Shown piece after piece: positions 1 to 64,000 of a stretch of 64,000 bases of DNA (position 1 is its first letter; each line of letters opens with the position of its first letter). This DNA is from an uncultured SAR86 cluster bacterium (GTDB taxonomy: Bacteria; Pseudomonadota; Gammaproteobacteria; Magnimaribacterales; AG-339-G14). The notes under the pieces were generated by a model. That model worked only from the letters and a program-made list of their open reading frames with translations, did no database searches and was not told the origin of the DNA. The position numbers and the translations under genes were made by a program. The stretch spans positions 195,680 through 259,679 of the forward strand of contig CACJUN010000001.1 of the NCBI GenBank assembly GCA_902596665.1. Direction: 5' to 3'.

Positions 1-794
1 TCTTCCTCTATTTCAATGTTTGCTTCAGTTAGAACATCGTCAATAAGATTATCAACAATCTCAGTTGATTCTAAAGAAACCTGACCGGTAGGCGATTCTT
101 TCTTTTTTTCTTTGATTTCTTCGCTTAGTTTTTCAATTATGTTTAAAGTACTTTCCTCGCCAGAGGATTGAGTTTCAACTACTTCTTGAAGCGATAAAGC
201 CATCACAGTAATTTGGTTTCCTACTTCATACAAAGTATTATCACCGCCTTCTCTTTCTCTCTCGACTATTGGATCGGCTGTATTTAAATCAAGGTATTCG
301 GGAATTCCAAGTGCTTCTTTTATTTCTGCTTCCTCAGCCTCTGTCGACAGCAAAGAAGTAACTGGAGTTATCATTTTGGTTTCTGTGTATTCTTCTATAG
401 GAGCAGAGAGAGATAGTCCATCCACGGGTTGTTGAGTTCCAATGTCAATTCCGCCAATACTTATTAATCTTCCAACTGCAAACGGAAGACTATAATTACC
501 AAAATTATCAGAAATGGTTGATGGCTCATCTTCATCTAAGGTTTCATTGCCATTGGTATCTATAAAAACGGTTGCCCCAGAAATATAATCATCTACGACT
601 TTTCCAGAGACGTATTGAGTTTGGTTTTGAACTGTATCCTGAGTAGCTTGCGAGGATGCATAAGGACTAATTGGATTATTACTTTGCGGCTCGACAGAAT
701 TACCTCCGCCTCCGCCTCCGCCACAAGCAACTACAAATAGAATCAAAAAGAATTTAAAAAATTTTTTCACAGAAAGATTAAAAATATGACTCAT
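1..794 (-). CDS. Surface lipoprotein with Gly-rich linker (3' end outside window)
   Basis: The frame is open from its start to the window edge, so the C-terminus is missing. The N-terminus is a lipoprotein signal: a Lys/Phe-rich stretch, a hydrophobic run, then VVAC followed by six glycines. A likely surface-exposed linker follows. Next comes a module reading YVSGKVVDDYISGATVFID and then TNGNETLDEDEPS, which resembles carboxypeptidase-regulatory or SdrD-B-like beta-sandwich repeats with an acidic, possibly Ca-binding loop. The rest is rich in Glu, Ser and Thr. The start could be the ATG at 794 or the GTG at 770; the latter gives a more typical signal peptide (MKKFFKFF), and neither has a clear ribosome site. 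It is divergent from the TonB receptor with 38 nt between starts. Substrate and role are unknown. Confidence 0.7.
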   Translation of the reverse strand, partial: MSHIFNLSVKKFFKFFLILFVVACGGGGGGGNSVEPQSNNPISPYASSQATQDTVQNQTQYVSGKVVDDYISGATVFIDTNGNETLDEDEPSTISDNFGNYSLPFAVGRLISIGGIDIGTQQPVDGLSLSAPIEEYTETKMITPVTSLLSTEAEEAEIKEALGIPEYLDLNTADPIVEREREGGDNTLYEVGNQITVMALSLQEVVETQSSGEESTLNIIEKLSEEIKEKKKESPTGQVSLESTEIVDNLIDDVLTEANIEIEE

Positions 795-832
795 TATATG
801 ACAGAATGTCGATTCAAACATATATATAAAAA

Positions 833-3208
833 ATGAAAAAATCATTAATTTACTTTTTATCTCTCTTCGTTATTTTTCCTATATATGCTTTGGAAAATGA
901 CGATATCAACGAAGACAATATCATTGATGAAATTATAGTTTCTTCAACAAAAAGAGCCGACGAAGCAAGGGACGTGTCTGTCACTGTTTTAGCATTAAGG
1001 GATGCTGATTTAGATAGATTGAATATTTCAAATTTCGATGATTTTTCATTATTTCTTCCAAATGTAACTTCTGCTGGAAGAGGGCCGGGTCAATCTACAA
1101 TGTTTATAAGAGGAATGGCTATTGATCCGATTTCTGTCTTTGTTTCTGGTTCGCAAGGATCAACGCCAAATGTAGCTTTTTATCTTGATGAGCAACCGAT
1201 CACTTCTGTTGGAAGAAATTTGGATGTTTATGCTGCCGACCTAGAGAGAATTGAGGTTCTATCTGGACCGCAAGGTACTCTTTTTGGAGCAAGTGCTCAG
1301 GCAGGAACGGTTAGACTGATTACAAAGAAACCTGTCTATGATGTTTTCGATGCAGGCTTTCAATCTTCTTACTTTGCTACAAAGGGCGGAGATAATAGTT
1401 CTTCTGTAGAAGCATACATAAACTTTCCAGTCATTGATGATGAATGGTCAATTAGAGGCGTTTTCTACAACACTAATTTTGGAGGATATATCGATAATAT
1501 CTTTGGAGAGAACATTTTATCTTCAGAAAATCCTTATTACCCGGAAAACGCAGAAAAAAGAAAAATTAACAACGCGGATCTAGTCGAAGATGACTTTAAT
1601 GATTCAAGTTATCGAGGATTTAGATTAGCTTCCAGAAGTAAATTTGCTGAGACTTGGGAAGTACTGGTTCAATTTTTACAGCAAGACATTTCAGCTGATG
1701 GTGTTTATGATTTCGATCCAAATTTGGGTGACCTTAAAGTTCAAAGATTTAATGAAGATACTTTGGATGATAGTTTTTCTCAGATAGCTGCAACTATTTC
1801 TGGAAAGATAGGTTCAACACAGTTCCTTTATACGGGAGCTATTTTAGATAGGGAAGTAAGACAGAATGCTGATTATTCAGGCTTTGCTGGGAAAAATGGA
1901 ATTTATGTTCCTTACTATACTTGTAACCATCCTCTTTATACTTCTTGTGATGACCCAAGTATCTTTTTTCAAGGAGTTGTAGACTCACAAAGAAATACTC
2001 ATGAAATTAGAGTTGCAACAGATGGTCAGAAAAAGTACGTGTTCACGGGTGGTATCTTTTTTGATGCTTCTAAATCAGAAAATCAAGAAAACTTTAATTA
2101 TCCAGGCTACAACCCCTCGTTTGCTCTTAACTCACCCATATCAACAGCAAGATCAATCAATTCCAATGCAAGATTACCCGGAGTACTCGAATTCAGTGAT
2201 ATAACTAGAGAGCAAAGCCAAACCGCTTTGTTCGGTGAACTAACCTTTAGGATCCTGCCGGAAAAATTTCATCTGATGCTAGGAGGAAGGTTCTATCAAC
2301 AAACAGTTGATTTCTATGGATCAAGTAATAATCCAACCTTCGGGTCTGCTGATGCTGACGATGGAATTGATTTTGATTCTTCTTTTGGACACTCCAAAGA
2401 GAAATTAGATGAAAATGATTCTATATATAAGGTTACTTTGAGTTACTTTCCCCAAGAGGACGTTCTTCTTTTCTTGACAGCTACTGATGGATTTAGGCCC
2501 GGTGGTTTCAATAGAGGAGGAGGGGCTGCATCTAGGAATCCAAATTATCCAAACGTTCCTTTAACTTACTCAACGGATAATACTGAGAACGTTGAGTTTG
2601 GAGTAAAATCTATTTTCTTAGAAGGATCTCTTAGATTTAATGCAAACCTTTATCAAGTAAACTGGAAAAATATTCAAGTTTCGAGATTAGACCCTATAAA
2701 TATTTCGTCATTAACTTTTATAGACAATTCAGCAGAAGCAAAAATCCAGGGTCTGGAAGCAGATATTCTTTATTACATTGACGACAATTGGACATTAGCA
2801 ACAGCTATGTCCTTTAATAATTCAGAATTGACTAAGAGGACATCCGATATTATTGAATTAGCTCCTTTGGGTTCAAGCTTGCCTTTAGCGCCTGAGACGC
2901 AATGGAACTTAAGATTGAGATACGACAAAACATTCAATACGGTTCCTATGTATTTTCAGCTCAGCACAACTTCGGCTTCGGAATCTTACAGTTCTCTTGT
3001 GCTTGCTAGAAGATATAAACAAGAAGCATATAACATCCTTAATTTTTCGATCGGAGTAGATTTTGAAGATTGGGCAATAGAATTATTTGCCAGAAACCTT
3101 GACGATGAAAGAGCTGAACTTTACTACAATGAGATGGATGAAACACCTAGAATGCATACCATTCGTCCTCAGAACATTGGATTAAGATTTAAATATACTT
3201 TTAGATAG
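833..3208 (+). CDS. TonB-dependent outer-membrane receptor
   Basis: This is a 791-residue beta-barrel receptor that would import a bound ligand across the outer membrane using TonB-ExbBD energy. A signal peptide covers about residues 1-20. A TonB-box-like stretch (DEIIVSSTKR) follows near residue 33. The plug domain carries the typical IEVLSGPQGTLFGA and AGTVRLITKKP motifs near residues 140-165, and the rest is the barrel. Motif style is that of the large marine TBDR group acting on carbohydrates, lipids or other organics rather than a clear siderophore receptor. No transport partner is adjacent, so the ligand cannot be named. The tRNA-Gly gene follows directly. Confidence 0.92.
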   Translation: MKKSLIYFLSLFVIFPIYALENDDINEDNIIDEIIVSSTKRADEARDVSVTVLALRDADLDRLNISNFDDFSLFLPNVTSAGRGPGQSTMFIRGMAIDPISVFVSGSQGSTPNVAFYLDEQPITSVGRNLDVYAADLERIEVLSGPQGTLFGASAQAGTVRLITKKPVYDVFDAGFQSSYFATKGGDNSSSVEAYINFPVIDDEWSIRGVFYNTNFGGYIDNIFGENILSSENPYYPENAEKRKINNADLVEDDFNDSSYRGFRLASRSKFAETWEVLVQFLQQDISADGVYDFDPNLGDLKVQRFNEDTLDDSFSQIAATISGKIGSTQFLYTGAILDREVRQNADYSGFAGKNGIYVPYYTCNHPLYTSCDDPSIFFQGVVDSQRNTHEIRVATDGQKKYVFTGGIFFDASKSENQENFNYPGYNPSFALNSPISTARSINSNARLPGVLEFSDITREQSQTALFGELTFRILPEKFHLMLGGRFYQQTVDFYGSSNNPTFGSADADDGIDFDSSFGHSKEKLDENDSIYKVTLSYFPQEDVLLFLTATDGFRPGGFNRGGGAASRNPNYPNVPLTYSTDNTENVEFGVKSIFLEGSLRFNANLYQVNWKNIQVSRLDPINISSLTFIDNSAEAKIQGLEADILYYIDDNWTLATAMSFNNSELTKRTSDIIELAPLGSSLPLAPETQWNLRLRYDKTFNTVPMYFQLSTTSASESYSSLVLARRYKQEAYNILNFSIGVDFEDWAIELFARNLDDERAELYYNEMDETPRMHTIRPQNIGLRFKYTFR

Positions 3209-3209
3209 C

Positions 3210-3238
3210 TTGAAAAGGTAATATTTAATAGGTAAATT
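3210..3238 (+). promoter_or_regulatory. Candidate promoter of tRNA-Gly
   Basis: A -35-like TTGAAA (3210-3215) and a -10-like TAAATT (3233-3238) are separated by 17 nt. The tRNA starts 12 nt after the -10, which suits a stable RNA promoter. The -35 overlaps the end of the receptor gene region. Matches to the sigma-70 consensus are 5/6 and 4/6, so this is only a sequence-based guess. Confidence 0.45.
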
Positions 3239-3250
3239 GAATTATCTTTC

Positions 3251-3326
3251 GCGAGTATAGCTCAGCTGGTAGAGCGCGACCTTGCCAAGGTCGAGGCCAC
3301 GGGTTCGAACCCCGTTACTCGCTCCA
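3251..3326 (+). tRNA. tRNA-Gly (anticodon GCC)
   Basis: A 76-nt cloverleaf can be drawn. The 7-bp acceptor stem pairs GCGAGTA with TACTCGC, the D arm carries CTCAGCTGGTAGAG, and the anticodon stem pairs CGACC with GGTCG. The loop TTGCCAA places GCC at 3284-3286. The T arm holds GGTTCGAAC, and the discriminator T is followed by an encoded CCA at 3324-3326. The encoded CCA ends exactly where the convergent alternative oxidase gene's stop codon begins, so any 3' trailer of the tRNA precursor is antisense to that gene. Confidence 0.97.
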
Positions 3327-3968
3327 TTACAATAAATTATCTGCTATTTCGTGGTTTTTATCACGATGACCAGCTTCATCGTTTCTTACGGCCACGACAA
3401 CATCTCTTAAGGTGGCTTTATTTCCAAGATTCCAGTAATCAACAGCAATCTTAGGAGCTGCTACGTTTTCAATAGTACCCTTATCTATTTCATCAAGAAA
3501 TTCCGTATATGAAGTAACTGCTTCTTCTTCAAAATATCCTATCATTCGATGAGCTGTTCCTCTGAAGAATACGTATAAGAAAAAATAAAAGGTTCCGAAA
3601 ACAATCTGAGCACCTAAAACAAGAAGCCTTTCAAATAATGTAGGTTTGGAAATTTCTATGAAAGTCATAAGATGCATTCTCTCGTTTTCAGCTTCATCTA
3701 AGAGTTCTTTAATAATACCGTCATCATCAGTCATGTTACGTAGGCTCTTGAAGTGATGAAGCATTCCAGCAACCATTCCTGGCACAGCAGCTACAGTCTC
3801 TAATACAACTGCCCTGTGTCCGTATCTTTTTCTAAAGAAAAGGTCTGCAGCAATTCTTAAACCTCTAGTAATCAAATAAGCTGATCTGTCGCTTAATCCG
3901 TGGGGATATTTATGCGTACTGTCCTGATCAGTAAATCCGATAGTTTTTTCGAATGGTGCGTTTTTCAT
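3327..3968 (-). CDS. aox: Alternative oxidase (AOX), di-iron quinol oxidase
   Basis: This is a membrane-associated ubiquinol oxidase that reduces O2 to water without pumping protons. All four di-iron motifs of the AOX family are visible in order: LETVAAVPGM, EAENERMHL, YFEEEAVTSYTE and RNDEAGHRDKNH. They supply the expected Glu and His ligands. A hydrophobic helical stretch (LVLGAQIVFGTFYFFLYVFF) lies between the second and third motifs. Length (about 214 residues) fits bacterial AOX, which lacks the plant N-terminal extension. The start is either the ATG at 3968 or a GTG two codons upstream; neither has a clear ribosome site. It probably serves as a cyanide/NO-tolerant or redox-overflow terminal oxidase. 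No nitric-oxide sensor such as NsrR or DNR is adjacent. Confidence 0.93.
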   Translation of the reverse strand: MKNAPFEKTIGFTDQDSTHKYPHGLSDRSAYLITRGLRIAADLFFRKRYGHRAVVLETVAAVPGMVAGMLHHFKSLRNMTDDDGIIKELLDEAENERMHLMTFIEISKPTLFERLLVLGAQIVFGTFYFFLYVFFRGTAHRMIGYFEEEAVTSYTEFLDEIDKGTIENVAAPKIAVDYWNLGNKATLRDVVVAVRNDEAGHRDKNHEIADNLL

Positions 3969-4053
3969 GCACACATAATATATATCTTTAGGTTATAGAT
4001 AAAATATTTATTCTATATATTAGATATATATACTTTAAGAGAATAAGGAAAAA

Positions 4054-5175
4054 TTAACTCTCTATGTAGCTAATTAAAATATCTCGGTATATGTCCTTGA
4101 GAACTTCAAGATGATCAATTTTAATGTGCTCATCAATTTTGTGAATTGAGGCATTGATAGGCCCTAGCTCAACTACTTCGGCTCCATGAGGGTGCATGAA
4201 TCTTCCATCGGATGTGCCACCGCCTGTGTCTTCAATCGTGTCAATACCGGTTATCTTTTTAATTGATTTTGTAACAATATTTCTTAAAAAAGGTTTGTCT
4301 GTATAAAAGGGCTTTGCATTAAGCTCCCAAACTAACTCGTAGTTTTTGATATTTTCTTCAATAACTTTAACTACTTCTGCCTTGATTTCATCTTCTGTTA
4401 TTTCTGGAGAAAATCTAAAATTGAATTCAATCTTCAAATCTCCCGGAACAACATTTTTTGCTCCAGTTCCTGCATTAATATTTGATATCTGGAAGGATGT
4501 TGGAGGAAAATTTTCATTTCCTTGATCCCATTGTTTTTCTGATAGCTCTTTTATTATTCCACCTGAGAGCATAATGGGGTTTATAACATCACTAGGGTAG
4601 GCTACATGACCTTGTTTACCAACAATTGTTAATGATCCAGATAACGATCCTCTCCTGCCAATTCTCACTGTATCTCCAAGTTCATTCTTTGAAGATGGCT
4701 CACCAGCCAAACAGTAATTGATTGCATTGTTATTCTGTTTTAACTCATCTAAGACTTTTTCAATGGTTCCATCTTTAGCATCTCCTTCCTCGTTGGAAGT
4801 AAGCAATATGGATATTTTTTTTCTATTTTTACTAAGATCAATGTCTTTTAGGGCAAATAAAAAAGCAGAGATACTGCTTTTCATATCCGCTGCACCTCTT
4901 GCAGTAATAACATTTTCCTTAATTTCTGCCGCAAACGGGTCGCAAGACCATGATTCAACCGGCCCAGTAGGCACTACATCGGTATGACCAAGAAAACAAA
5001 AATTCTCTCCAGAACCAATTTCTGCATAGAGGTTTTCAACGTTTAAGTAATTAATTCTTTTAGTTGAGAAGCCTAACTCTTTTAGCTCTGGTTCGATTAA
5101 ATCAAAACATCCCATATCTCTGGGAGTAATAGATTGTATTCGTAATAGTTTTTGTGTAAATTCAATCAAGTTCAT
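4054..5175 (-). CDS. dapE: Succinyl-diaminopimelate desuccinylase DapE
   Basis: This enzyme hydrolyses N-succinyl-LL-2,6-diaminopimelate in the lysine/peptidoglycan pathway. It is a di-zinc M20 enzyme of 373 residues from the ATG at 5175, matching the family (about 375). Visible motifs are [10 protein letters not shown] with metal-binding His64, RGAADMKSS with bridging Asp97, and [11 protein letters not shown] with Glu129-Glu130 in place of the usual TSDEEG. Further motifs are [13 protein letters not shown] in the dimerisation region and [11 protein letters not shown] near the C-terminus. The frame is open 10 codons upstream of 5175, but MNLIEF matches the family start. It is divergent from malate synthase, 63 nt apart. 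Confidence 0.95.
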
Positions 5176-5238
5176 ACAAGCACATTTTATTGTAAAAAAA
5201 TACAATCTGAAATTTTTCTATTTAAAAAAGAGGAGCAT

Positions 5239-7398
5239 ATGACTGAAAGAGTTAACGAAGGAAAATTAAGTATCAGCACATCATTGCATGCTTTATTAGA
5301 GCAAGAAATTGCTCCTGATCTCAACCTTGATACTGCAAAATTCTGGCAAGATTTTCAAAAAATTGCAGAAAAATATATTCCTATCAATGAAGATCTATTA
5401 AAGAAAAGGGAAGTGTTACAAACAAAAATAGATCAATGGCATTTATCTAATAAGGACTTTGATTTCGATTCATATAAATCTTTTTTAAAAGATATAGGAT
5501 ATTTAGTTGAAGAAGGCGCTGACTTTGAAATTTCTACCGCAAATGTGGATGCCGAAATAGCTCAAATCGCCGGTCCTCAATTAGTAGTCCCTGTCATGAA
5601 CGCTCGATTTTCTTTAAATGCTGCTAATGCCAGGTGGGGCAGTTTGTATGATGCTCTTTATGGAACGGACATGATATCTGAAGATGATGGAGCTGATAGA
5701 GCAGGTGCTTACAATCCCGTAAGAGGTGACAAAGTTATCAATTTTTCTAAAAACTTTTTAAACGATCACCTTCCTTTGGCTAAAGGAAAATATCAAGACG
5801 TTGTTTCTTTTCAAATATCAGATGGAGACTTAGAAATTTCTTTATCAGATCAATCAAAAACCTCTCTAAAAAATGACTCAGCATTTGTTGGTTTTAAAGG
5901 CGATGAATCAAATCCCGAAAGCATATTATTGAAAAATAATGATTTACATGTAGAAATCAAAATTGATAGAAATGACTCAGTTGGTTCCACAGATCCTGCA
6001 GGAATTAAAGACGTTTTTCTAGAATCTGCTGTAACCACTATTCAGGATCTAGAAGATTCTGTTGCTGCTGTGAATGGCGAAGATAAAACTGATGTTTATA
6101 AAAATTGGCTTGGTTTAATGAAAGGAACCCTTGCAGAAACTTTCGAAAAGGGCGGGTCAACTCTTACAAGAAGTCTAAATGAAGATTTATCTTTTTTATC
6201 TCCAGATGGAAAACCGATGACGATTGCAGCTAGAAGTCTAATGCTAGTTAGAAACGTTGGTCACTTGATGACTAATCCAGCAGTTTTACTCGACGGTAAA
6301 GAGATTCCTGAAGGAATAATCGATGCAATGTTCACAATCGCGATAGGTAAGCATGATTTAGATCAAACGGGATCTGTCCAGAATTCTAGAACAGGCAGTA
6401 TATATATCGTAAAACCTAAGATGCACGGCCCTGAAGAGGTTCAGTTTACTTGCGATCTATTTTCCGATGTTGAAAACGCTCTTGGTTTAGAAAAAAATAC
6501 CGTGAAAATAGGGATAATGGATGAGGAGAGACGGACAACGGTAAATTTAAAAGAATGCATCAGAGTTGCAAAAGAAAGAGTTATTTTTATCAACACTGGA
6601 TTTTTAGATAGAACAGGCGACGAGATTCACACAAGTATGGAAGCTGGCCCGATGATAAGAAAGGCAGAAATGAAACAGCAACCTTGGATTTTATCTTACG
6701 AGGATTGGAATGTAGACAATGGTTTATCTTCAGGTTTCAAAGGAAAAGCCCAAATTGGAAAAGGTATGTGGCCTATGCCCGATATGATGTTAGATATGTT
6801 TAATACTAAAACCATGCATCCAAAAGCAGGAGCAAATTGTGCTTGGGTGCCTTCACCTACTGCAGCAACCTTGCATGCAATGCATTATCATCAAATAAGT
6901 GTCTCATCTGAACAATCAGATTTATTAAAAAGAGAGAGGGCAAGCCTTGATGATATTTTAACAATTCCTTTATTGGAGGATGCAGGGTCGCTTTCAGCCG
7001 AAGAAATACAGGCAGAATTAGATAATAATGCTCAAGGAATATTAGGCTACGTTGTCAGATGGATTGATCAAGGAATTGGATGCTCTAAAGTTCCTGATAT
7101 AAACAATATAGGCTTAATGGAGGATAGAGCAACTTGCAGAATATCCAGTCAACATATGGCAAATTGGCTTCATCACGGACTTTGTTCAGAAGAACAAGTC
7201 ATAGAGACCATGAAAAAAATGGCCTTGGTGGTCGATGAACAAAATGCTGGTGATCCAGAATATGTAAACATGGCGCCTAGTTTCGATGGCGTAGCATTTA
7301 AGGCTGCATGCGACCTTGTTATTAAGGGAAGAGTCCAGCCTAGTGGTTACACAGAACCTATTCTCCATGAAAAAAGACAAGAGTTTTTAGGCAGCTAA
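5239..7398 (+). CDS. glcB: Malate synthase G
   Basis: It condenses glyoxylate with acetyl-CoA to give malate. The 719 residues match the monomeric G isoform (E. coli about 723), not the shorter A isoform. Family blocks in order are [24 protein letters not shown], the [11 protein letters not shown] segment, [15 protein letters not shown] and [20 protein letters not shown]. The start is the ATG at 5239, 4 nt after a strong AGGAG ribosome site (5231-5235); an upstream in-frame ATG at 5152 would add 29 residues without family support. No isocitrate lyase is in the window, so glyoxylate may come from glycolate or another source. Its TAA overlaps the next gene's ATG by one base, so the two are probably translationally coupled. 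Confidence 0.97.
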
Positions 7399-8402
7399 TG
7401 AGTAATCCGCTTGATCGCCATTTAGAATGGCTGAATCAACATACGGAAGAGATTATTGATGCTGAAAGGCCAATAATAGATCCTCATCATCATTTATGGC
7501 CTGGAGAATCACAATATTTATTGGAAGATCTTTGGGACGATACTTCATCGGGACACAATATAAAGCACACGGTATTCATAGAGTGCACTCAAGAATTTCT
7601 TACCTCTGGACCCGACCATCTAAAACCTGTTGGAGAAACAATTTTTGTAAAAAAAATTGCTGATGAGGCAAAAAAAGAACCATCCAAATCACAAATATCA
7701 GGAATAGTTTCTCACGCTGATATGACTTTAGGAGAGGGTATTAATGAAGTTTTAGATTTACATTTTCAATATGGAGAATCTTTATTCAAAGGTATTCGTC
7801 ATGCTGGCGGCTGGGATCCGCATGAAAACATGAGAAATTCTCATCACAGTCCACCAAAAGATATGTATTTGAGCGATGTTTTCAATCAATCTCTAAAGAT
7901 TCTTGGAGAAAAAGATCTAGTTTTTGAGGCGTGGCAATATCATCATCAGATTAATCAGGTTGCAGAAATTGCAGATAGAAATGAGGAACTCACAATCATT
8001 CTCAATCATTTTAGCGGGCCGATAGGAATAGGGCCCTACGAGGGTAAGGAAAATGAAATTTTTAAAGTTTGGCAAAAAGATATAAAAGAGCTATCTAAAA
8101 GACCAAATGTATTAGCTAAGCTTGGCGGACTTGCCATGCCAGTAAATGGCTTTAAATTTCATGATCAAGAAACGCCAGCAACTTCAGACCAAATGGTAGA
8201 AAAGCAAAAACGTTATTACTTAGAATGTATAGAATCTTTTGAGCCATCTAGGTGTATGTTTGAAAGTAATTTTCCAGTTGATAAGCAATCTATTTCGTAT
8301 CATGTCTTATGGAATTTTTTTAAGAAAATCTCAGAAAATTTTAGCGAAGATGAAAAAAACAGTATGTTTTACGATTGCGCTAAAAAAGCTTACTCAATCT
8401 GA
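7398..8402 (+). CDS. Amidohydrolase family 2 (TIM-barrel metal-dependent hydrolase)
   Basis: The 334-residue protein begins its barrel with PIIDPHHHLWPG, the HxH-type metal motif of the amidohydrolase_2 family. A later ILNHFSGPIG and CMFESNFPVDK carry the His and Asp/Glu-region residues expected near the last strands. Relatives include 4-sulfomuconolactone and sugar-lactone hydrolases and decarboxylases, but the substrate cannot be read from sequence. It starts on the base where malate synthase stops (TAATG), which suggests co-expression and perhaps supply of a small acid. The tail is convergent with an acyl-CoA dehydrogenase gene only 3 nt away. Confidence 0.85.
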   Translation: MSNPLDRHLEWLNQHTEEIIDAERPIIDPHHHLWPGESQYLLEDLWDDTSSGHNIKHTVFIECTQEFLTSGPDHLKPVGETIFVKKIADEAKKEPSKSQISGIVSHADMTLGEGINEVLDLHFQYGESLFKGIRHAGGWDPHENMRNSHHSPPKDMYLSDVFNQSLKILGEKDLVFEAWQYHHQINQVAEIADRNEELTIILNHFSGPIGIGPYEGKENEIFKVWQKDIKELSKRPNVLAKLGGLAMPVNGFKFHDQETPATSDQMVEKQKRYYLECIESFEPSRCMFESNFPVDKQSISYHVLWNFFKKISENFSEDEKNSMFYDCAKKAYSI

Positions 8403-8405
8403 TGT

Positions 8406-9500
8406 TTACTGATTAAAGCCCTGTAATTCTGCAGCTTCCTCTCTAACTAGCTCTGGACCTCCAAGAATTTGTCTATTTAATCCAATTCTTTTAAACCAGT
8501 AATGTAATCCTAAGAGATCTGTAAATCCCATGCCTCCATGTACTTCTGTTGCTTTTTTAGAAACCATTTTTGCAACCTCAGCAATATGTGATTTTGCTTG
8601 GCAAGCTTGTAGGCGAGCTTCGTCAGGATCATGATCAAAAGAATGAGCAGCTTGCCATAGCATTGCGTAGCAAGGCTCTAAATCAGCAGCCATCTCTGCA
8701 CACATATGCTTTACGGCTTGAAATGATCCTATTACACGATTGAATTGCTTTCTTTCTTTTGCATAAGAAACTGCTTTCTCAATCATTGTCTCAGAAGCAC
8801 CTAGAGAGTCTGCCGAGAGAATAATTCTTCCCGCGTCAATAACCTTCTGGATAACAAAAGGATTATTTTCTGTTTCTTGAAGCACCTCAGCTTTTACATT
8901 TTTAAGATTAAGTTCCAAATACAATCTAGTTTTATCCACCGTTGTTAGCTGAATGATTTCAAGACCTTTTTCATTTTTATCAACGATAAACATGGTTCCA
9001 CCCTTATCCGATAAAATAAAGAAATCTGCATCGTCTCCATCTATCACAAAAAGGGCTTTACCCGAGGCCTTGCCTTTATTTAGTTCAATGCCAGAATCTT
9101 CCCTTGCAGCAACGTACTCACTAAGACCAACACCAAACTTAATTTCATTTGATGCAATTTTTGGTAGGTATTTATCTTTTTGATCATCATTACCACCAAG
9201 ACTTAATGCAATAGGAGCCATAACATAAGATCCAGCAAAGGATATTGGTCCCACTCCGGTCCCTAATCCTTGAGCAATGGACACTGCAGATAATAAATCT
9301 CCTCCTAAGCCACCATAATTTTCAGGAATTAATAAGCTACTTAATCCAAGATTCATCAAACCAGATTTAATATCCTCATGAAGTTTTTGATCATCTCCGT
9401 TGGCTATTTTTCGGATCTCATCAACGGTTACGTTATCTGATAAAAATTTTTTTACGTAGTCTTGAAACTGATTTTGCTCTTCAGATAGTCCGAAATACAT
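8406..9500 (-). CDS. Acyl-CoA dehydrogenase, second (short) subunit-like
   Basis: A FAD-dependent acyl-CoA dehydrogenase fold of 364 residues. The N-terminal helical part has the LSSLLIPENYGGLGGDLLSA motif. The C-terminal helical domain carries ERKQFNRVIGSFQAVKHM, HGGMGFTDLLGLHYWFKRI and a final LGGPELVREE. The middle FAD/substrate beta domain is degenerate compared with the neighbour, with no clear YxxSEPxAGSD block. It begins at the base where the neighbouring dehydrogenase stops (TAATG). Adjacent unlike ACADs of this kind form alpha2-beta2 enzymes in steroid side-chain degradation (FadE26/FadE27, ChsE1/ChsE2). A similar heteromer is inferred here, not proved. Confidence 0.9.
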   Translation of the reverse strand: MYFGLSEEQNQFQDYVKKFLSDNVTVDEIRKIANGDDQKLHEDIKSGLMNLGLSSLLIPENYGGLGGDLLSAVSIAQGLGTGVGPISFAGSYVMAPIALSLGGNDDQKDKYLPKIASNEIKFGVGLSEYVAAREDSGIELNKGKASGKALFVIDGDDADFFILSDKGGTMFIVDKNEKGLEIIQLTTVDKTRLYLELNLKNVKAEVLQETENNPFVIQKVIDAGRIILSADSLGASETMIEKAVSYAKERKQFNRVIGSFQAVKHMCAEMAADLEPCYAMLWQAAHSFDHDPDEARLQACQAKSHIAEVAKMVSKKATEVHGGMGFTDLLGLHYWFKRIGLNRQILGGPELVREEAAELQGFNQ

Positions 9501-10693
9501 TATGAAGCCTCTTGTACCTTAGGTTCTTTAGGCATTCCAAGCCCTCTTTCAGAAATAATATTTTTCTGTATTTGATTAGTACCTCCTCCGATTATCAACC
9601 CAAGGAAATACATGTAATGAAATTGAAATGATCCGTTTTCTTTTAATCTTGGTGTCTCTTCATATAAGGTTCCTATTTCACCCAGTACATCAATCGCCAA
9701 AGCCTCCATTTCATGTCTAAGTTCTGTCCCGACTAGTTTTTGAATCATGCCGCCTAATTTAACATTCTGACCAGGGTTAATTTTTGAAGATAGCAACCTC
9801 AAGGAGTGAGCTTGATTAGCCATAACTTTACCCTGAACTTGCATAAGACGATCTCTATACGATGGAATATCTATCAACCTTCTTCCATCGATAGTCTCTT
9901 CTTTCATCATATTGATAAGGGTATTGAGTCTATTCATCGTTGCATTAGGATCTGCTAAAGATCCTCTCTCATGTCCTAGAACAGAATTCGCTACCGACCA
10001 GCCATCTCCTCTTTTGCCCACAATATTTCCCTCAGGAACCGTAACATCAGTAAAGAAAACCTCATTAAATCCAGCATTTAGAGTCATATCTACTAACGGT
10101 CTAATCTCAATACCTGGAGTATCCATAGGAATTAATATAAAGCTTATCCCAGAGTGTTTTGGAGCTTGCGGTTCAGTTCTAACTAAGCAAAACATCATTT
10201 GTGAGTATTGTGCTGTACTTGTCCAAATTTTTTGTCCATTTATGACCCAATTGCCGTCTTTAAGCTCACCTTTAGTCTGTAAGCTTGCCAAATCTGAACC
10301 GGCATTAGGTTCAGAATATCCCTGACACCAAATCATTTCTCCGTGCAATGTAGGTTGGATGTACTCTTGTTTTTGTTCCTTGGTTCCCCATTCCAACAGG
10401 GTAGGTACTAGCATATCGATTCCTTGACCGCCCATACCTCCGGGAATTTTTGCCTTAGAAAATTCTGTAGCAATGATTCTACTTTTAATAATGTCTGTTT
10501 CGCCTCCAAAGCCACCATACTCTTTAGGAATTGCTCTTGCTATGAAGCCTTTTTCAATAAGTATCTTCTGCCATTCAGATCTAGAGATATTTTTACTTGA
10601 TGTATTTTCAAAAGAGATACCCTCGTACTCCTTACAAAAATCTATTACTTCGGTTCTAAAATCTTCGTATTCTGGACCATATTCTAGATTCAT
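9500..10693 (-). CDS. Acyl-CoA dehydrogenase, first (long) subunit-like
   Basis: A 397-residue acyl-CoA dehydrogenase that would introduce the alpha-beta double bond into an acyl-CoA using FAD. It shows the canonical MIWCQGYSEPNAGSDLAS block near residue 125. WVINGQKIWTSTAQ and GISFILIPMDTPGIEIRPL follow. The C-terminal signature is GGGTNQIQKNIISERGLG, with Gly where medium-chain enzymes have the catalytic Glu of YEGTSQIQ. The catalytic base may therefore lie elsewhere or on the partner subunit. It is the first gene of the two-gene unit, 89 nt from divergent purU. The substrate is unknown; context suggests bulky or branched acyl chains. Confidence 0.93.
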   Translation of the reverse strand: MNLEYGPEYEDFRTEVIDFCKEYEGISFENTSSKNISRSEWQKILIEKGFIARAIPKEYGGFGGETDIIKSRIIATEFSKAKIPGGMGGQGIDMLVPTLLEWGTKEQKQEYIQPTLHGEMIWCQGYSEPNAGSDLASLQTKGELKDGNWVINGQKIWTSTAQYSQMMFCLVRTEPQAPKHSGISFILIPMDTPGIEIRPLVDMTLNAGFNEVFFTDVTVPEGNIVGKRGDGWSVANSVLGHERGSLADPNATMNRLNTLINMMKEETIDGRRLIDIPSYRDRLMQVQGKVMANQAHSLRLLSSKINPGQNVKLGGMIQKLVGTELRHEMEALAIDVLGEIGTLYEETPRLKENGSFQFHYMYFLGLIIGGGTNQIQKNIISERGLGMPKEPKVQEAS

Positions 10694-10782
10694 ATAAAAC
10701 TCCTTTTTTTTAATTATTATTCTAATTAGATTTAGTCTTTATTTGTATTATTTTTGCTTTATATTATGCGGCTGCGAAAGTT

Positions 10783-11640
10783 ATGAAAAACACAATATAT
10801 ATATTGAGAATCAAATGTCCCGACGCTTATGGGATTGTTGCTAAAGTTTCGACATCTTTAAATAATATGGATATTTTCATTATGGACTCTTCTTTTTTCA
10901 GTGATCCTTCAACGAAAAGTTATTTCATGAGATTAAAAATATTCTCAAGCAAAGGAGAGATTGAATTTTCTAATTTTTCAAATTCTTTTAATGAAGCCTG
11001 TAGCGATCTAAAGATGGAGTGGACTTTAGAAAATGAGACCTCATCACCCAATACATTAATCTTTGTTTCTAAATATGGGCACTGTCTACAAGACTTACTT
11101 TACAAAAATAGCATTGATTCTTTGAAAATGAATGTATGCGGGATCGTTTCAAACCATGAAAATTTAAAAACCATTGCAGATAATTATTCAATTCCTTTCT
11201 TTTATATTAAAAATAATTCAGAAATAAGAGATAAAGCTGAAGATGAAATTGAAGGATTAATTAATGATAACAATATCGAGTTAATGATTTTGGCAAGATA
11301 TATGCAAATTTTTTCATCTGACTTCTGTTTAAAATATTCAGGTAAAGTTATTAATATTCACCACTCTTTTTTACCTAGTTTTAAGGGTGCAAAACCTTAT
11401 AAGCAGGCATATGAAAAAGGAGTGAAAATAATGGGCGCTACGGCCCATTACATTACTGAAGAATTAGATGCTGGACCTATTATTGAGCAAACTGTTGAGA
11501 GAGTTGATCATTCGCAGAGTCCAGCAGAACTTGAGCTCATCGGCCAGGATATTGAATCAATTACTCTAACAAGAGCAGTAAAAAAGCATTTGGAAGGGAA
11601 GGTTTTTATCAACGACAAAAAAACTGTTGTCTTTGATTAG
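10783..11640 (+). CDS. purU: Formyltetrahydrofolate deformylase PurU
   Basis: It hydrolyses 10-formyl-THF to THF and formate and so balances the one-carbon pool. The 285 residues are the usual length. An N-terminal ACT domain begins RIKCPDAYGIVAKVS and would bind regulators such as glycine or methionine. The formyltransferase domain carries INIHHSFLPSFKGAKPY (catalytic Asn and His) and ELDAGPIIEQ (catalytic Asp). The ATG at 10783 is 15 nt after a TATTAT -10-like element. The tail overlaps the convergent cystathionine lyase gene by 4 nt through shared stop codons. Confidence 0.95.
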   Translation: MKNTIYILRIKCPDAYGIVAKVSTSLNNMDIFIMDSSFFSDPSTKSYFMRLKIFSSKGEIEFSNFSNSFNEACSDLKMEWTLENETSSPNTLIFVSKYGHCLQDLLYKNSIDSLKMNVCGIVSNHENLKTIADNYSIPFFYIKNNSEIRDKAEDEIEGLINDNNIELMILARYMQIFSSDFCLKYSGKVINIHHSFLPSFKGAKPYKQAYEKGVKIMGATAHYITEELDAGPIIEQTVERVDHSQSPAELELIGQDIESITLTRAVKKHLEGKVFINDKKTVVFD

Positions 11641-12797
11641 TTTAAAGCTATATCTAAATCGTTTATTAAATCATCTGCTGATTCAATTCCAACCGACAAT
11701 CTAACAAGTCCATCAGTAATGCCAATCTGGTCTCTAACTTCTTTTGATATGGAAGCATGAGTCATCAAAGCAGGATGTTCAATTAAACTCTCAACTCCAC
11801 CCAGGCTTTCAGCGAGGGTAAAAAGTGATGTCTTTTCTAAAAATGTTTTAGAAGCCTTAAGTCCATCTTTTATCTCTACAGAAATCATTCCTCCAAAAAA
11901 ATCCATCTGTTTTTTAGCAACAGAATGCTGAGGATGGCTTTCTAAGCCTGGATAAATAACATTTGAGATTTTAGGATGAGATTCTAAAAAAGCAGCAATT
12001 TTTTCGGCATTTGAAGAATGTCTTTCCATTCTAAGAGCGAGAGTTTTAAGGCTCCTTAATGCAAGGTAACTATCAAAAGGGCTGCTTATGGGTCCTAAGG
12101 AGTTGTGTATGTTCGAAAGTCTTTTGGAACTATCTGACTCAGCATCTTTCATTACTAAAACACCCATGATGACATCTGAATGGCCGCATAAGTATTTTGT
12201 TGCCGAATGGATTACATAATCGAAACCTTTGGTAAGAGGTCTTTGAATGTAGGGCGAGCAAAACGTATTGTCTGCTACGGTAATTATATTTTTAGATCTT
12301 GCAAAATCAGCTAATTTTTCGAGATCAATAATTTTTAATAGGGGATTAGTAGGTGTTTCCGCAAAAAGCATTTTTGTATTAGGTTTAATGGATGCTTCAA
12401 TGTTTTCCTCTTTGGACATATCTACATACGAAATCTCAATACCTTGAGAAATGCTTTTTATTTCATTGAAGAGTCTAACGGTTCCCCCGTAGAGATCATC
12501 CATTGCAATGATATGATCACCTGGTTGCAATAACTCCACACACGCTGAAATTGCAGCGACACCTGAAGAAAAAGCATGCGCCTTTTCACCTTCTTCTAAA
12601 CTAGCTACGCAAACCTCGAAAGCATGACGGGTTGGATTGGATGTTCGAGAGTAATCATATCCTTTGTGTTCGCCTGGACTTTCCTGAGCATAAGTAGAGG
12701 TTGTATATATTGGTGGAATTACTGCGCCTGTTACTGGATCAGGATCCTGACCAACATGAATAGCCTTTGTCTCAAAATCTAAATCTTTATTTTTCAT
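11637..12797 (-). CDS. Cystathionine gamma-lyase / gamma-synthase family PLP enzyme
   Basis: A Cys/Met-metabolism PLP enzyme of 386 residues. The Schiff-base lysine is Lys201 in HSATKYLCGHSDVIMG. Upstream, SRTSNPTRHAFE and AFSSGVAAISA are the substrate and cofactor loops, and SLGGVESLIEHPALMTH is the C-terminal signature. Sequence alone does not separate gamma-lyase, gamma-synthase and beta-lyase. The cystathionine-beta-synthase-like gene directly upstream (1-nt overlap) favours gamma-lyase, making a reverse transsulfuration pair from homocysteine to cysteine. Cytoplasmic. Confidence 0.9.
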   Translation of the reverse strand: MKNKDLDFETKAIHVGQDPDPVTGAVIPPIYTTSTYAQESPGEHKGYDYSRTSNPTRHAFEVCVASLEEGEKAHAFSSGVAAISACVELLQPGDHIIAMDDLYGGTVRLFNEIKSISQGIEISYVDMSKEENIEASIKPNTKMLFAETPTNPLLKIIDLEKLADFARSKNIITVADNTFCSPYIQRPLTKGFDYVIHSATKYLCGHSDVIMGVLVMKDAESDSSKRLSNIHNSLGPISSPFDSYLALRSLKTLALRMERHSSNAEKIAAFLESHPKISNVIYPGLESHPQHSVAKKQMDFFGGMISVEIKDGLKASKTFLEKTSLFTLAESLGGVESLIEHPALMTHASISKEVRDQIGITDGLVRLSVGIESADDLINDLDIALN

Positions 12798-13762
12798 TAT
12801 AAATTCTCACTTAACCAAGCATTATTAAAAGCCTTAGATAAATATTTATTTCCAGTATCACAAATCAAAGAAACTACAGTTTTGTGACTTTTCTGTCTCT
12901 TGCAGTAATCCACTGCAGCCTTAACTAGAGTCCCGCAAGAAGAGCCGGCTAGTATACCTTCCTTTTTTAAAAGTAGATTAACCATTTCAAAAGCTTCCTT
13001 GTCTGAAACATAGATACCTTCATCAATAATACTTAAATCCAGGTTATCAGGAATGTAATCCTCACCAATTCCCTCAACTAGCCACTGTCCACCGGAATAT
13101 TCGAAAGTTCCATGATTTACAGCATCTGCAACAACAGAGCCTTCTGGATCAGCGACAATAATATCTATCTCTGGATTCTGACTTTTTAAATATCTTCCTA
13201 TTCCACTAATGGTTCCACCTGTACCAACGCCAGCAACAAATGCATCTACTTTTTGATTTGTTTGATCCCATATTTCTGGTCCTGTTGTTGTTTCGTGTAT
13301 GAATGGGTTTGCAGGATTAGAGAATTGATTTGCAAAAAAAGAATTTGGTGTATCTTCAACTAATTTTGCTGCAACCTCAGTGTAATACTCTGGATCTCCT
13401 TTTTGTACATCTGAACGAGTTAGAATGATCTCAATTCCCATAGCTCTTAAATGAGCTAATTTTTCTTCGCTCATCTTATCTGGGATAACTAAAATCAGTT
13501 TATATCCCTTCAAAATTGCAGGAAGAGCCAATCCCAAGCCTGTATTTCCTGCAGTACATTCAATAATTGTCCCTCCAGGTTTTAAAAGACCGTTTTCTTC
13601 AGCAGATTCTATTATGCTTTTCCCAACTCTATCCTTGATAGAGCCTCCTGGATTTAGGTTTTCCAATTTTAAGAAAAGATCACATTTTCCAGTATCAATA
13701 TTATTAACCTTAACCATAGGAGTATTTCCTATGCTTTCTAAAATGTCATTGTGTAGATTCAT
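12797..13762 (-). CDS. Cystathionine beta-synthase-like (cysteine synthase family) PLP enzyme
   Basis: A fold-type II PLP enzyme of 321 residues. Lys43 in NPGGSIKDRVG is the Schiff-base lysine. TAGNTGLGLA binds the substrate carboxylate and GTGGTISGIG binds the phosphate. The C-terminal CDTGNKYLSKAFNNAW and the VEGIGEDYIPD segment resemble bacterial cystathionine beta-synthases more than CysK. There is no heme domain and no C-terminal CBS-pair regulatory domain. Together with the downstream lyase it would turn homocysteine plus serine (or O-acetylserine) into cysteine. CysK-type O-acetylserine sulfhydrylase activity remains possible. Its first codons overlap the small basic ORF upstream by 17 nt. 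Confidence 0.88.
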   Translation of the reverse strand: MNLHNDILESIGNTPMVKVNNIDTGKCDLFLKLENLNPGGSIKDRVGKSIIESAEENGLLKPGGTIIECTAGNTGLGLALPAILKGYKLILVIPDKMSEEKLAHLRAMGIEIILTRSDVQKGDPEYYTEVAAKLVEDTPNSFFANQFSNPANPFIHETTTGPEIWDQTNQKVDAFVAGVGTGGTISGIGRYLKSQNPEIDIIVADPEGSVVADAVNHGTFEYSGGQWLVEGIGEDYIPDNLDLSIIDEGIYVSDKEAFEMVNLLLKKEGILAGSSCGTLVKAAVDYCKRQKSHKTVVSLICDTGNKYLSKAFNNAWLSENL

Positions 13763-13883
13763 CTTCCTTGATAGTTTTTTTTCTATTGTATTTACTTTTA
13801 TCTTTAAAAACCTTTGGTTTATTAAATTTATAGAGATTTTTTGCGACTGGATTTTTTTTGGATTTTTTCTTTTCTGTAGGCAC
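13746..13883 (-). CDS. Small highly basic protein, 45 residues (GTG start)
   Basis: A short frame not explained by neighbouring genes lies between the thioredoxin-fold isomerase and the cystathionine synthase genes. It reads from a GTG at 13883 to a TGA at 13748-13746. About 14 of 45 residues are Lys or Arg. The core NPVAKNLYKFNKPKVFKDK continues into a basic KYNRKK and an acidic end. The core resembles short conserved gammaproteobacterial proteins with an NxVAKxxxxFN pattern, but I cannot name a family with certainty. The basic character suggests RNA or ribosome binding. The start is uncertain because no ribosome site is visible; coupling to the upstream stop 5 nt away would help. It overlaps the cystathionine synthase start by 17 nt. 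Confidence 0.6.
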   Translation of the reverse strand: MPTEKKKSKKNPVAKNLYKFNKPKVFKDKSKYNRKKTIKEDESTQ

Positions 13884-13887
13884 GACT

Positions 13888-15228
13888 TTATGAAAGACGC
13901 ATGTAGGCTTCTTCTTTTAGAAGCCAGATTCTATCTTGACCCCATACATAAAAAGGATTTGAGCCATCTTCATTGGTTAATTTATAACTTGGCACTCCCC
14001 AGCAGTTACCTGAATACATATCTTTAAGATTATCCGATAACACTTTTTTCCATTCTTCTGTATCAAGATGAGGCTCCAACACATCCCAGCTGATATTTAA
14101 CTTTTCAGCTATAGCTTTCAATTTATCAATCTCACCTATGTTAATTCCTTGATTAAAAGAAGCATCCATCAATAGAGCTATGTACTCAAAACCTTTTCCT
14201 AAAGAATCAATAACCGGAAAGAGAGAATAAGCTCTTCTGGCTGGTTGACCTAGAGGCGAATAAATTTTATCAATCTCTTGCTCGTACCTTCTTCCTTCTC
14301 TAGCCGCATCAGAAATTATGTATTTGGCTTTATATAAAGGAATATACATTTCTCTCATCAGCATAGGGAGAACAGGGCGCGTAATGAGATTTAAATTATA
14401 TTTAGCCGCAAAATCTCTTGTTCTATTAATGCTCACATACGTGTAGGGACTATTTAAAGAAGGAAAAAAATGTAAATTCAATTTTTTTTCTGAAGTAATC
14501 TCAGCAGGGGCAGTTAAAGCAGGTGAAATGATGTAGTCGTTAAAATTTTCTTTATTTAATTTAAGATCTATCAGCCTATCTTCTAGATGATTGAGCCTAT
14601 CGAGGCCCCAATAATTTTCTCCTTCGTAATGAAAGGCTGAGCCAAAATAATAGCCGACTTTATCTCGTGCCGTGTTTCCTTCTTTAAGAGCTTTTTGAAT
14701 CTCTGTATCCGATAATTCATTATTTGACATTTCTTTGGACATTTCATTTTTATCTCCCCATATAACCTTGGCAATTTCTAGGGCGTTAAGGATGAATTCT
14801 TTTTTGTCGCTTTTGATTAGAACTGAATTTGCTTGTTGAACGAGTTTATTATCTGGATAGGTATCTTTTTGATAATGCACGTCGTAATACGGTCCAATTC
14901 TTTTTGCATCATTTAAACAATGAACGTCATACATACTGGGTTCATGAACTGTCTCAGAGACATCATCGCCAACTAATATTGGGGTAACTTCAACGTTAAA
15001 TCTTTTGCTTATTTCTCCTGCATAAGATGCAGTTAAATACGAGTAGGGGTCATCTACTTTATGAAAATATAAAACTTCATGAGGACGATTTTCTTTAGCT
15101 CTTGTTTCTTCAGCTTTTAGTCTTTGATCAAGAAAAGCCTGTTTATCTGCAAAACCCATCATATTGCGATTACGCACTGGAGCTGCGATAGTCGATCTGT
15201 TAAAAAATTTCAAAAGGGTTTTTAACAT
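13888..15228 (-). CDS. Tandem DsbA-fold / 2-hydroxychromene-2-carboxylate isomerase-like protein
   Basis: A 446-residue protein made of two thioredoxin-like kappa-class domains. Domain one starts at EVLYFHKVDDPYSYLTA (about residue 50) and domain two at LHFFPSLNSPYTYVSINRT (about residue 250). The second keeps the HCCA-isomerase pattern SPYTYV and ends SGNCWGVPSYKL. This family is glutathione-dependent (isomerases, kappa GSTs) or DsbA-like, yet no CxxC is present in either domain, so thiol-disulfide exchange is unlikely. It starts on the last base of the FATP-type ligase upstream. That coupling suggests a role in breaking down aromatic or cyclic acyl compounds, which is inference. Confidence 0.8.
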   Translation of the reverse strand: MLKTLLKFFNRSTIAAPVRNRNMMGFADKQAFLDQRLKAEETRAKENRPHEVLYFHKVDDPYSYLTASYAGEISKRFNVEVTPILVGDDVSETVHEPSMYDVHCLNDAKRIGPYYDVHYQKDTYPDNKLVQQANSVLIKSDKKEFILNALEIAKVIWGDKNEMSKEMSNNELSDTEIQKALKEGNTARDKVGYYFGSAFHYEGENYWGLDRLNHLEDRLIDLKLNKENFNDYIISPALTAPAEITSEKKLNLHFFPSLNSPYTYVSINRTRDFAAKYNLNLITRPVLPMLMREMYIPLYKAKYIISDAAREGRRYEQEIDKIYSPLGQPARRAYSLFPVIDSLGKGFEYIALLMDASFNQGINIGEIDKLKAIAEKLNISWDVLEPHLDTEEWKKVLSDNLKDMYSGNCWGVPSYKLTNEDGSNPFYVWGQDRIWLLKEEAYMRLS

Positions 15229-16994
15229 TAAAATCTTACATTGCCCGATTGGATGCTTTTGTATAACTCTTCGTTAATTTCTTCGTATTTATCGCCATTT
15301 AAAAAATACACCGGATCTTGAGATTTAGATGGATCAAAACCTAATTTTTTTAAGTCTTCTTTTTGATGCTTAAAGGTACCAGTCGTCTGCATTTCCTTTG
15401 TTAAACGTAAAAAGTAGGGTTTCTGAAAACCGTTAAGATTTTTTTCTACGTGGTCAGCAAACGATGTTAGATTAAAGCTTTCGCTTACATTCATCTGCGC
15501 CATGCCAGCTCGTCCTTCGGTATTATCAACTTGAACTCCGTATACATTCGCATCAAGAACACCTTCAGCTTTATTAACTATTGCTGCTACTTCCATGGTT
15601 GAAACATTCTCTCCTTTCCATCTAAAAGTATCGCCAACTCTATCGGCAAAAGACAACCAATTGTTTTCATGAAGGGTCAACAGATCTCCACTATTAAAGT
15701 ATCTGTCTCCATCCTTAAAGCAATCTGTCAGAATTTTCTTTTGAGAAGCTTGCGAATCTAGGTAACCGTCAAAAGAAGCTAATTTTGAAATTTCACTGAT
15801 ATAAAGACCAGTTTCACCAACGTTAACCTTTTCACAACGACCTTCTTCATTTCTTATTAATTCACCGCTTTCTAAATCACATTTAACGATCTTATCAGCT
15901 GATCTATGCCTACCGATCATACCAGGCCTACCAGCTCTGTTTATAAAGCCAGTCACGCCTTCCGTAGCACCATAAATTTCCCTTATTTCAGGAATCTGAA
16001 ATCTTTCTTGGAATTTTTCCCAAATATCCGGTCTTAGACCGTTTCCAGAAATTCTTCTTATTTTATGACCTTTCTCCTCAGGAACTTCTTTAGAGTTCAA
16101 AAGATATCTACAAAGTTCTCCGACATATGGAAAGATTGTAGCTTCGTATTTTTGTATGTCTGACCAAAAATCAGAGGCTGAAAATTTTTCTTTAATCACA
16201 ATTGCATTGCCAGCCCTCAAAGAAGCTGCCCAACAATAAAGAAGACCGGTTGCATGATAGAGCGGTAGGGTATTGTAGAGAACATCGCTCTGTTTAAAAT
16301 TAAAACCTAAAAATTGACCAAAATAAGTCATTCGAACAGCTCTCTCGTTTGTGATCAGGGCTGCTTTCGGTAAGCCTGTTGTTCCAGATGTATACATATA
16401 CATACATGCTTCTTTGAATGTCGTAGTTACTTCATCGCAAGGAGTCGAATTTTTTTCAATGCTTTCTAAATCTTGGATATCTGATGGAACTTTCTCTTGA
16501 TCTTCTATTCCCACAATAATTAAATTTCCCCTTTCTTCATCTGTGAGAGAAGAATTAAATTTATCAAGATGCGAAGCACCGATGAATATAGCTTTAGCAT
16601 TTGCCACGTTCAAAACGTGTCTTAAACCTTCACCTCTGACAGTCGTATTTATTAATGCAGCTATAGTTCCTGACTTAACAGCAGCCAAAATCAACAAAAG
16701 ATACTCGATTCGGTTATCCATTAATAAAGCAAAAGAATCTCCTTTGTTTAAGCCCAGAGATCTAATCACTCCAGAGTAACTATCGATTTTGTCTGAAGCT
16801 TGTTTCCAAGTAAGAACTTCTTCTTTGAATAGAAATGCGTTCTCGTTTGGATACTTTTTAATGTTCCATTTAACAAACGTGTAAAGGTTAAGTGGAGATT
16901 TTTCACCCCAATAAAGAATAAATCGAGGGAGGGCAGTTACGTAATAATAAATATCCTCAAATATTCCATGAAATTTCCAATATAAGTTCTCCAT
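15228..16994 (-). CDS. FATP/FadD6-type long-chain acyl-CoA synthetase
   Basis: An ATP-dependent acyl-CoA ligase of 588 residues from the ANL superfamily. The P-loop-like MYTSGTTGLPKAAL lies near residue 200. The region ISGNGLRPDIWEKF and IREIYGATEG matches the FATP (SLC27) or very-long-chain/bile-acid-CoA ligase branch rather than classical FadD. The hinge and ATP motif ends FADRVGDTFRWKGENVST. C-terminal GTFKHQKEDLKKLGFDP is also typical of the branch. A purine-rich AGGGG ribosome site precedes the ATG. It activates bulky or long acyl substrates; the exact acid is unknown. Confidence 0.92.
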   Translation of the reverse strand: MENLYWKFHGIFEDIYYYVTALPRFILYWGEKSPLNLYTFVKWNIKKYPNENAFLFKEEVLTWKQASDKIDSYSGVIRSLGLNKGDSFALLMDNRIEYLLLILAAVKSGTIAALINTTVRGEGLRHVLNVANAKAIFIGASHLDKFNSSLTDEERGNLIIVGIEDQEKVPSDIQDLESIEKNSTPCDEVTTTFKEACMYMYTSGTTGLPKAALITNERAVRMTYFGQFLGFNFKQSDVLYNTLPLYHATGLLYCWAASLRAGNAIVIKEKFSASDFWSDIQKYEATIFPYVGELCRYLLNSKEVPEEKGHKIRRISGNGLRPDIWEKFQERFQIPEIREIYGATEGVTGFINRAGRPGMIGRHRSADKIVKCDLESGELIRNEEGRCEKVNVGETGLYISEISKLASFDGYLDSQASQKKILTDCFKDGDRYFNSGDLLTLHENNWLSFADRVGDTFRWKGENVSTMEVAAIVNKAEGVLDANVYGVQVDNTEGRAGMAQMNVSESFNLTSFADHVEKNLNGFQKPYFLRLTKEMQTTGTFKHQKEDLKKLGFDPSKSQDPVYFLNGDKYEEINEELYKSIQSGNVRF

Positions 16995-17010
16995 TTTTAT
17001 CCCCTAATTT

Positions 17011-19101
17011 TTAATTTAAACCACGTTTTCTTAGCAAAGAACTCACGTTTGGCTCCTCACCTCTAAATTTTTTATATTGATTCATCAAATCAACTGAGTT
17101 ACCTGAACTATAAACAAAATCTTCTAGTTTTTCAGCATATTCACTGTCATATAATCCTTCTTTATCAAATATCTCAAAAGCATGAGAATCAAGAACTTCA
17201 GACCACATATAACTGTAATAACCCGCAGCATAACCTCCAGCAAAAATATGACCGAAATAGGTGCTTCCATACCTACTATCTATTTCGACTGGCTTTCCAA
17301 TTTCTTTGAAAAGAGTTTGCTCAAATTCTTCTGTGTTCTCTACTGGCGATTCAATTGTGTGCCAAGCAAGATCCAACATTGAAGCTATCATGTATTCAGT
17401 GGTAGCAAATCCTTGATTAAAAGTACCAGCAGATGACATTTTTTCTAATAATCTTTTTGGAATAGGTTTGCCGGTTTCAAAATGCTTTGCAAATTCGGCT
17501 AAAAAATCAGAATGTCTTATCCAATTTTCCATTAATTGAGAGGGAAATTCGACATAATCTCTTGTGACACTTGTTCCTGATAGATAAGGGTAATCCACAT
17601 CCGAAAGTAATCCATGTAAGGCATGACCGAATTCATGAAACAGAGTCTCGGCATGCTCAAAGGTTAGAAATGCTTTTTCACCATCATTGGGTTTTGCAAA
17701 ATTACAAACATTCAACACAATAGGTCTAACTCTTCCATCGAAATTGCTTTGATCTCTAAAAGTGTTCATCCAAGCACCACCTTGCTTAGATGGTCTGGCA
17801 AAATAATCGGTTAGAAAAACTCCTAAATGATCTCCATTTTTATCTAGTACCTCAAAGGTATCTACGTCTGGATGATATTTAGGAATATCATTTTTTTGAA
17901 TAAATTTTATTCCAAATAGCCTATTAGCAAGCTCAAAGGCTGAATCCCTGATTGCATCCATTTCAAGATACGGTTGAACCTCCGCTGAATCAAAGTCGTA
18001 TTTTCTTTTTCTAACTTTTTCAGAATAATGCATCCAATCCCAAGCTTGAAGAGCAAAATTATTACCTTCCTCTTGAATAAGGTCTTGCATATCCTTTATC
18101 TCTTCTTGGGCCATTGCTTTTGCAGGCTCCCATACTTGATTGAGAAGAGCGTTAACTCCGTTTGAAGATTTCGCCATGGTTTTCTGTAACGAGAGTTCGG
18201 CGTGGTTTGCAAAACCCATCAGTTGAGCTTTTTCTAACCTCAAATTAGCCATTTCCCTTACGATTTCCTCGTTATTGAATTCATTAGGATTTTTTCCTCT
18301 GTTTATATACATTTTATAAAGTTGCTCACGTAAGTCTCTATTTGTAGAACTTGTTAAGAACGGATACATACTAATTCTTGTTGGATTGAAAACCCAACCG
18401 AATGAATAACCTTTATTTTTTGCTAAACGTTTAGCTTGGTCTTTAATTTTTTCTGAAAGGCCGCCTAATTCTTTTTCATCGCTTATGTACAATTCAGAAT
18501 TGTTGGTATCTTTTAAAACATTTTGATCAAATTTTATAGAGAGCTCAGTGAGTTTTTTATTGATTTCAATAAATCTTTCTTTGCTCCCAACAGAAAGGTT
18601 TGCACCATTCATCTCAAAGTTTCTTATCATCTCATCGGTTAATCTTTGTTGTTCCGAACTTAAAGAAGAGTACTCATTAGTTTTAATAGCTTTAAGTCTT
18701 TTGAATATTTCCTCATTCAGGAATAACGAATCTCTATGGGCAGAAAGTTTAGGACCAATCTTTTCAGATAGTTTATCTAAGTCATCGTTAGTATCTGCAG
18801 ATAGTAAATTATAGAAAACAGCTGTAACTTTGGTTAATAACTCTCCAGACCTCTCAAGTTCAGCGATCGTGTTTTCAAACGATGGATTTTCATTGTTGTT
18901 TGAAACAGTAATTATCTCTTTTTCATGCGCTCTAATGCCTTCCTCAAATGCAGGTAAGTAATGATCTATTTTTATTGATTTGAAATTAGGTACTTGAAAC
19001 TCGTTTTTATAATCTTCATAGAATGGATTTGACATCTCACTTTCCTCCGAACAACTTAAAATTAGAAATGAAATAAGAAATATGTAGCTTATTTTAAACA
19101 C
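17011..19101 (-). CDS. dcp: Peptidyl-dipeptidase Dcp-like M3 metallopeptidase, lipoprotein
   Basis: A 696-residue oligopeptidase of the M3A family (E. coli Dcp 681, OpdA 680). The zinc site HEFGHALHGL lies near residue 488, with the third ligand in the downstream FPSQLMENW stretch. The N-terminus MFKISYIFLISFLILSCSEE is a lipoprotein signal with Cys at about residue 17. Unlike the cytosolic E. coli enzymes, this one should therefore be anchored in the periplasm or outer membrane. It would trim small peptides taken up from outside. It is third in a minus-strand run after two membrane proteins, with 5 nt to the previous gene. Confidence 0.92.
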   Translation of the reverse strand: MFKISYIFLISFLILSCSEESEMSNPFYEDYKNEFQVPNFKSIKIDHYLPAFEEGIRAHEKEIITVSNNNENPSFENTIAELERSGELLTKVTAVFYNLLSADTNDDLDKLSEKIGPKLSAHRDSLFLNEEIFKRLKAIKTNEYSSLSSEQQRLTDEMIRNFEMNGANLSVGSKERFIEINKKLTELSIKFDQNVLKDTNNSELYISDEKELGGLSEKIKDQAKRLAKNKGYSFGWVFNPTRISMYPFLTSSTNRDLREQLYKMYINRGKNPNEFNNEEIVREMANLRLEKAQLMGFANHAELSLQKTMAKSSNGVNALLNQVWEPAKAMAQEEIKDMQDLIQEEGNNFALQAWDWMHYSEKVRKRKYDFDSAEVQPYLEMDAIRDSAFELANRLFGIKFIQKNDIPKYHPDVDTFEVLDKNGDHLGVFLTDYFARPSKQGGAWMNTFRDQSNFDGRVRPIVLNVCNFAKPNDGEKAFLTFEHAETLFHEFGHALHGLLSDVDYPYLSGTSVTRDYVEFPSQLMENWIRHSDFLAEFAKHFETGKPIPKRLLEKMSSAGTFNQGFATTEYMIASMLDLAWHTIESPVENTEEFEQTLFKEIGKPVEIDSRYGSTYFGHIFAGGYAAGYYSYMWSEVLDSHAFEIFDKEGLYDSEYAEKLEDFVYSSGNSVDLMNQYKKFRGEEPNVSSLLRKRGLN

Positions 19102-19106
19102 AATGT

Positions 19107-19562
19107 TTATTTTTTAAATATCGCTTTAATCTTATTGGATATGAACTTTTTTTCACCGGAATTGCTCAAAGATGCTTTTGCGAAATAAGTCATGTGATCA
19201 CTTCCCGATGGAAAAGACGTATCCGAAAAATATACTAAACACCCATCGGGATTAGGCGGGCAATCAAAAGTTTTCCATTTTTCTGCATCACTTTGACCGC
19301 TCTTTGTTCGATAAATATCCACAAAAATCGTTAAATCCTCTGATTGATTGCTCTCTGATGAATTTCTGACAGATAACTGTAGTCGAGGGATCTTGGATAG
19401 CGAATATTCATTTAACTCTAAAAAGGCATCATTTTCTGACTCTTGAATCAATAAATTAAGGTCCAAATTATATTTTTCATCGAATATTCCTATTTGACTA
19501 AAAATTAAAGTAATGGCGACAAGAGCCATCGCTAAATAAGGAGCATTTTTCTCTAAGTTCAT
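19107..19562 (-). CDS. Single-pass membrane protein of unknown function
   Basis: A 151-residue protein I do not recognise. Residues 8-26 (YLAMALVAITLIFSQIGIF) form one transmembrane segment or uncleaved signal. The remainder is polar and probably periplasmic, with beta-rich spacing (LQLSVRNSS, LTIFVDIYRTK) and two close cysteines around CPPNPDGC that could form a disulfide. It overlaps the upstream TIGR02206-type gene by 4 nt (ATGA), so both are probably co-expressed with the Dcp-like gene. Confidence 0.75.
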   Translation of the reverse strand: MNLEKNAPYLAMALVAITLIFSQIGIFDEKYNLDLNLLIQESENDAFLELNEYSLSKIPRLQLSVRNSSESNQSEDLTIFVDIYRTKSGQSDAEKWKTFDCPPNPDGCLVYFSDTSFPSGSDHMTYFAKASLSNSGEKKFISNKIKAIFKK

Positions 19563-20281
19563 TTCTTTAATTTATCCCAGACTGCAAAAGGAGTATATAT
19601 CAATGCAAAAATTATGAATGCAAGAAGAACAAAAATTGGAATTTGAGCTGGTGGATCAGGCAGAAAATCAGCAATTGATGCACCATCAGGTCTTGCCATT
19701 AGGTACCAATAATTTGCAGGGCTACCCTCAGCAAAATAATTTATAAAACTATTAATAGAGTAGACAACTGGAGATAACAAGACAGTAATGAAGAAAATCT
19801 TTATGAAAGTTTTAAAATAGGGTCTTACCTTGTAGACAATTAAGGAAAAGAATATTCCTAACCACATTAATCCATGACCAAAGAAAAAGAGAATGAAATT
19901 TGGATCAGGAAAGGCAAATCTGATATCTGGCTGTGTATTGGCAATCAATCCTCCCGCAATTCCCCAAAAAAAAGATATTTCAAAAAAAATCTTCTTTCTA
20001 GAGAGTAAAAAAATGGCTGCACAGATTGCTGATAAGTGACAAAAATGAAGAGGCAAAATCTTTAATATGGAGAAATAATCAGGATAAAGGGCAGGGTAAT
20101 ATATTGGTTTAGAAAATTCATTAAGTAGAATCAACAATGCCAACGAGGTGGAGATTACATTTTGAGTTTCTTCTTTCAAGGTTAGGACTAAATAGGGAAT
20201 AATGATTATGGAAATAAAAATCAAACCCAGAGCTATCAAGTGATCGGATCCAAATATTATGAAAGGCTCATCAGTAAACAT
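19559..20281 (-). CDS. TIGR02206/YwaF family integral membrane protein
   Basis: A 240-residue polytopic membrane protein with about seven hydrophobic segments. The signature LPLHFCHLSAICAAIFLL and the downstream GIAGGLIANTQPDIRF and GHGLMWLGIFFSLIVY match the TIGR02206 (Bacillus YwaF, TMEM164-like) family. The family's physiological role is not settled; a possible lipid acyltransferase link is proposed for eukaryotic TMEM164. The ATG shares two bases with the ATG of the divergent lipoprotein gene (CATG at 20279-20282), and no ribosome site is visible, so its mRNA may be leaderless or start inside the neighbour. Confidence 0.85.
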   Translation of the reverse strand: MFTDEPFIIFGSDHLIALGLIFISIIIIPYLVLTLKEETQNVISTSLALLILLNEFSKPIYYPALYPDYFSILKILPLHFCHLSAICAAIFLLSRKKIFFEISFFWGIAGGLIANTQPDIRFAFPDPNFILFFFGHGLMWLGIFFSLIVYKVRPYFKTFIKIFFITVLLSPVVYSINSFINYFAEGSPANYWYLMARPDGASIADFLPDPPAQIPIFVLLAFIIFALIYTPFAVWDKLKK

Positions 20282-20639
20282 GTTTAAATCTTATGTCAAA
20301 GGCACATATTTATTCTATATCTTTTTAGCTTTTTTAATTTCGTGCTCTGAAAATCAGACATCAAATGAAATCAGTTGGCAGGGCGATTCTTTTTACGTTA
20401 ACAGAGAGAATGATGAATATAAAATTGATTATTCCGTCACTTTGGATGTAACTTCTACTGAAATTGGTACGAAGATAAATATATTTTCCTTTCCTGAAGG
20501 AGAAATTATCGATAAGTTTTCTGTTGAATTAATAGAAAAAGAAGTGAGAGTAGACGGAGTCAAATTTTGCAGAATCTGGGGAAATTCTGAGATGTATGTA
20601 TCTATGAACTATGTGGTCGTCAATGACTGTCTTTATTAG
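20280..20639 (+). CDS. Small lipoprotein of unknown function
   Basis: A protein of 119 residues starting MFKSYVKGTYLFYIFLAF and continuing to a lipobox LISC at residues 19-22. The mature part is short, Glu/Ile-rich and predicted beta-strand, with one internal Cys and one near the C-terminus (NDCLY). I do not recognise a family. An in-frame ATG at 20259 would add seven residues, but 20280 gives a more normal signal peptide. Its 3' end overlaps the convergent SDR gene by 20 nt. Confidence 0.65.
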   Translation: MFKSYVKGTYLFYIFLAFLISCSENQTSNEISWQGDSFYVNRENDEYKIDYSVTLDVTSTEIGTKINIFSFPEGEIIDKFSVELIEKEVRVDGVKFCRIWGNSEMYVSMNYVVVNDCLY

Positions 20640-21417
20640 GATCAGCCGATTCTATGAAATCAGTAAACTGTGTTTGTAATCGTTGCATGCCTGAAATCCA
20701 TCTGTCTCGATCATTCCCTTTTCTGGATACGTACTCAAGAACCTCTTTATGCGGAGCTGCTAAAAATCTTTCATTGACTATGGCATCCAAAACTTCAGCG
20801 GCACATTCTTCAGGTTCAATCATTCCGTCAACACCTGCAACACCAGGCCCATTAGCAGTCATCGCTGTTCTTACTGCCTGAGGGCACAAGCAGGTAACGC
20901 CAATACCATTCGAACCGTATGTAATCTTCAGCCATTCAGCAAAAGAAACAGCGGCTGCTTTAGTGACTGAGTAGGGTGCGGCTCCGATTTGAGTCAAAAG
21001 TCCAGCTGCTGATGCGGTATTCATGAAGTAACCGGATTCGCGTTTCAGCATGTTAGGTAAACAATATTTAGCTGCGTGAATATGAGACATAACATTGATA
21101 TCCCAAATAGTTTGCCAACCTTGAGCAGTGGTATCGAGGAGGCCAAATTCTCCTCCAATTCCAGCATTTGAACAAAATATATCTATGTCGTTTTCTTTAT
21201 TAACTTCTTCAATCAAGCTCCTAATTTCTGATTCTTTTGAGACATCAGTTTTTATTGCAATACCATCCATTAAATCGGCTGTTTCTGCTAATCCTTCTTC
21301 ATTAAGATCTGCTATGTAAACTTTATCTGCTCGAGCGTTTGTAAAAGCCTGAGCAAGAGCTCTTCCAATTCCGCTAGCAGCTCCTGTAACAACTACAACT
21401 TTATTTTCAATATTCAT
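20620..21417 (-). CDS. Short-chain dehydrogenase/reductase
   Basis: A 265-residue classical SDR. It has a TGAASGIG nucleotide-binding motif near residue 12, CSNAGIG (the NNAG equivalent) and a YSVTK active site with Tyr and Lys. The acidic residue after beta-2 (IADLN) favours NAD(H) over NADP(H). It is last in a five-gene operon with two crotonase-fold proteins, another SDR and an acyl-CoA ligase. A 3-hydroxyacyl-CoA or cyclic alcohol dehydrogenase role in that pathway is likely but unproved. Confidence 0.9.
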   Translation of the reverse strand: MNIENKVVVVTGAASGIGRALAQAFTNARADKVYIADLNEEGLAETADLMDGIAIKTDVSKESEIRSLIEEVNKENDIDIFCSNAGIGGEFGLLDTTAQGWQTIWDINVMSHIHAAKYCLPNMLKRESGYFMNTASAAGLLTQIGAAPYSVTKAAAVSFAEWLKITYGSNGIGVTCLCPQAVRTAMTANGPGVAGVDGMIEPEECAAEVLDAIVNERFLAAPHKEVLEYVSRKGNDRDRWISGMQRLQTQFTDFIESADPNKDSH

Positions 21418-21418
21418 A

Positions 21419-23134
21419 TTATTTTCCTATGGTATTAACTGCTTCTTCCCTAAGCTGTTTTTTTGCAATTTTTCCAGAAGCAATTCTTGGAAGTTTTTCT
21501 GTTTGAAATTTCATAAATTCTGGAATTTTAAATTTAGCTAGTTTGGATGCTAAAAAGCCTGATAATTCAACTTCATCAATCATTTGATCTTCTCTACACG
21601 ACACAACAGTTGCTAGTTTCTCACCAAGTCTTTCATCAGGAATTCCAAAGACAGATGCTTCTAGAACAGAAGGGTGTTCAGTTATAGCGGCTTCAACCTC
21701 GAGACAGGCAATATTTTCACCACCCCTAATAACAATATCTTTCTTTCTATCTTTTATATATAGAAAGCCATCGCTGTCTAATAAGCCTAAATCTCCTGAC
21801 CTAAACCAACCTTCAGCATCTAAAACTTCATCAGTGGCGTCCTGATTTTTCCAATAATTTTTAAAGTTACAAGCACCTCTGATACAGACTTCTCCTATTT
21901 CGTCTGTTCCGAGGTCATTACCATCGTCATCAACTATCTTTAGGTCTATTAATTTTGGTAAAGGAAACCCTGTGCTTGAAGGTTTTTCTGAATATAAGTC
22001 TCCGGCATTATTGGCTGCTAAGGCGTTCGTTTCCGTGAGACCGTAACCAATTCCAGGAGATGTATCTCTAAAATTTTCTCTCATTTCTTTTACTTGCTCA
22101 GGAGGTCGAGCAGCTCCGCCACCGTTTAATCCTCTAAGAGAAGATATGTCTCTCGGGTTCTTTTTTTGTGCTTCAACAAGCTCATATGACATTGTTGGCA
22201 CGCCAGTAAAATCAGAAATTCTCTCTCTTTCGATTAAGTCCAAGGCAACTTCTGGATCCCACTTATGCATGAGCACTGTTTTTCTGCCAACAGGAATGGA
22301 TAACAGAAATATGGCATGAGAACCTGTCACATGAAATAAAGGAACGCTTACAAGAACAGCAGCTTGGTCTCCTTCGCCCATAATTCCTAAATTTTCTTCA
22401 TGTGAAGACTCCTTCAACAAAGTTTGAAGAGCAATCCAATAAAAAGGTGCAAACATTACCGATCTATGCGATGAAACAACTCCTTTAGGATGCCCGGTGC
22501 TACCAGATGTATACATTATTGATGCATCATCGTCAGGACTGACGGCAACTTCATTATCAAGTGTTTTATTCTGATTTTGGATAACTTTATAAAAATCTAT
22601 GTCAGAGTGATCTGGATTTTCAGATCTCACCGAAATTCTTTTAATATCAGGACACTTGTCTCCAAGACGTTCTAAGCGCTCTTGATCAGCAATGAATAAT
22701 TTTGACTCGCTATTATTTAATCCGTATTCAAGTTCATCTCCTTGCCACCAGGAATTCAAAGGAACAGCAACTGCACCTATCGATGTCACCGCCATATACG
22801 CGAACATCCACTCAGGATAATTTCGCATCGAAAAAGCAACTTTATCTCCTTTTTTAATACCGTAGGTGTTCTGAAGAGAGTTTGCCAGCTGATACGATCT
22901 TGATAGAGTTTCACTATAAGGAATTTGTTGATCTTCAAAAACGACGTGAGTCCACTCGCCATGAGTTAAACCTAGCTGATAATATCCTAAGAGATTATCT
23001 GGAGATTCGGAAAAAACGTAATATTCATTTCCTCTAATTGACTCTTTACTAACTCCAAGGAGTCCTTCGGAAGAAATCTTTTCAAATGTTTCTAATCTTT
23101 TTTGAGGATCAATCAGATCCAACTGGCCAGCCAT
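21419..23134 (-). CDS. AMP-forming acyl-CoA synthetase
   Basis: A 571-residue ANL-family ligase that activates a carboxylic acid to its CoA thioester. Motifs are MYTSGSTGHPKGVVSSH near residue 210, PGIGYGLTETNA, and the hinge/ATP motif WFRSGDLGLLDSDGFLYIKDR. The C-terminal lysine is in LPRIASGKIAKKQL. This is a different branch from the FATP-type enzyme at 15.2-17.0 kb and probably takes another acid. It lies 1 nt from the SDR downstream and 3 nt from the crotonase upstream, so this is a single transcription unit. Confidence 0.93.
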   Translation of the reverse strand: MAGQLDLIDPQKRLETFEKISSEGLLGVSKESIRGNEYYVFSESPDNLLGYYQLGLTHGEWTHVVFEDQQIPYSETLSRSYQLANSLQNTYGIKKGDKVAFSMRNYPEWMFAYMAVTSIGAVAVPLNSWWQGDELEYGLNNSESKLFIADQERLERLGDKCPDIKRISVRSENPDHSDIDFYKVIQNQNKTLDNEVAVSPDDDASIMYTSGSTGHPKGVVSSHRSVMFAPFYWIALQTLLKESSHEENLGIMGEGDQAAVLVSVPLFHVTGSHAIFLLSIPVGRKTVLMHKWDPEVALDLIERERISDFTGVPTMSYELVEAQKKNPRDISSLRGLNGGGAARPPEQVKEMRENFRDTSPGIGYGLTETNALAANNAGDLYSEKPSSTGFPLPKLIDLKIVDDDGNDLGTDEIGEVCIRGACNFKNYWKNQDATDEVLDAEGWFRSGDLGLLDSDGFLYIKDRKKDIVIRGGENIACLEVEAAITEHPSVLEASVFGIPDERLGEKLATVVSCREDQMIDEVELSGFLASKLAKFKIPEFMKFQTEKLPRIASGKIAKKQLREEAVNTIGK

Positions 23135-23137
23135 AAT

Positions 23138-23938
23138 TTACTTACCTGTAAAATTCGCTGGTCTTTTTTCTATGAAATGTTTGACTCCTTCTTTGAAATC
23201 ATCAGACCCGAAGCTTTCAACCATCTTTTTAAATGCTTTTTGAATATGATCATCAAATGATTCTTCCAGAGACGCATACATTTGCTCTTTCATAATTTTC
23301 ACAGATCTTGGCGAAACATTCTTCGCTAAGTCTTCTGCGTAAGCAATGACTTCATCCATAAATGAATCAGCTGGAATAGCTTTATTTACGAGACCGATTC
23401 TTTCAGCTTCTTTTCCGTCAAATTTTCTTGCAGAGAAAAGAAGATCATTAGCATGAGATAAACCAATTATCCTGCTAAGCATCCAGCCAACCCCCCACTC
23501 AGCAATCAAACCTCTCTTAGAGAAAGCTGTTGAAAACACTGCAGTTTCGGATGCAAATCTGATATCACAGTACAGAGATAGGATAAAACCAACCCCGGCA
23601 GCAGGACCATTAATTGCCGCTATAACCGGTTTATCTAAATTACGCACATAACTGAATCCTTTCCAAGGTTCTTTATCTTCAGACTGTTCAGAGGCATCTG
23701 AGTTTCCCTCAGAGGTACTAGCAAGACCGTCCATGTCAGCACCGGCAGTAAATCCTCTGCCTTCCCCGGTAAGAACGATTACTTTTATTGAATCATCCGC
23801 ACAAGCCTGATCTAAGATTTCCTTGAGCCTTGCACTAAGAGCAGGGGTAATTGCATTTAATCGTTCCGGTCTATTTAATTTAACCAGTCCAACACCATTT
23901 TTTAAATCTTCATATAAAACTAAATCTTTATTACTCAT
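23138..23938 (-). CDS. Crotonase-fold protein lacking both canonical hydratase glutamates
   Basis: A 266-residue enoyl-CoA hydratase/isomerase family protein. The oxyanion-hole segments are FTAGADMDGL and NGPAAGVGFI. Where true hydratases have GGGCELA and QPE, this reads GVGFILS and STAF, so both catalytic glutamates are absent. A Glu sits instead in RGLIAEWGVGWML, the pattern seen in isomerase or other crotonase subfamilies. An isomerase, hydrolase or lyase role is therefore more likely than simple hydration. It also has a Ser/Glu-rich insertion of about 20 residues after the first oxyanion motif. It lies 2 nt from its neighbour. Confidence 0.88.
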   Translation of the reverse strand: MSNKDLVLYEDLKNGVGLVKLNRPERLNAITPALSARLKEILDQACADDSIKVIVLTGEGRGFTAGADMDGLASTSEGNSDASEQSEDKEPWKGFSYVRNLDKPVIAAINGPAAGVGFILSLYCDIRFASETAVFSTAFSKRGLIAEWGVGWMLSRIIGLSHANDLLFSARKFDGKEAERIGLVNKAIPADSFMDEVIAYAEDLAKNVSPRSVKIMKEQMYASLEESFDDHIQKAFKKMVESFGSDDFKEGVKHFIEKRPANFTGK

Positions 23939-23940
23939 AA

Positions 23941-24714
23941 CTAAACTGTTGTGCCTCCATCGACGACAATTGTGTGACCATTTACATAACTACCTGCTGC
24001 AGATGCAAGAAATACAGCAGCTCCTCCAAGCTCATCTGGCTCACCAATTCTATTTTGTGGTGTGCCGGTTAAAGCTGATTTTAAAATTTCAGGGTTTTCC
24101 CATAAGGCTTTTGCGAAATCAGTTCTGATTAATCCAGGAGCAATGCAATTTGTTCTGACATTAAATTTACCAAATTCAGATGCATAATTTTTAACAAGCA
24201 TTATGTCTGCAGCTTTGGAGACATTGTAAGCTCCAATCACCTGACTTGCTCTCATGCCTCCTATAGAAGAAACAATAATAATATTTCCGTCTTCTCTTTC
24301 AACCATCTCAGGGATCACCATTTGACATAAATTATGATTACTTTTGATGTTGTTATTCATAATTTTCTCAAATGCTTCATCAGGGATATCTTTGATAGAG
24401 CCAAAGAAAGGATTAGTCGCAGCATTACAGACCAAAATATCAATCTGACCAAGTTGGATTCTTGTTTCTTCAACTAACATCTCTAAAGCAGCTTTATCAG
24501 AGATATTGCACGGAATCACAATCGCTTTTCCAGGACCATCCTTGCAAGCTTCGTTAATTTCATCAGCTGTTTCCTGGCATACATCAGCTTTTCTACTGGA
24601 TATAACAACTTCCGCACCATGAAGTGCCATGGCTTTGGCAATAGATTTCCCAATTCCTTTGGAGGAGCCGGTAATAATGGCTTTTTTGGCTGTTAAATCA
24701 AATAACTCACTCAT
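23941..24714 (-). CDS. Short-chain dehydrogenase/reductase (FabG/DHRS4-like)
   Basis: A 257-residue classical SDR with TGSSKGIG, CNAATNPFFG and YNVSK active-site motifs, and a C-terminal GHTIVVDGG. ISSRK after beta-2 has basic residues, suggesting NADP(H). It ends within 2 nt of the crotonase gene downstream and starts directly after the hydratase stop. It probably acts on a 3-hydroxyacyl-CoA or ketone in this operon's pathway. Confidence 0.9.
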   Translation of the reverse strand: MSELFDLTAKKAIITGSSKGIGKSIAKAMALHGAEVVISSRKADVCQETADEINEACKDGPGKAIVIPCNISDKAALEMLVEETRIQLGQIDILVCNAATNPFFGSIKDIPDEAFEKIMNNNIKSNHNLCQMVIPEMVEREDGNIIIVSSIGGMRASQVIGAYNVSKAADIMLVKNYASEFGKFNVRTNCIAPGLIRTDFAKALWENPEILKSALTGTPQNRIGEPDELGGAAVFLASAAGSYVNGHTIVVDGGTTV

Positions 24715-25506
24715 TTACTTACCTTTCCAGTTAGGAAGTCTTTTTTCGGCAAATGCTACAGGGCCTTCAATAAAATCTTCACTACCAAACAATTCTTTGA
24801 CAGCAGAATAGTGGGCTTTCATAGATTTTTCTAGATCAGGTTCGTTGAAATTTTCATAAGCAACTTGTTTAGTCGCCCTAATAGACATCGGTGAACATTC
24901 TTCAATTTGTTTTGCCCAGGCTTTTGCTGCGCTTAATAAATTTTCTGGTTCCACAACTTCATTAACAAAGCCTAAGCTTTTGCCTTCTTCAGCAGATACG
25001 TGTCTACCAGTAAGCATCATGCCCAATGCATTTTTCATACCGATTTGTCTTGGAAGTCTTTGCATGCCTCCAGCAAGTGCTGCCAAACCAACTTTAGGTT
25101 CAGGTAAAGCAAATTTTGCATTAGTAGATGCGACAATCAAATCGCAAGCTAATGCTATTTCAAATCCGCCACCCATCGATACGCCATTTACAGCAGCGAT
25201 CAAAGGCTTGGTTAAATTAAATCTAGAAGTTAAACCAGCAAAACCTGATGAAGCCATATTAATATCCATCTTACCTCCAGCTTCAGCCTGAAACTTAAGA
25301 TCGTTTCCTGCAGAAAAAGCACGATCACCTTCACCAGTGACAATACCAACCCAAAGATTTTCGTCTTTATCAAATTCATTCCAAACTTCATCAAATTCTG
25401 CATGAGCAGGGGGATGCAAAGCATTCATCCTTTCAGGTCTATTTATCGTGACAGTCAAGATATGACCGTCTATATCGGTTTTTAAAAATTCATAATCTGT
25501 TTTCAT
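24715..25506 (-). CDS. Enoyl-CoA hydratase
   Basis: A 263-residue crotonase with both catalytic glutamates present: GGGFEIALACD and ALPEPKVGLAALAGG. It would hydrate a 2-enoyl-CoA to 3-hydroxyacyl-CoA. It leads the minus-strand operon hydratase, SDR, crotonase, ligase, SDR. An AGGGAGA ribosome site precedes the ATG. It is divergent from an SDR/FAH pair across 136 nt. Confidence 0.93.
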   Translation of the reverse strand: MKTDYEFLKTDIDGHILTVTINRPERMNALHPPAHAEFDEVWNEFDKDENLWVGIVTGEGDRAFSAGNDLKFQAEAGGKMDINMASSGFAGLTSRFNLTKPLIAAVNGVSMGGGFEIALACDLIVASTNAKFALPEPKVGLAALAGGMQRLPRQIGMKNALGMMLTGRHVSAEEGKSLGFVNEVVEPENLLSAAKAWAKQIEECSPMSIRATKQVAYENFNEPDLEKSMKAHYSAVKELFGSEDFIEGPVAFAEKRLPNWKGK

Positions 25507-25642
25507 AAAATCTCCCTACTTTTAATCTAGGATTTATATTAAGGAATAGTTTTAAATGAGTAAAGGCGTTCAAAAAAATTCTAAAAATGAATTGAGCTTA
25601 ATTATTGGCATGTTAAATTTATGTTTCTAGAGAGGAAATATT

Positions 25643-26410
25643 ATGGATATTAAAAATAAAGTAGCCCTTATAACGGGAGGGGCATCAGGCCTAGGATTTG
25701 CATCAGCTCAAAAGCTAATTGCTGCGGGTGCAAAAATAATGGTTATGGATCTTAACGAAGATAATGCCAAGAAAGCATGCTCAGAATTAGATGGCGAAAC
25801 TGATTATGCTGTTGCAAACGTAGCTGAAGAAGCCAGCGTTCAAGAAGCTATCAGCAAAACAATGGATAAGTTTGGAAAGATAGATATTGTTTTGAATTGT
25901 GCAGGTATTGGAAGCGCCAGTAAAACAGTAGGCAAGGATGGAGCACATCCTTTGGATTATTTTAAAATAGTATTGGATGTGAATCTCGTGGGTACTTTTA
26001 ATGTTCTGAGACTTGCCGCAGTTGAGATGGGCAAAAATGAACCAGAAAAAGATAACGAATGTGGTGTAATAATCAATACTGCTTCTGTTGCAGCATACGA
26101 TGGTCAGATTGGACAGGCAGCATACAGTGCAAGTAAAGCTGGAGTGGTAGGGATGACTCTCCCCATTGCTCGTGATTTAGGAAGAATGGGCATAAGGATA
26201 AATACAATTGCACCGGGTATTTTTGATACACCCATGATGGCTATGGCTCCCGATGAAGTAAGAAGACCTTTGATCGAGATGACTCAATTTCCAAAGAGAT
26301 TAGGGAATCCTGAGGAATATGCATTACTGGCCATGCAAATAATTGAAAATCCTTACCTAAATGGAGAAACAATCAGGCTTGATGGCGGCATAAGAATGCA
26401 ACCAAAATAA
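25643..26410 (+). CDS. 3-hydroxyacyl-CoA dehydrogenase type 2-like SDR
   Basis: A 255-residue SDR whose whole course resembles HSD17B10/HADH2-type enzymes. It shows TGGASGLGFA, LNCAGIG followed by the typical insertion before YFKIVLDVNLVGTFNVLRL, and the YSASK active site. DLGRMGIRINTIAPGIFDTP and a C-terminal LDGGIRMQPK complete the match. It oxidises 3-hydroxyacyl-CoA, and often steroids or branched acyl-CoAs, with NAD+. A GAGGAA ribosome site precedes the ATG. It is followed 23 nt later by an FAH-family hydrolase and faces the acyl-CoA operon, so all are probably one pathway. Confidence 0.9.
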   Translation: MDIKNKVALITGGASGLGFASAQKLIAAGAKIMVMDLNEDNAKKACSELDGETDYAVANVAEEASVQEAISKTMDKFGKIDIVLNCAGIGSASKTVGKDGAHPLDYFKIVLDVNLVGTFNVLRLAAVEMGKNEPEKDNECGVIINTASVAAYDGQIGQAAYSASKAGVVGMTLPIARDLGRMGIRINTIAPGIFDTPMMAMAPDEVRRPLIEMTQFPKRLGNPEEYALLAMQIIENPYLNGETIRLDGGIRMQPK

Positions 26411-26433
26411 AAGAATTTTCGAAGGAGCGAAAA

Positions 26434-27285
26434 ATGAAGTTAGTAAATTTTTTATACAAAGGTGAGAAAAACATAGGAGCATTATTAGACGATGGGGTTT
26501 GTTCATTCAAATCAATCTCAGATAAATATTCAATGCCTATGATGGAGTTTATTGAACAAATAGACGATCTCTCTCCAAAAGTATCAAAATTTATTAACTC
26601 AAATCCAGAAGTAATTCCGTTATCTGAAATTGAATTTCTCCCTGTTATTGAGCGACCAGGAAAAGTTTTGGCAGTAGGATTGAACTATCAAGACCATGCT
26701 AAAGAGACAGGCATGGACTTGCCTAAGGTTCCAATGATATTCACAAAGCAATCGACTTCGGTTTTAGGGCATCAAGGTGAAATTCATAAACCAAAAGTCT
26801 CCGATGCGGTTGATTACGAAGGAGAAATGGCCTTCGTGATTGGTAAAAAATGTCGACACGTTAGTAAGGAAGATGCGTTAGATGTAATTGCAGGAGTTAC
26901 CATTTGCAATGATGTCAGCGTAAGAGATTGGCAAATTGCATCACCAACTTTTACCATGGGTAAAAGTTTTGATACACATTGTCCGATCGGACCTTACATC
27001 GTAACCATGGATGAAATATCTGACATTCATAATTTAAAAATTAAAACTTATGTCAACGATGAATTAAGACAAGATTCATGTACTGACCAATTAATTTTTG
27101 ATTGCTTTGATTTAATTGAACACATCACCAAGGCTTTCACCTTAGAGCCAGGAGATATTATTGCTACAGGAACTTCCAGTGGGGTAGGCGTTGTTTTAGG
27201 AAAGTATTTAGTACCTAATGATGTAGTTAGAATTGAACTAGAAAACGTAGGAACCCTTGAGAACAAAGTAGTCCTCGAACCTTAA
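26434..27285 (+). CDS. Fumarylacetoacetate hydrolase family protein
   Basis: A 283-residue FAH-superfamily enzyme. The core starts VLAVGLNYQDHAKETG. Metal-binding acids follow in VDYEGEMAFVIG, then NDVSVRDWQ and GPYIVTMDE. Members cleave or decarboxylate 2-oxo or 1,3-dicarbonyl compounds (fumarylpyruvate, acylpyruvates, oxaloacetate), often late in aromatic or cyclic compound catabolism. The position after an HSD10-like SDR fits such a role, but the substrate is not determined. AGGAG lies just before the ATG. Confidence 0.9.
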   Translation: MKLVNFLYKGEKNIGALLDDGVCSFKSISDKYSMPMMEFIEQIDDLSPKVSKFINSNPEVIPLSEIEFLPVIERPGKVLAVGLNYQDHAKETGMDLPKVPMIFTKQSTSVLGHQGEIHKPKVSDAVDYEGEMAFVIGKKCRHVSKEDALDVIAGVTICNDVSVRDWQIASPTFTMGKSFDTHCPIGPYIVTMDEISDIHNLKIKTYVNDELRQDSCTDQLIFDCFDLIEHITKAFTLEPGDIIATGTSSGVGVVLGKYLVPNDVVRIELENVGTLENKVVLEP

Positions 27286-27286
27286 T

Positions 27287-27766
27287 TTGAAATTATATTT
27301 TTTGCGTCATGCCAAATCTTCTTGGGATGACCTTCATTTAGATGATTTCAAAAGACCTTTATCGGAAAGAGGTATAAAAAATTCTGAAATGCTTAACGCG
27401 TTTTTAAAGTCTAAAAAAATTTCCTTTGATAAGGTTTATTCGAGCTCTTCGGTTAGAACTGAGATTACTTGTTCGGTTGGTTTAGAAGGGATTTATGATT
27501 TTGAAAAGGTAACTTTTTTGGATGATCTATATCATGCATCTGCAGAACATTTAGAGGATTTCCTTCAAAGAAAATTAGGCGAAGAGTCTGTTTTAGTCGT
27601 CGGGCATAATCCTGGATTAAGCGATATAGTAAGTCATCTTACACATAGAGATATTTATTTAAGAACTTGTGATCTCATCAGTCTTGAGTCAAAGCAAAAT
27701 GATTCTAAACTGTTGTGCAATTTACTTTGGTCTTGGAGTCCGAAGAAAGGATTTATTGAAAATTAA
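27287..27766 (+). CDS. sixA: SixA-like phosphohistidine phosphatase (TTG start)
   Basis: A 159-residue histidine-phosphatase-superfamily protein. The catalytic LRHAKSSWDD begins at residue 6 and a second catalytic His is in VVGHNPGLSD. E. coli SixA (161 residues) removes phosphate from HPt domains or PtsO. The RHAK motif fixes the start at a TTG at 27287, because an in-frame stop lies just upstream. There is no ribosome site, so translation probably couples to the FAH gene ending one base earlier. The tail overlaps a convergent gene by 14 nt. Confidence 0.88.
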   Translation: MKLYFLRHAKSSWDDLHLDDFKRPLSERGIKNSEMLNAFLKSKKISFDKVYSSSSVRTEITCSVGLEGIYDFEKVTFLDDLYHASAEHLEDFLQRKLGEESVLVVGHNPGLSDIVSHLTHRDIYLRTCDLISLESKQNDSKLLCNLLWSWSPKKGFIEN

Positions 27767-28358
27767 AGTCCTTGTATTCGGCCGAAGCAATTTGTCTTGT
27801 GTTATCTGCATCTGTGATGACTCCCCAACCCCAGATCTTTTTTATATCGATGTTTAAGTATTTTTTAAAATCTTCAACAAGGTTAATCTTTTCTTCTTTC
27901 CAAGTATCGACCCCATCTTGACTATCTCTAAGTGCAATATTGATCTGTTTTGAGTTCCAGGGATTAACCCATACCGTTCCTTTTTCAACTGAATCTGTCC
28001 AAACATAATTAAGACATCTTTTTTGTGTAGGAAGTATTCCATCCGATTTACAAAAAATGATTCTAGCTGCAAAGTCATGATTTCTTCTCAAACGCTCATT
28101 AGCCTCAAGCGGAATTAACACTTTCCATTGCCACGAAGCTGTATTTTTATCTAGGACATCAAAAGTATCAGTAGTCACGAACACACTATTGCCTGAATTG
28201 GTATAACTTCGCACATGATTGTCACTGATCACTTCATACTCAGTGGTTCCTCCAATGATGCTTCTGGAAAAAAAATCATTGAAATCAGGATAGGTCATTA
28301 CCTGCGGGGTGACAAAAAAGGAAACCACTAAAAAAAAATTACGCTTTAATGTGACCAT
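27753..28358 (-). CDS. DUF3047 family secreted protein
   Basis: A 201-residue protein with an N-terminal signal (MVTLKRNFFLVVSFFVTP). The mature region follows the DUF3047 pattern: WQWKVLIPLEAN, HDFAARIIFCKSDG, NYVWTDSVEKGTVW, and the final GVITDADNTRQIASAEY. The family has no established function and is probably periplasmic. Two Cys are present around the middle (FCKSDG, KRC). Its start codon overlaps the repeat element in front of the PlcP-like gene. Confidence 0.85.
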   Translation of the reverse strand: MVTLKRNFFLVVSFFVTPQVMTYPDFNDFFSRSIIGGTTEYEVISDNHVRSYTNSGNSVFVTTDTFDVLDKNTASWQWKVLIPLEANERLRRNHDFAARIIFCKSDGILPTQKRCLNYVWTDSVEKGTVWVNPWNSKQINIALRDSQDGVDTWKEEKINLVEDFKKYLNIDIKKIWGWGVITDADNTRQIASAEYKDFNFQ

Positions 28359-28393
28359 GATGTGATAAATATATAGCTTTATTGTGATAATTG
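28350..28393 (+). promoter_or_regulatory. 11-bp-phased TGTGA repeats, candidate PhoB-type operator
   Basis: TGTGA occurs at 28350, 28361 and 28383, that is in an 11-nt register with one degenerate unit at 28372 (TATAGCTTTAT). PhoB binds direct 11-bp repeats with a TGTCA core in Enterobacteria, so these differ from the known half-site by one base. A GATAAT at 28386-28391 could be the -10. The element precedes the PlcP-like gene, the first of a run leading to phoB-phoR. Identity as a Pho box is inference. Confidence 0.4.
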
Positions 28394-28449
28394 AATAATT
28401 CTATTGAATAAGAAAATTTTGGCTAGTATTCTACTCATCCATAACCAAT

Positions 28450-29247
28450 ATGGAACCCACTGCAAAACATTTTAAATCTATCTTTTTGTCGGATATTCAC
28501 TTAGGCACCAAAGGTTGCCAATCCGAAAGACTGTTGGATTTTCTTTACAAACACACTTGTGACAAACTTTATTTAGTGGGTGACATTATCGATGGCTGGA
28601 AGTTAGAGCAAAGAATTTACTGGCCCCAAGAACACACCAACGTCATCAGAAAGTTTTTATCGTTTGCAAAAAACGGAACAGAGGTCTTTTACATCACTGG
28701 AAATCACGATGAATTTTTACGGTCTTTTAGTCCTTTGAATTTAGGTAACATAAAAATGGTCGATAAGGTCGAACACACCACAAATAACGGAAGAAAAATT
28801 TTGGTTGTGCATGGAGATGAGTTTGATTTGGTGACAAGGCACAGTAAATGGATCTCTGTTTTTGGCAGTTGGGTTTATGAATTTTTAATATCTATGAATA
28901 CCGTAATTAATTTTGTCAGACGAATCTTTGGAGTAAAAAATTATTGGTCTTTTTCAGCTTACATTAAGTACAAAGTTAAAAATGCAGTCAATTTCATCAG
29001 TAAATACGAGACGACGCTTGTCAACGTCTGTAAGAAAAAATCATATGATGGAGTCATTTGCGGTCACATTCATCATGCTGGAATAGAAGATTATGAGGGG
29101 ATTACCTATCATAATTGTGGAGATTGGGTTGAATCGTGCACTGCATTAGTTGAAGATCATGACGGGAACATCTCACTAATTGATTACTCGAAAGAAAATC
29201 TCACCATTAACTTAAAAAGAATACAAACTGCTGAAAAAGCAGCATGA
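28450..29247 (+). CDS. plcP: PlcP-type metallophosphoesterase (UDP-diacylglucosamine pyrophosphatase-like)
   Basis: A 265-residue calcineurin-like phosphoesterase. Metal motifs are FLSDIHLGTKG, LVGDIIDGWKL, GNHDEFLR, VVHGDEFD and GHIHHAGI. The end reads YHNCGDWVESCTALVE. This subgroup is often auto-annotated as an LpxH-like UDP-2,3-diacylglucosamine diphosphatase. The same subgroup contains PlcP, the phospholipase C-like enzyme that removes phospholipid headgroups under phosphate starvation in Sinorhizobium and marine bacteria. Here a GT4 glycosyltransferase overlaps it by 4 nt and phoB-phoR follow, which favours PlcP. Enzymatic identity is inferred from context. Confidence 0.82.
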   Translation: MEPTAKHFKSIFLSDIHLGTKGCQSERLLDFLYKHTCDKLYLVGDIIDGWKLEQRIYWPQEHTNVIRKFLSFAKNGTEVFYITGNHDEFLRSFSPLNLGNIKMVDKVEHTTNNGRKILVVHGDEFDLVTRHSKWISVFGSWVYEFLISMNTVINFVRRIFGVKNYWSFSAYIKYKVKNAVNFISKYETTLVNVCKKKSYDGVICGHIHHAGIEDYEGITYHNCGDWVESCTALVEDHDGNISLIDYSKENLTINLKRIQTAEKAA

Positions 29248-30224
29248 AAATCCTAATAGCCACAGATGCTTGGACCCCCCAAGTTAATGGTGTTGTGACA
29301 ACTCTTACCTCATTGGTTGCTAATCTTTCGCAGGATCATGAGGTAAAAATAATTGAACCTAGTCAATTCAAGTCGTTCCCTATTCCTGTTTATCCTGAGA
29401 TAAGGGCATCCCTTGATGTATTTAATGCCAAATCAATTTTGAAATCTTTTAAACCTGATGCAATTCATATATCCACAGAAGGACCTATTGGTATTTATTT
29501 GAGAAATTATTTGGTAAGAAAAAAAATACCTTTCACAACTGCTGTGCATACAAAATTTCCTGATTATCTGAAAGACTTAATGGGACTACCAACTTCTATT
29601 ACCAATGAATTTCTTAAATGGTTTCACTCTGGAGCTCAAAAAACTCTCGTCAATACTCCATCTCATAAAAAAGAGTTAGAACAAATTGGACTTAAAAATT
29701 TGAAATTATGGAAAAGAGCTGTCGATCAAAATGTGTTTATGCCAATGCTAGAGAGCAATGAAAAATCTTACTATTTGTACGTGGGCAGAGTTTCAAAGGA
29801 GAAAAATTTAGAAGCTTTTTTTGATCTGGATCTTGAATTTCCAAAGTTTGTCGTAGGTGAGGGTCCGCAATTTAAAGAATATAAAAAAAAATATCCTTCT
29901 ATTAATTTTTTGGGTTACAAATACGGAAAAGAGTTAGCTGAAATTTACAGCAAGGCGAGGGTGATGGTATTTCCTTCATTAACTGATACTTTTGGATTGG
30001 TAATGTTGGAAGCTAATGCATGCGGTACACCAGTTGCGGGTTATCCTGTAACCGGTCCAATTGATGTTATCTCTCAAGGTAAAAATGGTTTTTACGCCAA
30101 GGATTTAAAAGCAGCAGTTGAGAAAGCCGAAAAAATAAACTCAGAAGGTTGTGTTGCCTTTGCAAGTCAATTTTCTTGGGACCAAGTTACAAAGGATTTT
30201 ATAAATACATTGATCAGAATATGA
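29244..30224 (+). CDS. GT4 glycosyltransferase, candidate Agt glycolipid synthase
   Basis: A 326-residue GT4 retaining glycosyltransferase. The N-terminal acceptor domain starts LIATDAWTPQVNGVVTTL. The C-terminal GT-B domain contains YLYVGRVSKEKNLEAF, FPSLTDTFGLVMLEANACG and the sugar-nucleotide EX7E-type region. It resembles GDP-mannose-dependent alpha-mannosyltransferases. The start overlaps the PlcP-like gene stop by 4 nt. In marine bacteria PlcP is often paired with such a transferase (Agt), which glycosylates the diacylglycerol PlcP produces to give glycolipids that replace phospholipids. Sugar donor and acceptor cannot be read from sequence. Confidence 0.83.
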   Translation: MKILIATDAWTPQVNGVVTTLTSLVANLSQDHEVKIIEPSQFKSFPIPVYPEIRASLDVFNAKSILKSFKPDAIHISTEGPIGIYLRNYLVRKKIPFTTAVHTKFPDYLKDLMGLPTSITNEFLKWFHSGAQKTLVNTPSHKKELEQIGLKNLKLWKRAVDQNVFMPMLESNEKSYYLYVGRVSKEKNLEAFFDLDLEFPKFVVGEGPQFKEYKKKYPSINFLGYKYGKELAEIYSKARVMVFPSLTDTFGLVMLEANACGTPVAGYPVTGPIDVISQGKNGFYAKDLKAAVEKAEKINSEGCVAFASQFSWDQVTKDFINTLIRI

Positions 30225-30270
30225 AATTTTTTTTATTCAATAACTCTTTAAAAAATAGGATAATCCAATA

Positions 30271-30960
30271 ATGAGTAAACACGTCCTGCTTGTCGAAGAC
30301 GAACCAGATTTAAATGAAACAATTTCATTTAATTTAGATTCGGAAGGTTATGAGGTAGCTTCAGTCTTCAATGGTAAAGACGCCCTGAAAGCCATTGAAA
30401 AGAAAAAACCTGATTTGATTTTGCTTGATTTAATGTTGCCGGACATGTCAGGTCTAGAAATATGCAGAGAATTAAGGTCTTCCAAAAAAACAAAAAAAAT
30501 ACCTATCATGATGGTTACCGCTAAAGGAGAAGAAGTCGACCGTATAGTTGGCTTTGAGCTTGGGGCAGACGACTACATTGTTAAACCTTTCAGTATAAGA
30601 GAGTTCATGTTGAGAGTCTCAGCAATGCTTAAAAGAACAGATAATAAGTCAGATGCTGATGAAGATTTGATAACTTTTGACTCTCTGGAAATTGATCTCG
30701 CAGCCCACAGAGTCAAACTTGATGACAAAGAAATTTCATTAACGGCCAAGGAGTTTGCATTACTTCAGTATTTAACTGAAAGGATGGGTAGAGTGCAGAC
30801 TCGAGATGCGCTGTTGGATGAAGTTTGGGGATATAACTCTGAAGTAACTACTAGAACTGTCGATACTCACGTGAAAAGACTTAGATCAAAATTAAAACAT
30901 GTTGGCAGCAACATCGAAACCGTAAGGGGCGTTGGGTATCGCTTTAACTCTCCATCTTAA
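30271..30960 (+). CDS. phoB: Phosphate regulon response regulator PhoB
   Basis: An OmpR-family response regulator of 229 residues. The receiver domain has the acidic pocket Asp10-Glu11, phosphoacceptor Asp53 in LLDLMLPDM, and the switch lysine in DDYIVKPF. The C-terminal winged helix has LTAKEFALLQYL, RVQTRDALLDEVWGY and TRTVDTHVKRLRSKL. Length and sequence are those of PhoB (E. coli 229). It would activate phosphate-starvation genes by binding 11-bp direct repeats. A GATAAT 6 nt before the ATG and an AGGA at 30257-30260 are both possible start signals. PhoR follows 14 nt later. Confidence 0.94.
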   Translation: MSKHVLLVEDEPDLNETISFNLDSEGYEVASVFNGKDALKAIEKKKPDLILLDLMLPDMSGLEICRELRSSKKTKKIPIMMVTAKGEEVDRIVGFELGADDYIVKPFSIREFMLRVSAMLKRTDNKSDADEDLITFDSLEIDLAAHRVKLDDKEISLTAKEFALLQYLTERMGRVQTRDALLDEVWGYNSEVTTRTVDTHVKRLRSKLKHVGSNIETVRGVGYRFNSPS

Positions 30961-30974
30961 AATGATTTTTCCTC

Positions 30975-32744
30975 ATGTCCGTAAGAGCTAAAATTTTTCT
31001 CATTACTTTTAGTTTGCTGGCTTTAGCAACCGGCGGAGGAGGGCTCTTCATTCAATATCAGTTAACTGGATATCTGAATGATGATGTCAATTCAAATCTT
31101 GAAAATCATGCAAAAATTGCCCAAAAACTTTTTATCGATGCCGGATTGAACGTTACTAATGCTGATGTTCTAGCTGATGATTTGGGAGAGGCATCCGGCC
31201 TCAGAGTTACCATTATATCTGAGGATGGAACTGTATACGGCGACTCTGACGTTTTGAAACTAGATCTTGATGCTGTTGAAAATCATTCAAATAGACCTGA
31301 GATCATGTTGGCAAAGAATAATGAATCTGGACTATCGCAAAGATTTTCAAACACCCTGAATACCGATATGAGGTATTTAGCGGTAAGAATTCCATTCAAT
31401 GGAGAAAACGGTTTTGTGAGAATTGCTTCTCCTTTGTCAGAAATTAATAGGGCTCTTGCTCAAGTAAGGTACATAGTATTACTGGCCGTTCTCGTTGGAT
31501 TTATTTTTGCAATTTTTGTTAGTTACTTTTCCTCAAACATCATTCTTGGTTATTTGAAAGAATTTATTAGCGATGCAGAAGATTCAATTAACGACGACTC
31601 AGGTAATCTCCGAATTAATGCTGGGCATGGAAGTGAACCTTACACTGTTGAGTCTGCACAAGAGGACTTAAAAAAAGACCTTCAAATTCTCGCTAAACAA
31701 CGAAAACAATTTAGTTCTGTGTTAGAAAAAATGGGACAAGGGGTTTTACTCCTCAATAAATCAAATGAAGTGTTGTTTTATAACAGAACTATAAAAGATG
31801 ATTTCTGGCCTGAGCTTGAGGTCGGTACTAAATTTTTTAACAATATCAGTTACCCTGCGCTCAAAAAATTTCTAAAGAAAGCCTGGGAAAAAAATGAATT
31901 AGCAATAGAAATCAACGGCCCTAAATCAATCAACTCATCCTATTTAATATCTGCTAGAAGAGATAAAACCAAAGATGAGATGCTGGTTGTGTTTAACGAT
32001 ATTTCTAAGCTCCGACAGCTAGAAAAAATGAAAGAAGACTTCATAGGAAATGTCTCCCATGAATTAAGGACTCCAATATCTGTGATAAGAGCAAATGCTG
32101 AAACTTTAATACACGGCAAATTTATTGATGATCCAAATGCAATTGGTTTTACTGAAGCAATTTTGACTCAATCGGAAAACATGACTGAAACCGTATCTGA
32201 ACTTTTGAAACTCAGTTCTATCGAAGCAGGAGAATATGACTTGAACATGGAAAATCATAAATTGGGCAAATTGATTAACCAAACAGTTAAAGCTCATCAG
32301 GACCAAGCTAGATTAAGAAATATTTCTTTAAACGTTCAATTGGAAGAAGATATCAATATTGTTGTTGATGCGTCTGCATTTTCAATCATTCTAAGTAACT
32401 TCGTTACCAACGCTCTCAAACACTCTCCATCAAATTCTGAAATTCTTATAAAAAATGATCTAGAAGATGACTTTTTGACTACTTTAAGCGTGATAGATCA
32501 TGGGAAAGGTATCCCAAAAAAATACAGAGATAGGGTATTTGAGAGATTTTTTAGGGTTGATAAGGGAAGGGCAAAGCATTCTGGAGGAACAGGGCTTGGT
32601 TTAGCTATCTCAAAGCATTTAGCCAGATTAATGGGTTATGAAGTTGGCATGAAACCCAACAAACCTAACGGAAGTAGATTTTGGATTTCCGTAAATTATG
32701 TTTCCTCAGAGGAAGAAAAATCGTTAACTCCTGAATTAGCATAG
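30975..32744 (+). CDS. phoR: Phosphate regulon sensor histidine kinase PhoR
   Basis: A 589-residue membrane histidine kinase. TM1 is near residues 5-30, and a periplasmic domain of about 130 residues follows. TM2 (YIVLLAVLVGFIFAIFVS) lies near residues 165-185, then a linker and a PAS-like domain. The HisKA box FIGNVSHELRTPISV places the phosphorylated His at 362. HATPase motifs are SNFVTNALKHS, DHGKGIP and GGTGLGLAISKH. It is longer than E. coli PhoR (431) because it has a true periplasmic sensor domain, like Gram-positive PhoR. No pstSCAB or phoU is in the window. The last 49 nt overlap the convergent ppx gene. Confidence 0.92.
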   Translation: MSVRAKIFLITFSLLALATGGGGLFIQYQLTGYLNDDVNSNLENHAKIAQKLFIDAGLNVTNADVLADDLGEASGLRVTIISEDGTVYGDSDVLKLDLDAVENHSNRPEIMLAKNNESGLSQRFSNTLNTDMRYLAVRIPFNGENGFVRIASPLSEINRALAQVRYIVLLAVLVGFIFAIFVSYFSSNIILGYLKEFISDAEDSINDDSGNLRINAGHGSEPYTVESAQEDLKKDLQILAKQRKQFSSVLEKMGQGVLLLNKSNEVLFYNRTIKDDFWPELEVGTKFFNNISYPALKKFLKKAWEKNELAIEINGPKSINSSYLISARRDKTKDEMLVVFNDISKLRQLEKMKEDFIGNVSHELRTPISVIRANAETLIHGKFIDDPNAIGFTEAILTQSENMTETVSELLKLSSIEAGEYDLNMENHKLGKLINQTVKAHQDQARLRNISLNVQLEEDINIVVDASAFSIILSNFVTNALKHSPSNSEILIKNDLEDDFLTTLSVIDHGKGIPKKYRDRVFERFFRVDKGRAKHSGGTGLGLAISKHLARLMGYEVGMKPNKPNGSRFWISVNYVSSEEEKSLTPELA

Positions 32745-33616
32745 TTTTCATTGATATATTTCTGAACAAGAGCATCACAGATGCTCCACGGCGCAGCTCT
32801 GAGACTAGCTTTATCCAAAATATCCATAATCCTTAAAAAAATTTTTCCAGCTGATTCTATTATGTCTGCTCTATCCGATGAAAAGTTATAGTTCTCTATC
32901 TTTTCTTTTTTGCTTAATTTAACCAATGAAAGCAAACATGCATTCAATGATTTTTTAGATACTGAATTATTTATATCGTCGTTAATAATGGAAATTAAGG
33001 ATCTCACGTTACCCCCGACACCAACAATATTCTTAATGTGACCAAGAGAGGCTAAAAAAGCTTCTAGATCTTGCCACTCGGATAAATGATCTTTTTCTAA
33101 ATAAATTCTGACAGCGCCCAGGTTCAGTGACTTGAACATGACATTTGAAGAGTTTTTATAGAATAACTCCGTGCTGCCTCCTCCGACATCAACAAATAAG
33201 TAACTACCATCCGCTGGGAATGAATTGGATAAATCATTCAAAAGCTGAGCTTCTTGATCGCCCGAAAGAAGATGAATGTTTAGGTTTAGTTTGGCATTTA
33301 GATGCTGACAAACTTCACTCCCGTTTGATGCTGATCGCATTGCAGAGGTAGCAAAACCTCCAATTAAGTTAATTTTCTTTGAATCCAAGTTAGAGACTAA
33401 TTCATCCAAAGATTCAGTTAACTTATTAATGGTTTTTTTTCTGATTTTTCCTTTTCTAAAAGCATCGGTGCCTAATCGGATAGGAATTCTTTTGTAAGTC
33501 TCTAATTCTTTTGAATAATTTTGATTGTCACCAGCAATAATTCTAAATTGTTTGTATTTGATTGCATTTGAACCAATGTCTATGCACCCAATTTGATCTA
33601 TTTTTTTAGGATTCAT
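32696..33616 (-). CDS. ppx: Exopolyphosphatase / GppA family phosphatase (short form)
   Basis: A 306-residue member of the Ppx/GppA ASKHA family. Motifs are GCIDIGSNAIKYK (phosphate-1), ATSAMRSASNG, FVDVGGGSTELFY (phosphate-2) and GVGGNVRSL. It has only the two actin-like domains and lacks the C-terminal HD-like domains of E. coli Ppx (about 510). It degrades polyphosphate, pppGpp or both. It is co-transcribed with ppk2 (11-nt overlap), which favours polyphosphate. Its 3' end is antisense to the end of phoR. Confidence 0.88.
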   Translation of the reverse strand: MNPKKIDQIGCIDIGSNAIKYKQFRIIAGDNQNYSKELETYKRIPIRLGTDAFRKGKIRKKTINKLTESLDELVSNLDSKKINLIGGFATSAMRSASNGSEVCQHLNAKLNLNIHLLSGDQEAQLLNDLSNSFPADGSYLFVDVGGGSTELFYKNSSNVMFKSLNLGAVRIYLEKDHLSEWQDLEAFLASLGHIKNIVGVGGNVRSLISIINDDINNSVSKKSLNACLLSLVKLSKKEKIENYNFSSDRADIIESAGKIFLRIMDILDKASLRAAPWSICDALVQKYINENYANSGVNDFSSSEET

Positions 33617-34439
33617 CAGCGAATGAATTCAAAACCTTAAATTGATCGTAGGATAAGTTTTCAAAAAGCACACCGTTGATTTTAAGATTATAGATATTCA
33701 TTCCCTCAGACCAGACTTTTGGTTTTGGTATATTTTTTTCTGGGTAATCAAACTTTTCCAGGATATATCTAAGAGAGTTTAGTGCTGCAACCATTTTCGT
33801 ATTAGCGTTAATGATCACCCAAGGCGACTCTTCATGAGAGGTGCTTGAAAACATTTGATCTTTGTAAAAAGTAAACGCATCCCATCTGTCAGCAACCTTC
33901 AAATCATTCTCACTGAACTTCCAAAAAATAAGAGGGCTATTTCTTCTCTTCTCGAACCTTTTCTTTTGTATATTTTTTTCAACCGATAGATATATCTTCA
34001 CAATTTCTGTTCCATTTTCCAAAAGCTCCTTCTCCCATGGAATTACTCTTTTCATAAAATTTTTGTACTGTCTTTGTGAACAATAATTCATAGTTATTTC
34101 TGTAAGAGCTCTCGTGTACCAAGATCTATCAAAAAAAACTATTTCACCGGTTTCGGGCATGTGTTTCTCATATCTCGAGAACCAATGAGTTGATTCCCAT
34201 TTCGTTGGTATACCCAGTTTTACGAGCCTTACGTGTTCTGGAATCAGATATTTACTTAAAACAGAGATGCTTCCTGTTTTACCTGCCGTATCTCTTCCTT
34301 CAAAGACTATTGCTATTTTCTTTTTTTCTTCAATAATCCATTTTTGTAACTTAAGAAACTCTGCTTGTAATCTCCTCAATTCTCTACGGTAAAGATCTGG
34401 ATTGATCTGAGAATATTCTGCAATATCGTATTCAAACAT
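33606..34439 (-). CDS. ppk2: Polyphosphate kinase 2 (PPK2)
   Basis: A 277-residue P-loop kinase that transfers phosphate between polyphosphate and nucleotides. The Walker A region is FEGRDTAGKTG near residues 47-56. The lid follows, then Walker B-like EIVFFDRSWYTRALTE. THWFSRYEKHMPETGE is the usual PPK2 loop. Single-domain length suits class I, which favours GDP/ADP phosphorylation; class cannot be fixed here. FDRSWYTR replaces the more common FDRSWYNR. It leads a two-gene ppk2-ppx operon, divergent from the PiT transporter. Confidence 0.92.
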   Translation of the reverse strand: MFEYDIAEYSQINPDLYRRELRRLQAEFLKLQKWIIEEKKKIAIVFEGRDTAGKTGSISVLSKYLIPEHVRLVKLGIPTKWESTHWFSRYEKHMPETGEIVFFDRSWYTRALTEITMNYCSQRQYKNFMKRVIPWEKELLENGTEIVKIYLSVEKNIQKKRFEKRRNSPLIFWKFSENDLKVADRWDAFTFYKDQMFSSTSHEESPWVIINANTKMVAALNSLRYILEKFDYPEKNIPKPKVWSEGMNIYNLKINGVLFENLSYDQFKVLNSFADES

Positions 34440-34553
34440 TTTTCTATTTTTGAACTATTTAAAGAAGATTGTGTGAAATTTTATTAAATCATCTTAAAAA
34501 GTTTAACTAAAGTCTTTATTTCGTATATTGTGTTTGCTTAATTCATAAATTCA

Positions 34554-35804
34554 ATGGCATTCGTTGGAATAGAAACAGAAATTATTATCTTGGCCTGTGT
34601 TTTTGGTTTCATCATGGCATGGGGGATTGGAGCGAATGACGTTGCAAATGCATTTGGTACATCGGTTGGATCAGGAGCTATTTCTTTAAAAACCGCACTG
34701 TTGATTGCGTGTATTTTTGAATTTGCGGGTGCATTTCTAGCTGGCGGGGAAGTCACCGATACCATAAGAAAAGGAATTATTGACTCGGATCAGTTTACCA
34801 ATAATTCAGATGTTTTAGTTTTTGGAATGATGTCTGCACTTTTGTCGGCGGGAATTTGGTTATTCGTAGCATCGGCTTTAGGTTGGCCAGTATCAACTAC
34901 TCATTCAATCATTGGAGCCATCATTGGATTCACCGTAGTTGGCCTTTCATTTGATGCAGTTAACTGGCAAAGGGTTTCAGAAATTGGCACTACTTGGATT
35001 CTATCTCCTGTTTTCTCGGCGTTGGTTGCCTTTGTTATATTCAAAAGCATAAGGTTTCTTATTCTTGACAGCAGAGATCCCTTTTCCAATACCATGAAAT
35101 TTAGTCCTATTTATCTATTTTTTATGGGCTTTGTAATTGCAATGCTCACATTCACAAAAGGACTAAAGCACGTTGGTTTAGATTTTAGTTTTTATGAATC
35201 AATTATTTACTCAAGTTTGGTTGGCCTAGTAATTGTTTTTGCCGGTATTTTACTTTTAAGATCAAATAAGCCGGGTAAAGATGAAAACATGAGCATCGAG
35301 TCTTTTTTTGGCATGCTGGTAATTTTTACTGCTTGTTCTATCGCATTTGCGCATGGTTCTAACGACGTTGCGAATGCCGTTGGCCCTTTGGCTGCTGTTA
35401 TAAATACTGTTTCCTATAACAGCTCGGTTGATTCCCAGACAGCTGTCACCACAGGAGTATTGCTACTTGGGTCTGTTGGGATAGTGATAGGCTTAATTAC
35501 GTTTGGTTACAGGGTTATTGGAACGGTAGGCAAAGGAATAACAAAAATTACACCCTCATCAGCTTTTGCTGCAAATTTAGCAACGGCTTTTGTTGTAATT
35601 TTAAGTTCAGGCTACGGTTTTCCTGTTTCGACAACACATACACTGATCGGAGCTGTAATAGGGGTGGGATTAGTCAATTCATCAAAAAGTTTATCTTGGG
35701 GAAAAGTTGGTCAAATTTTTTCAGGGTGGATCATTACCATTCCCATTGGAGCAATTCTCTCCATACTTATTTTTTTAGTCTTTAAAGCTATTTATTCTTT
35801 TTAG
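34554..35804 (+). CDS. pitA: PiT-family inorganic phosphate transporter
   Basis: A 416-residue integral membrane phosphate/cation symporter. The two inverted-repeat signatures are IGANDVANAFGTSVGSGA near residue 25 and AHGSNDVANAVGPLAAV near residue 265. Paired GWPVSTTHSIIGAIIG and GFPVSTTHTLIGAVIG motifs complete the repeat halves. About 10-11 transmembrane helices are present. It is the low-affinity uptake system, placed here with PhoBR, PPK2 and Ppx. Stop codons are shared with convergent gspO (4-nt overlap). Confidence 0.95.
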   Translation: MAFVGIETEIIILACVFGFIMAWGIGANDVANAFGTSVGSGAISLKTALLIACIFEFAGAFLAGGEVTDTIRKGIIDSDQFTNNSDVLVFGMMSALLSAGIWLFVASALGWPVSTTHSIIGAIIGFTVVGLSFDAVNWQRVSEIGTTWILSPVFSALVAFVIFKSIRFLILDSRDPFSNTMKFSPIYLFFMGFVIAMLTFTKGLKHVGLDFSFYESIIYSSLVGLVIVFAGILLLRSNKPGKDENMSIESFFGMLVIFTACSIAFAHGSNDVANAVGPLAAVINTVSYNSSVDSQTAVTTGVLLLGSVGIVIGLITFGYRVIGTVGKGITKITPSSAFAANLATAFVVILSSGYGFPVSTTHTLIGAVIGVGLVNSSKSLSWGKVGQIFSGWIITIPIGAILSILIFLVFKAIYSF

Positions 35805-36532
35805 CCCAAAGGACTTATTCCTAGAGCGCCAATAGCCATAATTGTGGCAAATGGTACTTTTTTTTCTTTATTCAGAAGAATAAATCTTAAACCAAATATC
35901 AAGAGGCCCAAGAAGGAAGATAAGAAAAGAATTAAAGAAAATGAAAAAGGCTCAAAAAATAAACCTAAGCAAAATATTACAAATACATCGCCTAACCCAA
36001 ATGTTTCCTCTTTTTTTATGTGATCTAAGATTAACTTCATAACGAAGATAATGCCTGTTATTACAGAAGCGAAAATGACATTGATAAGATACCCATGCAT
36101 AACTACGAATGAACAACTAACCAACAATAGAAATAATAAATAGATTTTTGGTACCAAAAAATATTCAAAATCATACAAAGCTATAGCAAAAATAAAAGAA
36201 AAGAAAAGAACATTAAAAGCTAAATCAAATGTATTAAAACTATTAAAGCTTAAAAAAAGAAAAACAAATCCAAAAATAACTTCTGCAGTTAAGTTTTGCA
36301 CTTCGATCTTCTCATCACAGAATCTGCATCTGCCTTTTAAGTATAAAAAACTGATAATAGGAATTAGATCAATGATGGAGAGTTGATGTCCGCACTTATC
36401 GCAATTTGATCTAAAAGACCGAATATTAAGCTGACTCTCAGTTAAAGAATCTTGAATAGCCATCCTAGAGTTAAAGGATTGAAAAAAACTCCCAAGAATA
36501 CAGCCGAAATAAAAAAATAAAATTAGATTCAT
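35801..36532 (-). CDS. gspO: Type IV prepilin peptidase GspO/PilD
   Basis: This membrane aspartic protease cleaves the leader of (pseudo)pilins and N-methylates the new end. It has 243 residues, slightly short. The N-terminal zinc-type cysteines are Cys44, Cys47, Cys69 and Cys72 (CDKCG and CRFCDE). The catalytic Asp pair is in ALYDFEYFLVPK and FGLGDV. It is separated from the T2SS operon by one divergent intergenic region and probably serves it, though it could also process type IV pilins elsewhere. Confidence 0.9.
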   Translation of the reverse strand: MNLILFFYFGCILGSFFQSFNSRMAIQDSLTESQLNIRSFRSNCDKCGHQLSIIDLIPIISFLYLKGRCRFCDEKIEVQNLTAEVIFGFVFLFLSFNSFNTFDLAFNVLFFSFIFAIALYDFEYFLVPKIYLLFLLLVSCSFVVMHGYLINVIFASVITGIIFVMKLILDHIKKEETFGLGDVFVIFCLGLFFEPFSFSLILFLSSFLGLLIFGLRFILLNKEKKVPFATIMAIGALGISPLG

Positions 36533-36670
36533 AGAATGTATAAGATTATTTTCATCTATTTAGCTTTTAAAAAGTCAAAATTTCCATATTTGACACATTC
36601 TTGTAACCCCAAACACCTTCTTTAATCTTTTTTGTCATAAACATTTTTTAAAATTTTTTTTACTTTTATT

Positions 36671-38098
36671 ATGAATATAAAAACACTTTCAAAAAACTTA
36701 TTTAATTTATTAATTATCGGCCTAGTTTTAAGTTGCAGCAATGGAGATAACGATGAATCCCCAAATCCACTGACTTCCAGCCAAAGCACATCTGATTCTA
36801 GCTCTTGCCCGAATATTTCTAATTCAGATGGGCAAATAGTTTTATCTGGAGAAGATAGTAATAATGAATTAACTTGTATTTATTCCGGTACTTATAACGA
36901 TAGCTTCACTATGCAAAATAATGCTACTCATATTTTGAGTGGTCCCGTAAAAATTGGTGATGATACAACAACTCCTATTTTAACTATTCAAGAAGGCACC
37001 ACTATAAGAGGAGAATCTGGAAAAGATTCTTTAAATATTCTTCGAGGTGCAAAAATTGTAGCAAGAGGTTCGAAGACTAAACCTATTATTATGACTTCTG
37101 CTTCAGATGATGGAACTTTAGCCGCTGATGCTCAGGCTCAATGGGGTGGTTTGCAGATAATGGGGAAAGCGACTCAAAACTGTACTGATGCAGAAAAAAA
37201 TTCAGAAGGTATTTGTGAGAGGTCCGTAGAAGGATTTGATGCCGGAGATGTTAAGTACGGTGGTAACGATGATAATGACGACTCTGGCGTATTGTCTTAC
37301 GTGGTAATTAAATATGCAGGATATGCATTCACATCTGAAAATGAACTAAATGGCTTGGCTCTGTATACGGTAGGAGATGGGACAGAAATAAATCATATCA
37401 GGGTCCACAACAGTAAAGACGATGGAATAGAAATTTTTGGCGGAACAGTTAATCTTAAATATATTTATTTAACAGGTGTTCAGGATGATTCTTTTGATTA
37501 CACAAATGGATGGAGAGGGAAGGCACAGTGGATCATAATAGATCAAAATACCCCAGATCCCGTTACAGCATCAAACAATAGGCCTGATAATGCAATGGAA
37601 TTTGATAACAACGGCAAGGCAAATGATGCTTCTCCTAGATCAAATCCAATAATTTCCAACTTTTTAATTATAGGGAATACCGAAAAACACGGAGAATTAA
37701 TTCACTTAAGAGCTGGAACTCAAGCAACACTTTTAAATGGGATAATTATCGATGAATCTAATCAAGGTCCTTGCATAGAAATTGATGATGCATCTACCTT
37801 TGCATCCGCTGGATCAATTAATTCATCAACTCTATCTGCGAAATCTATTCTTATGGATTGTGGAGATAAAAAATTTAGCGGCGAAGACGGATCAGATTTA
37901 TTTAGTACAAGTGCCTGGGCTTTAGAACAGGGAATAGTTGAAAGCAAAAATACTCTAAATGGTTATAAAAATGGAGCAAATGAAACTTCGGTGGAAGTTA
38001 ATACTAATCTTCTAGATTCTTTTTTTGGTGTTCCATCAGAAATTGGAGCAGTTCCAAGTGACGGAACTGATTGGACTGAGGGATGGTCAGATATTTAA
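36671..38098 (+). CDS. Beta-helix secreted lipoprotein
   Basis: A 475-residue lipoprotein. The signal has a lipobox VLSC near residue 23 and a Ser/Asp-rich linker follows. The repeat region shows parallel beta-helix style: LTIQEGTTIRGESG, KIVARGSKTKPIIMTS, WGGLQIMG, VVIKYAGYAFTSENELNGLALYTVG, and DDGIEIFGGTVNLKYIYLTG. This protein type is widespread next to TonB-dependent receptors, with no settled function. Here it immediately precedes a TonB receptor (9 nt) and the T2SS, so surface export by that system is a fair guess. Several Cys (six or more) may form disulfides. A single TGTCATAA lies 31-38 nt upstream. Confidence 0.82.
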   Translation: MNIKTLSKNLFNLLIIGLVLSCSNGDNDESPNPLTSSQSTSDSSSCPNISNSDGQIVLSGEDSNNELTCIYSGTYNDSFTMQNNATHILSGPVKIGDDTTTPILTIQEGTTIRGESGKDSLNILRGAKIVARGSKTKPIIMTSASDDGTLAADAQAQWGGLQIMGKATQNCTDAEKNSEGICERSVEGFDAGDVKYGGNDDNDDSGVLSYVVIKYAGYAFTSENELNGLALYTVGDGTEINHIRVHNSKDDGIEIFGGTVNLKYIYLTGVQDDSFDYTNGWRGKAQWIIIDQNTPDPVTASNNRPDNAMEFDNNGKANDASPRSNPIISNFLIIGNTEKHGELIHLRAGTQATLLNGIIIDESNQGPCIEIDDASTFASAGSINSSTLSAKSILMDCGDKKFSGEDGSDLFSTSAWALEQGIVESKNTLNGYKNGANETSVEVNTNLLDSFFGVPSEIGAVPSDGTDWTEGWSDI

Positions 38099-38107
38099 TT
38101 TAACTTT

Positions 38108-40609
38108 ATGAAAAAAGTATCAATAATATTCATTTCAGTTTTCATTTCATCTTTTATCTCTTCTCAAGGAAATAGTGATTTAGAGGAATTAGTAGTATCA
38201 GGAATCTTCATTCCAGATGAAAAAAGATCGACATCAGAAATTTCAAACTTAATTAGCTCTTCAGAAATGTCAGAGGCCGGAGATAGTAACATAGCGGATG
38301 CATTAAAAAGGGTTACTGGACTAAGTCTTGTTAAAGGAAAATATGTTTACGTAAGAGGATTAGGAGATAGATATTCATCTGCTCTTTTAGACGGTTCATC
38401 GATCGCTTCTCCTGAACCTCTAAGTAGAGTAGTTCCTTTAGATCTTTTTCCTACAAACGTTTTAGAAAGTGTATTGGTACAAAAAACATATTCGCCTGAG
38501 TTCCCCGGAAATTTTGGAGGAGGAATTGTAAATCTCAGAACCATTGCCGTACCAGAAGAGGAATTTTTAGATTTTTCCTTCTCCTTAGGTGGAGATAATC
38601 TAACCACCAGTAAAAGTTTCCTCTCCTCACCTAATTATGATTCTGATGTCTATGGATTCGGTTCGTCAGAAAGGGCATTACCAAAAGAATATCTTTCCGC
38701 AGTATCTGCTGGAAAAATTATTCGAAGAAACAATAGCTTTTTTTCCGGTGGATTAAATCCATCAGAACTCCAAATAATTGGCTCGGAATTGGCTTCAAAT
38801 ATGCCTAAAAAATTAAAATTATCCTCTTTGGATTCGAATATATCTTTATCGCTTTCTACTGGAAACTCCTTTGAGATAAATGATTCTGATATGGGTATTA
38901 TTTTTGCACTGAACTATTCGAATGAATGGGATTCTCAGGAAAAGAAAAGAAACTCGAACTCGTGGCAACCAGAGGCTTCAAATCCAGATGACATTCTTGT
39001 TGTTGTCGATAAAGAGGAATTTACTAATTCCACTAATACAATCAATCTATCTTCTATTTTCGGCTTAGGCTTTGAGATAGACAATGATCATACAATTAAA
39101 TTAACCAGTTTTTTAACTAGAAAATCTTCAGATACAGTCTCATTTATTTACAGCGATCTAGCATTATCTAATTTCCCAATGGAAAGAACTTACGTTGAAT
39201 GGGTTGAAAGACAAGTTTGGACAAATCAAGCTTCTGGAGAACATTTTTGGGGAGATTTGCAATTGAATTGGAGAACATCATATGCTGAAAGCACCAGAGA
39301 ATCTCCGAATAATTTAGATACTCAATACGAAGTGTATGAGGACGGTACAAGATATTTTGGCAATAGGAACGATAAATTCAGATTGAAATTTTTTGATTTA
39401 AAGGATTCTGTAGTTGATCTTGGTGCAGATTTTAAATATTTCATTGTTGCTGGCGATGTTTCAATGGATTTCAAAATTGGTGCTTCATATTATTTTAAAG
39501 ATAGAGATAATCAGATTTCAAATTTTGAATTTGATCCTTCTCCAACAGCAACGATTGATTTTAATGAATCTTTTTTAACTCTTCCTTTGAATCAATTATT
39601 TGCAGATGAATATATCAGCCCAGATGCTTGGGAGATAAACGAGATTGCTGGGGCTGCAGATTACTACGGAGCCGACTCTGAAATTTTTGCCTTTTATAGT
39701 GGCATTGACGGTCAATTTACAGATTCTCTTAGAATATCTTTTGGTTTTAGATACGAAGATTCAGACATCAACGTAAAAAACTTCAATAAATACTCAAAAA
39801 TTCAAAATGATAGAAGCGATCTTGCGCTTCAAAAAGTTTTGCCTTCTGTGACTCTTACTCAAACGCTAGATAACAATATGCAAATCCGTTTTGCTTTAAG
39901 CGAGACAGTTGTTAGGCCTAATTTTAGAGAATTAGCTCAGTCTGTTTTCTTCAATCCAGCTACTAATAGATCTTTCGTGGGAAACCCCGACTTAAAAATT
40001 ACCGAAATTACCAATTTAGATTTTAGATACGAATGGTATTTCGGTAACGGCGGACAATATTTTTCTGCAGGATTATTTGCTAAGGATTTAAAAAATCCTA
40101 TTGAACAGGGAATTCAACCGGGAACTTTCTACAGAGAGTTTCTTAATGTTGATGAAGGGCAAATGTTTGGAACGGAATTTGAAGTTTATTATGATTTTTT
40201 TCCTTATTTCATTAGAAGTAATTTAACTTTCATGAATTCTGAGGTAGATACGACATCACAATTTGTTCAAGCAAAACGAAGCTTGCAAGGACAATCAGAT
40301 TTTTTGGGTAATTTTACTTTTGGCTACGAAACGGGCGATCATAAAGTGGTACTTGCCTATAACTATACGGGAAAGAGAATTTCTGAATTAGCTCCGATCA
40401 AAGGTGCTCCGGCTTATTATGAACAGGGTACCGGTATATTAGATCTCAATTACACAGCCTTCATAAGCTCCGGGGACAACGATTTAGAAATTGGCTTTAG
40501 CATTGGTAATCTGACTGGAGAGAACTATCAAGTGTATCAACTTGATGAATTGGTTGAAGTATATGATTATCCAATTACTTATTCTTTCTCAATAAAAGCT
40601 GTTTTTTAA
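38108..40609 (+). CDS. TonB-dependent outer-membrane receptor
   Basis: An 833-residue TonB-dependent receptor. The signal peptide covers about residues 1-19 (FISVFISSFISSQG). A TonB-box-like LEELVVSG follows. The plug reads YVRGLGDRYSSALLDGS, PEPLSRVVPLDLFPTNVLE, QKTYSPEFPGNFGGG and VNLRT. That is the non-siderophore, substrate-unknown subgroup common in marine Gammaproteobacteria. The C-terminal residue is Phe (SIKAVF), as expected for BAM insertion. The beta-helix lipoprotein is translated just upstream and the T2SS just downstream. The pair may act as receptor and surface partner. Confidence 0.92.
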   Translation: MKKVSIIFISVFISSFISSQGNSDLEELVVSGIFIPDEKRSTSEISNLISSSEMSEAGDSNIADALKRVTGLSLVKGKYVYVRGLGDRYSSALLDGSSIASPEPLSRVVPLDLFPTNVLESVLVQKTYSPEFPGNFGGGIVNLRTIAVPEEEFLDFSFSLGGDNLTTSKSFLSSPNYDSDVYGFGSSERALPKEYLSAVSAGKIIRRNNSFFSGGLNPSELQIIGSELASNMPKKLKLSSLDSNISLSLSTGNSFEINDSDMGIIFALNYSNEWDSQEKKRNSNSWQPEASNPDDILVVVDKEEFTNSTNTINLSSIFGLGFEIDNDHTIKLTSFLTRKSSDTVSFIYSDLALSNFPMERTYVEWVERQVWTNQASGEHFWGDLQLNWRTSYAESTRESPNNLDTQYEVYEDGTRYFGNRNDKFRLKFFDLKDSVVDLGADFKYFIVAGDVSMDFKIGASYYFKDRDNQISNFEFDPSPTATIDFNESFLTLPLNQLFADEYISPDAWEINEIAGAADYYGADSEIFAFYSGIDGQFTDSLRISFGFRYEDSDINVKNFNKYSKIQNDRSDLALQKVLPSVTLTQTLDNNMQIRFALSETVVRPNFRELAQSVFFNPATNRSFVGNPDLKITEITNLDFRYEWYFGNGGQYFSAGLFAKDLKNPIEQGIQPGTFYREFLNVDEGQMFGTEFEVYYDFFPYFIRSNLTFMNSEVDTTSQFVQAKRSLQGQSDFLGNFTFGYETGDHKVVLAYNYTGKRISELAPIKGAPAYYEQGTGILDLNYTAFISSGDNDLEIGFSIGNLTGENYQVYQLDELVEVYDYPITYSFSIKAVF

Positions 40610-40636
40610 AAATTTCTTAGTTTTGAGGTAAAGATA

Positions 40637-40642
40637 TATAAT
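40637..40642 (+). promoter_or_regulatory. TATAAT -10 element 7 nt before gspC
   Basis: A perfect TATAAT ends 7 nt before the gspC ATG, so transcription would begin at or within a base or two of the start codon (leaderless mRNA). The -35 at a 17-nt spacing is poor (TTCTTA). The T2SS genes could also be read from the TonB receptor promoter, with this as a secondary start. Confidence 0.35.
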
Positions 40643-40649
40643 CAAATCT

Positions 40650-41468
40650 ATGATTTTTGGCATTAAGCTCGATTTCCAGAGCTATTTCAATTACGCAACG
40701 GAATTTGCACTTAAATTCCGTCTAGTTTTTGCTTCTGTTTTTGCCATTTTTATTTCCGTTCAACTTTATTCTTCTGTAAACAGCATATTGTTTCCAGACA
40801 TAGATTTTAAAGCTTCTACAGTTGTAAATACTTCTCAACAGTACGTTGCTCTTAATTCGGACCCTTTTTCTTCAGCTAAGGCCAGCGCTATCAATCAATC
40901 CATAGCTAATTCTTCTGAAAGTAATAAAAAAGGTCCTGAAACTGATCTAAATATTAAATTGTATGGAATTGTAAAATCTAAAGAAGAAAATGTTGCCATT
41001 ATTGGTCTTCCAAATGAAAAACAGAGGAGCTATAAAATTGGAGATAAAATTTCAGGTAATCTCGTAGTGGAATCTATAGATGACACGTTTGTTAATCTGA
41101 GAAGAAACGGGAAACTTGAAAGCTTATCTTTTGCCGAAGTTATAAAAAATAAAGGTTTTAAACAATCCATAGATCCATCCAAAGTGGCATCAAAAGATTG
41201 GTTAGAAAATCTTGAAATCAAAGAGCTTATTTCATTCAATCCCGTCATTAGAGATGGGGAAGTTTTAGGAATAAGAGTTAATCCGGTGAAATCCTCACCA
41301 TTTTTTCAAGATGATAATTTAGAACCCGGAGACATCCTTACATCCTTCAACGGTCAAAAGGTAACGACTGTTGATCTAGAACGAGAACTAAACCAAAAAG
41401 TTAGAAATATAGAGGTTGGTGTTATCAGAGACGGTATCCCAATCACCCTGACAATTAACCTAAATTAA
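40650..41468 (+). CDS. gspC: Type II secretion protein GspC
   Basis: An inner-membrane T2SS component of 272 residues. It has a cytoplasmic N-terminus, one TM helix (LVFASVFAIFISVQLYSSV, about residues 25-43) and a homology region (IKLYGIVKSKEENVAIIG and SYKIGDKISG) that contacts GspD. It ends with a PDZ-like domain (FFQDDNLEPGDILTSFNGQ and DGIPITLTINLN). It is first of ten contiguous gsp genes, with GspD 3 nt downstream. Confidence 0.9.
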   Translation: MIFGIKLDFQSYFNYATEFALKFRLVFASVFAIFISVQLYSSVNSILFPDIDFKASTVVNTSQQYVALNSDPFSSAKASAINQSIANSSESNKKGPETDLNIKLYGIVKSKEENVAIIGLPNEKQRSYKIGDKISGNLVVESIDDTFVNLRRNGKLESLSFAEVIKNKGFKQSIDPSKVASKDWLENLEIKELISFNPVIRDGEVLGIRVNPVKSSPFFQDDNLEPGDILTSFNGQKVTTVDLERELNQKVRNIEVGVIRDGIPITLTINLN

Positions 41469-41471
41469 AAT

Positions 41472-43376
41472 ATGATTTTTACGAGAGGGATATTACTCCT
41501 TGCGCTCGCCTGTGCGTCTTTGTCATTGGCGTCTGCAAAAATAAATTTACGTGATGCCGACATCAAGGTTTTCATATCAGATATGGCCGGCGTGACTAAT
41601 AAAACCTTTGTAGTCGATCCTAGGGTAAAAGGCTCGGTAACGGTCGCATCTGAGATTGATTTAAGCATTGATGAGGCTTACGAAGTATTTAAATCTGTCA
41701 TGGCTGCCCACGCTTATTCTGTGGTTGATTATGGGAATCTTGCCAAGATAGTTCCTGAAGTCGTAGGTAGAACGGAATTTCAAGCTAACTACTCTGAGAA
41801 TAGCTTGTCTGATGGATTGGCCATCAATGTTTTTAGACCAAAAAATATTTCTGCAAAGCCTTTAGTAGCTTTATTGAAACCCATTACCAATAGGTCAGGT
41901 CACCTTGAAGCTTTTGTTGATGCAAACGCAGTTTTAATCGCAGATAAGGCATCGAACATTACAAAAATCATGAACATTGCAAATGAGTTAGATCGACTTG
42001 ATCAAGATCTCGTTGAATTAATTTCTCTTAAAAATTCTTCTTCTAAAGAAATGGCCAAGATTCTGAATGATCTGCATTTGAAGAGTTCTTCCAACCGGAC
42101 TACTGCTCAATTTAATGCTTTTGGAATTGATCGTATTAATGCCGTTTTGTTGGTTGGAAATCAAGAAGTTACGACAAAAATGAAATCCATAGCATTTGAT
42201 TTAGATAACGAAGTTAGTGAGTCAAAAAGCTTAAAAGTCAGGTATTTAAAATACGCATCCGCAGAGGAGATAAAAGATATTTTAACCAACGTTGCAGAAA
42301 ATATAGATAAGAGTCCTCAAGGAAATTCTGGTGGGAAAATTAAGACATCGATATCAGCTCATAAAGAGACAAACTCTTTAATCATTAATGCTGATCCAGA
42401 TATCCTAGGGCAATTAGAAGATGTGATAGATAAAATTGATATCAGAAGAGCTCAGGTCTTAGTCGAAGCAATTATTGTAGAAATCTCAGAACAACTTACA
42501 AAAGATCTTGGTGTACAGATTCTTTTTCAAGGCGATGGCGTAGAACAACCAGCATTCGGCACTAGGTTTGGAAGTCCGAATCCTGATTTAAGTGCTTTTG
42601 CTGCTTCTAGCTCAAGTCTCTTGGCAGAAGAGGGATTAGCAGGAACAGTTAAGTCGGTTGCAGCTTCCTCATTGCTGGGAATTGAGGGTATAGCGGTTGG
42701 GATAGGTAAAATTGTTGCCGGTCAAAGCAGCTTTGCATCAATTTTGAATGCCATTGCAAAAGACTCTGATTCAAATGTCCTATCTACACCTTCTATCTTA
42801 ACCATGGATAATGAAACCTCTTCTATCTTAGTAGGGCAGGAAATTCCTATTACCACTGGAGAATCGCTAGGTGCAAACAATGCGAATCCTTTTAGAACAA
42901 TCAATCGTCAAGAAATAGGAATTAAACTTTTGGTAACTCCGCAAATCAATGATGGCGATTCAATTAGACTTGATATCGAACAAGAAGTTTCCAGTTTATT
43001 CGGGCCGATTACAGAAAGTGCGTCAGAGATAATTACAAATAAAAGAGAGATTCAAACTAAAGTCATGGTTGAGGATAGACAGACCGTTGTGCTTGGTGGT
43101 TTGATTGATGAAGATATTCAAGAGGTTGAGAGAAAAGTTCCAGGACTAGGTGATATTCCAGTATTTGGGAATCTCTTTAAATCAACGTCAAAATCTAAGG
43201 TGAAAAGAAACCTTGTCGTGTTCCTTAAACCAACAATTATTAAAAATGCTGCTGATATGCAAACTATCAGCACTGAAAAGTATAACTATTTGAAAGCAGA
43301 GCAAATGTTGTTAGAAAAAAGAGGTAAACCAGTAGTTGATCTGAGCCTCATCGAGACCTTTTTAGACGAACAATAG
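41472..43376 (+). CDS. gspD: Type II secretion secretin GspD
   Basis: This outer-membrane secretin forms the export channel. It has 634 residues with a signal peptide ending near ASA. The N0 domain starts KINLRDADIKVFISDMAG and three N1-N3 KH-like domains follow. The secretin core runs from RRAQVLVEAIIVEI to LVVFLKPTIIK and contains VLSTPSILTMDNE, VGQEIPITTGE and VVLGGLIDED. The C-terminal S-domain is short. No GspS pilotin or GspAB is adjacent. Confidence 0.95.
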   Translation: MIFTRGILLLALACASLSLASAKINLRDADIKVFISDMAGVTNKTFVVDPRVKGSVTVASEIDLSIDEAYEVFKSVMAAHAYSVVDYGNLAKIVPEVVGRTEFQANYSENSLSDGLAINVFRPKNISAKPLVALLKPITNRSGHLEAFVDANAVLIADKASNITKIMNIANELDRLDQDLVELISLKNSSSKEMAKILNDLHLKSSSNRTTAQFNAFGIDRINAVLLVGNQEVTTKMKSIAFDLDNEVSESKSLKVRYLKYASAEEIKDILTNVAENIDKSPQGNSGGKIKTSISAHKETNSLIINADPDILGQLEDVIDKIDIRRAQVLVEAIIVEISEQLTKDLGVQILFQGDGVEQPAFGTRFGSPNPDLSAFAASSSSLLAEEGLAGTVKSVAASSLLGIEGIAVGIGKIVAGQSSFASILNAIAKDSDSNVLSTPSILTMDNETSSILVGQEIPITTGESLGANNANPFRTINRQEIGIKLLVTPQINDGDSIRLDIEQEVSSLFGPITESASEIITNKREIQTKVMVEDRQTVVLGGLIDEDIQEVERKVPGLGDIPVFGNLFKSTSKSKVKRNLVVFLKPTIIKNAADMQTISTEKYNYLKAEQMLLEKRGKPVVDLSLIETFLDEQ

Positions 43377-43379
43377 ATT

Positions 43380-44762
43380 ATGGAGAATAAAAATACACAA
43401 GATTTTCAATTGAGCTATAAATTTGCTCGAGAAAATGGAATTTTTATTTCGGGTATAAATGAAAACAACTTGGAAGTGTTAACTTCTGACGATGTTAAAT
43501 TAAATAAATTATCTCAACTAGAAGCAAAATTTAAGAAGCCTTTGGTTATAAAATCATTATCCGGAGCTGATTTTTTTAAACACATTTCATCTTTTTATTC
43601 AGAAAATACCGATAAATCAGAAGATATTGTGGATGGCCTTGGAGATCAAATTAATTTGGAACAATTGGCTTCCGATTTACCAAAAACAGAAGATCTTCTC
43701 GATGACTCAACCGAAGCTCCCGTAATCAGACTAATTAATGCTGTTTTATCGGAAGCAATCAAATCGAATGCATCTGATATACACATAGAGCCTTACGAAA
43801 AAAATCTTTCCATAAGGTTTAGAGTAGACGGTATTTTAAAAGAAATACTTTCTCCAAGTAGCAGAATAGCCTCTCTTTTAAATGCCAGAATAAAAGTCAT
43901 GGCTAACCTTGATATTGCTGAAAAACGAGTTCCTCAAGACGGCAGAATTTCATTAAAGCTTGGGGAAAAATGGGTAGATTTAAGAGTATCAACTTTACCT
44001 TCTAATTACGGTGAAAGAATTGTTCTCAGACTTCTCGATAAGTCTGAAGCAAAATTTAATTTAGACGATCTAGGAATGCCTGCAAGGCAAAAAGAAGTAT
44101 TCACTAAGTCCCTTTCTCAAAATAACGGAATTATATTAGTAACAGGGCCAACTGGTTCCGGTAAAACTACAACTTTATATGCTGGATTAAACCTATTGAA
44201 TGATCAGAGTAGAAACATTTTAACGGTTGAGGATCCTATTGAATATGCTGTAGACGGTATTGGGCAAACACAAGTTAATAATAAAGTTGGAATGACTTTT
44301 GCTGCTGGACTGCGAGCAATTCTAAGACAGGATCCAGATGTGGTAATGGTTGGTGAAATAAGGGACAAAGAAACAGCTGAGATTGCAATTCAGGCTTCTC
44401 TAACTGGTCACTTGGTTTTATCAACGATTCACACCAATGATACCTTGGGTGCTATTACTAGATTGATAGACATGGGCGTTGAACCTTATTTATTAGCTTC
44501 ATCGTTAAGAACAATAATTTCACAACGACTGGTAAGAAAACTTTCATCAGATGGAGAAACTTATTCGGGGAGGCAAGGTATTTTTGAAATTTTAGATATA
44601 GATCAAAACGTTAAAGAACTTATTAACGATGATTTTTCTGAAAAGAAAGTCAGGGATATTATCGATCCACAGCATGATTTTCTTGAAGAATCAGGTCAAA
44701 AACTTATTCAAGAGGGTGTCACAACCCTTGAAGAAGTCAGAAGAGTTCTTATGGAGGCCTGA
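43380..44762 (+). CDS. gspE: Type II secretion ATPase GspE, lacking the four-cysteine zinc subdomain
   Basis: A cytoplasmic secretion ATPase of 460 residues (family about 500). Motifs in order are SDIHIEPYEK, the ILKEILSPSSRIA/LDIAEKRVPQDGRIS arm, and Walker A GPTGSGKTTT near residue 256. VEDPIEY, the Asp box RQDPDVVMVGEIRD and the His box HTNDTLGAITRL follow. Where family members have about 45-50 residues with two CxxC pairs between QRLVR and GRxGIxE, this protein has only KLSSDGETYS and no Cys. The C-terminus ends in a helical bundle. It is coupled to GspF, sharing base 44762. Confidence 0.95.
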   Translation: MENKNTQDFQLSYKFARENGIFISGINENNLEVLTSDDVKLNKLSQLEAKFKKPLVIKSLSGADFFKHISSFYSENTDKSEDIVDGLGDQINLEQLASDLPKTEDLLDDSTEAPVIRLINAVLSEAIKSNASDIHIEPYEKNLSIRFRVDGILKEILSPSSRIASLLNARIKVMANLDIAEKRVPQDGRISLKLGEKWVDLRVSTLPSNYGERIVLRLLDKSEAKFNLDDLGMPARQKEVFTKSLSQNNGIILVTGPTGSGKTTTLYAGLNLLNDQSRNILTVEDPIEYAVDGIGQTQVNNKVGMTFAAGLRAILRQDPDVVMVGEIRDKETAEIAIQASLTGHLVLSTIHTNDTLGAITRLIDMGVEPYLLASSLRTIISQRLVRKLSSDGETYSGRQGIFEILDIDQNVKELINDDFSEKKVRDIIDPQHDFLEESGQKLIQEGVTTLEEVRRVLMEA

Positions 44763-45970
44763 TGCCTGCTTTTAATTACGAAGCTTTATCATCAGATGGA
44801 AAAAAAATAAAAGGCAGCTTAATTGCAGATGATGTCAATTTAGCCTCTCAAGAATTAAAAAGTAGGAGTTTAATTCCTATAGATGTAAAAGAAAGAAAAG
44901 CTTCAGGATCTTTTTTAAGTTTTTTGTCTCATAAAATTAAATCAAGTGATTTAGCATTAATTACTCGTCAAATGTCCACTCTTATAAATGCAGGCATACC
45001 TGTTGATAGGTCACTAGATTCGGTAGCTGAACAGCTTTCAGATAAATCTAGTGCCAACAAACTCAGGGAAATATCCATGCGGGTTAAGGAGGGGTATAAG
45101 TTCTCTGAAGCTTTAAAGGAATTCCCTGAATCTTTCGATAGTTTATATGTATCACTAATCGAAGCAGGAGAATCTTCTGGAGAATTGGGAAATGTTATGG
45201 AGGAGACAGCTGATTATTTAGAAAAAAGAGCAACCCTTAATCAAGAGATCCTTGGAGCAACAATATATCCAATGGTTTTATTTGCAACTTCCCTAGTGAT
45301 AATAAGTTTACTGCTAATCTTTGTTGTTCCAAATGTCGTCTCTCAATTTGCTAACTCTAATCAGCAATTACCATTCTTAACAATGGCCATGTTAGGAATT
45401 TCAAATTTTTTTACAAGCCTCTGGTTTGGATTGCTTATTGTTTTTTTAGCTTTAATTGCTTTTATTGGAATCAGATTTATTGGCATTAATAAATTCTTTC
45501 TTTACGTTGATAAAGTCCTATTAAAACTTCCGATAATTAATAAATTTATCATCGATTCAAACTTATCAAGATTCACTAATTCTCTATCCATTCTCAGATC
45601 AAGTAATGTCTCCATAATTAGGTCACTGGATATTTCTGCAAATACTGTCAGCAACAGAATTTTAAAAAAAGATATTAATTTTGCATCCGTGGAAGTTTCT
45701 GAAGGGAATTCTCTTGCAAGATCATTAAGCAAATCAAAATACATACCTTCATTGATCATTGAAATGATATCAAGCGGTGAAGCAAGTGGAGAGTTAGAAA
45801 ATATGTTAATTAAGGTTTCAAAATACCTTCAGGATAGATTTAATCATTCTACTAAGATAACTTTAAATCTTTTGGAACCTGCGGTTATTATTTTTATGGG
45901 TGGATTTGTTTCTTTGATTGTTTTGGCAATTTTATTACCGTTGATTCAGTTAAATACATTCAGCCTATAA
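44762..45970 (+). CDS. gspF: Type II secretion inner-membrane platform GspF
   Basis: A 402-residue polytopic platform protein with two repeated cytoplasmic GspF domains. SDLALITRQMSTLINAGIPVDRSL begins the first and NLSRFTNSLSILRSSNVSI the second. Three TM segments lie near residues 170-195, 215-240 and 370-398. ESFDSLYVSLIEAGESSGELG is the family motif. It starts on the final base of gspE, which suggests stoichiometric coupling. Confidence 0.94.
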   Translation: MPAFNYEALSSDGKKIKGSLIADDVNLASQELKSRSLIPIDVKERKASGSFLSFLSHKIKSSDLALITRQMSTLINAGIPVDRSLDSVAEQLSDKSSANKLREISMRVKEGYKFSEALKEFPESFDSLYVSLIEAGESSGELGNVMEETADYLEKRATLNQEILGATIYPMVLFATSLVIISLLLIFVVPNVVSQFANSNQQLPFLTMAMLGISNFFTSLWFGLLIVFLALIAFIGIRFIGINKFFLYVDKVLLKLPIINKFIIDSNLSRFTNSLSILRSSNVSIIRSLDISANTVSNRILKKDINFASVEVSEGNSLARSLSKSKYIPSLIIEMISSGEASGELENMLIKVSKYLQDRFNHSTKITLNLLEPAVIIFMGGFVSLIVLAILLPLIQLNTFSL

Positions 45971-45983
45971 CGAGGAGTAAAAT

Positions 45984-46415
45984 ATGATGATGAAAAAAAT
46001 AAAATTAAAAGGCTTTACACTTATTGAAATCTTAGTTGTTTTAATGATTTTAGGCTTATTGACTGCCGTTATTGCAATCAATGTTTTACCGAGTCAGGAA
46101 AGGGCTAGAGAAGATAAAGCTAAAGCCGACATTAGACTCTTAGAACAAGCACTTGAGCTCTATCGTCTTGATATGATCTCTTACCCAAATTCTAGAGAGG
46201 GTCTTCAAGCTCTTGTGACAGTTCCTGAAAATCACAGATTTAAAGAAAGATACAGATCAGGAGGGTACGTAAGAAGATTAGAAAAAGATCCCTGGGGTAA
46301 TGATTACAAATACAGAAGACCCGGAAGATTTGGAACTTTTGATTTATATTCTCTAGGAGCTGATGGTGAGGAAGGTGGAGAAGGATCGGATAAAGATATT
46401 GGCAACTGGGAATAA
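45984..46415 (+). CDS. gspG: Major pseudopilin GspG
   Basis: A 143-residue pseudopilin and the main subunit of the T2SS pseudopilus. The leader MMMKKIKLKG is cleaved before FTLIEILVVLMILGLL, with Glu at position +5. The C-terminal Ca-binding region (DPWGNDYKYRRPG then YSLGADGEEGGEG and DIGNW) is canonical. A GAGGAG ribosome site lies before the first ATG. It overlaps the GspI gene at its 3' end. Confidence 0.95.
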   Translation: MMMKKIKLKGFTLIEILVVLMILGLLTAVIAINVLPSQERAREDKAKADIRLLEQALELYRLDMISYPNSREGLQALVTVPENHRFKERYRSGGYVRRLEKDPWGNDYKYRRPGRFGTFDLYSLGADGEEGGEGSDKDIGNWE

Positions 46416-46779
46416 AACATTATCTGGTTTCACAATAATAGAAATCTTAGTTGCTTTCTTTATTCTTGCTATTGCTGCACTGGCTTTTTCTTCTTTAATC
46501 ACTGATTCTTCAAGATCCATTAACTTGATCGAAGAAAGATTCTTGGCAAATAATATTGCAGAAAACTTAGCTTTGAAAAACTTAGTCAAGGATGATTATC
46601 TTACTTCTTCGCAATACGACGAAGGAGAGGAAACATTTCTAGGCATGCCGTTCATTTGGGAAAGAGAGTTAGCAACTTCAGTTGAGAGAAATAGAATTGA
46701 AATTGAAATAAAAGTTTTTTCTGAAGATGGTGATTTATTAGGAAAATCAAAGGTTTTTAAAGAGGTTTTGGCCCAATGA
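46363..46779 (+). CDS. gspI: Minor pseudopilin GspI (start uncertain)
   Basis: A type I minor pseudopilin. The cleavage site is G before FTIIEILVAFFILAI. The mature part is about 110 residues with MPFIWERELATS, as in GspI. The frame opens at an ATG at 46363, but a TTG at 46399 gives a more ordinary 10-residue leader and less overlap with gspG; GTG codons at 46366 and 46375 are also possible. Normally gspH lies between gspG and gspI; here the genes overlap directly, so gspH is absent from the cluster. Confidence 0.85.
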   Translation: MVRKVEKDRIKILATGNKTLSGFTIIEILVAFFILAIAALAFSSLITDSSRSINLIEERFLANNIAENLALKNLVKDDYLTSSQYDEGEETFLGMPFIWERELATSVERNRIEIEIKVFSEDGDLLGKSKVFKEVLAQ

Positions 46780-47366
46780 AAGGATTATCTTTAATAGAAA
46801 TGCTTATTGCAATATCTTTATTCGCTCTTTTAGCATTATTAGGCTCATCTTTATTGAATATATCTGTTTCTTCGAATCTTTCCATTCAAGAAAAAAATGA
46901 TAGGTTAGATAAATTGGTTCTTTTGAATAAATATTTGAGACAAGATTTTACGCAATCCGTAAATACAATCCCAAGAGACCAAATGGGTGCTTATGAATTA
47001 TCAACCATGGAATTAAATTCCTCAGATTCTGACGAAATCTTATTAAGGTTAATAAAACTTTCGGACACAGATGGGTTGGATGATACCGGTGCTCTAAGAA
47101 AGATAATTTATAAATTAGATAACGGAGAGTTGATTAGAGAATCCTACAGATATATGGATAACGAGGATCCTTTACAAAGTGAAATCCTTCTTGATGATGT
47201 GGATTATGTGGATCTTGAAATATTTTTTGAAAATGTCTCTTATGAAGCATGGCCTATATCAGAAGAAATATTTTTTGATAGCAGTCTTCCAGAGGCAGTT
47301 GAAGTCAAAATTGGATTTTATGACCTTTCAATATTCAATAAGATTTTATTAGTGAATTATGGATAA
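46776..47366 (+). CDS. gspJ: Minor pseudopilin GspJ
   Basis: A 196-residue minor pseudopilin with a very short leader MKG before LSLIEMLIAISLFALLALLG. The mature domain contains LRQDFTQSVN and ILLRLIKLSDTDG, as in GspJ. It overlaps gspI by 4 nt (ATGA) and gspK by 8 nt. It should sit at the pseudopilus tip with GspI and GspK. Confidence 0.88.
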   Translation: MKGLSLIEMLIAISLFALLALLGSSLLNISVSSNLSIQEKNDRLDKLVLLNKYLRQDFTQSVNTIPRDQMGAYELSTMELNSSDSDEILLRLIKLSDTDGLDDTGALRKIIYKLDNGELIRESYRYMDNEDPLQSEILLDDVDYVDLEIFFENVSYEAWPISEEIFFDSSLPEAVEVKIGFYDLSIFNKILLVNYG

Positions 47367-48342
47367 GAGAGAAAGTCTGCCTGGAATAGCGCTCATATTA
47401 TCCTTATTTATTATAACGATCGTTTCTTCGATCGGAGTAATGATGAGTAATGAGACACAGCAAAAGGTTAAGTTTCATATTTATGAAAATTTTTTCTCTC
47501 AAGCATATCTTGATCTTTTAAGTCTCGAAGTAATTGGAAAAGAATATTTAAAACCGGAACAAAATAGACTTCAAATTGCTTTAGCTAGCTCATCAGAGTC
47601 CATTGAAAACTCATTAAGTTTTGAAACTGAAAACGGTCGGGTTTTTGGAAATTTTTATGACAGGAATAATTGCTTTAATGTTAATTCTTTGGTTTCAAAA
47701 ATCAATAATTCTCAAGATAGAGTTAGTAGGATCAATTCGCAGTTATTGAAAAATCTTGGAATTAGTCTAGAAATTCCTGAATATGACATGGATATAATTG
47801 TGTCCTCTTTAATTGATTGGATAGATACCAATTCCACTCCACAGGATACTCTTGGCGCGGAAGATATTAACTACACTGCCAAAAAGAATCCTTACCTTCC
47901 AACTAATCAATTAATTGCTGACTTGCCTGAAATTAGAAACATTAATGGGATGAATGATGAGATTTACAAACAACTAAAACCTTATCTATGTGTTCATCCT
48001 TCTAGGGAGTTAAACATTAATATAAATGCTTTGTCTCCTAAATATCCTCATCTAATAATTGCCATTACTGAAAATCAATTAGATTTTTATTCGGCTCAAA
48101 ATGTGCTGTTATCAAAACCTTTTGGAGGCTACAAATCAACTAAGGAATTCTTTGATATGCCAGAATTTGATGGATTGGCTTTATCAGGATCTATTAGAGA
48201 GTCGTTATCAACTCAAAGTAATTATTATGAAATAGATGTAGAAATTACTAATGGATCGAACACTTACGATTTAATTTCAAAAATCGAAATAACTTCAACA
48301 GGACCAAAAGTTTACATGCGAAAAATCGGAAAATATCTATGA
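47359..48342 (+). CDS. gspK: Minor pseudopilin GspK
   Basis: A 327-residue large minor pseudopilin. The leader MDKRESLPG precedes IALILSLFIITIVSSIG, which lacks the Glu at +5, as is normal for GspK. The region NVNSLVSKINN and VSSLIDWIDTNSTPQ is the Ca-binding/alpha-domain part, and NININALSP continues it. It caps the pseudopilus. The ATG overlaps gspJ and the stop overlaps gspL by 4 nt. Confidence 0.9.
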   Translation: MDKRESLPGIALILSLFIITIVSSIGVMMSNETQQKVKFHIYENFFSQAYLDLLSLEVIGKEYLKPEQNRLQIALASSSESIENSLSFETENGRVFGNFYDRNNCFNVNSLVSKINNSQDRVSRINSQLLKNLGISLEIPEYDMDIIVSSLIDWIDTNSTPQDTLGAEDINYTAKKNPYLPTNQLIADLPEIRNINGMNDEIYKQLKPYLCVHPSRELNININALSPKYPHLIIAITENQLDFYSAQNVLLSKPFGGYKSTKEFFDMPEFDGLALSGSIRESLSTQSNYYEIDVEITNGSNTYDLISKIEITSTGPKVYMRKIGKYL

Positions 48343-49460
48343 TACAAAAAGTAATAGAACTTATTGAGCAAGGTAAAAGTCATTATTTTCTTCAAGATAA
48401 TGATACTTTTAAATCAGTAAAATTTGATTCCGAAATTCACAAAGTTTCGGGAAGAATATTGCTGACTAATGAGTTCCATAATATTGATCTAAATCTCCCC
48501 GATGTATCAGATGCACAGCTTAAGAAAGCTATTCCTTTCATGATAAAAGATGAGCTTATAGAAGTTGATTCTGAAGATGAATGGATCCAATCAAAAGACT
48601 CAAAAGAGATTCTTGCTGCATCAAGTGAATATCTTAATTCAGTCAGAGATTTAGCTTTTCAAGAAAATCTTGATTTTTTAACACCATTTCATGGTTATGA
48701 CTCTGAAGTAAATACTTTAATTTTCTTTGAAAATTTTGTTTACGTTCACTCTAAGAGAAAAAAAATAAGATTGATGATGTCTTTGGAGACCTTCAAATTA
48801 AGTAAAGAAAATATTATTAATCAATTAAAAGCTGATCCACTCGAGGTCTTTAGCGTCGAAGAAATATCACTCGATAAGGATTTAAAAATTCAATCAAAAG
48901 TCTTTGATTCTTATGAAGATCTCATGATCCATTCATTTAAATCGATAGACTTTTCATATTTCAACCTCATGCAAGGAAGGTATGAAAAACGTCTAGATAT
49001 AGATAAGTTATTCAAGCAAAGCAAAAAACCTTTAATTGCTTTAGCTTCAATTTATTTATTTTTTATTAGTTTGAGCTTGATTGAAATTATTTCCTATTCT
49101 TTTCAAATCGATAATTCGCTAGAAAAGTCAAAGCAAGTTTTTAACCAAAAATTCCCAAGTCTGAATTATGAGACCGATTTCAATGAAATTAAATACCGCT
49201 TGATGAGACAGAATAACGATCAAGATCAATTAAAATTAATATCTACAGTCAGTAATGCTGTTACTTCTTTAAATTCTACTAATTTAAATTCATTTGTGTT
49301 GTCTCAACAAAGAACTGCTTTCGAGGTTGAGGCAAATTCATTCGCCGATTTAGAAAGAATAATAGCTAAATTGGAAGGCGAGGGTATTTACGCTCAAATA
49401 GGCACATCCAATAGAAGTAATAATTTCATCATAGGAGAAATCATAATTGAAAGTTTTTAG
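48339..49460 (+). CDS. gspL: Type II secretion protein GspL
   Basis: A 373-residue bitopic assembly-platform protein that links the ATPase GspE to GspM. The cytoplasmic actin-like domain spans about residues 1-225. A single TM (KPLIALASIYLFFISLSLIE) lies near residue 230, and a periplasmic ferredoxin-like domain makes up the rest. The sequence is divergent; identification rests on architecture and operon position. It overlaps gspK by 4 nt and gspM by 14 nt. Confidence 0.82.
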   Translation: MIQKVIELIEQGKSHYFLQDNDTFKSVKFDSEIHKVSGRILLTNEFHNIDLNLPDVSDAQLKKAIPFMIKDELIEVDSEDEWIQSKDSKEILAASSEYLNSVRDLAFQENLDFLTPFHGYDSEVNTLIFFENFVYVHSKRKKIRLMMSLETFKLSKENIINQLKADPLEVFSVEEISLDKDLKIQSKVFDSYEDLMIHSFKSIDFSYFNLMQGRYEKRLDIDKLFKQSKKPLIALASIYLFFISLSLIEIISYSFQIDNSLEKSKQVFNQKFPSLNYETDFNEIKYRLMRQNNDQDQLKLISTVSNAVTSLNSTNLNSFVLSQQRTAFEVEANSFADLERIIAKLEGEGIYAQIGTSNRSNNFIIGEIIIESF

Positions 49461-49893
49461 CTATCTAAATTCCTTAACTCGACAACAACAAATAATATTT
49501 ATTTTGACGTTGTCTTTACTTCTTCTAATCGTTCTTAGTTTCTTTTTGAATTTTATTCAAAAAACAGCAAACAATCTTGAAATTGAAAGAAATAAAATAC
49601 TCACAGAAGAAAGATTAATAAATAAAATTAATTTTTTCCCAGGGTTTGTCAATCAAGATAATGTTTCAATATCCTCTTTAATAACTAATACTTCTGGTGA
49701 TTTTAAAATTAACATCGATAGAACTCAGGTCATAGACGAAGAGTCAATTATTGTCTGGATAAATGATGCAGATTTTATGAGACTTTATGACTGGCTTTTT
49801 TCAATTCAAGATCGAGTTTCTTTAGATAAAACTAGCCTTACTAAGTCTTCAGGCGGGAGAGTGTCTGCTCAATTAAATCTATCTAAAATCTAA
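49447..49893 (+). CDS. gspM: Type II secretion protein GspM (TTG start)
   Basis: A 148-residue bitopic protein with a short cytoplasmic end, a TM (IIFILTLSLLLLIVLSFFLNF) near residues 16-36 and a small periplasmic domain ending VSAQLNLSKI. The start is a TTG at 49447, placed about 10 nt after a GGAG (49433-49436) inside gspL. No ATG in frame would leave the TM intact. It partners GspL. Confidence 0.82.
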   Translation: MKVFSYLNSLTRQQQIIFILTLSLLLLIVLSFFLNFIQKTANNLEIERNKILTEERLINKINFFPGFVNQDNVSISSLITNTSGDFKINIDRTQVIDEESIIVWINDADFMRLYDWLFSIQDRVSLDKTSLTKSSGGRVSAQLNLSKI

Positions 49894-50606
49894 TGAGTCT
49901 TCGATATTTTTTTATCTCGGTAGTTTCTCTCTTCTTTATACTTCTTTTTTTATTTTTACCCTTAAGGATTGCTTACTCCACTGTTGATGATCTTTTTCCA
50001 GAAATCTCTTATAGAGACATCAACGGAACAATTTGGAGTGGCACATTTGAGGAAGTTTTTTATGGCGATACTTTGATCGGGAACCTTAATACCTCTGTTG
50101 GTTTTAATAAACTTCATATAAAAATTGATCGTGGGAGGCTTGATCTAGCAGGAGATATTTCAATTGCAGAGCTAATCATGAATGAAGTAATTAGTCTTAG
50201 CTCCATAAAATTTATATTTGATAGTGATAATTTTGGCTCAAAATTGCCTATGAAAATCCTTCTTTCATCGGATAACTTAAAGTTAGGTTTTGATAAAGAT
50301 AGATGCATTTCTTCTTCGGGAAGAATTAACGCTATGGTCAATGATCTTGAATTATTTGGTGAAGTTTATGAAACTTCGGTTGAAGCAGATATAAATTGCG
50401 AAAATAATAAATTAATTGCTAATTTCATAACTTTTCCAAACGCTGATCTCTTATCAGGCAATATAGTTATAGATAATGAATTAAATTACGAAATATTCGG
50501 CTCCTCTAAAATGTTGGAAAAAGTATTAGAACAATCTCTTACCGCCGGAGTTAATGTCAATCCGTCCATAGAGTTTCAAGGAAATATTCATTCCTTACTT
50601 AGATAA
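49893..50606 (+). CDS. gspN: Type II secretion protein GspN
   Basis: A 237-residue protein with an N-terminal TM anchor (FFISVVSLFFILLFLFLPL) and a beta-rich periplasmic domain beginning DLFPEISYRDINGTIWSGTF, the GspN signature. Two Cys could pair in the periplasm. GspN is dispensable in several systems. It starts on the last base of gspM and ends the T2SS operon. Confidence 0.87.
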   Translation: MSLRYFFISVVSLFFILLFLFLPLRIAYSTVDDLFPEISYRDINGTIWSGTFEEVFYGDTLIGNLNTSVGFNKLHIKIDRGRLDLAGDISIAELIMNEVISLSSIKFIFDSDNFGSKLPMKILLSSDNLKLGFDKDRCISSSGRINAMVNDLELFGEVYETSVEADINCENNKLIANFITFPNADLLSGNIVIDNELNYEIFGSSKMLEKVLEQSLTAGVNVNPSIEFQGNIHSLLR

Positions 50607-50617
50607 CTAATATTCCG

Positions 50618-50623
50618 TATAAT
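50618..50623 (+). promoter_or_regulatory. TATAAT -10 element 6 nt before the hydrolase operon
   Basis: A perfect TATAAT ends 6 nt before the ATG at 50630 in the only gap (23 nt) between gspN and the next operon. TTACTT lies at a 17-nt spacing as a weak -35. Transcription would start at the ATG itself, giving a leaderless mRNA; no ribosome site precedes the ATG. Confidence 0.45.
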
Positions 50624-50629
50624 CGCGCC

Positions 50630-51511
50630 ATGTTAATTGGAAAAAATCCTCTGGGTCTAGCACCAGAATGGTTCATAAATAATATTGAATATCCTTCAGA
50701 ACAATTATCGATAGATTCATCTGGGGTAAAAATAAATGTAAGGACTTGGGGTTCAAGTGAAAAAAAGTGCCTTCTGTTTTTACATGGCTTTAATGCCCAT
50801 ACGCATTGGTGGGATCATGTCATTCCAGAATTTGCGAATGATTATTTTGTTATTGCCATGGATTTTAGCGGTATGGGAGATAGTGAACACAGAGAAGCTT
50901 ACTCGCAGGAAACATATGCTGATGAAGTTAAAGACGTTATAGAAGGTTTAAAACTAGATAAACCGATCATAGTTGCTCACAGCATGGGAGGTCATGTTTC
51001 CATGATCTTTGGCAATAAATATAAAGACCTCTGCGATGAAATAATCCTTGTGGATTCAACCATTGTTCTTCCACCTGAAAAAGCAAAAGAAATGTCATCT
51101 CGTCGGCCAACTGTAAGATTAGGAGTGGCATCTCCTACTAAAGAGGATGCAATTGAAAGATTTAGGCTCATGCCTCCTCAACCTTGTGAGCTTGATTTTG
51201 TCTTGAAATATGTTGCCGAAACTTCTTATAGAGAAACTGAGGAAGGGTGGAAATTGAAATCAGACCCTACAATCATGAAAACTTATTCTTATTTAGATCA
51301 ACATGAGAATTTAACTAACCTTAACTGTAAACTCTCTCTAATTTACGGTCAGCTTAGTCAACTCATGACCCAAGAAACTTTAGATTATTTCAAGTACGTA
51401 AGTGGTTTAGCTGATGATAGGTTACATATGATTCCTGGTGCAATGCATCATTTATTCTTAGATAAACCTAAAGAATTTGTCGATGCATTAAAACAAGTTC
51501 TAGCATCATGA
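50630..51511 (+). CDS. Alpha/beta hydrolase
   Basis: A 293-residue alpha/beta-hydrolase-fold enzyme. FLHGFNAHTHWWDHV is the oxyanion region, AHSMGGHVSMIFG carries the nucleophile Ser, and MHHLFLDKPKEFVDAL holds the catalytic His. The Asp acid lies in the strand before it. No signal peptide is seen, so it is cytoplasmic. It may be an esterase, lactonase or C-C bond hydrolase. It is first in a plus-strand run whose genes overlap by 4 nt or lie within 6 nt. Confidence 0.88.
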   Translation: MLIGKNPLGLAPEWFINNIEYPSEQLSIDSSGVKINVRTWGSSEKKCLLFLHGFNAHTHWWDHVIPEFANDYFVIAMDFSGMGDSEHREAYSQETYADEVKDVIEGLKLDKPIIVAHSMGGHVSMIFGNKYKDLCDEIILVDSTIVLPPEKAKEMSSRRPTVRLGVASPTKEDAIERFRLMPPQPCELDFVLKYVAETSYRETEEGWKLKSDPTIMKTYSYLDQHENLTNLNCKLSLIYGQLSQLMTQETLDYFKYVSGLADDRLHMIPGAMHHLFLDKPKEFVDALKQVLAS

Positions 51512-52710
51512 TAGAAGGATATTGTCACCCAGATTTTAAAGAGTTAGAGAATCACTTCCGTTCTTTGATAGATTCTGGTTATGAAACTGGCGCGTCATTC
51601 GCTGTGGAAAAAGATGGTGAAATGATAGTGGATTTATGGGGTGGATTTAAGGATAAGGAAAAAACTATGCCTTGGGATAAAGATACCATTTGTAATGTCT
51701 TCTCTGTCACAAAAGGAATTATCGTCCCATGCATGATGCACTTAGTTGAACAAGGAAAAATATCATTGGATGACAAGGTAAGTAAATATTGGCCAGAATA
51801 CGGAACTAACGGAAAAGAAAATACTCTAATCAAACATTTTTTAACGCATAGAGCGGGAATGTTTGGTTTCAGAGAAAGACTCGAAAATCCAAGATGGCAA
51901 GATTGGTCTTCTTTCATCAAAACTCTTGAAACCCAAGAACCATTTCATGAGCCTGGTGCAAGCCAAGGTTACCATGCATTGACCTATGGTTTTCTTAATG
52001 GCGAACTCTTCAGAAGGGTTACAGGCCAAACAATAGGATCTTATTTTAGAGAACATATTGCTGATCCATTTGACCTAAATTTTAAGATTGGTTTAGATGA
52101 AGAGGATTTGCCAAATTGTGCAGATACAATTTCTATTTCTGATGCTATGGGACCCTCAAAAGGATTTCAGATATTTATATCTTTGATCCCAGAGTTATTT
52201 CTTCCTCAGCCACTGAAAAACATAAAGAGATGGTTCAGAAAGGGAGATTTTAAGGTTGCTTTTGACAGTACTGCAGCTAACGATGATCAGAACTATATGA
52301 ATTCTACAGATTGGAGGATGGCAGAAATTCCGGCTGGAAACGGACACGGCAATTCAAATGCTTTAGCAAAGTTTTATGGCATCTTATCTAATGGTGGTTC
52401 AAGAGATGGAAAGATAATCATGTCAAGGGAATCGATCAATCAGGCTTTAACTCCCCATACTTCTGGACCGGATACAGTTCTCTTTTTTGGAGATATTAAA
52501 TTTGGACTAGGATATTTGCTCAATACGCAGCTTTCTCCGATTGGAAGATCTGAAGGTGCTTTTGGGCATGCAGGCATCGGTGGAGCCTGCGCTTATGGAG
52601 ATACAGATAAAAAGATTGGTTTTTCTTATATCAATAACAAAATTCATAAGGGCTTAAAGCTTTATCAATCTTCTAACGAATTATCCGATATTCTTTATAA
52701 ATTAATTTAA
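51508..52710 (+). CDS. Serine beta-lactamase-fold esterase (class C-like)
   Basis: A 400-residue penicillin-binding/class C-like hydrolase, as in EstB-type esterases. The SxxK site is Ser66-Lys69 in VFSVTKGI. THRAGMFGFRERL and GYHALTYGFLNGELFRRVTGQ carry the Tyr-region motif. A late GHAGIGGACAYGD stands in for the KTG/HxG box. No signal peptide is visible, so antibiotic hydrolysis is unlikely. Coupled by ATGA to the alpha/beta hydrolase. Confidence 0.87.
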   Translation: MIEGYCHPDFKELENHFRSLIDSGYETGASFAVEKDGEMIVDLWGGFKDKEKTMPWDKDTICNVFSVTKGIIVPCMMHLVEQGKISLDDKVSKYWPEYGTNGKENTLIKHFLTHRAGMFGFRERLENPRWQDWSSFIKTLETQEPFHEPGASQGYHALTYGFLNGELFRRVTGQTIGSYFREHIADPFDLNFKIGLDEEDLPNCADTISISDAMGPSKGFQIFISLIPELFLPQPLKNIKRWFRKGDFKVAFDSTAANDDQNYMNSTDWRMAEIPAGNGHGNSNALAKFYGILSNGGSRDGKIIMSRESINQALTPHTSGPDTVLFFGDIKFGLGYLLNTQLSPIGRSEGAFGHAGIGGACAYGDTDKKIGFSYINNKIHKGLKLYQSSNELSDILYKLI

Positions 52711-52716
52711 AAGAAA

Positions 52717-53481
52717 ATGATTCTGGATCCATTGTTTTATGTGGTAGCAATCATTTCTGTTTTCCTTCATGGAATGGGAAAAGGGGGATTTATTGGAGCA
52801 GGATCCTTTGGTTCTCTCTTGGCAATTCCCGTTATGTCTTTTTTTGTTCCACCTTTCCAGGCTGTAGCAATTCTTCTTATACCTTTGATTTTTATGGATT
52901 GCGTTACAGTTTGGAGATACAAGCATAAATGGAACATTGAAATAATCAAATTTATAATTCCGCTTGCTTTTGTCGGAGTGTTAATTGGGACTTTTACATT
53001 TAGCTATCTGACCAATGACCATATAAGGATGATCATTGGACTAATGGCTATTATTTTCTGTTTGGATTATTACTTTCGTAAAGATTCAGATAAACCAAAG
53101 AAGCCATCTAAATTTGCCTCATACTTTTGGCCAAGTCTTTCAGGTTTTACTAGTTTTTCAATTCATGCTGGCGGATTGCCATTAAGTTTTTATCTTCTTC
53201 CGATGAGGCTAGATAGAACTATGTACGTTGCAACCGCCGGTCTTTTTTATTTATTGATAAATTTATTTAAAATTTTTCCCTATGCTTATTTAGGCGAAAT
53301 GAATTTTGAAAATATATATACTTCTCTTTTATTACTTCCTTTAGCTCCTCTTGGCGTTTATTTTGGAGCTTATCTTGTTGATAAAATAGGGCAAGATTGG
53401 TTTTATAAAATTGGATACTTTTGTACTTTGCTCGCAGGTTGCAAGCTATTTTATGATGGATCCATAAAGCTTTTTTTATGA
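52717..53481 (+). CDS. TauE/SafE (TSUP) family anion exporter
   Basis: A 254-residue membrane protein with 7-8 TM segments. The start MILDPLFYVVAIISVFLHGMG leads into KGGFIGAGSFGSLLAIPVM, the first TSUP repeat; the second repeat reads LSGFTSFSIHAGGLPLSFYLLP. The family exports sulfite, sulfoacetate or related organosulfonates. Nothing in the operon fixes the substrate. It overlaps pdxJ by 4 nt. Confidence 0.87.
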   Translation: MILDPLFYVVAIISVFLHGMGKGGFIGAGSFGSLLAIPVMSFFVPPFQAVAILLIPLIFMDCVTVWRYKHKWNIEIIKFIIPLAFVGVLIGTFTFSYLTNDHIRMIIGLMAIIFCLDYYFRKDSDKPKKPSKFASYFWPSLSGFTSFSIHAGGLPLSFYLLPMRLDRTMYVATAGLFYLLINLFKIFPYAYLGEMNFENIYTSLLLLPLAPLGVYFGAYLVDKIGQDWFYKIGYFCTLLAGCKLFYDGSIKLFL

Positions 53482-54209
53482 CAAATTTAAGTATCAATAT
53501 AAATAAGATAGCTTGGTTAAGAAATGCAAGAGATGGAGATATTCCAAACTTGGTGGATATGACTATGAATATTATAGATTCGGGTTGTCATGGAATAACA
53601 GTTCATCCAAGACCAGATTTAAGACACATAACGCCAAAAGACCTTGCAGAATTAAAAAAGATCATACCAAACAATATAGAATTTAATATTGAAGGTAATC
53701 CATTTGAACAGCCAAACGATGAATATCCCGGTTATATGGAACTGATTAACTTCTATCAGCCTGATCAGGCAACTTTAGTACCAGACGATACGATGCAAAA
53801 AACTTCTGATCATGGGTTTGATTTAAGTAAACCAAATCTGGAATTAGAAAAAATAATTAAAACATTAAAATCTTTCAATATAAGATCAAGCATTTTTATC
53901 GATCCGGATATTGAACAGCTAAAACGTGCTAAAGATTTAGGAGTGGATAGAGTTGAACTCTACACAGGACCTTACGCAGCTCTCTACAATAGCCAATCAA
54001 CAAAAGATTCTTATCGTTCTGTTATTGAATTTGCTAATGAGATAAATTTGGATCTCAATGCCGGTCATGATTTAAATCTCAAGAATCTTCCTTTTCTTAT
54101 GGATTGTGGTGAGATAAAAGAAGTATCTATTGGACAGGCATATGTATCTGATTGTTTGATCTATGGAATCAAAGAAACCACTAAGAAATATCTTGAAGTG
54201 TTAAAATAA
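53478..54209 (+). CDS. pdxJ: Pyridoxine 5'-phosphate synthase PdxJ
   Basis: It condenses 1-deoxy-D-xylulose 5-phosphate with 3-amino-2-oxopropyl phosphate to pyridoxine 5'-phosphate. It has 243 residues, the usual length. Motifs are INKIAWLRNARDG (typical INKVAxLRNARG), GITVHPRPDLRHIT, and EFNIEGNPFE with the active-site Glu. DLGVDRVELYTGPYA and DLNAGHDLNLKNL (active His) follow. It begins within the stop of the TSUP gene. Confidence 0.95.
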   Translation: MTNLSININKIAWLRNARDGDIPNLVDMTMNIIDSGCHGITVHPRPDLRHITPKDLAELKKIIPNNIEFNIEGNPFEQPNDEYPGYMELINFYQPDQATLVPDDTMQKTSDHGFDLSKPNLELEKIIKTLKSFNIRSSIFIDPDIEQLKRAKDLGVDRVELYTGPYAALYNSQSTKDSYRSVIEFANEINLDLNAGHDLNLKNLPFLMDCGEIKEVSIGQAYVSDCLIYGIKETTKKYLEVLK

Positions 54210-54213
54210 AATT

Positions 54214-54528
54214 ATGGATATTATTGAAAAGATTAATAATCAAATTGCTGACAACAAAATTCTTTTGTACATGAAAGGATCTCCTGATAAGCCTGAATGC
54301 GGTTTTTCTCAACGTGCATCACAAATACTAATGGCATGTGGAAAGGAATTCTCTTTTGTAGATATTTTAAGTAATCCAGAAATCAGACAGGAACTTCCTT
54401 CTGTTTCGGAATGGCCAACTTTTCCTCAATTATTTATCAACGGTGAACTAGTCGGTGGTAGTGACATCATGATGGAGATGTACCAAAACGGCGAACTCAA
54501 AGAATTGATAGATTCAGTTGAAATCTAA
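54214..54528 (+). CDS. grxD: Monothiol glutaredoxin Grx4 (CGFS type)
   Basis: A 104-residue cytoplasmic CGFS glutaredoxin that carries or delivers [2Fe-2S] clusters with glutathione. The active site is CGFS at residues 29-32. EWPTFPQLFINGELVGGSD binds glutathione. Length matches Grx4 (115 in E. coli). It ends in a 4-nt stop-codon overlap with the convergent membrane gene. Confidence 0.96.
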   Translation: MDIIEKINNQIADNKILLYMKGSPDKPECGFSQRASQILMACGKEFSFVDILSNPEIRQELPSVSEWPTFPQLFINGELVGGSDIMMEMYQNGELKELIDSVEI

Positions 54529-54908
54529 ATTGGAAGAATCCAACTTAAGTTAGCTAATAAAGTAAACAAGGTTAAAACTACGGTTAGGGTATGCAATCTT
54601 CTAAAAGCTGTAGACCTGTCTTCATCTCGAGCTTTATTAGTTGCTGGCACTACTAGGTAAGAAATAATCATTGAAATCGCAGTAACTGCAGCGATAACGA
54701 TCCCTTGGATGCTTAAATATACTGATGAAACGATTAAAGCGCTAATACCTAAGATAAAAATTACCATAAAAAATCTAGGAAAGATTTTTCTTAAAAACTT
54801 TGAGGCATTTTCTGCATCAAGTGTAGTAAAAACTACAGGAGCAACAATAGCAGTTTGAAAAAGAATCATTCCAGAAATTATTCCAGAAAGAAGTTCTATA
54901 AAAATCAT
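54525..54908 (-). CDS. DUF4149 (TMEM205-like) membrane protein
   Basis: A 127-residue protein with four TM helices. It begins ELLSGIISGMILFQTAIVAPVVF and continues with NASKFLRKIFPRFFMVIFIL, then LVVPATNKARDED and FRRLHTLTVVLTL. The order of VAP, FxRxxFPxF and RLH motifs fits the DUF4149/TMEM205-like family. The function is unknown. It is the last gene after the cupredoxin lipoprotein (3 nt apart), so the two may be co-expressed. Confidence 0.82.
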   Translation of the reverse strand: MIFIELLSGIISGMILFQTAIVAPVVFTTLDAENASKFLRKIFPRFFMVIFILGISALIVSSVYLSIQGIVIAAVTAISMIISYLVVPATNKARDEDRSTAFRRLHTLTVVLTLFTLLANLSWILPI

Positions 54909-54911
54909 TTG

Positions 54912-55811
54912 CTAGTCAGTAATTGTTATAACAGCATCATTAGCCATACCAGAATGTATAAAACAGAAATAATATAGCTGATCGGGAGCATCGCTAGGTA
55001 CGGTAATATAAATTGTATTGTTTGTTTTAGAAGTTTTCACACCTCTAATGAATTCCGGTTTTGAGGCATGTAAACCATTTTTTTCTATTGAGAATCTTAG
55101 CGGGTGAGAAGTATAAGAATCTGCTTGAACAAATGCGTATGTCTTACCTCTTTCTAAGGTAAGGTCTTTTGCTAAGTCACCATCAATATAAAATTTATTT
55201 CCTGAATCTGTGCTCTGGACGGTTACCGTAAAAGATTGAGTAGTTTCAGGAACGGATTCTGTATCTTCTAGATTTACTGAACCATTTGGAAGAAAAAGTC
55301 TCCAGTTTGCATCTTCACAACCTGCATTGTAGTCATATGCATCAGCAGAGCATTGATAACTAGGACGAAAATTTATTCCTACAATATCGTTACTATTCGT
55401 TGTATTGGAAAGCTTTGTAACTTGTGCGGTAACAGAATCAGATTTACTGATCTCTGTTCCAGAAAATCTTACCCTCGGCCATGCATTACCTTCGTAGGTT
55501 GCAACTGAATCATCATCATTACTGTATGCGTAAACAGATCTTTTTGAACTAGTTGCAGATCCTCCCATATTTGACTCACTGTTAGCACCCATTATTTGGA
55601 TTATTTCAAGACCATTTATCGTGGCTGTCGATGCTGCAAGAGTAGGTGAGGAGGATTGGTTGCTGCTTGACGAGCTAGATCCATAACTTGATGAACTTCC
55701 ATAATCACCAGAAGAACCTGTACTAGTTTCTTCAGAGCTTCCATACATTGAACCACCGCCTCCACCACAGGAATAGAGAACAAGAATTAGAATAGGTATA
55801 AAAATTTTCAT
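54912..55811 (-). CDS. Cell-surface lipoprotein with C-terminal cupredoxin-like domain
   Basis: A 299-residue lipoprotein. The signal MKIFIPILILVLYSC is followed by GGGGGS and a long Ser/Gly linker. A middle domain of unknown fold (residues about 60-195) contains two close Cys (CSADAYDYNAGC). The C-terminal domain (about 195-299) ends YYFCFIHSGMAN, giving Cys283, His286 and Met289. With an upstream His236 in SHPLRFS, this is the His-Cys-His-Met type 1 copper ligand set, C-x2-H-x2-M as in amicyanin. It could be an electron carrier or copper store at the surface. The start at 55811 has a GGAG 6-8 nt upstream; an in-frame ATG at 55853 lacks one. Confidence 0.8.
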   Translation of the reverse strand: MKIFIPILILVLYSCGGGGGSMYGSSEETSTGSSGDYGSSSSYGSSSSSSNQSSSPTLAASTATINGLEIIQIMGANSESNMGGSATSSKRSVYAYSNDDDSVATYEGNAWPRVRFSGTEISKSDSVTAQVTKLSNTTNSNDIVGINFRPSYQCSADAYDYNAGCEDANWRLFLPNGSVNLEDTESVPETTQSFTVTVQSTDSGNKFYIDGDLAKDLTLERGKTYAFVQADSYTSHPLRFSIEKNGLHASKPEFIRGVKTSKTNNTIYITVPSDAPDQLYYFCFIHSGMANDAVITITD

Positions 55812-55880
55812 AACAACTCCGTAAAGTAAATCAGAATTGATCCTTCTTAGCATTAACGCAGCAATAGGGCCAAATCAAGC

Positions 55881-55913
55881 ATTTTGATTATAGCTAATTT
55901 TTATAATCAAAAT
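55881..55913. repeat. 12-bp perfect inverted repeat with 9-nt loop
   Basis: ATTTTGATTATA (55881-55892) and TATAATCAAAAT (55902-55913) are exact inverse complements around a 9-nt loop. The element lies in the 130-nt gap between the ferritin-like stop and the cupredoxin lipoprotein start. There is no run of T after it on the minus strand, so a plain intrinsic terminator is less likely than an operator or weak hairpin. Confidence 0.5.
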
Positions 55914-55941
55914 CCTAAACTGAACTTTTAGAGATAAGTAA

Positions 55942-56382
55942 TTAACTAAAGTCTTTTAACATCTTGCGGAGTTCGAGTTGATGCTGTTCCTCTTGGCCAA
56001 TTAAATCTCTTGTATATTCCTCAAGATAGACTGATTCACCTTCAACTTTAGTGAGTAGTTTTTTGTAGAGATTCAATGCATGCATTTCATGCTCAAGACT
56101 TTCTTCTAAAATATCTTTAATAGAGTGGTTATTTGTTTCGACGATATTAGCTATTTTTTGACTTGGATGACCATCTAAACCCGTTAATAATTCGCCAGCT
56201 TGTTGAGCATGCTGTAATGACTCACTTGCCTGCTCTTTTAAAAAATCTACTATGGGTAATCTATGAGGACCAGTAACCATTAATGATGAGTGTGTATATC
56301 TCACAACACCTGATAGTTCATACTCCATGATTTCATTTAATATTCCACATACCTCGCTTGTATCAAAATTTTCATTTTCCAT
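55942..56382 (-). CDS. Ferritin-like / bacterioferritin family protein
   Basis: A 146-residue four-helix-bundle protein. Helix A has EIMEYELSGVVRYTHSS with ligand candidate Glu22, helix B has ESLQHAQQAGELLTGL, helix C LEHEMHALNLYKKLL, and helix D LIGQEEQHQLELRKML. The acidic and His pattern suits a di-iron ferroxidase or iron-storage cage. In helix B the Glu lies four residues before His rather than three, so it belongs to a bacterioferritin-like side group rather than classical Bfr. No axial Met for heme is obvious. A Fur-like box lies 69-87 nt upstream. Confidence 0.82.
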   Translation of the reverse strand: MENENFDTSEVCGILNEIMEYELSGVVRYTHSSLMVTGPHRLPIVDFLKEQASESLQHAQQAGELLTGLDGHPSQKIANIVETNNHSIKDILEESLEHEMHALNLYKKLLTKVEGESVYLEEYTRDLIGQEEQHQLELRKMLKDFS

Positions 56383-56450
56383 TTCTTTACCTCAAAATTT
56401 TGGAAACTATAGCAGTTAAATCAACGAAAATTCTTGATGAGAAATAGATG

Positions 56451-56469
56451 GGAATTGATAATCATTTTT
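56451..56469. promoter_or_regulatory. Candidate Fur box
   Basis: The 19-mer GGAATTGATAATCATTTTT matches the Fur consensus GATAATGATAATCATTATC at 14 of 19 positions, with the central TGATAATCATT intact. It lies between the ferritin-like gene and argG. Fur control of iron storage is the natural reading. No experimental or genome-wide support is available here. Confidence 0.5.
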
Positions 56470-56530
56470 ATTAAGCATTTAACTTAACAACAAAGAAGAA
56501 ATTTTGGATATGGAACGTTTTTCATATTGA

Positions 56531-56561
56531 TTTACATAGGCTAGATATTTAAAGATATAAT
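56531..56561 (+). promoter_or_regulatory. Candidate argG promoter
   Basis: A perfect TATAAT (56556-56561) has TTTACA (56531-56536) 19 nt upstream, matching TTGACA at 5/6. Transcription would start about 10-12 nt before the argG ATG, leaving a short untranslated leader. No arginine-operator (ARG box) pair is evident. Confidence 0.45.
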
Positions 56562-56579
56562 CCTCCAAAATTTTTTTAT

Positions 56580-57767
56580 ATGAATAAGATAATATTAGCT
56601 TACTCAGGCGGACTAGATACAACTGTTATCCTTAAATGGTTGCAGGAGAACTATGATGCTGAAGTTATTACGTATACTGCAGATTTAGGACAAAAAGACT
56701 TAAGGGATGATGTGGAAGATAGAGCTTCACAAGCTGGTGCATCTCACTCAATAGTTGAAGATCTTAAAGATGATTTTGTAAAAAATTACGTTTTTCCTAT
56801 GTTTAGAGGGAATGCTATTTACGAAGGTGAATATCTTTTAGGTACTTCAATTGCAAGACCTTTAATCGCCAAAAGGCTCGTTGAAATTGCAAGAGAGGAG
56901 GGAGCTCAATTCATATCTCATGGGGCTACAGGTAAAGGAAACGATCAGATTAGATTTGAATTAGGAGTTTATGGACTAGCTCCTGAATTGAAAATTATTA
57001 GCCCTTGGCGTGAGTGGGATCTAGCATCGAGGAAGGATTTAGTTAAATACTGTAATGAAAATCAATTGCCAGTTGAAGAGGGTAGTGAAAACGAACCTCC
57101 TTTTTCAACTGATGAAAATTTATTACATATTTCTTATGAAGGTGGAATCTTAGAAGATATAACCTCGGTACCTCCAGAAAGTATGTGGCGCAATACTAAA
57201 TCAATTGATGATGCGCCTGATTCAGGAGAAGAATTTTCCATAGAGTTTGAAAATGGAGATCCAATTGCAGTTGATGATGAAAAGCTTTCTCCTGCAGAAT
57301 TATTAACAAAGTTAAATGAAATTGGCTCAAGAAATGGCATAGGCAGACTGGATATTGTTGAATCAAGATCTACCGGAATGAAGTCAAGAGGTTGCTACGA
57401 AACGCCTGGTGGCTCGGTCTTACTCAAAGCAAGAAGAGCAATAGAATCAATCTGTATGGATGGAGAATCAATAAAAACTAAGGACGAACTTATAAGTAAA
57501 TATTCAGGTTTAATTTATGATGGTTTGTGGTGGGCACCTGAAAGGTTTGCAATACAAAGTCTTGTCGATGATTTTTCAAAAAATGTTCAAGGACAAATAA
57601 AAATATTAGCCAAGAAAGGTAATGTAATCATTTTAAGCAGACGAAGTGATAAATCTTTATATAAAGCAGATTTAGCGAGTTTTGATGAGAAAGGTGACTT
57701 TGATCAGAAAGATGCCGAAGGTTATATTAAGATCAAATCGTTAAGATTAAAAAATAGAGAAAATTAA
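56580..57767 (+). CDS. argG: Argininosuccinate synthase
   Basis: It joins citrulline and aspartate with ATP in arginine synthesis. It has 395 residues, the usual short form. The N-terminal PP-loop is AYSGGLDTTVILKW (family AYSGGLDTS). YLLGTSIARPLIAKR, GATGKGNDQIRFE and NEPPFSTDENLLHISYEGG follow, and the C-terminal part has ESRSTGMKSRGCYETPGG. Cytoplasmic homotetramer expected. It ends in a 4-nt overlap with convergent fabD. Confidence 0.97.
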   Translation: MNKIILAYSGGLDTTVILKWLQENYDAEVITYTADLGQKDLRDDVEDRASQAGASHSIVEDLKDDFVKNYVFPMFRGNAIYEGEYLLGTSIARPLIAKRLVEIAREEGAQFISHGATGKGNDQIRFELGVYGLAPELKIISPWREWDLASRKDLVKYCNENQLPVEEGSENEPPFSTDENLLHISYEGGILEDITSVPPESMWRNTKSIDDAPDSGEEFSIEFENGDPIAVDDEKLSPAELLTKLNEIGSRNGIGRLDIVESRSTGMKSRGCYETPGGSVLLKARRAIESICMDGESIKTKDELISKYSGLIYDGLWWAPERFAIQSLVDDFSKNVQGQIKILAKKGNVIILSRRSDKSLYKADLASFDEKGDFDQKDAEGYIKIKSLRLKNREN

Positions 57768-58660
57768 GAATCAATTAAAGCTAGTTTCTCCATTTTTTTA
57801 AACTTCCTAGCCATTCCTATTATTGTTTTTCCGGGCCCAGAATCCGTAATGCTTAAAACTTTGCTTTTATCAAGAAAATCTAAAGTTTCTCTCCACCTTA
57901 CAGTTTCACAAAGTTGATTGATCAAATTATCTTTAATTTCATCGATATTAGAAGTTGGAAGCGCAGTAAAATTAGATATTATCGGAACTCTTGGATCTCT
58001 AAATTCTATTTTTTCTAATTCAGAGGCTAATTTTTCTTGAGCATCTTTTAGCAAATAACAATGCGATGGCACAGACATATTTACGTATTGCGTTTTAACT
58101 CTTTTTAATTCTTTGCTTTCAAGCAAAGTTTTACACTTTTCAATATTTGTAGTTTCGCCCGCAAGCACACCCATTCCATCAGCAGTATCTGTGGACAAAT
58201 TTACTGTGCATCCATCATCAGAAAGTTCTTTTATTAAGGATTGAATATCATTATGGTTCATTCCCATGACAACCAGCATTTTGGCCTCACCGGGTGCAAC
58301 TGAATTCTGCATTAGCTTTCCTCTAATATGAACTAACTTTATTGCATCTAAAAAATCTAAGCATCCTGAAAAAACTAGTGCAGAATATTCACCGAGAGAT
58401 AGACCTGCACAGAAATTATAATTGGCTTTATCGGTAAAGTGTTCAGCAAAGGCAATGCTTGAAGCCAAAATAATTGGTTGAGAATATTCTGTTAAATCAA
58501 TCAAATTATTTGAATCATCTGTAACTAACTCAATAAGATCAATATCAATAGCATCAGAAGCTTTGATGAATAAATCTTTTGCTTTTTCGCTTGAACTGAA
58601 CAGGCTATCCATCATGCCTACAGTTTGAACTCCCTGACCAGGGAACAAAATAGCATTCAT
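57764..58660 (-). CDS. fabD: Malonyl-CoA:ACP transacylase FabD
   Basis: It transfers malonyl groups from CoA to acyl carrier protein for fatty acid synthesis. It has 298 residues. ILFPGQGVQTVGMM is the N-terminal motif and the active serine is Ser88 in CAGLSLGEYSAL, where most proteobacterial enzymes have GHSLGE. The active His is in MSVPSHCYLLK, and a late ISNFTALPTSNID matches FabD. No other fab gene is adjacent, so an unlinked fab locus or a dedicated synthase partner is possible. The start overlaps the ferredoxin reductase stop by 4 nt. Confidence 0.92.
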   Translation of the reverse strand: MNAILFPGQGVQTVGMMDSLFSSSEKAKDLFIKASDAIDIDLIELVTDDSNNLIDLTEYSQPIILASSIAFAEHFTDKANYNFCAGLSLGEYSALVFSGCLDFLDAIKLVHIRGKLMQNSVAPGEAKMLVVMGMNHNDIQSLIKELSDDGCTVNLSTDTADGMGVLAGETTNIEKCKTLLESKELKRVKTQYVNMSVPSHCYLLKDAQEKLASELEKIEFRDPRVPIISNFTALPTSNIDEIKDNLINQLCETVRWRETLDFLDKSKVLSITDSGPGKTIIGMARKFKKMEKLALIDS

Positions 58661-59691
58661 GATCCAGAAACTTTAAGTTTTTCTTGCAAACCTTTATTGG
58701 AGGTTGTGTAACCGAAAGGAACTCTCTCACCGGGATTTATTCTTTTAAAGGCTTCTTGCACAGCTAGAGTAGTTTCATGAAACCCGCAAAGGATTAGGTC
58801 TAATTTTCCAGGATAAGTATTGATATCGCCAACAGCAAAGATGCCTTTTTGATTCGTTTCAAATTTTTCTGTGTCTACTTGGACTTTTCTTTCGTTTAAA
58901 TCAATTTCCCAATCATTTATTGGCCCAAGTTGCTTACTTAAACCAAAGAAAAATAACGCCTCATCGCAGTTAATAACCTCTGTCTCTTTGGTTTCAAAAT
59001 TCATGATTTCTACTCCCTCAAAAGACTTACCACCAACAATAGATTTTATGACAAAAGGAATTTTTAACTCAATTTCACCGCTTGCAACAAAATTTCTCAT
59101 TTTGTTTTCGGTATGTTCTGCACCTCTAAAATCATCTCTTCTGTGAACAAGTTTTATTGATTTCGCTTTATTCGCTAATTCTACTGACCAATCTAGTGCA
59201 CTATCTCCTCCACCAAAAATAACAATATCTTTATCTTTGTATTTATCAACACTTCTGACTGCATAATCTATTCCTTTGCCTAAAAATTTATCCGGAGATT
59301 CAACAGGGGGTTTTCTGGGTTCAAAAGACCCTGCACCAGCTGCTATAAAAATGTTTAGTGTCTTAAAAGAAATTCCATCAGTCGTTTCGGCAATCCAATA
59401 ATCTCCTGACTGTTCAATTCTATCTACTCGTTGATTTAGATGAACTTCGTAATCAAATGGCTCGATTTGCTTTAAAAGTGAATTTATATGCTCTTTACCA
59501 GTTTGGTTTGGTACACCGGGTATGTCGTAAATAGGTTTTTCTGGATAAAGTTCAATGCATTGACCGCCAATTTTATCTAGATTGTCTACAAGATGACATT
59601 TGAGACCCAGTAATCCTGCCTCAAATACTGTAAATAGACCTACCGGACCAGCTCCAATAATTAAAATATCTGTTTCAATGCTTTTAGTCAT
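58657..59691 (-). CDS. Ferredoxin/flavodoxin-NADP+ reductase, thioredoxin-reductase type
   Basis: A 344-residue flavoprotein of the YumC/FNR2 family. FAD motif LIIGAGPVGLFTVFEAG lies near residue 10, with GGQCIELYPEKPIYDIPG after it. NADP motif VIFGGGDSALDW lies near residue 157 with basic HRRDDFRG. AVGDINTYPGKLDLILCGFHE is the second FAD motif. The CxxC of thioredoxin reductases is missing, so it passes electrons between NADPH and ferredoxin or flavodoxin. It is coupled between metG's C-terminal gene and fabD by 1-nt and 4-nt overlaps. Confidence 0.9.
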   Translation of the reverse strand: MTKSIETDILIIGAGPVGLFTVFEAGLLGLKCHLVDNLDKIGGQCIELYPEKPIYDIPGVPNQTGKEHINSLLKQIEPFDYEVHLNQRVDRIEQSGDYWIAETTDGISFKTLNIFIAAGAGSFEPRKPPVESPDKFLGKGIDYAVRSVDKYKDKDIVIFGGGDSALDWSVELANKAKSIKLVHRRDDFRGAEHTENKMRNFVASGEIELKIPFVIKSIVGGKSFEGVEIMNFETKETEVINCDEALFFFGLSKQLGPINDWEIDLNERKVQVDTEKFETNQKGIFAVGDINTYPGKLDLILCGFHETTLAVQEAFKRINPGERVPFGYTTSNKGLQEKLKVSGS

Positions 59692-60023
59692 TAACTCACT
59701 CTCATTCCTGGTTTTGCACCCTGATCAGGATGCAGAATAAAAACGCCTTCTTCATCGTTACTTGCAGCAAGAATCATACCCTCAGATACTCCAAATCGCA
59801 TCTTCCTAGGCTTTAAATTAGCTACACATATAATTTTTAGACCTATTAATTTTTCTGGATCATAAAATTTTTTAATACCTGCAAATACTGTTCTTTCTCC
59901 TAAATCTCCCAGATCTAGAATTATTTTTAGGAGTTTATCTGCTTCTTCTACGTTTTCAGCGTTTTTGATCTCAGCAACTCTCAGATCTATTTTTATAAAA
60001 TCTTCTATAGAAATTTCATCCAT
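59691..60023 (-). CDS. Methionyl-tRNA synthetase C-terminal tRNA-binding domain, separate gene
   Basis: A 110-residue OB-fold tRNA-binding domain of the Trbp111/EMAP-II type. It matches the C-terminal third of E. coli Met[56 protein letters not shown] and [12 protein letters not shown]. Normally this is fused to MetRS as its dimerisation and tRNA-capture domain. Here it is an independent frame overlapping metG by 8 nt (ATGGATGA) with AGAGG just upstream, so it is translated as its own chain and may pair with MetRS in trans. Confidence 0.9.
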
Positions 60024-61668
60024 TTGAACCTCTTTGAATAAGTGCTTCTAATTTCTTATCTTCTAATCTATTAAGGATAGGAGAAAAAGAATCTAATTTA
60101 TGATTTGTTAAAGGAGTGTCAATATCATCGATCGAGCCGATTTTTTTGTTTAGAAAACTTTCTCCTTTAGAGCATGTGTCTGGAATCACTATCTTGAGAT
60201 AAGTGTTTATAACTCTAAATAGATTTATTGTGGTGCTCGCAATCTTGATAACCTCATCACTGTTTTTTTCATCTCTAGCTAAAATCCAAGGTTTTTTTTC
60301 ATCCACATATGCATTTGCTGAATCAGCTAATTTCATGATTTCTTTAATTGCCTTTGAGTATTCAAGATCTGCAAAAAGATTAATAATTTCATTTTTTGAT
60401 GAAATAAAATTTTCATAAAATTCATGATCGATACTATTTCCTATCTGATTATCATTCTTTTTTAAAAATCCTGCTGATCTACTAGCAATATTCACAAATT
60501 TCCCGACCAAATCAGAGTTAACTTTTTTTTGGAAGTCATCATAGTTAAGATCAATATCATCAATGGAAGGCGATAATTTTGATGCCAAGTAATATCTTAT
60601 ATAGTCAGCATCAAGGATATCTAAGTAATCTCTCATACTTAAAAAATTACCTTTTGACTTAGACATTTTTGCTCCGTTTAAACCCAAGAAACCATGAACA
60701 AAAACATTGGATGGTTTTTTAAAGTTAGAAGTTTCAAGTAAAGCTGGCCAAAATAAGGCGTGGAAATTCATGATATCTTTTCCAATGAAATGATAAATTT
60801 CTGTATTGGCAGTTTCTGACCAAATTTCTTCTGCAGACTCATCATTTCTTGCTCTTAAATGATTTTCAAGACTGGCTATGTACCCGATAGGGGCATCAAG
60901 CCATACATAAAAGTACTTCCCTGGCATATCAGGAATTTCAAATCCAAAATAAGGCGAATCTCTACTAATATCCCAATCTTTTAAACCTTGCTGAAACCAT
61001 TCTTCAAGCTTATTTTTAACTGCTTCCTGAAGAGATGTGGCTTTCATCCAATTTGCCACATTAGTTTCTAACTTTGAAAGTTTAAAAAAAACATGCTCAC
61101 TAGTTTTTACTACTGGCTTTTTACCGCTGATTGTTGATACTGGATTGATTAATTCAGCGGCTTCATATTTCGCACCACAGATTTCACAATTATCTCCATA
61201 CTGATCATCAGCGGAACATTTTGGACAAGTGCCTTTAACATATCTATCTGAGAGAAATAAGCCTGCACTTTCGTCAAATAGTTGTTCGATTTGCTTACTT
61301 TCAATGAATCCAGATTCTTTTGCTTTGTTATAAATCAATTCACTGAAGTATTTATTTTCTTCACTATGAGTTGTATGGAAATTATCATGAGAAATATTGA
61401 ATGATCTTAAGTCTTTCATATGAGAGGATCTGAATTCTTCAACCATTTTTTCAGGTTCGGTCTCTAATTCCTTAGCTCTTAACATGATAGGAGTGCCATG
61501 AGCATCGCTCGCACAAACATAGTGACAAGTAATGTTGTTTGCTCTAAGCAACCTTACCCAGATATCTGTTTGTACATGTTCTAAAAGATGTCCTATGTGC
61601 AAGTCACCATTTGCATAGGGCAAAGCGCTCGTAATAATTACGCGGTTGTTTTTTTCAGGAAGAGGCAT
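60016..61668 (-). CDS. metG: Methionyl-tRNA synthetase (catalytic and anticodon-binding part)
   Basis: It charges tRNA-Met with methionine. It has 550 residues and lacks the C-terminal domain fused in E. coli (677). The HIGH box is DLHIGHLL near residue 20, the zinc knuckle is CPKCSADD with CEICG, and the KMSKS box is [10 protein letters not shown] near residue 333. [21 protein letters not shown] and the helical anticodon domain follow. The protein ends [11 protein letters not shown], where the domain-linker begins in fused enzymes. Divergent from mlaA with 11 nt between starts. Confidence 0.96.
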
Positions 61669-61679
61669 ATGCTTACGAA

Positions 61680-62405
61680 ATGGTTATTCTGTATATCAAA
61701 AAATTGAGTGCTATTTTAGCATTTTTCTTTGTATTTATAGGTTGCGCCGTTTCTCCCGAGTTAAGAGATTCTCTGGATCCCTATGAAGAGCAAAATAGAA
61801 AAGTTCATGAATTCAATGAGAGGGTAATAGAAAATTTAATTGAACCTGTTACAGGAGCATATGTAGAAGCAACTCCACCTTTTGTTCGGGATCGAATTAC
61901 AGATTTTTTTGAAAATATTGATGACGTAAAGTCAGGCTTAAATAATATTTTGCAAGAGAACTTTTCTGAGGCATTAAATGATTTCGGAAGATTTATTTTC
62001 AATACAACTTTTGGAATTTTTGGTCTCTTTGATGTTGCTACTCCAATGGGATTTGATAAGAACGATGAAGATTTTGGACAGACACTAGGAAAATGGGGTG
62101 TTGAACCTGGTCCTTATATAGTTTTACCTTTTCTAGGTCCAACCACTGTGAGGGATGGTTTATCCAGAGGAATAGATTCTGTCATATCTCCTTTAGCTGT
62201 AGCTGATGATCATCCAACTACATCAGGTTTATTGACTGGATTAAATATCCTTAATCAAACAACTGTTTTACTTGAGCTAGATAATTTTGTCAGCGGAGAT
62301 AAATACATATTTTTCAGAGACGCATACTTACAGCGTAGAAAATATGAAATCAGTGACGGAGAAATTGATGCTGATGATTTCGTTGATGAATTTGAAGATT
62401 TTTAA
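61680..62405 (+). CDS. mlaA: MlaA/VacJ outer-membrane lipid-asymmetry lipoprotein
   Basis: It removes misplaced phospholipids from the outer leaflet and passes them to the Mla system. It has 241 residues. The lipobox FIGC lies near residues 19-22, followed by LDPYEEQNRKVHEFNE. RFIFNTTFGIFGLFDVATPMG, DFGQTLGKWGVEPGPYIVLPF and GPTTVRDGLSRG are core MlaA motifs. A TTG codon at 61704 is an alternative start. The ATG is only 11 nt from metG's start, so no separate long leader is possible. It ends in a 4-nt overlap with the convergent hydrolase gene. Confidence 0.92.
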   Translation: MVILYIKKLSAILAFFFVFIGCAVSPELRDSLDPYEEQNRKVHEFNERVIENLIEPVTGAYVEATPPFVRDRITDFFENIDDVKSGLNNILQENFSEALNDFGRFIFNTTFGIFGLFDVATPMGFDKNDEDFGQTLGKWGVEPGPYIVLPFLGPTTVRDGLSRGIDSVISPLAVADDHPTTSGLLTGLNILNQTTVLLELDNFVSGDKYIFFRDAYLQRRKYEISDGEIDADDFVDEFEDF

Positions 62406-63643
62406 TCTTCGAAGGCTCCATAGACCATAGCTTGCATTTGTCCTCTGAACGGAAAAGTTGTTGAGGGCCTTAATTGAGTCATAAAAATACCTAACAAACT
62501 CTCCTTCGGATCTATCCAGAAGAAGGTACTTGCCATTCCACCCCAATTATATGACCCAGCAGTTCCAGAGATTTGTGTGGCAGCTTGATCGACGGTTACA
62601 GCCATACTCAAACCATAACCCATTCCTTGGTAACGTACCTCAGAAAATCCTCCTCCAGCATTCATGTCTAACAAAGTTTTATTGTCCGGAAGGTGATTCA
62701 TAGTCATCAACTCAACAGTTTTTCTTGAGAGTATTCTTTTGCCATTTAATTCACCACCATTTAAAAGCATCTGACTGAACAAAAAATAATCTTCTATGGT
62801 AGATGCGAGACCACTCCCACCACCTTTATAAACTTTATCTATTAACATGTTGCTTTCATTTCCAGAGGGATCATCTAAGACTAATTTTTTTTCTGGTGTT
62901 CTCCAGTACAAAGCTGTCAATCTATCTGCATCCTTTTTAGGCACAATAAATCCTGTATCCTTCATACCTAAGGGATCAAATATGTTTTCTTTAAAGTAAT
63001 CATCTATTTTCTCCCCTGATATAACTTCAACAATTCTTGCGCAAACATCTATGGAAACGCTGTAAAGCCAGCCTTCGCCAGGCGAAAATTGAAGAGGAAG
63101 GGTAGCTAAAGTTTCGCATACTTCTTTTAAATCCAGAGAACGTCTTTCTCTGTCTGGCAGTAATTCGTCAAATACATGTCTGTAGGCACTATCTAAGTGA
63201 TTTTCAAAATTAATTGAATAGCTGAGACCAGAGGTATGGGTTAATAAATCTCGGATGGTCATTTCTCTGTTCACTGGTCTGGTATCAAAAGCTGGATAGA
63301 TTCCACTTATATAAACTGATTGATTTTTAAATTCAGGAAGAAATTTACTAACTGGGTCTGCCAGATGAAAGTAACCTTTTTCATATAACTGCATTAAGGC
63401 AACACCAGTTACAGGTTTCGTCATTGAATAGATTCTAAAAATCGAGTCATCTTCCATCTTAAGATTTTGTTCAATATCTCTTAAACCTTGAGAGTGACAA
63501 TGAACAATTTCTCCATTTCTTGCTACTAAGGTTTGCGTTCCAGATATTTTTCCTGATGATATATATCTATCCATGAAAAGTTCATCCATGAATTGGAGTT
63601 TTTCCTTGGATATATTGTGTTTATTTGGATTAACTATCTTCAT
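62402..63643 (-). CDS. Serine beta-lactamase-fold hydrolase (EstB-like)
   Basis: A 413-residue class C/PBP-like hydrolase. The SxxK site is Ser73-Lys76 in RIYSMTKPVTG. LLTHTSGLSYSINF follows, and the Tyr motif is in GEGWLYSVSIDVCARIVE. The C-terminal GGMASTFFWIDP takes the place of KTG. There is no signal peptide. It is a paralogue-type neighbour of the 51.5-52.7 kb enzyme; esterase activity is more likely than beta-lactamase. It overlaps the TerB-like gene by 14 nt. Confidence 0.87.
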   Translation of the reverse strand: MKIVNPNKHNISKEKLQFMDELFMDRYISSGKISGTQTLVARNGEIVHCHSQGLRDIEQNLKMEDDSIFRIYSMTKPVTGVALMQLYEKGYFHLADPVSKFLPEFKNQSVYISGIYPAFDTRPVNREMTIRDLLTHTSGLSYSINFENHLDSAYRHVFDELLPDRERRSLDLKEVCETLATLPLQFSPGEGWLYSVSIDVCARIVEVISGEKIDDYFKENIFDPLGMKDTGFIVPKKDADRLTALYWRTPEKKLVLDDPSGNESNMLIDKVYKGGGSGLASTIEDYFLFSQMLLNGGELNGKRILSRKTVELMTMNHLPDNKTLLDMNAGGGFSEVRYQGMGYGLSMAVTVDQAATQISGTAGSYNWGGMASTFFWIDPKESLLGIFMTQLRPSTTFPFRGQMQAMVYGAFED

Positions 63644-64000
63644 TAGTTTCCTTTTGATTTAATTTTGCGTTTATAAAATCTTTATGATTGAGGTATAGAA
63701 GATCAGCAATTCTTCTTATCAGTTGCTCCTCATGCTTATCCATTTCACCATCTGCAAACGCAATTGCCCAAACTGAATTAAGGACTTCTTTTTTTTGATC
63801 GTAATCAAGTTGATCGTTAAGTATTCTCGTGTGTTCATAAAAAGAAATTGATTCTTTAGACTTAGCAAGAGTTGCATCAACAATTTCTTGTATCTCCTCT
63901 TTTTCAATATCTAATTTACTGAGGGAATTTGCCATTGCTTTTAATTCAGATTCATCAAGTTGATTATCAGCATAAGCAACTTCTATCATTAAAGAGCAGA
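63630..64000 (-). CDS. TerB-like (COG4103) protein, N-terminus outside window
   Basis: The frame is open to the window end, and CSLMIEVAYADNQLDESEL reads as the inside of a TerB-type helix, so the ATG at 63989 is probably internal. The visible 120 or so residues hold both acidic loops of the family: YADNQLDESE and FADGEMDKHEEQLIRRIADLL. TerB-like proteins are cytosolic helical proteins linked to tellurite and metal stress; the role here is unknown. Confidence 0.8.
   Translation of the reverse strand, partial: CSLMIEVAYADNQLDESELKAMANSLSKLDIEKEEIQEIVDATLAKSKESISFYEHTRILNDQLDYDQKKEVLNSVWAIAFADGEMDKHEEQLIRRIADLLYLNHKDFINAKLNQKETNEDS

Follow-up and report, generated by a model that had tools for sequence, protein, structure and literature searches.

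The closest described systems to the locus analyzed here are the plcP-agt1 pair of Pseudomonas aeruginosa (PA3219-PA3218; PMC8528852), and the PlcP and Agt enzymes of Agrobacterium and of the marine oligotroph SAR11 HTCC7211 (PMC4796936, PMC8231724). Our window, that is, the whole stretch of 64,000 nucleotides that was analyzed, comes from the assembly of an uncultured SAR86 cluster bacterium (1.28 Mb in 14 contigs, 94% complete). It contains two genes with the same order and 4-nt overlap (ATGA) as the P. aeruginosa pair, whose products are 55% identical to PlcP, over 92% of the protein, and 43% identical to Agt1, a verified glucosyl-diacylglycerol synthase. Their catalytic residues, and the pathway predicted from them, are those of the SAR11 and Agrobacterium enzymes. 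The P. aeruginosa locus differs in that it adjoins cyaB, carries a recognized Pho box and lacks phoBR within the 10.7 kb covered, and in that this organism has an additional Agt2 for a glucuronosyl lipid. The presence of PlcP in SAR86 has been known since 2016 (PMC4796936); among the contexts described in the available part of that study, none has plcP-agt directly before phoB-phoR.

In the window, plcP (28450..29247, + strand; a cytoplasmic phospholipase C-type metallophosphoesterase of 265 residues) overlaps agt (29244..30224, +; a GT4 diacylglycerol glycosyltransferase of 326 residues), which is followed after 46 nt by a gene for a PhoB-like response regulator of the OmpR family (30271..30960, +) and, 14 nt further, by a gene for a PhoR-like sensor kinase (30975..32744, +) whose N-terminal sensor domain is single-Cache-like. 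This layout had been predicted from the window's letters, and its coordinates, the five metal motifs of the phosphoesterase, the overlap and the 46-nt gap were all recovered. Convergent with phoR lies a Ppx-like exopolyphosphatase gene (32696..33616, −; PF02541), which adjoins phoBR in SAR86 families f1, f2 and f3, followed by genes for a PPK2 polyphosphate kinase (33606..34439, −; 270 bits for TIGR03707, below its cut-off of 301.8, and 230 bits for PF03976) and a Pit/PHO4-family phosphate transporter (34554..35804, +; PF01384, 375 bits). On the other side, a SixA-like histidine phosphatase gene (27287..27766, +; TIGR00249, 60.9 bits, below the cut-off of 74.5) marks what in relatives is the left border of a plcP-agt cassette, outside the cassette itself; in cassette-free genomes it adjoins phoB. 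The cassette is thus embedded in a phosphate island that also encodes polyphosphate enzymes and a transporter of the Pit or the Pst type. A DUF3047 gene (27753-28358) precedes and diverges from plcP in the window's genus, with its start codon abutting the presumed plcP promoter region; none was seen at that site in the other SAR86 genera mapped.

The reading that we favor, and hold to be highly probable, is that these genes form a PlcP-Agt pathway replacing phospholipids with glycolipids, carried as a cassette in front of phoB-phoR. The cytoplasmic PlcP would cut the head group off a membrane phospholipid, yielding diacylglycerol and a phosphate-bearing head group, and Agt would move glucose, or else galactose or glucuronate, from a UDP-sugar onto the diacylglycerol to give a phosphorus-free glycolipid, a swap that would free phosphate. 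Since plcP-agt, directly before phoB-phoR, is probably co-transcribed with it, the pathway and its presumed regulator would rise together at phosphate shortage.

To place this organization, 61 genomes of the SAR86 order (G000-G060), 29 of them at least 90% complete, were surveyed. The plcP gene is present in 26 of the 61 genomes (13 of the 29 in the more complete set), and many close relatives do not have it. It lies just upstream of phoB-phoR in 11 genomes, distributed over three genera and two families: six genomes of g1, the window's own genus, three of g3 and two of g8. Two further plcP-bearing genomes, cut by contig ends, are compatible with this linkage, and in the other 13 of the 26 plcP is away from phoR or, in G039, no phoR match was found at the cut-off used; plcP-agt is apart from phoBR in genera g2, g4, g7 and g14. 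Within the window's genus, the order plcP-agt-phoB-phoR is not due to chance, because it is kept in all six testable genomes, at PlcP identities down to 78%. Genus g3 displays both states of the site, reading sixA-phoB-phoR when plcP is absent and sixA-plcP-agt-ugd-phoB-phoR when it is present. The additional gene, a UDP-glucose dehydrogenase gene that follows agt in g2, g3 and one g8 genome, would supply UDP-glucuronate, a donor for several Agt enzymes. A sugar preference read from the missing ugd in the window was considered and dropped, there being another UDP-glucose dehydrogenase gene in a polysaccharide cluster of the genome (L095:1296-2465). In G042 (L065:3677-5275), an amidohydrolase gene stands between plcP and agt. 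The order of g1, g2-g4 and g8 in the PlcP tree fits the SAR86 families and, together with the shared linkage, suggests an old association of plcP-agt with phoBR, with repeated loss and relocation.

The regions upstream of these genes were then compared. No Pho box above chance was found upstream of plcP in the window (best 9 of 14 positions, reached by 43% of shuffles), and an apparent 11-bp periodicity there proved to be at shuffle level (0.34, fraction 0.41). In the cassette-free G025, a Pho-box-like pair lies upstream of phoB, with a score of 11 of 14 that 0.6% of shuffles attain; the other SAR86 upstream regions tested were at chance or weak. A different signal emerged in the sister genera, namely, a 19-nt element, GTTACAGAATTGAAAATTT. 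A scan of 651 kb of SAR86 sequence, allowing up to two mismatches, gave 14 matches, which come from related genomes and are not 14 independent events. Eight precede plcP in g2, g3 and g4, some of them at loci distant from phoB, and six precede phoB in plcP-free genomes of g3; the element was matched nowhere else. The longest word common to two such upstream regions is 19 nt long, compared with a shuffle maximum of 13. The window shows no match at up to two mismatches, and its genus has neither Pho box nor 19-nt element.

These observations bear on the strongest rival explanation, in which the genes are indeed plcP and agt but are expressed independently of phosphate or from their own promoter, the linkage to phoBR arising because phosphate genes cluster when a genome is compact, and the 46-nt gap containing an internal promoter for phoB. 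The window's want of a Pho box, the separation of plcP-agt from phoBR in four genera, and the 60-nt gap plus small cytidylyltransferase-like gene ahead of phoB in g8 all agree with such an arrangement. Nevertheless, we regard it as unlikely, given that the gene order is kept in three genera and that the 19-nt element found before plcP also precedes phoB in genomes lacking the cassette. Moreover, in g3, where agt and ugd overlap, there is little room for a phoB promoter because the gap between ugd and phoB is only 7 nt. A common transcript of plcP-agt and phoB-phoR remains our preferred reading, under which the window's cassette would be controlled by PhoB and induced by low phosphate.

Beyond SAR86, 370 gammaproteobacterial genomes were sampled, of which 105 carry plcP, and 60 plcP neighborhoods were fetched to measure linkage. 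Agt next to plcP is the commonest plcP arrangement, seen in 34 of the 53 loci mapped outside the SAR86 order. Four loci (L113, L129, L139 and L140) were confirmed to encode, within 6 kb of plcP, a PhoB that exceeds the cut-off, and most PhoB and PhoR proteins encoded close to plcP in gammaproteobacteria other than SAR86 score above the curated cut-offs. One genus, represented by L139, L140 and L142 (the last with the same layout by BLAST only), resembles SAR86 in that plcP-agt adjoins phoBR, but phoB-phoR is directly upstream of plcP-agt, the reverse of the SAR86 order, and, unlike the window pair, its PhoB (L139, L140) and PhoR (L139) exceed the curated cut-offs. The linkage in that genus probably arose separately. 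Among 80 named loci, the SAR86-type order was found only in SAR86.

Both members of the window's regulator pair score below the curated cut-offs. The top NCBIfam model for the response regulator is PhoB (TIGR02154), with 266.6 bits against a cut-off of 296.2, and the top two models for the kinase are PnpS (271 bits) and PhoR (TIGR02966, 229 bits, cut-off 334.2), both below cut-off; its single-Cache-like domain (PF16736) is above cut-off, at 33.3 bits. At about 450 residues, the PhoR proteins of g2-g4 (L052:9643-10989; L071:5081-6433) align with the window protein only beyond its first 171 residues, starting at residue 172, and no single-Cache domain was detected in them, while the window's genus keeps it. 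A PhoR-like kinase was matched in all but ten of the 61 SAR86-order genomes. No PhoU (PF01895) match above cut-off was obtained in any of the 61, using a search that was positive in 13 of 14 controls; DUF47 (PF01865), which is distantly related to PhoU, was matched in four, all of family f2. PstS was not found in the window's genome and is present in eight SAR86 relatives, six of them in g3. One position of the island, between ppk2 or a porin gene and a prepilin-peptidase-like gene, can apparently be filled by either Pit or pstSCAB as a cassette, with pst in the place of Pit in sister genera at L160:4109-8828 (NCBIfam-confirmed models) and L163:10954-15589 (gene sizes and PstS only). A 2024 survey of SAR86 found Pit to be core and Pst patchy, and its text mentions neither plcP nor phoB (PMC11582366).

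It is tempting to speculate that SAR86 has a phosphate switch that works without PhoU and, here, without Pst, in which the PhoR-like kinase, through its extracytoplasmic single-Cache sensor, would directly sense phosphate or some other signal, and the cassette would have been inserted behind the phoB promoter and ahead of phoB itself, placing remodeling and regulator on one feedback-controlled transcript; this scenario is possible but rather doubtful. The original prediction that, in this lineage, the pair belongs to the Pho operon holds in part. The order is kept in three SAR86 genera, the window's own among them, but half of the plcP-bearing genomes of the SAR86 order show no phoR link and many close relatives have no plcP. 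Nor were a classical Pho box upstream of the window plcP, PhoB and PhoR scores above the curated cut-offs, or PhoU found here.

A second alternative takes into account that SAR86 has been predicted to eat membrane lipids. PlcP may recycle scavenged or damaged phospholipid rather than serve remodeling under starvation, and the Agt glycolipid may be constitutive. Lipid catabolism is abundant in SAR86 genomes (PMC11582366), but the pair acts in remodeling in the bacteria tested (PMC4796936, PMC8528852, PMC9239053), and the window locus is surrounded by phosphate genes, which makes this alternative improbable.

We turn now to the enzyme assignments. For the glycosyltransferase, a first GT4 tree was poorly resolved, with very long outgroup rows, and the assignment uses identities and residues instead. 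Identity to P. aeruginosa Agt2, which was picked out by its location behind plcH-plcR and which we take to be PA0842, is 30%, compared with the 43% to Agt1. A study of the SAR11 enzyme described the motifs GRVAXEKN and FPSXTDTFG, a His-Asp dyad in which Asp replaces the usual GT4 Glu, and an Arg and a Trp that bind diacylglycerol, and found the TDTFG aspartate, the His, the Arg and the Trp to be essential (PMC8231724). The window protein has GRVSKEKN, with one substitution, at the A, and FPSLTDTFG, and its VHTKFP, TDTFG, KRAVD and FSWDQV segments align with Agt1 and the other Agt rows, the roles of these residues being taken from that study. P. aeruginosa Agt2 carries the Glu form (SETFG). Judged by these features, the prediction of an Agt-type diacylglycerol glycosyltransferase at 29244-30224, and not a generic mannosyltransferase, is well supported.

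The phosphoesterase carries its metal motifs at residues 15 (DIH), 44 (GDIID), 84 (GNHDE), 121 (HGDE) and 205 (GHIH). It is 44.5% identical to PlcP of Sinorhizobium meliloti, and 20-22% identical to LpxH, both that of E. coli and the genome's own. The nearest named PlcP records are from SAR86 cluster bacteria (96-97% identity). The two PlcP anchors were drawn from records filed as plasmids, namely, P. aeruginosa pHOU1-1, where plcP-agt is directly before cyaB as at PA3219-PA3218, and a 3.7 Mb S. meliloti record labeled pSymB, where plcP is beside acyl-homoserine-lactone synthase and LuxR genes. We take this cyaB to be PA3217, and the latter genes are presumably sinI and sinR, which adjoin SMc00171. 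As a side observation on these records (CP090106.1, NZ_CP042268.1), the S. meliloti pSymB looks chromosomal, and the P. aeruginosa plasmid has chromosomal gene order, plcP-agt included. The anchors are 46.6% identical to each other, which matches the 46% published for PA3219 and S. meliloti PlcP (PMC8528852).

PlcP and LpxH were split in the tree at 100/100 support, and every PlcP row, the window included, reads GNHD where the LpxH rows read GNRD. An AU test of the window protein grouped with LpxH gave p 0.25, the constraint merely shifting the attachment of the outgroup on a very long branch. The window protein scores below the curated LpxH cut-offs (TIGR01854, 43.1 of 190 bits; NF003743, 51 of 134 bits), and a separate canonical LpxH above cut-off (TIGR01854, 240.6 bits) is encoded in the same genome at C1:561091, behind ppiB as in E. 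coli; the other phosphoesterases found are ApaH and, by inspection, a short YfcE-like protein. A grouping with true LpxH in a genome lacking any other LpxH, the outcome set against PlcP beforehand, was not found, because PlcP identity, the tree split and the GNHD signature all place the protein with PlcP, and the genome has its own LpxH behind ppiB. LpxI is an unrelated protein family, so the tree with LpxI that had been suggested is not meaningful. PlcP homologs in L035, L036 and other plasmid-collection matches, including the PlcP records of P. aeruginosa and S. meliloti, are annotated as UDP-2,3-diacylglucosamine diphosphatase (LpxH). These database names, the common calcineurin-like phosphoesterase fold, PDB matches to LpxH only and weak LpxH model matches could suggest a lipid A enzyme beside a lipopolysaccharide or polysaccharide mannosyltransferase, adjacent to phoBR by coincidence, but against the model scores, the true LpxH elsewhere, the GNHD signature and tree split, and the diacylglycerol-binding residues of the GT4, this is extremely improbable. 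That 28450-29247 encodes a predicted PlcP rather than LpxH is well supported by these comparisons.

The enzymes encoded by plcP-agt are thus of a known kind, and what is new is their behavior in SAR86 as a presence/absence cassette, often with ugd, between sixA and phoB, the 19-nt element common to sister genera, and the PhoU-less setting. No earlier description of plcP-agt as a module gained or lost before phoB-phoR was found in the searchable literature. For the abundant, uncultured marine SAR86 bacteria, our results provide a concrete candidate pathway for saving phosphorus, and correct for the window plcP a widespread misannotation as LpxH. As an on/off module tied to a presumed regulator, this pathway could be charted, by presence, against phosphate in the ocean. 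The lack of PhoU matches throughout the order, in turn, makes PhoBR-type sensing without PhoU testable, and one SAR86 isolate now exists.
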